The notes below the pieces were generated by a model that was not told the origin of the DNA, made no database searches, and saw only the letters and a program-made list of their open reading frames with translations. Source: a virus. From it: 26,779 nucleotides of DNA. Positions 1-26,779 of this stretch are shown here, one piece after another. The stretch spans positions 1 to 26,779 of IMG/VR virus record IMGVR_UViG_3300001778_000208. One strand, written 5' to 3'. The position numbers and the translations under genes are program-made. Every line of letters starts with the position of its first letter. The first letter of the stretch is position 1.

Positions 1-5
1 TATAA

Positions 6-1346
6 ATGGCACAGGTAAAAACCACAGCTGGGTTTATATTAGAATCTGCAATAATCAATTCGACCAGACAAGTAGAACCAATTGATATTTTAGGTTTGGT
101 TACTGATATTGAAATTTTTGAACATATGGACTTGCCTTATATTACCGGCCAAGTTGCCATAATTGATACATTTAGAATTTATGATAGACTAGATTTTCAA
201 GGTGCAGAATATTTTACAATAAAAATAAAACAAACCGAAAATTCTCCAATTATAGAGAAAAGGTTTGTCATTGATAAACTTTTATCAAATAAAAAATCCA
301 ATGAACAAACTGATTTAATTATGTTTCATATTGTTGAGGATGTGTTATTTAAATCCAATCTTATTACTGTAAATAAAATGTATAAAGGAACTCCTGTTGA
401 AATAATAAAAAATATATCGAATGATTATTTAGATAAAAGTATTGTTTTTATGAATTCCGATGTATTTCAAAAAAATTTAAAAGTTATTATTCCAAATTTA
501 ACACCACTTGAAACTATTACATGGATAAAAAATAGAGCTACTACTACATATGGGTTTCCTTTATATGTATTTTCAAGTTTTAATTTAAAAAATTTTATAT
601 GTGCAGATTTAAAAACATTAATTGATAGACAACCAATTAATAAAAAAGCTCCTTTGATATATGGTGCAACAAATCATGATATAGAAGCAAACTTGCAATA
701 TAGAATGGTACCAATTAAGGAATATTCAATAGGTAAAACGGATGATTTATTTGGTTTAATTGCTGATGGTCTAGTTGGTGCTGAACACTATTCTATTGAT
801 ACACTTTATGGTGGAAGTAAAAAAAATATATTTAACGTGTCAAGAGATACTTTTGCAAATATATTAGAGGATAATGTATCAAATAAAAGAGTTTCGTTTT
901 CAAATAATTTTAAAATTGATGAAAAACCAATACAAGAATATACAGCAAGAAAAATACACAAGATTACACAATCTGGTGCATATGATGGTGATACCGGTAA
1001 TAGATATTTTTCTTATGATCAGGATCATGCCTTAGGCCATAAAAAGAAAATTGTAGCACAATCATTAAAAAAGTTTTTATTAAAATCTCCAATTACAGTA
1101 AGAATAGATGGCGCTGGTTTTATTCAAGATAATAGTCACTATACAACTGGTAATATTATAAGAATATTATTTACTGCGAATAGACCTACTAGTGATGGTG
1201 AAATAAAACTTGATACAAAAAAGTCTGGAGATTATTTGATATATGGCGCAAAACATTCCTTTGGGCATACAAGATATAATATTCATTTAAATTGTGTAAA
1301 ATTAACTAGTTATACTGATGATAATCCTTTAAAGGTAATAGGATGA
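6..1346 (+). CDS. gp27-like baseplate hub protein
   Basis: Probable ring-forming hub protein that connects the tail tube to the gp5 spike in the virion. The N-terminal part (about residues 1-110) reads like a tail-tube-type beta domain. The C-terminal part (about 340-446) gives a pattern like the end of T4 gp27: a lysine-rich helix, then strands around 'ITVRIDGAGF' and 'YLIYGAKHSF'. Length is 446 residues against 391 for T4 gp27. The neighbour directly downstream is the gp5 OB-fold gene, which starts inside the last codons of this gene (ATGA-type overlap); that fits, because gp27 and gp5 form one complex. The start is firm: an in-frame TAA lies at 3-5, directly before the ATG. The ribosome site would lie in bases before the window. 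The assignment rests on pattern and context, so a related hub family is possible. Confidence 0.65.
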   Translation: MAQVKTTAGFILESAIINSTRQVEPIDILGLVTDIEIFEHMDLPYITGQVAIIDTFRIYDRLDFQGAEYFTIKIKQTENSPIIEKRFVIDKLLSNKKSNEQTDLIMFHIVEDVLFKSNLITVNKMYKGTPVEIIKNISNDYLDKSIVFMNSDVFQKNLKVIIPNLTPLETITWIKNRATTTYGFPLYVFSSFNLKNFICADLKTLIDRQPINKKAPLIYGATNHDIEANLQYRMVPIKEYSIGKTDDLFGLIADGLVGAEHYSIDTLYGGSKKNIFNVSRDTFANILEDNVSNKRVSFSNNFKIDEKPIQEYTARKIHKITQSGAYDGDTGNRYFSYDQDHALGHKKKIVAQSLKKFLLKSPITVRIDGAGFIQDNSHYTTGNIIRILFTANRPTSDGEIKLDTKKSGDYLIYGAKHSFGHTRYNIHLNCVKLTSYTDDNPLKVIG

Positions 1347-2263
1347 AAAAAGAATATTACGGTGATGAAACCAGGTGGTTTATTGGTGTTGTAAAGGATA
1401 TACAAGACCCACTTGAATTAGGTCGTGTACGAGTTAGAATTTTTGGTGTGCATCCGGATAAGACTTCAGATGCTGAAGATGATGATTTACCTTGGGCCCA
1501 GGTTGTAGTGCCAGTTACTGAAGGTGGTAGTTCCGGTATTGGAACCAATATTGGTATTAAATTACAATCACAAGTATATGGCATTTTTTTAGATGGTAAG
1601 GATTCACAATTACCATTAGTATTAGGGTCAATTCCAAAATATGAAAAACCAGCTTTATTTAATTATTTAAATAATTCATCAGCAATACCTGACCAATTAC
1701 AAAATAATAGAGTTTCATCGGTTTCACAAGGCACAATCGCGGCTGAAATTAATGAAAATAATTGGGAAAATCCAGAAGTTGTAGATGAAAAATATTTGGT
1801 AGGTGCAACAAATATTGAAAAGGCTTTTAATTTTTTTCTTACACAAGAGGGTGGTGGTTTTACTCCAGAACAGGCTTGTGGTATTATTGGCAATTTCTTT
1901 GTAGAATCTGCAGCTAATCAAAATGGTGGTGATTTAAATACCATTGCTCAATCGGCACCACCAGAGAGATCATTTGGTATTGCACAATGGAACTCTGCAG
2001 AAAGTGTTGGTAGATACCAAGCCTTATTGGAGTTTGCCTCAACAATAAACATCCATTGGACTAGTTTATATTGTCAATTGTTATTTACCATAAAAGAATT
2101 AAATGATAGTAAAACTTATTATCGTTACAATGAATTAAAAAGAGCTAAGTCAGTGAAAGAAGCTTGTACAATATTTGAGGATAGATTTGAAAATCCAAAA
2201 ATAAAAGGACAATCAGAACGCGTCGCCGCCGGTGAAGAAATTTATAGAAAGTTGATGACATAA
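1343..2263 (+). CDS. gp5: gp5 N-terminal half: hub OB-fold with tail lysozyme domain
   Basis: Baseplate hub/tail lysozyme that locally digests peptidoglycan during DNA injection. Residues about 10-100 are the gp5 OB-fold: the stretch WFIGVVKDIQDPLELGRVRV aligns nearly residue for residue with T4 gp5 (WFVGVVEDRMDPLKLGRVRV), followed by the 'LPW', 'SGIG' and 'VYGIFLDG' blocks. A linker follows. Residues about 153-306 then form a domain of the phage tail lysozyme type: 'ACGIIGNFFVESAAN', with probable catalytic Glu188, then 'SFGIAQWN'. This is not the T4-lysozyme fold found in T4 gp5, so the enzymatic module has been exchanged. The T4 beta-helix is missing here and is encoded two genes downstream. 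The start overlaps the hub gene by 4 bp, and the stop TAA shares a base with the next ATG, so all three genes should be translationally coupled. Confidence 0.85.
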   Translation: MKKEYYGDETRWFIGVVKDIQDPLELGRVRVRIFGVHPDKTSDAEDDDLPWAQVVVPVTEGGSSGIGTNIGIKLQSQVYGIFLDGKDSQLPLVLGSIPKYEKPALFNYLNNSSAIPDQLQNNRVSSVSQGTIAAEINENNWENPEVVDEKYLVGATNIEKAFNFFLTQEGGGFTPEQACGIIGNFFVESAANQNGGDLNTIAQSAPPERSFGIAQWNSAESVGRYQALLEFASTINIHWTSLYCQLLFTIKELNDSKTYYRYNELKRAKSVKEACTIFEDRFENPKIKGQSERVAAGEEIYRKLMT

Positions 2264-3993
2264 TGGCTACCACAAAAAAAGATTGGTCAGTCAAGAGGCC
2301 AGATTTAAAAAATAAACAAAAAGAAGTTAAAGAGCTTTCAGAAGCCGATAAGGCAAGGCAAAGAGCTGCAGCACAACAAGCCATTAAACTTTTCACTGGT
2401 TTACAACCTGGTGCAGATAATTTTGGTAAAATTGTTGCAGGATTCCAATCCATTGCAGAAAGTGTAAAGCCAAGAGGTAATAAAAAAGATCCTACACCAT
2501 CTGTGATGGGTGGTTCTGTTGGTAAAGGAACTAAAAATACTGCCACACCAACAAAGAAAACAGAGATTGATGCTCTTACGGAAAAAGAAACCAAAGCAAA
2601 TAATATTGTGAAAAAGGCATTGGCAGATGGTAGTCCAAATGGCATACGTAATGCCTTAGCAGATGTTACTAATTTATATGAAGATGAAATTAATGAAGGA
2701 TTAGCTGAGGTTAATAAAGCCGCAGAAGATCCAGTTGTAAAAGAACAGTTTGCAAAATTGGGTTTAGACTCTACAGAAATAACTAACGTTACAAAACAAA
2801 TTGATGGTGGTAAATTAGCAAATATTATTCGCGAAGGTCCAACAAATAAAATTGTTGCAGATCAAAAGAAAGTGACAACAAATCAAATGAAGGCTCTTGG
2901 TAATCCATTTGGTTCGTTTTCATCTAAAATAGACTTTTCTGCTCTTGGTATTAAGTCAGGCGATCCTATTTCACCAGATTCAAAAACCATAGCACAAATG
3001 AAAGAAAAAACTGGTCTTGATATTAGCGGTTTGGCAATTCCAAATCCATTTGGTTCCATGGGAATTGATAAAGGTAACTTGATGGGCACTTTGGCATCAT
3101 CAACAAAAGGTTTGCCAGCAATGACTGATATAGGAACCGCGGTTCCAGCAGCAACAGGTGGAGATCAACTTGCCGCCGCGGCGAGTGGAATAAAAATACC
3201 TGATATTATTGATGTACATGGTAGAACAAACCTTTCCGAAACAGTAGATAAAGGAACAATTACTGCAGTTGATGAACCAACAACTCCTGTTGAAGAAGTT
3301 GGTTTTTCGAACACAAGATCACAAAATTCTTTGTTATTTACTATTGTAAATAGTATGAATGAATTTGAAATTGAAATGAGAGCATCAGGTAGAAGACCAA
3401 ATTTTAATTTTATGGTTGGTTGGACATTTAGTGGCTCTAATGTTAGACTTACCGCTAAAGAATATCATGAGATAGTAAAAGAAGAAATAAAAGCAGGTTA
3501 TGAAAAAAAAGGAGTTGATTTTAATAAAATTCCGGAATATCTTCAGGGTGCAATGTGTCATTATTTTATCCGAAAGGATGGTACACTTGAACGAGTAATG
3601 CCACTTGAAACAAGATCAAATGTTAACTGGTTGGCACCAAAAACCAATAACTTAGAAGATGAAATAAAGATAAGAGATTTCCTTGCACCAATAAACGATG
3701 CATTATTATCATCAACCGTTTTATTTTTTGATGCAGGTAGTACTGCAACTGCAGGTAATATTACCAGAAAAACTGTGTCACCAAAATCAATCACTGATGA
3801 ACAATGGGCTACCTTTGATAAGGTATGTGCAACAGTGATTAAAATATCACCGGCTAAAAAGTTTTTATCAATGGATGCAGTATGGGAAAAGGTATTTCCG
3901 CCTCGTATGTCATTTCAACGTGGGCCTGGTTTTGATGTTGACAAATATTGTAATAAATTTAATGGCCGTGCTGGTGGAAGTTTATGGGATTAA
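2263..3993 (+). CDS. Virion protein with decayed amidase/PGRP-like C-terminal domain
   Basis: Sits between the two halves of gp5, so it is probably part of the tail tip. Residues 1-60 are charged and helical; about 60-350 are low-complexity and Ala/Gly/Lys-rich with no family I recognise. Residues about 365-570 match the fold order of N-acetylmuramoyl-L-alanine amidases (T7 lysozyme/PGRP family): 'FMVGWTFSGS' for the first strand, 'CHYFIRKDGTLERVMPLE' for the 'YHF.I..DGT...R' block, and 'RGPGFDVDKY' for the 'CPSFDLKRW' end block. By this alignment the zinc ligands of T7 lysozyme (H17, H122, C130) are replaced by G386, about M537 and G554, and the catalytic Y46 and K128 by C432 and Q552. I infer a non-catalytic, possibly peptidoglycan-binding domain. 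The ATG overlaps the preceding stop (TAATG). Confidence 0.6.
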   Translation: MATTKKDWSVKRPDLKNKQKEVKELSEADKARQRAAAQQAIKLFTGLQPGADNFGKIVAGFQSIAESVKPRGNKKDPTPSVMGGSVGKGTKNTATPTKKTEIDALTEKETKANNIVKKALADGSPNGIRNALADVTNLYEDEINEGLAEVNKAAEDPVVKEQFAKLGLDSTEITNVTKQIDGGKLANIIREGPTNKIVADQKKVTTNQMKALGNPFGSFSSKIDFSALGIKSGDPISPDSKTIAQMKEKTGLDISGLAIPNPFGSMGIDKGNLMGTLASSTKGLPAMTDIGTAVPAATGGDQLAAAASGIKIPDIIDVHGRTNLSETVDKGTITAVDEPTTPVEEVGFSNTRSQNSLLFTIVNSMNEFEIEMRASGRRPNFNFMVGWTFSGSNVRLTAKEYHEIVKEEIKAGYEKKGVDFNKIPEYLQGAMCHYFIRKDGTLERVMPLETRSNVNWLAPKTNNLEDEIKIRDFLAPINDALLSSTVLFFDAGSTATAGNITRKTVSPKSITDEQWATFDKVCATVIKISPAKKFLSMDAVWEKVFPPRMSFQRGPGFDVDKYCNKFNGRAGGSLWD

Positions 3994-3996
3994 AAA

Positions 3997-5988
3997 ATGT
4001 CTAATATAAAAAATCCAAATATTAGTCCTTTAAATACAAAGGGTATTGGTACTATCACAGATGGGTATGAGGATCAAACAGGTTCATATCCTACTAGGAA
4101 ATATGCCGGTAAACAAACTACAAATCTAGAGGCTCGTGGTATTGAAGAAAATACATTACCATATAGTGGTGGTGACCGCGGTATTGATACAGAGTTTGTA
4201 GATTTTCCACCATCCGAATATCCATACAATCAGGTAAGAAAAACCGCTGCTGGTCATGTAACAGAATTTGATGATACACCAGGTCGAGAAAGAATTCTTA
4301 TTAAACATGTCCGTGGTACTGGTGTTGAATTTCAGCCAGATGGTAATATTCTTTTATACAGTGCTAAAAATACTGTTCGCATTTCTGCTGGAGATGAAAA
4401 GGTTATCATCGAGGGCGACGGTGATGTAGTCTATCATGGAAATCTCAAGCTAAGAGTCGATGGTGATTTTGATTTAGAAGTCGGTGGTAACTTTAATGTA
4501 ATTGCTCACGGTGACCATACAGAAGATATCAAGGGTGGTTATAGACAAGACATCAATAAGAACTTTCAGTCATTGATTGGCGGTAACGTAACACAGCACG
4601 TCGCTAAGAATCAGACTGAAATGATTTACGGACAGTTGTATCAATCAGTAAAAGGTAATGTTGATATTCTTACCGAAGGTCATGCAGAGGTTAATGCTAA
4701 AGGTCATATGCTAGTAACCTCGGAAGAGGAAGCAGCTATCTCATCTCCAAGTATTAACATTGGTACTAAGAGTCTTTTGGTTGCCAGTGATACAGGAACA
4801 ATTGGTGGTGAGAACATTGTCTATTATGGACACACTGCTCATATTCCTAGAATCAATTCCACATCTATGCATGCTACCACTTTTCACGGAACATTGGATG
4901 GTAAGGCTACATATGCAGCTGCAGCTGATCAGGCTGGTTCTGCGCCACTTGGTCCTGGTTCAGGTGGTGGTACTCAGACAATTGTAACCGCTACGGAAAA
5001 AACAACTGCACAACCAGATAATGATATTATGACAAGTTATTTGGGAGATGGTGAATTTGCTGTAAGACAAATTACCATTGATCCTGGTAATATTCTTTAT
5101 AATCAAATTAATCGTACAGCAGATTATGGTGGTGTATCAGAAAGAACACTTACAACAACCGAAATAAGATCAAAACTTAGAGACCCAAAAAATCAACAAA
5201 ATGAAAAATTCATTGGTGAAGTCATCGGTGAGGGTTCATTGTCTGCAACATATTCAAATGCGATTCCTGATGATATTGCAAGAATTTTAAATGATGCAGC
5301 AACAGCAAGAAGAGTTAATTCAAAAGCAATTATAGGTAAAAATATAGGTGCTGAGGCAAAAAGATTTAAAGGAACTGTTACAAGTGGGACATATCTTTTT
5401 ACACCAAATCCGTATTATAAACCTGAAAATCAAGGGGAAATTACATCACGCACAGAATTAGCACATGGTATTACCATTGCTAAATTCCTTGGTGGTTATG
5501 GTGATTCAATTACATTTGATCATGTTACTACAAATGATGAAAGAATTACCATCGCCAGAAACCTTATTTTACATGCGCAACTTTTAAAAGAAATAATGCT
5601 TGATACAAATGAATTCGATGAACATCGCTTAGTTGTTGCAGAAGGTCTTTATAAACCTGCTACTACAGAAGTGGTAACTGCAGGTGGATTAAATGATTTA
5701 AAATCAAAAGGTAGATGTGTGGTTTATGAATTAAGAGACAGGAATGGTGATATTGATAATAAGAAAACATTTGATCTTGCTAGTTGGTGGAAAGATGCGT
5801 TACAATATGAAAAATTAATATTAAGTTATGATACTTTTAACCCAGATGGAAGTATGATTGCACAATTGGTTATTGTAATGCCAGAACTTGGTAGTGATTA
5901 TAATGCAAATTATACGAATGAACTTGAAACTCGTTTTAATAATTTTGTACAGAGTACAAATGAACTGTTAGAATGCATCCAAGAATGA
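3997..5988 (+). CDS. gp5: gp5 C-terminal half: beta-helix cell-puncturing spike with extra C-terminal domain
   Basis: The membrane-piercing needle. Residues about 73-110 match the start of T4 gp5C: 'YPYNQVRKTAAGHVTEFDDT' then 'PGRERI', against 'GHIQEFDDTPGQERY' in T4. Residues about 110-255 carry the octad beta-helix repeat with recurring V.GD/V.GN units ('IEGDGDVVYHGN', 'VDGDFDLEVGGN'), which would trimerise into a spike. A Gly/Ser/Thr linker lies around 315-335. The last 330 residues are absent from T4 gp5C. Within them, 'NLILHAQLLKEI' (about 522), 'GLYKP....VVTAGGLNDLKSKGR' (about 550-572) and 'WWKDALQYEKLILSYD' (about 597-612) follow the block order of M15-type D-Ala-D-Ala peptidases, but without the usual His/Asp zinc ligands; this part is tentative. 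GC and codon choice in the helix part differ from the flanks. It starts 3 bases after the previous stop. Confidence 0.85.
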   Translation: MSNIKNPNISPLNTKGIGTITDGYEDQTGSYPTRKYAGKQTTNLEARGIEENTLPYSGGDRGIDTEFVDFPPSEYPYNQVRKTAAGHVTEFDDTPGRERILIKHVRGTGVEFQPDGNILLYSAKNTVRISAGDEKVIIEGDGDVVYHGNLKLRVDGDFDLEVGGNFNVIAHGDHTEDIKGGYRQDINKNFQSLIGGNVTQHVAKNQTEMIYGQLYQSVKGNVDILTEGHAEVNAKGHMLVTSEEEAAISSPSINIGTKSLLVASDTGTIGGENIVYYGHTAHIPRINSTSMHATTFHGTLDGKATYAAAADQAGSAPLGPGSGGGTQTIVTATEKTTAQPDNDIMTSYLGDGEFAVRQITIDPGNILYNQINRTADYGGVSERTLTTTEIRSKLRDPKNQQNEKFIGEVIGEGSLSATYSNAIPDDIARILNDAATARRVNSKAIIGKNIGAEAKRFKGTVTSGTYLFTPNPYYKPENQGEITSRTELAHGITIAKFLGGYGDSITFDHVTTNDERITIARNLILHAQLLKEIMLDTNEFDEHRLVVAEGLYKPATTEVVTAGGLNDLKSKGRCVVYELRDRNGDIDNKKTFDLASWWKDALQYEKLILSYDTFNPDGSMIAQLVIVMPELGSDYNANYTNELETRFNNFVQSTNELLECIQE

Positions 5989-5996
5989 TATAAATA
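5989..5996 (+). promoter_or_regulatory. T4-type late promoter before gp25
   Basis: A perfect TATAAATA box in the 26-base gap between the spike gene and gp25. This is the T4 late consensus, read by RNA polymerase carrying gp55-like sigma. The spacing leaves room for a short leader holding an AAAGGA ribosome site before the ATG at 6015. It should drive the wedge genes gp25 and gp6 and onwards. Confidence 0.75.
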
Positions 5997-6014
5997 GGAA
6001 TAAAGGATTTTATA

Positions 6015-6461
6015 ATGGCGGTTTCTAGGGCTTTTTCAAATGAGGATGGTAATTTATCGAGTAGACCAATTACGGTTTCTCGAGAATTATCATATTCGGA
6101 TATTGATTTAACATTTACAGCAAAGCCCTCTGGAGATTTATATAAAAAGAATGATGCTGCGGATGTAAAACAATCTGTAAAAAATCTTCTTATGACAAAT
6201 TATACAGAAAAACCTTTTAATATGCGCTTTGGTGGAAATTTAAGTGATTTTCTTTTTGAATTAGAAACAGATACCGATATTGATATACTTGCCGATCAGA
6301 TTATTGAAACAGTAGATTTATATGAACCACGTGCACAAGTGCTTCAGGTTTACGGTAATATTAGACCAGATAGTCATGAAGTTAAAATTACTGTGGAATT
6401 TCAAGTAATAAGCACATCTGAATTGGTTGTATTAGATTTAACACTCACAAGGTTAAGATAA
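6015..6461 (+). CDS. gp25: gp25-like baseplate wedge protein
   Basis: Small baseplate wedge subunit of the GPW/gp25 family; in T4 it sits at the wedge core and helps start sheath assembly. At 148 residues it is slightly longer than T4 gp25 (132). Visible family signals are 'DIDLTFTAKPSGDLYKKNDAADVKQSVKNLL', with an early strand and then the first helix, the 'YTEKPFNMRFGGNLSDFLFE' block (family pattern 'GERpf.p.fGs.l..llFe') and a closing strand with alternating hydrophobics ('VKITVEFQVI'). AAAGGA lies just upstream of the ATG, and a late promoter box precedes it. The next gene begins directly after its stop codon. This gp25-gp6 order is the same as in many contractile tails. Confidence 0.9.
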   Translation: MAVSRAFSNEDGNLSSRPITVSRELSYSDIDLTFTAKPSGDLYKKNDAADVKQSVKNLLMTNYTEKPFNMRFGGNLSDFLFELETDTDIDILADQIIETVDLYEPRAQVLQVYGNIRPDSHEVKITVEFQVISTSELVVLDLTLTRLR

Positions 6462-8270
6462 ATGGCAACAAGTACCGTTAAATCCGCAGATTTAGATTTT
6501 ACTAATATTAAAGCAAGATTAAAAGATTATCTTAAAAAACAACCTGAATTTTCAAGTTATGATTTTGAAGCGTCTGGTCTTTCAAATGTTTTAGATGTTT
6601 TAGCATATAATACCCATATTAATGCTCTTACTGCAAACTTTTCCATGAATGAATCATTTCTTACTTCTGCACAACTTAGAAGTTCGGTCGTGTCTCATGC
6701 ACAAATGTTAGGGTATGAAGTTAGATCACGTACTGCATCTAATGCAATTATTAACATTTCTGTAAATCTTGCTGGAGTTGGTAACAGACCAGCTAAATTG
6801 GAGTTGGCTAGAGGTAGACAATTTACTAGTTCAATTGATGGTACAACATATACATTTAGAACACGTGAAACGGTTTATGCAAGTGATGATGGTAGTGGAT
6901 TATATAAATTTAAAACAGCCACAGGTTCTGAAAATATTTTGATCTATGAAGGAGTTGAAAAAACAAAAACATTTCAAGTGGGTGAAAAAACTGAAAGACA
7001 AATTTATGTTATTCCAGATAAAACAATAGATACATCAACTGCAAATGTTTTAGTATATGAAACAGTAGGCTCTAGCAATTTTGTAACTTATACACCACTA
7101 TCACTTGCAATACAAATAGATGCAAATTCCACACATTTTTCTATTCATGAATCACCAAACGGTTATTATGAATTAAATTTTGGCGATGGTATTTCATTTG
7201 GTAAATCACCAGAACCAGGCGAAAAAATTGTAGTTACATATCTTTCGTGTAAAGGTTCATTAGCAAATAATGGCACTCTTTTTACGCCTACCTCTGATAT
7301 AAGTGTAAACGGTATTGGTTATCCACTTAGTGTTACAACAAATACAGAATCAAGTGGTGGCGCATCAAAACAATCAATTGAATCTATTAGACAATTGGCA
7401 CCTATTGCTTTTGCTTCTCAAAAAAGACTAGTAACATCATTGGACTATAAAGCCGCAATTGAGTCTAACTTTTCACAGGTATCATCAGCGTCAGTTTGGA
7501 GTGGTGATGAAAATGTTCCTATTAATTATGGTAAGGTTTTCATATCACTTAATTTTACATCTGGAACATCATCAAGTGTACAGCAAGCAGTAAAGGACGC
7601 GATTGTAACAAATTACACAAATAACCTTTCAGTGATGTCAATAACAACAGAATTTGTTGATCCTCAATATGTATATTTAGAAGTAAATTCCAACTTCCAG
7701 TTTGATCCTGGATTAACCGGCTTTACATTAGGCGGAATGGAAACACGTGTCTTTAATTATATTAAATCATATTTTACTGATTATTTGAGAGATTTTGGAT
7801 CTATATTTAGAAAATCAAATTTGGCAACCGAAATTGATGCACTGGATAAATCTATTTTATCAAATTCAATTGATCTAAAAGTGCAGATGAGATTATATTT
7901 CCCATCAGAAATTGCAACACCAGATGATGTATTTTTTAGAGTTCAAACGGATACATTTGAATATGAAGGAATTCCTGCTCAAATTAAAAATAAATTAAGT
8001 TCTACTACATTACAAATTTATGATTTGGACGGAGTTGTATTATTGGATAATATTGGTAGTTATAATCCAGCTGCTGGTTCAGTATCATTTATAGGTTTTA
8101 GTCCATCACAAATTATTAGTGGTAATGATTTTCTAAAAGTTAGTGTATTACCTCAAAATGATGGTTACGTTGAACCATTAAGAAATTATATCCTTGTTTT
8201 GGATGCTGGTAAATCATCTGCAACTGCAAGACTTGACAGACAAACACCTTCATTAAGAGTTTCAGTATAA
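6462..8270 (+). CDS. gp6: gp6-like baseplate wedge protein (baseplate J family)
   Basis: Wedge protein that forms the inner dimer ring of the baseplate and holds neighbouring wedges together. At 602 residues it is close to T4 gp6 (660). The N-terminal part has the usual gp6/gpJ signals: 'LDVLAYNTHINALTANFSMN' with 'ESFLTSAQLRSSVVSHAQML' and 'GYEVRSRTAS' (about residues 42-92). The middle holds the 'GYYELNFGDGISFGKSPEPG' block (about 232-252), and 'RLVTSLDYKAAIESNF' (about 324) marks the core gpJ domain. It starts immediately after the gp25 stop, and its context next to gp25 confirms the assignment. No obvious truncation. Confidence 0.9.
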   Translation: MATSTVKSADLDFTNIKARLKDYLKKQPEFSSYDFEASGLSNVLDVLAYNTHINALTANFSMNESFLTSAQLRSSVVSHAQMLGYEVRSRTASNAIINISVNLAGVGNRPAKLELARGRQFTSSIDGTTYTFRTRETVYASDDGSGLYKFKTATGSENILIYEGVEKTKTFQVGEKTERQIYVIPDKTIDTSTANVLVYETVGSSNFVTYTPLSLAIQIDANSTHFSIHESPNGYYELNFGDGISFGKSPEPGEKIVVTYLSCKGSLANNGTLFTPTSDISVNGIGYPLSVTTNTESSGGASKQSIESIRQLAPIAFASQKRLVTSLDYKAAIESNFSQVSSASVWSGDENVPINYGKVFISLNFTSGTSSSVQQAVKDAIVTNYTNNLSVMSITTEFVDPQYVYLEVNSNFQFDPGLTGFTLGGMETRVFNYIKSYFTDYLRDFGSIFRKSNLATEIDALDKSILSNSIDLKVQMRLYFPSEIATPDDVFFRVQTDTFEYEGIPAQIKNKLSSTTLQIYDLDGVVLLDNIGSYNPAAGSVSFIGFSPSQIISGNDFLKVSVLPQNDGYVEPLRNYILVLDAGKSSATARLDRQTPSLRVSV

Positions 8271-8271
8271 A

Positions 8272-9303
8272 ATGGCAAGTTATGAGTCCAAAAGGGAATT
8301 TTTAAGACTTGAACCAAATTTTAGAAAAAGTTTGGTTCAAGAAGTATTACCAGAATATTTCCAAGATACTTATCCAAATCTAATACAATTTTTGGAGGGT
8401 TATTATGAATGGTTGGATTCTGATGAAAATGTTGGTGGGTCTATACAAGAATTAAGAACTGTAAGAGATTTACAGGATACCACACTTAAAAAACTTGACC
8501 TGGTATTTGATGAATTAGCTCTTGGTATTTCACAAACACAATTTTTATTTCCAAGAGAGGCATTAAGAAATTTTGGTAATTTTTTCAGAGTCAAAGGTTC
8601 GCTTTATTCATCAGAAGGCTTTTTCAGAGCATTTTTTAATGAAAATATTGAAGTAATATACCCTAAGGAATTCATCCTAAAAGTTGGTGTGGATCCTATT
8701 GGTCCAGAACAAGCATTTGTTTTGACAGATGGTAGACTCTATCAAATATTATCCATTCTAATTAAATCTCCAATACCTCTCAATACTTGGAATGATTTAT
8801 ATAGAAAATTTGTGCATCCATCTGGTTTTTATCTTGGTGCTCAAACAGTATTGGAAGGTGAAGGCCAAGTAACAATATCAACTGCTGAATCATTTGTTGA
8901 TTTGGATCCTAGATTAAAGGTTATAACGGCGGCAGCATTTACATATGAACCAATAGGTGAAGCATCAATATTGATTCCAGACGATGGTGGCGACTCTGAT
9001 GGGTGTCCACAAAGAATGAATCCATTACGCACCATTGATTTTTATGGTGGTGCAACAAACAGCATGGCATATTTTACAACATGGTACAGCAGTTTGGATG
9101 AATGGGGTGGTTATCCTAAGGCTGGTTTAACTATGGATGACTATGCAGATTCAGCTGGTGCATCTGCAATGAGATTTGATAATACATATGAAACAATGGA
9201 TAATCGTATCTATGAAGTATTTTGTATTCCTTATGTTAATAATGGGTATGTTTCATCATCTAGTCCTAGAACTATTGGACAATATGTTACATCTTCATTA
9301 TAA
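8272..9303 (+). CDS. Baseplate wedge-type virion protein (position of gp7)
   Basis: A 343-residue structural protein directly after gp6, where T4 encodes gp7 (much larger, 1032 residues). Residues about 20-130 ('EVLPEYFQDTYPNLIQFLEG' then 'YYEWLD', and 'LRNFGNFFRVKGSLYSSEGF') are a domain I know from many virion proteins of marine T4-like phages and that resembles tail protein I-type wedge proteins. The C-terminal third is rich in Tyr, Gly, Ser and Asn and unfamiliar, with the look of a surface beta domain. I infer a wedge or wedge-to-fibre connector; identity with gp7 is not shown. It starts one base after the gp6 stop. A perfect 11-bp inverted repeat lies in its first 70 coding bases. Confidence 0.6.
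   Translation: MASYESKREFLRLEPNFRKSLVQEVLPEYFQDTYPNLIQFLEGYYEWLDSDENVGGSIQELRTVRDLQDTTLKKLDLVFDELALGISQTQFLFPREALRNFGNFFRVKGSLYSSEGFFRAFFNENIEVIYPKEFILKVGVDPIGPEQAFVLTDGRLYQILSILIKSPIPLNTWNDLYRKFVHPSGFYLGAQTVLEGEGQVTISTAESFVDLDPRLKVITAAAFTYEPIGEASILIPDDGGDSDGCPQRMNPLRTIDFYGGATNSMAYFTTWYSSLDEWGGYPKAGLTMDDYADSAGASAMRFDNTYETMDNRIYEVFCIPYVNNGYVSSSSPRTIGQYVTSSL
8308..8341 (+). repeat. Perfect 11-bp inverted repeat (hairpin) inside the wedge-type gene
   Basis: CTTGAACCAAA (8308-8318) and its exact reverse complement TTTGGTTCAAG (8331-8341) are separated by 12 bases. In RNA this would be an 11-bp stem with a 12-base loop, 37 bases into the gene that starts at 8272. The sequence is coding (LEPNFRKSLVQ), so the repeat may be chance or may modulate expression between gp6 and the next gene. 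There is no T-run after it, so a terminator is unlikely. Confidence 0.6.
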
Positions 9304-9308
9304 ACCTT

Positions 9309-9316
9309 TATAAATA
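9309..9316 (+). promoter_or_regulatory. T4-type late promoter before the first fibre gene
   Basis: A perfect TATAAATA box in the 40-base gap between the wedge-type gene and the fibre gene at 9344. A GTAGGATTT ribosome site follows about 10 bases before the ATG. Its position in a non-coding gap, at a distance like that of the box before gp25, supports a real promoter. Confidence 0.75.
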
Positions 9317-9343
9317 ACAATAATTTAATTTGTAGGATTTAAT

Positions 9344-10561
9344 ATGGGTAAGCAAATAGTTAATGTCGGAACTACCGGTAATGATGGAACCGGTGATGAT
9401 CTACGTACAGCCGGCAATAAAATTAATGATAACTTTACAGAATTATATGATGATGTAAGGACCTTATTGGTACAAACTGGTGCTGGTGGTACACGTTATG
9501 GTGTCACCTTTGATAGTAATGCTATACGTTTTGAAGGTGTTGCAGATTCCTGGGAAACAACACTTACAGTTATTAATCCTACAAAAGATAATACAATTTC
9601 ATTACCAGATTCAAGCGGTACATTGGTTTTGGATACCAATATTGCTGCAGTTGTTAATACTGCAACAATTGGTATTATTAATTCAGTAGTTGATTCAAAT
9701 TATATTGCTGTACGTACCGGTGTTGCTATGGATTCTGGTGCAACACTTCTTATTGTTAGAGCAAATTCTGTAGATTCTGCAGATGTACAACTTTTAGTAG
9801 ATTCTGCTTATGTTCAAGCAAGACAACTTGCGGGAACAGATTCAGCACTATTTACTAAATTATCTGCAATTGCAGGACACGTTGTTCCATCGGTTGATAG
9901 TACATATGATCTTGGTGATTCCGCACGTAAATGGAAAGATCTTTGGTTAAGTGGTACTACAATCCATCTTGGTGATGCTACAATTACAAATGATGGTACT
10001 AATATTTCATTTGGTAGACCTATTGAAGCAAATATCAAAGTTGAAAATTCTATGGATCTTAAAGGTAATTCCATTGTAGATTCAAATGGTATTAATTTAA
10101 GATCTCCAAAATATAATTTTGGAACAATTGATGGTGCACAATATGTTCACTTTAATCAATCTGCTCCACAAATTAGAATTGGAGATTCCAATACTCCAGC
10201 AGGTTATATACAACTAGGTCATAACGCAACAGATAATGTATCTGTAGGTAAAGGCACTGTTCATTATAATTCAACGAGTAATAAATTTTCATTTAAGGAT
10301 AGTGACGGTTGGTTTACATTACCAAGAACAGCATTTGATTCAGCAAATGTAATTAACACAGTTGATTCTGATTATGTAAGAGCCAGAGCAATTGAAATAG
10401 ATTTTAGAAATTATGATGTGGCCACAGTGCCAAACTCACCAGAACATGGTAATACAATTTTTGTCAATAATGGTAATTCAGGTGCACCTTGTCTTGCAGT
10501 CTATGATAGTGATGCAGGATATTATAGAAGAATTGCACTTGGTACACAGATTAGTACTTAA
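9344..10561 (+). CDS. Asp-Ser-rich fibre protein (short tail fibre-like)
   Basis: Probable trimeric fibre attached to the baseplate. The N-terminal 40 residues ('GTTGNDGTGDDLRTAGNKIN' then 'DNFTELYDDV') are a common attachment motif of phage fibre and virion proteins. Around residues 180-210, 'VPSVDSTYDLGDSARKWKDL' then 'WLSGTTIHLG' is the familiar 'YDLGs..rkWkdlylsGtti' fibre repeat. The dipeptide Asp-Ser occurs 16 times in 405 residues by my count, often as DSAYV or DSNY, written with varied codons (GATAGT, GATTCT, GATTCA), so the protein and not the DNA is repeated. It has its own late promoter and lies between wedge genes. Which receptor it binds cannot be read from this sequence. Confidence 0.7.
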   Translation: MGKQIVNVGTTGNDGTGDDLRTAGNKINDNFTELYDDVRTLLVQTGAGGTRYGVTFDSNAIRFEGVADSWETTLTVINPTKDNTISLPDSSGTLVLDTNIAAVVNTATIGIINSVVDSNYIAVRTGVAMDSGATLLIVRANSVDSADVQLLVDSAYVQARQLAGTDSALFTKLSAIAGHVVPSVDSTYDLGDSARKWKDLWLSGTTIHLGDATITNDGTNISFGRPIEANIKVENSMDLKGNSIVDSNGINLRSPKYNFGTIDGAQYVHFNQSAPQIRIGDSNTPAGYIQLGHNATDNVSVGKGTVHYNSTSNKFSFKDSDGWFTLPRTAFDSANVINTVDSDYVRARAIEIDFRNYDVATVPNSPEHGNTIFVNNGNSGAPCLAVYDSDAGYYRRIALGTQIST

Positions 10562-10573
10562 TAGGATATAAAG

Positions 10574-11929
10574 ATGCCAGCAATTGTAACAGATGCCCTA
10601 CGGAGACAAATTGCACAAGACTTCTTTGACCAGTTTACGAATGATACACGTAAGTATTATATCGGCGTTGGTCGTTCGGAGCAGTGGGATTCTTCAGATA
10701 CGGTTCCAACACCAACAAATACACCTACCACTACGGAGGCATTTAGAAATAGTCTCCAATCTGTTAAAAAAGTTGAAGCAACATCATTGGTTGTGCCAAG
10801 AAATACTTGGGCATCAGGCGCAATCTATTCTCAGTATGATGATCAACAAGGTGGGTATCCAACTCAGCCATACTATGTGATGAATGAAAATAGACAAGTT
10901 TATGTTTGTTTGGAAACAGGCCGAGATGCTACAGGTGCTGCTGTACCATCGACTGTGCAACCTACACATTCAAATTTGGATTCACGCAGAGAATCAGACG
11001 GTTATGTTTGGAAATTCCTTTTCACTATTAGTGCTGAAAGAGCAAATAATTTCTTATCCGCTAATTTTATGCCAACACTTTTACAAGGCGCCACGGACTC
11101 AAATTCTACTGGTATCCAATTAAAACAAAAGGCAGTGCAGGATGCTGCCACACCAGGTGAGATTCTCAGTATCATTGTAACCGATGGTGGTGCAGGATAC
11201 ACAAGCATTCCAACAGTAACACTTACCGATCCAAATGGTTCCGGTGCATCATTTAATGTTACCATTGATTCTGCAACCGGACAAGTTGTTCGTATTCGTA
11301 TGGACGATAGTACAAATGGTGATATTGCTGGACATGGTTCTGGATATACCAATCCATCACTTACATTTAATGGCGGTGGTGCAACACGTAATGCCTCGGC
11401 AAGAGCAGTATTAGGTCCTGATTCAGGTATTGGTAGAGATCCAAGAGAGGATCTAAAATCTGCATCTGTAATGTTCCATGCTGAACTTAAAGGAACAGAT
11501 AGTGATTTTATTGTAAATCAAGATTTTAGACAAGTAGGACTTATTCGTGATATTAAAGGCAATGATAATACAATCTTTACCGAAACAACTGGTAATGCTC
11601 TTAAATCAATGACACTTTCTAGTATTATCACACAATTTACTGCTGATAAAATTATTGAAGGTCAAACAACTTTAGCAAGAGCATATATAGATGAAGTAGA
11701 TTCAAATATACTCTATTACCATCAAACAACGTCTACAGGATTTGTTGCCTTTCAAGATGGTGAATTGATTGAGGAAACAAACGGTGGTGGTGAAGGCGTT
11801 ATTGATTCTGCATCAATTATTGGAGAGGTATTACCTTCAACTGGTGAAGTTCTCTTCATTGATAATAGATCACCAGTTGATAGAGCTACAGCACAAAATG
11901 AAGATATTAAAGTTATTATTCAATTCTAA
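10574..11929 (+). CDS. gp8: gp8-like baseplate wedge protein with inserted domain
   Basis: Wedge subunit of the baseplate. Landmarks match T4 gp8 in order: 'YYIGVGRSEQW' (T4 'FITFGRSEPW'), 'LVVPRNTW' (T4 'VIPRRDW'), 'DGYVWKFLFTI' (T4 'DGYVWEYLFEI'), and the end 'GEVLFIDNRSPVDRATAQNE' then 'DIKVIIQF' (T4 'GEMIYMENRPPI...DQTEEINILFTF'). It is 451 residues against 334 in T4. Most of the difference is an insertion around residues 195-285 that carries two 'GxGYtxxP' units ('DGGAGYTSIPTVTLTDPNG' and 'GHGSGYTNPSLTFNGGG'), a small beta motif frequent in marine phage virion proteins. The ribosome site AGGATA lies before the ATG, and the gap to the next gene is 11 bases with the similar leader AAGGATA. 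Confidence 0.88.
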   Translation: MPAIVTDALRRQIAQDFFDQFTNDTRKYYIGVGRSEQWDSSDTVPTPTNTPTTTEAFRNSLQSVKKVEATSLVVPRNTWASGAIYSQYDDQQGGYPTQPYYVMNENRQVYVCLETGRDATGAAVPSTVQPTHSNLDSRRESDGYVWKFLFTISAERANNFLSANFMPTLLQGATDSNSTGIQLKQKAVQDAATPGEILSIIVTDGGAGYTSIPTVTLTDPNGSGASFNVTIDSATGQVVRIRMDDSTNGDIAGHGSGYTNPSLTFNGGGATRNASARAVLGPDSGIGRDPREDLKSASVMFHAELKGTDSDFIVNQDFRQVGLIRDIKGNDNTIFTETTGNALKSMTLSSIITQFTADKIIEGQTTLARAYIDEVDSNILYYHQTTSTGFVAFQDGELIEETNGGGEGVIDSASIIGEVLPSTGEVLFIDNRSPVDRATAQNEDIKVIIQF

Positions 11930-11940
11930 GGATATAGAGA

Positions 11941-14900
11941 ATGTCAACAATACTTAATTCAAGAGTTCTCAGTAATACTTATAAGGACGATTTTTCAGAT
12001 AGTGATGGCTATTATCGTATCCTATTTAATAGTGGCAGACCACTACAGGCTCGTGAACTTACACAAATGCAGACAATTCTGCAAGAGCAGATTAAAAGAT
12101 TTGGTAATAATATCTTTAAGGAAGGTGGTGTTGTAAAACCCGGAGAGGCCATTCTTAATAACTCATATGAATTTGCAAAGCTAATCACAACACAATATGC
12201 ACTTCCTTCACAGCCAAATTCTATTGTAGGTAATACATTCACAGGTAATATTTCTGGTATTACTGCCAGAATCATTGAGGTTGTACCGGCAGAAAATAGT
12301 GATCCAGCAACAATTTATATTGCATATACTAATGGTCCTACATCACAATCAGGTCTAACAACTCCTAGGTTTACTGCTGGTGAAACTATTACTGATGGAT
12401 CAGTAACTCTTAGAGTACAAGAAACAAATACAACTGCTAATCCTGCTGTAGGTAGAGGTTTGAGATACTCAATCGGTGCTGGTGTTTATTATGCAAAAGG
12501 TTTCTTTGTTTTTACCGAAGCACAAAGTTATATTGTTTCAAAATATACTGATACAGCAAATGAAATTGTTGGTTATAAAATTGTTGAAGATGTTGTAAAT
12601 GTTGATGATGATATTGGATTATATGATAATCAGGGTGCAGTACCTAATATTTCATCTCCTGGCGCTGACAGACTTAGAATTACATTAAATCTTACAAAGG
12701 AATCCGCAATTCAGGCCGGTGATAATTTTATTCCTATTGCTACAATTAAGGATGGTGTTGTCTTTAGAACTGTGGATGAGGATAATTCCTATAATGTTCT
12801 TAGAGATGTTATTGCTACAAGAATTAAGGAAAATTCTGGTGATTATATTGTAAAGCCATTTAAATTATCATTTGAAGAAGATTCAGATCAGGATAATCTT
12901 ATTATGAATGTAAGTCCTGGAACTGCAGTTGTTGATGGTTATAGAGCAAATTTATATACTCCGTATAAAAAAAGAATAGTAAAACCTTCAACAACAAAAG
13001 AAATTCAAAATGAAATTACAGCCATAGGATTTGGCAATTATGTTCTTGTTGATAATGGTACCTCGAATAATACTGCAGGGATGCCTAATATAAATTCATT
13101 TGAGAAATTAAATTTACGTACAGCTGTTAATCATGGTGGTTCTACAATTGGTACCGCTCGTGTCCGCCAAATTGTAAGAGATTCTGGTAATATCCTAAGG
13201 TATTATCTTTTTGATATTCAAATGAATAGTGGTCAAAATTTTAGAAATGTAGTGAGCATTGGTACTTCTGGCACTGATTATTTTAATCTATATAGACCAT
13301 TAGGTAAGGCAGAACTTAAAGAAGTAACAAAAAATAATTTATTATTTAACTTGCCACGATTTAGGCCTCAGGCATTAGATGATATTAGTCTTCAAGTACA
13401 ACGTAGATTTCAACAAACAACCGATGGTGCTGGTGCAGTATCACTTACACTAACGGCAAGTGGTGAAACATTTGCAAATACTGCAGATTGGATAGCGGCA
13501 CCAGATGGTGATGATATTCTAAATACCGGACTTACATTTGCATCAAGCCCTGTTGGTCAGGTTGCAGCAAATATTACAGGTTTAAGTGCATCAACCTCAT
13601 ATGAATTTTTAGTTTATGTAAATAAATCCATAGGTACAATTAGAAGTAAAACTAAAACTGAAACAACAATTACAGTTGCACCAGATGGTAATGGAAATAT
13701 TCCGCTTGGTAAAGCAGATATTTTTAAAGTAAAAAGAGTTACCATAAACGATTCTGATGGTTTGGATATTTCATCTAGATATGAATTAGATAATGGACAA
13801 AGAGATAACTATTATGCACTTGGTTCACTTAAACTAATAGCAGGAAATACAGCACCAACTACAGCCTTTGTAAGATATGAATATTTTACACACGGCGCAA
13901 ATGGTGATTTCTTTGCAATCAATTCATATACTGGTCAGGTTGATTATAACAAAATTCAGAATTATAATCTTGCAAATGGTAATCAAATTAATTTAAGAAA
14001 TGTAATTGATTTTAGATCAGTTATGGATTCGGATGGTGAATTTGCTAACTCTGCAAAGGGGGCAAGGGTTAATGAATTACCACAAGTAAATGATACAGTA
14101 CAATCTGATATTTCATATTATTTACCTGAAAAAGCTATATTATCAATTAATTCTGATGGTGTATTGGTACTTCGAACTGGTGATGCTTCATTTAATCCTG
14201 TGGCTCCTCGTACACCAGTTGGCAATCTAGCACTTTATGATATATTCTTTGGTCCAAACACGCTTAATGATTCAGATTTATCTATTACTAAACGTGATCA
14301 TCGCAGATATACCATGAAGGATATTGCAAGACTTGAAGAAAGAGTGGATCGTAATGAAGAAATGATTGCTCTTAATCTACTTGAAATTGATACAAAAAAT
14401 CTACAAGTGTTTGATTCCAGTGGTTTGGATAGAACTAAATCTGGATTTTTTGTGGACAATTTTAGTACTCAGATTTATTCAGATACTAGAAATCCAGATT
14501 ACAGAGCGGCAATAGATCCACAATTAAATCTATTGGTTCCAACTTTTAATGAGGATAATATTCGTTTAATTTATGATTCAGATGCCTCAACAAATGTAGT
14601 TAGAAAAGGTGATAATGTTTATTTAAAGCATAGTGTGGTGGAATACATTTCTCAAACACAAGCATCAAAGGCAATTAAAATTAATCCATTTGAAGCAATT
14701 GTGTATATAGGTGATATCCAACTTTCACCTTCATCTGATGAATGGAGAGAGGTTAATATTCGTGCAAAGAAAATGGTTGATGGTGGTACAAAACTTGATA
14801 CAACCCAAGCCTATCTTTGGAATAATTGGCAATGGAATTGGGGTGGTAAATCACTTGAATCCTTAAAGGTTGGAGACACCACCAATACAAAAACGGAAAC

Positions 14901-16038
14901 AACTTCTACAAAAATTCATTCAAATGTAAATAAGGTGGTTTCAGAAGAAACATTACTTGAAGTTATAAATGAAAAAGTAATCGACATTGCCCTAATACCA
15001 TTTATGAGATCACGTAAGGTTTATTTTAAAGCTGAAGGGTTAAGACCTAATTCTAAGGTATGGGCATATTTTGATGAGGTTCGAGTTGATGCATGGGTAA
15101 AAGAAGAAACATTTGTAAGAATGTCAACTGATCATAAGGATTATGGTAATACACAAAATAATGCTACTGCTCATCCAGAAGGTGCAACGGAATTAATTAC
15201 AGATACGAATGGTACTATTGAAGGTTCTTTCTTTATACCAAATACAAAATCAATTCGATTCCGCACTGGGATTAAAGAGTTTATGATTTTGGATGTTAGT
15301 GGTGGAGATAAAAAGAAAAGTGGAACAATCGCTGATGCGTTATATGCATCAACCGGTTATCTAGACACCATTGACCAAACAATAAAATCAACTCGTGTAT
15401 TGAATGTTGATCATGTTAGAACAAGTAAAAACAGATATATTCCACCTAGCAATAACTATGGAGGCGGTGGTAAGGAACATACGTCTCAGGGTCAAAAATA
15501 TTATCAAGGGACTGGTAAGACTGGTGCATCTGGTTTAAAAGCCTATAATGAAATGACACAGTCCCGTTTTGAAAGTAAAGGTATGGGGTCAAGTGGTGGT
15601 TCCGATGGTTGTTTCCTAGCCGGTACTATGGTTACAATGGCTGATGGTACATCGAAGGCAATTGAAACAATTCAACTTGGTGAACGGGTTGCAATTGGTG
15701 GAAGTATTTTTGCCAAAGGTGAATTCCTTGTGAATGATCTACATGATTATAAAGGAATTAAAGTATCTGGTTCGCACCCAGTTTATGAAAATGGTAAATG
15801 GGTACAAGTTGCAAACTCTGAACATGGTGTACCAATAAATAATGAAACAGTTGTGGTTTATAATTTTGGTACAGAAAATAGAAGAATTGAAATTGAAGGT
15901 ATTACATTTACAGATTACTTCGTTGCTTCAGAAACAGAGGCTTTGGAAGTAATGCAAGATGCATATCTTGAAAACTGGCGTGAATTAGTGGCTGAAAATA
16001 ATAAAGGTATGGTGGAAAGATTAAATAATGAATTGTAG
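11941..16038 (+). CDS. Large DUF4815-type virion protein with C-terminal Hint domain
   Basis: At 1365 residues this is the largest protein in the window, probably a major peripheral baseplate or fibre-holder subunit. The start ('SRVLSNTYKDDFSDSDGYYR' then 'ILFNSGRPLQARELTQMQTI') is the DUF4815-type N-terminus common in T4-like marine phages. A short coiled coil lies around 800-825 ('DIARLEERVDRNEEMIALNL'). The block 'IALIPFMRSRKVYFKAEGLR' followed by 'PNSKVWAYFDEV' (about 1018-1050) is another familiar virion domain. A Gly/Ser-rich linker (about 1175-1222) leads to a Hint domain: Cys1224 in 'GCFLAGTMVTMADGTSKAIE', then 'SGSHPVYENGKW' (His1279) and the final strands 'VVYNF' to 'DYFVAS'. The C-terminal His-Asn of true inteins is absent. 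The last 11 bases overlap the next gene. The AAGGATA leader supports the start. Confidence 0.8.
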   Translation: MSTILNSRVLSNTYKDDFSDSDGYYRILFNSGRPLQARELTQMQTILQEQIKRFGNNIFKEGGVVKPGEAILNNSYEFAKLITTQYALPSQPNSIVGNTFTGNISGITARIIEVVPAENSDPATIYIAYTNGPTSQSGLTTPRFTAGETITDGSVTLRVQETNTTANPAVGRGLRYSIGAGVYYAKGFFVFTEAQSYIVSKYTDTANEIVGYKIVEDVVNVDDDIGLYDNQGAVPNISSPGADRLRITLNLTKESAIQAGDNFIPIATIKDGVVFRTVDEDNSYNVLRDVIATRIKENSGDYIVKPFKLSFEEDSDQDNLIMNVSPGTAVVDGYRANLYTPYKKRIVKPSTTKEIQNEITAIGFGNYVLVDNGTSNNTAGMPNINSFEKLNLRTAVNHGGSTIGTARVRQIVRDSGNILRYYLFDIQMNSGQNFRNVVSIGTSGTDYFNLYRPLGKAELKEVTKNNLLFNLPRFRPQALDDISLQVQRRFQQTTDGAGAVSLTLTASGETFANTADWIAAPDGDDILNTGLTFASSPVGQVAANITGLSASTSYEFLVYVNKSIGTIRSKTKTETTITVAPDGNGNIPLGKADIFKVKRVTINDSDGLDISSRYELDNGQRDNYYALGSLKLIAGNTAPTTAFVRYEYFTHGANGDFFAINSYTGQVDYNKIQNYNLANGNQINLRNVIDFRSVMDSDGEFANSAKGARVNELPQVNDTVQSDISYYLPEKAILSINSDGVLVLRTGDASFNPVAPRTPVGNLALYDIFFGPNTLNDSDLSITKRDHRRYTMKDIARLEERVDRNEEMIALNLLEIDTKNLQVFDSSGLDRTKSGFFVDNFSTQIYSDTRNPDYRAAIDPQLNLLVPTFNEDNIRLIYDSDASTNVVRKGDNVYLKHSVVEYISQTQASKAIKINPFEAIVYIGDIQLSPSSDEWREVNIRAKKMVDGGTKLDTTQAYLWNNWQWNWGGKSLESLKVGDTTNTKTETTSTKIHSNVNKVVSEETLLEVINEKVIDIALIPFMRSRKVYFKAEGLRPNSKVWAYFDEVRVDAWVKEETFVRMSTDHKDYGNTQNNATAHPEGATELITDTNGTIEGSFFIPNTKSIRFRTGIKEFMILDVSGGDKKKSGTIADALYASTGYLDTIDQTIKSTRVLNVDHVRTSKNRYIPPSNNYGGGGKEHTSQGQKYYQGTGKTGASGLKAYNEMTQSRFESKGMGSSGGSDGCFLAGTMVTMADGTSKAIETIQLGERVAIGGSIFAKGEFLVNDLHDYKGIKVSGSHPVYENGKWVQVANSEHGVPINNETVVVYNFGTENRRIEIEGITFTDYFVASETEALEVMQDAYLENWRELVAENNKGMVERLNNEL
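15610..16035 (+). other. Hint (hedgehog/intein-type) domain at the end of the 1365-residue virion protein
   Basis: Covers residues 1224-1365. Seen: the nucleophile Cys1224 directly after Gly, the block A pattern 'CFLAGTMVTMADGT', 'IQLGERV', a block B-like Sxx-His (S1276, H1279), and a block F-like 'VYNF...IEGITFTDYFVAS'. Known of the family: Cys carries out an N-S acyl shift, and block B assists. Absent: the terminal Asn and a C-extein nucleophile. So protein splicing is not expected. Self-cleavage at Gly1223-Cys1224, or transfer of the upstream part to a nucleophile, remains possible. Confidence 0.75.
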
Positions 16039-16498
16039 AAATTGGAATTTAGATAATGATTATGATATGGTAACAGAATGGCTTAAAGGTCATCATTTTA
16101 ATTCTCTTCCACCTAAAAACATACTATCAAACTACGGTATTATAGTAGAAGAAGATAATAAAAGTATTTGTGCAGCTGCACTTTATATGGATACAGGGGA
16201 AAGAAAATCCGGATTTGCTTATATGTATGGAATTTTTTCAGATCCAAAAGCAAATAAAATAAAATTAGTAAAAGCCATGAAAATGTGCTTGAATGGAATA
16301 AAAAAATTAGCCAAAACAAATGATATAGATCTTATATGGACTACAACTGGTGAAAGTGCTTTACTTAGATTATATCCAAAAAATGGGATGACATTAGTAG
16401 AAAATAATTTATCAGCATTTATTGTGAATGTTAATGACAAATATACAGATCATCGATGGTTAATGAGTGCTGAAATCGAGAATGAGTTAACGAGGTAA
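16028..16498 (+). CDS. GNAT-like N-acetyltransferase
   Basis: A 156-residue protein with the layout of the GNAT acetyltransferase fold: an N-terminal strand-helix segment ('YDMVTEWLKGHHFNSLPPKN'), strands around 'YGIIVEEDNKSICAAALYMD', a central strand with 'AYMYGIFSDPKANKIKLVKA' where the acetyl-CoA pyrophosphate loop and helix would lie, and a closing 'LLRLYPKNGMTLVENNLSAF' segment resembling the GNAT 'lY.k.GF' end. The usual Q/R-x-x-G-x-G/A loop is not clear (K-A-N-K-I-K instead), so activity is uncertain. The ATG lies 11 bases inside the end of the Hint-bearing gene, with GGAAAG upstream, which suggests coupled translation. A small enzyme among virion genes is odd; a virion or assembly partner of the upstream protein is possible. 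Confidence 0.55.
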   Translation: MNCRNWNLDNDYDMVTEWLKGHHFNSLPPKNILSNYGIIVEEDNKSICAAALYMDTGERKSGFAYMYGIFSDPKANKIKLVKAMKMCLNGIKKLAKTNDIDLIWTTTGESALLRLYPKNGMTLVENNLSAFIVNVNDKYTDHRWLMSAEIENELTR

Positions 16499-16501
16499 AA
16501 A

Positions 16502-18076
16502 ATGGCAACTTCGCTAGGATACCAAATAAATAGAAATCCACTTGCACAGTCTTTCTATGTGGAAGATACTAATGGTATCTATCTTACAAAAATTGACTTA
16601 TACTTTAAAACAAGGGATACAACATCTCCTGTTAGTTTACAAGTAAGGCCTATGGTAAATGGATTTCCATCTACTGCGGAGATTATACCACAATCAATTG
16701 TTTATGTTAATGGATCGGCAGTAAATACATCTGCAGATGCAACTGCAGCTACAACTTTCGAATTTGAAGAACCTTTATATCTAAAAGGTTTAGAAGATTA
16801 TGCATTTGTTGTAATCACAAATAGTGCAACATATGAAATCTTTATTGCTCAAATTGATGAATTCGAGGTAGGAACAACTGCCGGTAGAATTGCGCGTAAT
16901 CCAGCCCTTGGCTCACTATTCTATTCAGCTAATGGTGGTACCTTTACAGCTGCACAAGATCAGGATCTTGCATTTAAAATTTACAGAGCAGAATTTGATG
17001 CAACCGTGAATGGTACTATTGTTCTTAAGAATGGATCATTACCTCAAAAACTTTTGGATGCTAATCCTATTCAAACAACTGCTGGAAGTTCTACTGTAAA
17101 AATTCAGGATATTGGGCATGGATTTGTTGTAAATGATCCTGTTACAATTCGTGGACTTGATTCTGCATCATCAATTGGTGGTATTCAGACAACTAGTATT
17201 ATGGGTAGTGCAAAAACAATTACTGCAGTTGATTGGACAGGATATGAAATCACTGCAGACTCTGCAGCAGATAGTGATGCAATTGGTGGTGGTATTTCAA
17301 CATTGGTTACCAAAAATATTCCATTCGGTGCATATTACAACAACAGTCAATTATTGATTCCGGAAAACTCTGCAATATATCCATCATACAAACCAGTACG
17401 TGGTAAATCATTTGCTGGAACTGAAACACCTTATGTTTTGGAACCAAACTTTATTGAAGGTATTGTTGGTGAAACAATAATTGAAAGAAAACCATATGTC
17501 GTAATGAATGATAATATTGAAACTGCAGAACTTGGGGCTGGTGTTAAATCATTTACACAAGAATTTCTTATGAACACTGATGATTCAAAAGTTTCTCCTA
17601 TGCTTGATTTGCAAAGATCCTCAGTAACTCTTATTGACGCCATAATTGATAATCAGGATTCTGCTGCAACTGTAGGATTTAATGTGCCACTAAATTGGGT
17701 ACCTGAAACAAGTGCGCGTGGTGGATCTGCAGCAGCAAAACATATTACAAAGAAAATAGAATTGGTAGAACCTGCTGTAGGTCTTAAAATCATTTTTGAT
17801 GCTATTAGGCCGAATGGATCTAACTTTGATGTTTATTATAGAACTGCTGAAGAAGGAATTGATATTCGAAATGTAGATTTTGTTTATCTACCAACAGAAA
17901 GTAATAATCCTACTGATGAAAATTTTACATATAGAGAATATCAATATCTAGCTGGAGGATTGGGTGGTGACCTTAGGGAATTTACACAATTTCAAATTAA
18001 AATTGTAATGAGGTCAACCAATCGTGTAAAAACACCGGTTATAAAGGATTTGAGAGTTATTGCATTGAGTGTTTAA
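16502..18076 (+). CDS. Virion structural protein (peripheral baseplate/fibre module)
   Basis: A 524-residue structural protein. The opening 'NPLAQSFYVEDTNGIYLTKI' and 'DLYFKTRDTTSPVSLQVRPM' belongs to a beta domain found in large virion proteins of marine T4-like phages, where it often follows a DUF4815-type region; here the two are on separate genes. Residues about 195-270 ('GHGFVVNDPVTIRGLDS' to 'YEITADSAADSDAIGGG') have the look of a small beta domain with the pattern 'hgf..gd.V.i.G', common in tail proteins. The C-terminal part ('GSNFDVYYRTAEEG' to 'FQIKIVMRSTNRVKTPVIKD') is a beta sandwich-like region typical of surface attachment. No enzyme motif. It follows the GNAT gene by 3 bases and ends 2 bases before the next ATG. 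Confidence 0.65.
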   Translation: MATSLGYQINRNPLAQSFYVEDTNGIYLTKIDLYFKTRDTTSPVSLQVRPMVNGFPSTAEIIPQSIVYVNGSAVNTSADATAATTFEFEEPLYLKGLEDYAFVVITNSATYEIFIAQIDEFEVGTTAGRIARNPALGSLFYSANGGTFTAAQDQDLAFKIYRAEFDATVNGTIVLKNGSLPQKLLDANPIQTTAGSSTVKIQDIGHGFVVNDPVTIRGLDSASSIGGIQTTSIMGSAKTITAVDWTGYEITADSAADSDAIGGGISTLVTKNIPFGAYYNNSQLLIPENSAIYPSYKPVRGKSFAGTETPYVLEPNFIEGIVGETIIERKPYVVMNDNIETAELGAGVKSFTQEFLMNTDDSKVSPMLDLQRSSVTLIDAIIDNQDSAATVGFNVPLNWVPETSARGGSAAAKHITKKIELVEPAVGLKIIFDAIRPNGSNFDVYYRTAEEGIDIRNVDFVYLPTESNNPTDENFTYREYQYLAGGLGGDLREFTQFQIKIVMRSTNRVKTPVIKDLRVIALSV

Positions 18077-18078
18077 TT

Positions 18079-18294
18079 ATGGAAAGGTACACTAAAGTTA
18101 ATAACGGTATTGGTCTAGTAAAAGATAATAAAACACATGCCATACTTAATACTGATTCTAAAAGAATACGACAAGCAAAGGCAGTTAAATTAGCCAAGAA
18201 AAAACAAAGTGAAGAAATTGATAATCTGAAAAAGGATGTCAATGATATAAAATTAATGCTCACCCAAATCGTGGAAAAACTCAATGGCGCGTAA
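18079..18294 (+). CDS. Small coiled-coil protein
   Basis: A 71-residue basic protein. Residues about 27-68 ('RIRQAKAVKLAKKKQSEEID' then 'NLKKDVNDIKLMLTQIVEKL') carry heptad-spaced Leu/Ile and should form a coiled coil. Small proteins ending in a pattern like 'DI..ML.QIVEKLNG' occur in marine T4-like phages next to fibre genes, but I know no proven role. A structural linker, trimerisation aid or fibre chaperone is a reasonable guess from position. Support as a gene: it starts 2 bases after the previous stop, its last 11 bases overlap the next fibre gene's start, and it fills the only space between two confident genes. Confidence 0.7.
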   Translation: MERYTKVNNGIGLVKDNKTHAILNTDSKRIRQAKAVKLAKKKQSEEIDNLKKDVNDIKLMLTQIVEKLNGA

Positions 18295-19426
18295 AGTAAT
18301 ATTTAATATCAACAATACGCTTGTTGCCACGATTAACAAAATCAATCAAATGTCTGATTGGTTGGGTGATCTGGATGATCTCAATAAAAGAAATTATCAA
18401 GCACCAAAACGAAGTTACCTGGGTGGCTTCGAGGATAATGATGTAGAAAATAGTGGTCCAGCTAACCAATCCGCAGTTGCTGCTGCAGAATGGTTACATT
18501 ATGAACTTACAAAAGCTAGAGTAGCTATGTTTGGTTTTGAAGATAGCCAAGATAGTAATTTTGTACAAGGTGGTATATTAAAATTTAATCAGGTTATTGT
18601 TGCTGATAGTGCTGTAATTGGTAAATTATCTGTAAGGCAATTATTTATTCCAATTGATTCTGATTTGGATAGCCAATCGGCTACTGTATTAAGAGATAGT
18701 TTAGATAGTAATTTTTATAATCCACTTAATACTGGTCTCACAATTGATAGTGCTTATATTAGAAATTTCTCTGGTAATCATTTAGATATTGGCCGGTGGA
18801 TGATCACCGATAGTGAAATGAGACCATTTATGAATGACAGCACCGATAGTATCGGTAGTTTTGTTCCACTTTTTAATTTTGGATTTACGATTAGAGATAG
18901 TGCTTATATAGGCACATTACATGGTCCTCGTAATGTATTTAAATTTCCGCGGCCGCGGAAACCGGGTTTTCCAAATGGTTATACATTTGATTCATCAACC
19001 ATAAACATTACTGGTGAATCAATAAGGGAAATGAGCTATATTACTATTTTGGCTCCAGACTCGACTGATAGTTCTACAAATCATTTATTACGTTATGACA
19101 GTGGAACTTTTAATAAAATTATAGTTGGTGAATTGGATTCTAGTAGTAGTGATTCAGCTATAAGTCGTGCATTATCAAATAATGATAGTGGAGTCTTTAG
19201 TATTGGAACATTTAAATTACCAAATTTGGATTCATTATATGACAGTATTGCAGATTTACGTCCTGGTATTGGTGGTGATTCAGCTGGTCGTGTAACATAT
19301 CATGGTAATTTAACTGCAGGTTTTCCATATAGTACATTATTTGCAATTTATGAAAGTGATGCAACAAATATAGTTTTGGGTGGTTATCTATTAAGTCAAT
19401 ATGATAGTGATGATCATGCATTATAA
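18284..19426 (+). CDS. Asp-Ser-rich fibre protein A
   Basis: A 380-residue fibre-like protein. By my count it holds 23 Asp-Ser dipeptides, far above what composition predicts. Many are in units such as 'ADSAVIGKLSVRQLF', 'IDSAYIRNFSG' and 'RDSAYIGTLHG', which resemble the repeating strands of trimeric fibres. The N-terminal 'INKINQMSDWLGDLDDLN' and the C-terminal 'IVLGGYLLSQYDSD' are shared in altered form with the next gene, so the two are paralogs. Residues 220-227 (KFPRPRKP) are encoded by a GC-only perfect palindrome. 'FPRP' and 'GESIREMSY' (244-252) recur in the structural protein at 20115. It overlaps the small coiled-coil gene by 11 bases. The stop codon lies inside the late promoter of the next gene. 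Confidence 0.65.
   Translation: MARKVIFNINNTLVATINKINQMSDWLGDLDDLNKRNYQAPKRSYLGGFEDNDVENSGPANQSAVAAAEWLHYELTKARVAMFGFEDSQDSNFVQGGILKFNQVIVADSAVIGKLSVRQLFIPIDSDLDSQSATVLRDSLDSNFYNPLNTGLTIDSAYIRNFSGNHLDIGRWMITDSEMRPFMNDSTDSIGSFVPLFNFGFTIRDSAYIGTLHGPRNVFKFPRPRKPGFPNGYTFDSSTINITGESIREMSYITILAPDSTDSSTNHLLRYDSGTFNKIIVGELDSSSSDSAISRALSNNDSGVFSIGTFKLPNLDSLYDSIADLRPGIGGDSAGRVTYHGNLTAGFPYSTLFAIYESDATNIVLGGYLLSQYDSDDHAL
18944..18961 (+). repeat. Perfect 18-bp GC-core palindrome in fibre gene A
   Basis: TTTCCGCGGCCGCGGAAA reads the same on both strands. Its 12-base core is pure G/C, an outlier in this AT-rich sequence. It contains one GCGGCCGC and two overlapping CCGCGG sites. It encodes Phe-Pro-Arg-Pro-Arg-Lys. 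A stem formed from it would have a very tight loop. Confidence 0.9.
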
Positions 19427-19429
19427 ATA
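19422..19429 (+). promoter_or_regulatory. T4-type late promoter before fibre gene B
   Basis: A perfect TATAAATA box overlapping the TAA stop of the preceding fibre gene (19424-19426), 17 bases before the ATG at 19446. The leader has GAGATAAG just before the start. It matches the other two boxes in sequence and placement. Confidence 0.7.
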
Positions 19430-19445
19430 GTACAAGAGATAAGAT

Positions 19446-20105
19446 ATGACACGTAGAATACAAATACAAACCTCAAATTCTATCGGCACCTGGATTGCTA
19501 AGAACAATCAGTTGTCAGATAATTTTGGTGATTTGGATCTATTAGATTCTCATTTTGATTCGTCTCGTTTTGGTAAAAACGATTCAAACTTTGTGTCTGT
19601 ACTAAATCATTTACATAGAGAAATTGATAGTATTTCTGCAGCACTTTTTGATTCTGGTGGTATTCTAAATGTTTCAACCATTTATGCAGATAGTGCCGTA
19701 ATCAATAGAGTAAGAGCAAATTATCTTTACGCAGATAGCGCAGATATTGATTCTGCGTTTACACATATATTAAGAGGACATCAATTAGATTTTGTTGATG
19801 CCCATATTGAAAGTGCAGAAATTGCACATCTTTCTGGCCGTACAATCCAATTTGATAGTGGTAGAATTAAATATCTTTCTGGTGAATATATTGATTATGA
19901 TAGTGCATACATTGGTAAACTTACAGTTACTGATAGTGCACATTTTGGAAAAGTTACGGTTGGTGAACTACAGATTACATCTGGTTTCACATTCGATTCT
20001 CAAAGATTTACACATGTTCAACCATTAACATTAAAAGATTCTGCAGGTGCTATTCTTCTATCCGGTTATCTTCTAACAACGGATTCATCGCCTACGGTCG
20101 CTTAA
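19446..20105 (+). CDS. Asp-Ser-rich fibre protein B (paralog of A)
   Basis: A 219-residue short version of the preceding fibre. Shared blocks: 'NQLSDNFGDLDLL' near the start (A: 'NQMSDWLGDLDDL'), a helix with 'LHREIDSISAALFDSGGIL' (A: 'LHYELTKARVAMFGFEDS..GGIL'), 'YADSAVINRVRANYL' (A: 'VADSAVIGKLSVRQL') and the end 'ILLSGYLLTTDSS' (A: 'IVLGGYLLSQYDSD'). It has 14 Asp-Ser dipeptides by my count. Repeats of the form 'x-DSAxI..L' suggest a regular beta fibre, probably trimeric. Having its own late promoter suggests that more copies are needed than of A, or that A and B are used separately. Possible roles are a receptor-binding short fibre or a connector between fibre and baseplate. Confidence 0.65.
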   Translation: MTRRIQIQTSNSIGTWIAKNNQLSDNFGDLDLLDSHFDSSRFGKNDSNFVSVLNHLHREIDSISAALFDSGGILNVSTIYADSAVINRVRANYLYADSADIDSAFTHILRGHQLDFVDAHIESAEIAHLSGRTIQFDSGRIKYLSGEYIDYDSAYIGKLTVTDSAHFGKVTVGELQITSGFTFDSQRFTHVQPLTLKDSAGAILLSGYLLTTDSSPTVA

Positions 20106-20114
20106 GGATACATT

Positions 20115-21179
20115 ATGGCAACCATTAGACGTCCAATTGTTTTTGATAAACGATATGCAAAAATAACCTCGACGGATTCCGATTTTCAACCAAACCGTGA
20201 TTATAATGATAATCATTATAATTATCTAAACCAAAGAGAAGGTATTCACGGTTTGAGAGAAATGACTCTAGTTGAATATAATGAATTTAAAGACTGGTGG
20301 CGATACCTTTATGCAGGTGATCCTACAGTTGAACTTACGCACGTTGCCAGTGGTGGTAATTTAGGCAGTATGACAGATTTGAGATATGATGTTGGTGATA
20401 TGAGAACTAGTGTGTCGACATTATTTGGACATGGATCCTTGGATGATCCTCAACTTATTACTCAAGGTACATTTTCATCAATTAATCAAACAGTTGATAC
20501 CACAGTAACCGAACCAGCACATTTACCACCAATGTTAGGTTGGGCCGCTGGTGCTGGTAAAATACAAAAAATGTCAGTTGACCAATTTTATTCTACAATG
20601 TCAAATGAACTTGGTAAATTAGTAACACAAAATGGTAGTGGAATGGGTGGTTATCTTATTCACGATGCCACATCACCTGTTCTTAATGCTGACAGTGGTG
20701 ACACTACAAGTTTAGGTTTAGTGTATACCGATACATATCAAACACTACACAGTGGAAATTTATCAGGTGGTGCAAAGGCAGACACACCTATAACAGGTGA
20801 TTCATATTATTTACACAGATGTAATTCTAGATCATTTGATAAATTTTCATTTCCTAGACCAGTTTATATGGATGGGAATTCTATTAGAGAATATTCATAT
20901 CAAGCTCTTTTTGACTATCATCAAGATTTAATGCAATATATGGCTGTATACGGTCGACCGGATGATGGTACTGGGGCTATTCGTTATTACATATCAACAG
21001 ATGCCAGTGGTGCTGGAGTTGTATCATTGGGTACAGGTATGGCAGATAGATATAGGGCAGATACTAATACAGTACTTACATACACGGACAACGTTGATAT
21101 ATATAGATCCCAGGAGGTACCAGGCGGTACAAATGCAATACGAAAAACATATTCATTAAGAGGGACTCGATCGACATGA
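20115..21179 (+). CDS. Virion structural protein, possibly receptor-binding
   Basis: A 354-residue protein without an enzyme motif. The N-terminal 100 residues ('RRPIVFDKRYAKITSTDSDF', 'MTLVEYNEFKDWWRYLYAGD') resemble an adaptor region of virion proteins in marine T4-like phages. The middle is Gly/Thr/Ser-rich. The block 'FPRPVYMDGNSIREYSYQAL' then 'FDYHQDLMQYMAVYG' (residues 246-280) is distinctive, and part of it recurs in fibre A. The end is Thr/Tyr-rich. I infer a tail-tip or fibre protein from its place after two fibres; the precise role is unknown. The leader AAGGATACATT supports the start. The stop overlaps the next start (ATGA). Confidence 0.6.
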   Translation: MATIRRPIVFDKRYAKITSTDSDFQPNRDYNDNHYNYLNQREGIHGLREMTLVEYNEFKDWWRYLYAGDPTVELTHVASGGNLGSMTDLRYDVGDMRTSVSTLFGHGSLDDPQLITQGTFSSINQTVDTTVTEPAHLPPMLGWAAGAGKIQKMSVDQFYSTMSNELGKLVTQNGSGMGGYLIHDATSPVLNADSGDTTSLGLVYTDTYQTLHSGNLSGGAKADTPITGDSYYLHRCNSRSFDKFSFPRPVYMDGNSIREYSYQALFDYHQDLMQYMAVYGRPDDGTGAIRYYISTDASGAGVVSLGTGMADRYRADTNTVLTYTDNVDIYRSQEVPGGTNAIRKTYSLRGTRST

Positions 21180-21697
21180 TTATTGATCCTAAAACTCATG
21201 ATTTTATTAGAGCTCATTTTTCAAACAATGAAAGAACAATTATTGAGGCTGAATGGCGTAGAAAAAAAGAGCCAGAAATAGATATTGAAATAATTGTAGC
21301 CAAAGAATCAGAACCACAATATCAAAGGCTTTTGCAATTTATATCAATTGATGATTTACATGAGGCGACCTACAAATGGTTTAGAGAATCTGATGAAATG
21401 TATAAGGATCAAGTTATGGCAATTGCCAAAGAACGTGGTATGCTTATAGATATTGATGCAGCAAATACAGATGAAATGAAAGCCTTACTTGGAATTATTT
21501 TTGAAGAACCAAAATTTGAAAAACCATCGGATGAAAGAAAACACAAAGAAAAATTGTTTGCTTTAAAACTTGCATTATTTGAATTTAATTCAATTAAAGA
21601 TTCCAAAGACAGAGATTTAAAAACACAACTAAGAAAAGCAGATAATATGGTAGATGCTATGTATATTGGCCTTCAACTTGCTAGACAGAAAGATTAA
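21176..21697 (+). CDS. Unknown charged helical protein at the end of the structural operon
   Basis: I do not recognise this 173-residue protein. It is almost wholly helical by eye and highly charged (many Glu, Lys, Asp, Arg), with no Cys, no membrane segment and no repeats, unlike the beta-rich fibres before it. Such soluble helical proteins at the end of a fibre operon can be assembly factors that are not part of the virion; this is only inference. It is a real gene by context: it starts with a 4-base ATGA overlap with the preceding gene. Its last 17 bases overlap the end of the opposing glycosyltransferase gene. Confidence 0.6.
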   Translation: MIIDPKTHDFIRAHFSNNERTIIEAEWRRKKEPEIDIEIIVAKESEPQYQRLLQFISIDDLHEATYKWFRESDEMYKDQVMAIAKERGMLIDIDAANTDEMKALLGIIFEEPKFEKPSDERKHKEKLFALKLALFEFNSIKDSKDRDLKTQLRKADNMVDAMYIGLQLARQKD

Positions 21698-22460
21698 ATA
21701 TTTTTTCAAATTCTTTATTCACACAATGTAGCATATGAGCTCCGGCGGATATATTTTTGGTAACATGATCTAATATAAAATTCCATTGAAGTCCTATATT
21801 ACGATATGGGACTTTAAATCTTTCTATGATATAAGAAATAAAAACTTCATTATTATTTTGCCATACCTTAGAAATATTTTTGGGATATAGATTATCCAAT
21901 TTACTTTCTTCAAGTTTTGTAATACAAGAGTCTAATCTTTCGGAAAACATAAGATTTTCTAAAGATTTTTTATTTGCTCCAATAACACCTGTATTCATAC
22001 ATTCATCTAAACCTGATATATCATCTAATAGTAACATTGCATTTTTTGCACACGTTTTCACATACATATCCATTTTATGCCAATTATCATCTATCATTCT
22101 ATATCTAAATTGTTTATTGGGAAAATCAACAGGTAGTGAATATACACATATATTATCTAAATTAAAATTCTGAAAAAACGAAACATCGGTTTTTGGTATT
22201 ACATCAAAATCTAAATAAAGAATCTCATCATAATGTTTTGCTAATTTTTCCATTTGAATTATTTTATCAAATTGTAGTTTATCATAATCACACTCAGTTG
22301 TTGAAAATAATTCATAGTCGCTTTTACAAAGAAATGCATATTCTTTTTGTTTTATTTTTATTTGATCTTTATATTTTTCAAACTGAGATCTTTTATAATC
22401 AGATACAGAACTATGCGATTGTAAGTCGCTGTTGTAAATGCTAAAGATTATTCTTTTCAC
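21681..22460 (-). CDS. GT-A-type glycosyltransferase, tandem paralog 2
   Basis: Predicted cytoplasmic sugar transferase using a nucleotide-sugar donor. 'YDEILYLDFDVIPKTDVSFF' holds the metal-binding DxD (DFD, residues 84-86 from the chosen start) of the GT-A fold. 'MNTGVIGANKKSLENL' is the acceptor/donor loop block, and 'HMLHCVNKEFE' near the end carries a His that in related enzymes helps hold the diphosphate. Length is 259 residues. I chose the GTG at 22460: AGGA lies 6 bases before it and the product then aligns with the upstream paralog's start. An upstream ATG at 22481 is possible. It is the last gene of the cassette, overlapping the previous one by 20 bases. Donor and acceptor sugars are unknown. 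Confidence 0.7.
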   Translation of the reverse strand: MKRIIFSIYNSDLQSHSSVSDYKRSQFEKYKDQIKIKQKEYAFLCKSDYELFSTTECDYDKLQFDKIIQMEKLAKHYDEILYLDFDVIPKTDVSFFQNFNLDNICVYSLPVDFPNKQFRYRMIDDNWHKMDMYVKTCAKNAMLLLDDISGLDECMNTGVIGANKKSLENLMFSERLDSCITKLEESKLDNLYPKNISKVWQNNNEVFISYIIERFKVPYRNIGLQWNFILDHVTKNISAGAHMLHCVNKEFEKIFNLSV

Positions 22461-23226
22461 ACCAATTCCTAACATATTCAAAGTCTTTATTTATGCAGTG
22501 AATAAACTTAGTTCCTTTTGGAATATAACTCCATTTATCCATAAAATAATGCCAACCAGTATCTCTTAATTGTTGATATTCATCTAATTTACAAGCGATG
22601 ATTGTTTCATTGTCATAACCAAATAAATTTCTAATATCTTCTGGCCAAAAATCATCATTTATTAAATCACTCATCCTTTGAAGTGTATCATCTATATCGG
22701 AAAAATAATCTAATTCCTCTAAACATTTTTTTGATGCACCAATAATACCTGTATTAAAAACATCTTTTTCCTCTTCACAAAGTGCTCTTGCATTCCAGTA
22801 TTTTGCCAATGGTGATCTAACACTGTGTCTTTCTCTGTGATGATCCTTTAATCTCCAAGTTGATGCTCTTTCAGACATAATAGCAATTCCCTTTGATAGA
22901 TCCCATTCTTCAAAAAAGTTAAGTTTTGTTACAGGTATCACATCAAAATCTAAATAAAGAATTTCATCATAATTCAATTGATAGAGCAAATGTATTTTAT
23001 AAAAATTTATAATATTATATTCGGAAATTTCTGGACCAAATTTTTTACTAAACTCAATGTAATTCTCATCATATCCAAAGTGTTTATATTCAACACCACA
23101 TAATTCAGCATATTGTTTTTGTTTATCTAATAGCCATTGATAATTGTTATTAAACTTTTTTTGATTTTCAAAATGTGATACAGGTTTTTGTATATCAATA
23201 TAAAAACTATAGATCAGTCTAGACAT
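22441..23226 (-). CDS. GT-A-type glycosyltransferase, tandem paralog 1
   Basis: A sister of the gene that follows it. 'YDEILYLDFDVIPVTKLNFF' has the DxD metal site (DFD, about residues 93-95 from the chosen start). 'VFNTGIIGASKKCLEEL' and 'FIHCINKDFEYV' match the same blocks of paralog 2, and 'INDDFWPEDI' matches 'LDNLYPKNI'. At 261 residues it is nearly the same length. I chose the ATG at 23226, which overlaps the preceding stop (ATGTCTAG) and gives the same beginning as the paralog ('SRLIYSFYID' against 'KRIIFSIYNS'); an ATG at 23268 would add 14 residues. There is no membrane segment, so it should act in the cytoplasm, perhaps on a lipid-linked or protein acceptor. Substrates are unknown. 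Confidence 0.7.
   Translation of the reverse strand: MSRLIYSFYIDIQKPVSHFENQKKFNNNYQWLLDKQKQYAELCGVEYKHFGYDENYIEFSKKFGPEISEYNIINFYKIHLLYQLNYDEILYLDFDVIPVTKLNFFEEWDLSKGIAIMSERASTWRLKDHHRERHSVRSPLAKYWNARALCEEEKDVFNTGIIGASKKCLEELDYFSDIDDTLQRMSDLINDDFWPEDIRNLFGYDNETIIACKLDEYQQLRDTGWHYFMDKWSYIPKGTKFIHCINKDFEYVRNWCEKNNL
22467..22470 (-). promoter_or_regulatory. Ribosome binding site that favours a GTG start
   Basis: AGGA on the - strand, six bases before GTG (22460-22458). The ATG codons further upstream lack an equally placed site, and homology with the neighbouring paralog begins right after this GTG. Confidence 0.55.
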
Positions 23227-23845
23227 AACCAATAACCATAAACCTTTGATAACCATTTGGCATGTCAAGCGAGCCTTTATACATTATTTGTGATAACCCA
23301 GATTTTTCTACTAATTCATTCTCATCATTCACGCAATTGATATGATCGTCAATGTGAAACATATTATTACTTTGCAAAGCAAAAAGACATTCGGAATTGT
23401 GTTTTTTGTTTTTAATAATTTCTGGTAAACTTACCATATGTTCTGAAGATGTGTTAATCACCAAATGAAAATCTTTATCTCTATTTCCTACCTCACACGC
23501 ATCTCTTTCATGACTATCAAATATGACTCTTTCTATATCAGAAGAATATCTTCTAAATATTCTTAATGCTCTTGGATCAATATCAACATTTTCTACAAGG
23601 GAAATATTTAGTTTTTGCATTAAAAGATTACAAAGGGGGAATCCAAACCATCCTCCTAATAATTGAACCTTTATATTATTCTTATCCATTAGAATCATTT
23701 CTAATGTATCTGTTAACCATATTTTTGATTGAATTTGATTTGGTGACATGCTATCTAAAAAATGGCGCATATCATATCCTTCATTACACGCATCCCATAA
23801 TATTTGCCAAACCTTAGGATTAATCCCAGTAATGTTCGTATCCAT
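23219..23845 (-). CDS. Class I SAM-dependent methyltransferase
   Basis: Predicted methyl transfer from S-adenosylmethionine to a small molecule or sugar. Motif I is the glycine-rich 'VQLLGGWFGFPLCNLL'. It is followed by the ribose-binding acidic loop 'LVENVDIDPRALRIF', 'FHLVINTSSEHM' as the motif IV strand, and the end blocks 'LFALQSNNMFHIDDHINCV' and 'MYKGSLDMPNGYQRFMVIG'. This set marks a methyltransferase family I know from marine phages and bacteria, usually beside glycan genes; its substrate is not established. I chose the ATG at 23845 because AAGG lies five bases upstream; an ATG at 23857 would add four residues. It overlaps the previous gene's end by 26 bases and the next gene's start by 8. 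Confidence 0.7.
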   Translation of the reverse strand: MDTNITGINPKVWQILWDACNEGYDMRHFLDSMSPNQIQSKIWLTDTLEMILMDKNNIKVQLLGGWFGFPLCNLLMQKLNISLVENVDIDPRALRIFRRYSSDIERVIFDSHERDACEVGNRDKDFHLVINTSSEHMVSLPEIIKNKKHNSECLFALQSNNMFHIDDHINCVNDENELVEKSGLSQIMYKGSLDMPNGYQRFMVIGYV

Positions 23846-24527
23846 TATAACCTTCATTATCTAAAAGATATTCATTATTGATTACGTCTGTTTTTCTTCT
23901 CCAACCATTAAAAATACAAACAGTATAATCACTTTTAAAATAATAGTTTGGTTTTATATTATCACCTGCTCTCCAATAATTATCTTCATTAATGCCATAT
24001 AGTCTAGAATAAACTTCGTTCCTCGGTATGTACAAAAGTTTTTCATTTTGATCATGATCTAGGTAGGAATCTATTCCATTGTATTTTACCATATAATAAT
24101 CCAAATCCTTTTCAAATTTTATCCATAAATCAGTACAATCGCCGGACCATATCATTATAGATGAATTTAAATTTGTATCAAGTTCAGTTATATCATATGG
24201 TTTCCAATATGCCTTTATAAGACAAAGCATATCTTCCACACAATAATTCTTGAAATGTGTAATATCATTTTGTATTACAACATCTAAATCTAAAAACATT
24301 GTAGGAGTTTTTGTCGGATGCTCGAAAAGAGTAAGTTTCCACCACCAATTTTCTAAGTCATAATCTGGTAATGGTTGTATGATTATATTACGATCTATTC
24401 CATTTGCGTTTTCTGTATAGCAAATAAAATTAAAATCGTCATGAAAGTTTTTACACACCATTCGATATAATCTATTGACGTGTTCATGACTAAATTTGTC
24501 ACCCCACTTTAGACATACAATATTCAT
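23820..24527 (-). CDS. GT-A-type glycosyltransferase (second subfamily)
   Basis: A 235-residue predicted nucleotide-sugar transferase. The opening 'MNIVCLKWGDKFSHEHVNRL' is the first strand-helix of this family. 'PTMFLDLDVVIQNDITHF' holds the metal-binding DxD (DLD, residues 80-82). 'NSSIMIWSGD' is the typical middle loop, and 'TVCIFNGWRRK' closes the active site. It is distinct from the two tandem paralogs: different spacing, a Trp-rich 'NWWWKL' before the DxD, and no HC(V/I)NK end. It starts 29 bases before the end of the carbamoyltransferase gene, with GGTAATAA before the ATG. No membrane segment or signal peptide. Donor and acceptor are unknown. Confidence 0.72.
   Translation of the reverse strand: MNIVCLKWGDKFSHEHVNRLYRMVCKNFHDDFNFICYTENANGIDRNIIIQPLPDYDLENWWWKLTLFEHPTKTPTMFLDLDVVIQNDITHFKNYCVEDMLCLIKAYWKPYDITELDTNLNSSIMIWSGDCTDLWIKFEKDLDYYMVKYNGIDSYLDHDQNEKLLYIPRNEVYSRLYGINEDNYWRAGDNIKPNYYFKSDYTVCIFNGWRRKTDVINNEYLLDNEGYNGYEHYWD
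23851..23854 (-). promoter_or_regulatory. Ribosome binding site of the methyltransferase gene
   Basis: AAGG on the - strand, five bases before the ATG at 23845. It lies within the coding end of the upstream glycosyltransferase gene and between the two candidate ATGs, so it favours the inner one. Confidence 0.5.
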
Positions 24528-25878
24528 TTATTACCAACATATCCATTTCAGTTTTTTCATATGTTTTAATTGCTTCTTCAGGAGTTTCCACAATAGGTTC
24601 CTGACAATTAAAACTTGTATTTAATAACATGGGAATTCCAGTTATTTTATAGAACTCATAAATTAAATCATAAAATTTTTCATTTTGTTTTCTATTTATT
24701 GTTTGTATTCTTGCCGTATTATCTATGTGTGTAACACCAGGAATTTTATCTGAAATCACAGGTACAATTCTAGACATATACGGACTTGGTTGACTGGTAT
24801 CAAAATAATCCTCATAATATTCTTCTAATACGGAAGGTGCAAATGGTCTAAAATCCTCTCTCATTTTAATTCTTTTATTGATTCTATCTTTGATATTAGG
24901 ATTACGAGGATCTGCTAATATACTACGATTTCCTAATGCTCTATGTCCTGATTCTGATTTACCTTGATACCAACCAACGATTTTACCATTTGCTATTCCT
25001 TGAGCTACTTCTGTTATATTAACTTTTTCTTTTCCAATATATTCGTATTCTTTACCACCATATGTATCTGGAATATGCACATTTCTATTTAATGTGAAAT
25101 CAGCATGCATGTAAGTTCCTAGTGATTGACCTTCATCTCCTGGCGCTGGAGGCACATGAACATGTGAATAATATTTTGTAAATTCTTCATTCATATATCC
25201 ATTATATGCAACCCCACCGGCGATACAAAGTTTATTACATGATTTTAAAGGTAAGACATGTTGTTTTACTAATTCGATGGTGTGATATTGTAGTGTGGCG
25301 GCAATGTCTTCTTTTTTAGCATTTAACAAATAATCATAATTTTTATTTTCCAATGCCAAATGTATAGCAATATTATACTCTCCATATGCAGATAAACCCA
25401 TAAGTTTACCAGCACCTAAATCACCAAAACCTAATCTTTTAGAAAAATAGTTCCATTGTAGACCTATTTGTATTTTATCTGATAGGTCAGTAATGTTTCC
25501 ATTTTTATCAAAGAAAACACATTTATAATTCCAACCTCGGCCATCAATTGCTAAAACATCTGACTGTAAAAACCCTGATGTTAATAATGCATAAGCAGCA
25601 TGAGATTGATGATGATCAATATAGTATAGATTATCTTTGTACCAATAGTCCCATAATTTTTTTGGTTTAAAAGATAAACACTCGTGATCAAATCCTGTTT
25701 TTTCAACACCACCTATTGTTACTGTTAAGCACAATGGATCATTTGGTTTATAATATTCATTGAAAAAATCTAGAGTTCCATCAAAATTATGTTTAATACG
25801 ACTATGTCTTTCAATCTGATTATGGTGTATACCATCATAAGTATTATGATCATGTGGACCAATAGCAATACTAAACAT
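24499..25878 (-). CDS. NodU/TobZ-type O-carbamoyltransferase
   Basis: Transfers a carbamoyl group from carbamoyl phosphate through carbamoyl-AMP to a hydroxyl of a sugar. The metal-binding set of the N-terminal Kae1-like domain is present: H89 and H93 in 'IDHHQSHAAYAL', D112 in 'VLAIDGRG', with the same 23-residue His-to-Asp spacing as TobZ, and D248 in 'PPAPGDEGQSLG'. The C-terminal YrdC-like part has 'SESGHRALGNRSILADPRNP', 'MREDFRPFAPSV' and 'MLLNTSFNCQEPIVETPEEA'. At 459 residues it is shorter than the usual 540-590. The front is compact: 'SIAIGPHDHNTYDG' replaces the usual longer opening, and the central region looks reduced. The key residues look intact, so activity is likely. The ATG overlaps the upstream stop (TAATG). 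The acceptor is probably a glycan built by the neighbouring transferases. Confidence 0.92.
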   Translation of the reverse strand: MFSIAIGPHDHNTYDGIHHNQIERHSRIKHNFDGTLDFFNEYYKPNDPLCLTVTIGGVEKTGFDHECLSFKPKKLWDYWYKDNLYYIDHHQSHAAYALLTSGFLQSDVLAIDGRGWNYKCVFFDKNGNITDLSDKIQIGLQWNYFSKRLGFGDLGAGKLMGLSAYGEYNIAIHLALENKNYDYLLNAKKEDIAATLQYHTIELVKQHVLPLKSCNKLCIAGGVAYNGYMNEEFTKYYSHVHVPPAPGDEGQSLGTYMHADFTLNRNVHIPDTYGGKEYEYIGKEKVNITEVAQGIANGKIVGWYQGKSESGHRALGNRSILADPRNPNIKDRINKRIKMREDFRPFAPSVLEEYYEDYFDTSQPSPYMSRIVPVISDKIPGVTHIDNTARIQTINRKQNEKFYDLIYEFYKITGIPMLLNTSFNCQEPIVETPEEAIKTYEKTEMDMLVINEYCMSKVG

Positions 25879-26779
25879 TATATACTCCGCACTTGTTGTT
25901 GGTCAAAATTTCTTAATATTGTACTACATGCATATTTACAAACTTTATTTGGATTTCTATCAATTGTATCTTTTAAATGATTTTGAAACCAATTGCTGTA
26001 TATTATCTCATATAAGGATCTATGTTTTATATTATAATCTAATCTATTTGTATTATATGCTTTTATAATTTCATGATTTCGATAATATGAAGTAGAATGT
26101 AAATCTCTGCTTCCAAAATAACAACAAGGCCAAACTTGACCGTCAAAATTTATTTGTAAGTGAGATGTTTTTGCCCATCTGCATTCTATTTTTTCACTAA
26201 TGTTATTTGTATTATGACTTAAAAATGGATTATCTAATTTTTTATCTGCCCATTCTAGCGTTTCACTTTCACCATTTTCATTTGTAAAATGATATGTATT
26301 ACCATCTTTAAATCTATCACTTTTTACAAATTCGTGATAACTACTGCCATAATTTTTAACCAGTTGTTTTATTTCATCTATATAGTCCTGATTATGCTTA
26401 AACAATATTGTTTGTGATTTTACAATTGAACCACCAGCTTCTGAAAAAACTTTCATATTATTTAATATTTTATTTAGATCAGTATTCCTTCTATATTTTT
26501 CATGCATCTCCTGACTAATTCCATCAATATCAAAAGTAACATGTAAATCCGATTTATATCGAAAAGGAAGTCCTCCCAATTTCCACCAAAACTCTTCATC
26601 GCGCATTGAGCCATTCGTGTAGATATACACATTCGAATAGGGTTTTAAATTTTCTAGGAAGTATTTTATAATTTCATAAATGTCTGGATTAACCATTGGC
26701 TCTCCCCAAGTAGGACAGAGTGTAATGCTTTTTATATTACATTTATGTAATTCTTCTTTTGAATAAAATTTTTTTACTT
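25878..26779 (-). CDS. Radical SAM/SPASM protein (5' end outside the window)
   Basis: The frame stays open from an internal ATG at 26696 to the window edge. Translating it on gives 'SITLCPTWGEPMVNPDIYEI' across that ATG, which is the radical SAM 'GEPxxxP' motif, so the true start and the CxxxCxxC iron-sulfur motif lie beyond 26779. Visible next are 'VYIYTNGSM', 'HVTFDIDGISQEMHEKYR' (TIM-barrel strands), and a SPASM-type C-terminus with C in 'IECRWAKTSHLQINFDGQVW', CC in 'PCCYFG' and the final 'VCKYAC'. Known relatives modify peptides or sugars by radical chemistry. The stop overlaps the carbamoyltransferase start by one base, so they should be co-translated. The substrate is unknown; a role in the same glycan pathway is inferred from context. 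Confidence 0.8.
   Translation of the reverse strand, partial: VKKFYSKEELHKCNIKSITLCPTWGEPMVNPDIYEIIKYFLENLKPYSNVYIYTNGSMRDEEFWWKLGGLPFRYKSDLHVTFDIDGISQEMHEKYRRNTDLNKILNNMKVFSEAGGSIVKSQTILFKHNQDYIDEIKQLVKNYGSSYHEFVKSDRFKDGNTYHFTNENGESETLEWADKKLDNPFLSHNTNNISEKIECRWAKTSHLQINFDGQVWPCCYFGSRDLHSTSYYRNHEIIKAYNTNRLDYNIKHRSLYEIIYSNWFQNHLKDTIDRNPNKVCKYACSTILRNFDQQQVRSI

What the first reader, a model, noticed from the sequence alone, without database searches (positions are those of the whole stretch)
15610..16035. Hint domain at the end of a tail protein, without the intein C-terminal Asn
A Cys-initiated Hint module follows a Gly/Ser-rich linker at residue 1224 of a 1365-residue virion protein. It keeps the N-terminal cleavage chemistry residues but has no His-Asn and no C-extein. 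This is the hedgehog-type layout. It could release the Hint module during maturation, or attach the virion protein covalently to an acceptor (protein, glycan or lipid) through the thioester.
Basis: partly seen in the sequence, partly recalled or inferred. Interest (0 to 1): 0.75.

Follow-up and report, generated by a model that had tools for sequence, protein, structure and literature searches.

The report
Swappable Hint–GNAT cassette on phage proteins
A baseplate protein of an uncultured, probably marine, phage ends in an intein-like (Hint) domain that has kept the residues for breaking or re-bonding a protein chain and always travels with a small acyltransferase-fold gene, so the pair looks like an undescribed two-part system for processing or attaching the ends of virus-particle proteins.

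Summary
Residues 1224-1365 of ORF 11941-16038 form a Hint domain: AlphaFold pLDDT 93, closest solved folds bacterial intein-like (BIL) domains, no His-Asn. It is one of at least 93 distinct relatives in uncultured phages. All keep Cys1, the block B His and an FTDYF motif where inteins end in His-Asn; a ~38-residue helical tail follows.

(1) A partner: a GNAT-fold gene (16028-16498) accompanies every Hint with enough flanking DNA (102 of 108; the other six are cut by contig ends). In 73 contigs anchored on another gene, both were present 34 times, neither 39 times, one alone never.
(2) The cassette moves as a unit: flanks match one relative (84/82%), Hint and GNAT match another (84/84%).
(3) It sits at the break of VrlC, a baseplate protein that is one chain in isolates and two ORFs here. 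A one-chain relative carries a canonical His-Asn Hint at the same junction; other split relatives carry other C-terminal modules or none.

Best reading: the Hint activates Gly1223-Cys1224 as a thioester and the GNAT-like partner, which lacks the acetyl-CoA loop, acts on it. Chemistry is inferred, not shown. No isolate match and no paper found. New variant of a known kind.

The parts
11941..16038 (+). ORF1, 1365 aa: N-terminal half of the VrlC/DUF4815 baseplate protein, linker, C-terminal Hint
   Evidence: Pfam DUF4815 1.3e-53, phrog_358 3e-244, colinear with C48C1, pf16, Mosig, HTVC008M one-chain proteins, PDB 9euf chain 'DUF4815 domain-containing protein' 2e-23
15403..15609 (+). Gly/Ser-rich linker (residues 1155-1223), left edge of the exchanged cassette
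   Evidence: homology to one-chain relatives stops at residue ~1154; identity to relatives switches at about 15500-15600
15610..15921 (+). Hint core (Cys1224 to Phe1327; Hint residues 1-104)
   Evidence: AlphaFold pLDDT 93.3, Foldseek to BIL domains; family profile 4e-59
15610..15612 (+). Cys1 of the Hint, candidate nucleophile; residue before it is Gly
   Evidence: Cys in 93/93 distinct relatives, Gly at -1 in 84/93
15775..15777 (+). block B His (Hint residue 56, motif SGSH)
   Evidence: His in 93/93
15907..15921 (+). FTDYF motif in place of the intein C-terminal His-Asn (Hint residues 100-104)
   Evidence: F100 T101 D102 Y103 F104 invariant in 93/93
15922..16035 (+). about 38-residue helical tail after the Hint core
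   Evidence: helices 106-115 and 117-141 in the model; ORF end within 4 aa of the profile end in nearly all relatives
16028..16498 (+). ORF2, 156 aa, GNAT-fold partner protein overlapping the end of ORF1 by 11 bases
   Evidence: AlphaFold pLDDT 95, Foldseek to GNAT acetyltransferases incl. RimI 2cnm; always with the Hint
16502..18076 (+). ORF3, 524 aa: C-terminal half of VrlC, starts just before the NPLAQSF motif
   Evidence: matches residues 1155-1661 of one-chain C48C1 protein, phrog_358 4.7e-117

Best explanation
ORF1 and ORF2 carry a mobile two-part processing cassette. The C-terminal Hint of ORF1 activates the Gly1223-Cys1224 bond by an N-to-S acyl shift, giving a thioester at the end of the baseplate protein. 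It cannot finish splicing because it lacks His-Asn and a C-extein nucleophile. The GNAT-fold partner ORF2, which has lost the acetyl-CoA-binding loop, acts on that thioester: it moves the protein's C-terminus onto an acceptor amine, or promotes its release. Shown: the fold, the strict conservation of Cys1, His56 and FTDYF, the obligatory GNAT partner, and exchange of the pair as a unit. Inferred: thioester formation, the acceptor, and the catalytic role of the GNAT.
For: Hint fold closest to BIL domains, which make the N-terminal thioester (PMC4031507). Cys1 and block B His 93/93, Gly at -1 in 84/93. Hint and GNAT occur together without exception where enough flanking sequence exists, in both directions of search. 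The pair is exchanged as one block: window against L002 N 57%, Hint 84%, GNAT 84%, C 52%; against L022 N 84%, Hint 61%, GNAT 34%, C 82%. Split relatives without the Hint (L199-L210, L232) also lack the GNAT. The canonical GNAT acetyl-CoA loop [QR]xxGx[GA] is absent in 62 of 62, while Tyr116, which by general knowledge of GNATs may be the residue that protonates the leaving thiolate, is kept in 60 of 62. The same junction holds a canonical His-Asn Hint in the one-chain relative L214, so the site tolerates or uses cleavage.
Against: No biochemical or proteomic evidence. Block F Asp/His and block B Thr, which assist canonical Hint chemistry, are not kept. Distant GNAT relatives in flavobacterial phages also lack the loop and have no Hint upstream, so loss of the loop did not arise for the Hint. 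No direct sign of Hint-GNAT contact: a complex was not modelled.
Confidence: 0.48

Rival explanations
1. Self-removing end cap: the Hint cleaves itself off by hydrolysis of the thioester after assembly, much as S74 chaperone modules are removed, and the GNAT protein separately modifies or helps fold the virion protein.
For: At the same C-terminal position other relatives carry a Peptidase_S74 chaperone (L209), a CFI-box-CTERM module (L200) or nothing. In flavobacterial phages a related GNAT follows tail proteins without any Hint.
Against: A pure hydrolytic cap would not need a strictly linked partner, yet GNAT and Hint are never found apart in the viral contigs examined.
Confidence: 0.25
2. 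Non-catalytic tip domain: the Hint fold has been reused as a binding or structural module at an exposed end of tail proteins, and the GNAT-fold protein is its chaperone or binding partner.
For: C-terminal modules at this site are exchanged among relatives, which resembles receptor-binding or host-range modules; block F and G catalytic residues are gone.
Against: Cys1 and the block B His are invariant in 93 distinct sequences down to about 43% identity, together with Gly at -1 in 84 of 93, which a mere binding domain would not require.
Confidence: 0.18
3. Split-intein style joining: the two halves of VrlC are re-joined after translation, the thioester on ORF1 being attacked by the N-terminus of the ORF3 product, with or without the GNAT protein.
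For: VrlC is one chain in isolates and is broken exactly here; a one-chain relative has a His-Asn Hint at this junction; RimI, an N-alpha-acetyltransferase, is among the closest folds to the GNAT.
Against: ORF3 has no C-intein segment, so it is not a split intein. Several split relatives have neither Hint nor GNAT (L205-L208, L210, L232), so re-joining is not needed for function. Other Hint hosts (Gly-rich fibres, phages with podovirus-like gene order) are not split proteins.
Confidence: 0.06
4. Relic: a degenerate intein that lost its C-terminal part and split the gene, with no remaining function.
For: Missing His-Asn; Hint between two halves of one ancestral protein.
Against: dN/dS about 0.15, 24 invariant residues in 93 sequences, unrelated host proteins, exchange together with the GNAT gene.
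Confidence: 0.02

Closest known systems
Bacterial intein-like (BIL) domains, type B
   Same: Hint fold, Cys1 and block B His kept, no His-Asn block G; BIL structures are the top PDB fold matches (6tmm, 6y75, 2lwy). Type B BILs cleave without splicing (PMC4031507).
   Different: Found in virion proteins of uncultured phages; invariant FTDYF end plus helical tail; obligatory GNAT-fold partner gene; about 16-21% identity to the solved BILs.
Hedgehog C-terminal (Hog) domain
   Same: C-terminal Hint with nothing to splice; a thioester that an outside nucleophile could attack; an extra segment after the Hint core.
   Different: Lower fold similarity (1at0, TM 0.45), Pfam Hint module below cut-off; no evidence of a sterol or other known acceptor.
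Hint proteins of giant viruses (Megaviridae, Cafeteria roenbergensis virus)
   Same: Best viral fold match: rmsd 2.0 A over 108 residues, 22% identity (A0A5J6VLR4; several CroV proteins).
   Different: Different viruses and host proteins; their processing is unknown to me and a GNAT partner was not examined.
GNAT acetyltransferases (RimI, YqjY)
   Same: Fold of ORF2 (3g8w, 1mk4, 2cnm).
   Different: No Pfam match in any of 30 members; acetyl-CoA loop motif absent in 62 of 62; linked to a Hint domain.
VrlC / DUF4815 baseplate protein of T4-like marine phages, and the DUF4815 chain of PDB 9euf
   Same: ORF1 plus ORF3 are its two halves. PMC7029224 describes VrlC as replacing T4 gp7 in a double-layered baseplate.
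   Different: One chain in the isolates examined and in the solved structure; here two ORFs with the cassette between them.

Membership tests
Hint superfamily | Hedgehog/intein fold | tested here: met
   pLDDT 93.3 model, Foldseek probability 1.00 to BIL, intein and hedgehog structures
Hint superfamily | Cys/Ser at position 1 and His in block B | tested here: met
   93 of 93 distinct sequences
Intein | C-terminal His-Asn and +1 Cys/Ser/Thr with a C-extein | tested here: not met
   Thr101-Asp102-Tyr103 invariant instead; ORF ends about 38 residues later
BIL type A | C-terminal His-Asn | tested here: not met
   FTDYF in 93 of 93
BIL type B | Hint without block G that cleaves without splicing | tested here: inconclusive
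   block G is absent; cleavage cannot be tested by sequence; no family model matched above cut-off
Hedgehog Hog domain | sequence membership of Pfam Hint module PF01079 | tested here: not met
   13.6-16.8 bits against 29.7
Hedgehog Hog domain | transfer of the thioester to a sterol or other acceptor | not testable with these tools
   needs biochemistry
Split intein | C-intein at the start of the downstream half | tested here: not met
   ORF3 begins MATSLGYQINR directly before the conserved NPLAQSF region
GNAT acyltransferase | GNAT fold | tested here: met
   pLDDT 95 model, 306 PDB matches at E<=0.001, those listed being GNATs
GNAT acyltransferase | acetyl-CoA pyrophosphate loop [QR]xxGx[GA] | tested here: not met
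   0 of 62 members
VrlC/DUF4815 baseplate protein | sequence homology over both halves | tested here: met
   Pfam 1.3e-53, phrog_358 for ORF1 and ORF3, PDB 9euf for both

The most novel reading that the evidence does not exclude
A two-protein ligase: the Hint makes a protein thioester at the C-terminus of a tail protein and the GNAT-fold partner uses that thioester, in place of acetyl-CoA, to attach the tail protein covalently to an amine on another virion protein (possibly the other half of VrlC) or on a host-surface molecule. No GNAT is known to me that takes its acyl group from a Hint thioester.
Probability: 0.2. Interest if true: 0.92.

Novelty: new variant of a known kind. Interest (0 to 1): 0.72.

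Why it matters
It describes a Hint subfamily with its own signature and a fixed partner gene, carried on tail and other apparent virion proteins of uncultured phages, mostly marine as far as their kin show. If the partner uses the Hint thioester, it would be a natural protein-ligation or anchoring system usable as a tool and would explain why a baseplate protein is encoded in two pieces. It makes testable an old idea, that intein-like domains diversify surface proteins. No match exists among 50,697 phage isolate records, and no paper on it was found in the open-access library.

Tried and rejected
Trans-splicing split intein: no C-intein in ORF3. Polymorphic-toxin pretoxin Hint with immunity gene: no toxin domain after the Hint, only a 38-residue tail, and the partner has a GNAT fold. 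Intein relic: rejected by conservation and dN/dS. GNAT as tRNA-acetylating toxin: fold resemblance to TacT/AtaT only far down the list, and no acetyl-CoA loop. Frameshift joining ORF1 to ORF2: relative frames of ORF1, ORF2 and ORF3 differ among loci (from the coordinates). Isolate representatives: none found. Cellular genomes: only one true member, L119, on a phage-like contig binned with a marine Verrucomicrobia MAG. The claim of exchange does not rest on the tree alone, where 13 of 37 rows were lost to my motif filter; the identity profile is the main evidence.

Full report
Observation. The ORF at 11941-16038 encodes 1365 residues; Cys1224 lies at 15610, after a Gly/Ser-rich linker. Hint models of Pfam match it below their cut-offs, but an AlphaFold model built on 37 relatives has mean pLDDT 93.3, and Foldseek places it with BIL domains (6tmm, 6y75, 2lwy), then inteins and hedgehog. 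A family profile made without the window and its nearest relative recognises it at 4e-59; of 200 shuffles none is reported.

The host protein. ORF1 is the N-terminal half of VrlC, a DUF4815 baseplate protein. In Pelagibacter phages Mosig and HTVC008M, phage C48C1, Pseudomonas phage pf16 and cyanophages this is one chain of 1635-2665 aa, next to gp8 in most records. A solved baseplate chain (9euf, 1152 aa) also holds both halves in one chain. Here residues 8-1154 of ORF1 match C48C1 residues 7-1148, and residues 11-524 of ORF3 (16502-18076) match 1155-1661. The linker, the Hint and ORF2 fill exactly that junction.

The Hint family. A profile scan of IMG/VR found 140 relatives. Over 93 distinct Hint-GNAT pairs the following are invariant: C1 F2 T6 M10 K16 G30 G31 Y47 G49 V52 G54 H56 V58 E60 W64 V83 Y84 G87 I95 F100 T101 D102 Y103 F104; the residue before Cys1 is Gly in 84. 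FTDYF stands where inteins end in His-Asn. The Hint always ends its ORF, mostly after a Gly-rich linker, and is carried by unrelated proteins: VrlC, Gly-rich fibre proteins and large low-complexity proteins of phages, some with podovirus-like gene order.

The partner. ORF2 (16028-16498) has no Pfam match, but a GNAT fold (pLDDT 95; 3g8w, 1mk4, RimI 2cnm). Of 108 distinct Hint loci 102 have this gene. The six without are cut by contig ends: five have 0-162 bases left; L049 has 612 and belongs to the fibre type, whose GNAT lies 1.2 kb away. In 70 the genes overlap or nearly touch; in 32 a 1.2-2 kb insert separates them, where examined an Asp/Arg hydroxylase and a short-chain dehydrogenase. In the reverse search 69 of 74 GNAT loci have the Hint; four start at a contig edge with no room for it and one holds only a GNAT fragment. 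Two controls come from the same gene position. Split VrlC relatives without the Hint (L199-L210, L232) and one-chain relatives have no GNAT. Among 73 contigs anchored on a neighbouring fibre gene the pair is present together 34 times, absent together 39 times and never separated (contigs are not independent, so the Fisher value of 1e-21 overstates the case). Pairwise distances of Hint and GNAT correlate (r 0.59, Mantel p 0.001).

Exchange as a unit. Compared with L022 the window is 84% identical in the N half and 82% in the C half, but 61% in the Hint and 34% in the GNAT. Compared with L002 it is 57% and 52% in the halves but 84% in both Hint and GNAT. The nucleotide profile switches near 15.5-15.6 kb and 16.5 kb. 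In a tree of the C half the Hint-bearing rows are interspersed with rows that lack it; L046 (split, with Hint) pairs with one-chain HTVC008M. At the same C-terminal position relatives carry a CFI-box-CTERM module (L200; NF041770, 4e-10, just under its cut-off), a Peptidase_S74 chaperone (L209), other Cys-containing modules (L199, L204) or nothing. L214 is a one-chain VrlC with a canonical His-Asn Hint (residues 1210-1355) just before DPLAQSF.

Mechanism. Shown: the fold, conservation of the nucleophile and the block B His, purifying selection, strict linkage and joint exchange. Inferred: N-to-S acyl shift at Gly1223-Cys1224, as in BIL and hedgehog domains (reviewed in PMC4031507 and PMC7765530). 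The Hint lacks the parts needed to finish splicing, so the thioester must be resolved by water or by an outside nucleophile. The GNAT-fold partner is the obvious candidate to act on it. It lacks the acetyl-CoA loop motif in 62 of 62 members and keeps a Tyr in 60 of 62 that may be the general acid of GNATs, by recall and not by superposition. Against a special adaptation: flavobacterial phage relatives lack the loop too and have no Hint. I put about 0.7 on chemistry at Cys1 in some form and less on the GNAT acting on the thioester.

Novelty. No match to the family in 50,697 phage records, one in GTDB genomes on a phage-like contig, no PHROG, Pfam or NCBIfam Hint model above cut-off, and no paper found (open-access papers only, no preprints). 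The closest viral folds are giant-virus Hint proteins. I file it as a new variant of the Hint kind, with a partner that may make it more than that.

Noticed in passing
L041:4560-5423, L055, L082 and about 15 other loci: Tandem Hints: a canonical Hint ending in VVHN stands directly before the FTDYF Hint (HN-KG-C). In L267, L275 and L276 a canonical Hint stands in the same way before an unrelated 'IICTKLFELGYL' module.
   Followed up: partly
L214:5530-5967: One-chain VrlC with an internal canonical His-Asn Hint at the same junction where the window's protein is split.
   Followed up: partly
L199, L200, L204, L209 (C-terminal about 150 aa of the VrlC N half); L236, L283, L294 fibres: A set of interchangeable, mostly Cys-containing C-terminal modules after Gly-rich linkers (CFI-box-CTERM, CCSQM, ICTATFG, VICTWLQ, Peptidase_S74) at the site used by the Hint; function unknown.
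   Followed up: partly
L062:5416-6640, L111:3119-4283, L119:984-2214 and other fibre-type loci: An Asp/Arg beta-hydroxylase (PF05118) and a short-chain dehydrogenase gene lie between the Hint protein and the GNAT gene.
   Followed up: partly
21681-26779: Minus-strand island with two family 8 glycosyltransferases, a carbamoyltransferase and a radical SAM/SPASM protein, like the host recognition cluster downstream of VrlC described for pelagimyophages (PMC7029224).
   Followed up: partly
L114-L118 (isolate phages of Flavobacterium, Cellulophaga, Tenacibaculum and Maribacter, and one metagenomic phage): Distant GNAT relatives also lack the acetyl-CoA loop motif where checked; in four of the five loci they follow a tail structural or other virion gene, with no Hint detected.
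   Followed up: partly
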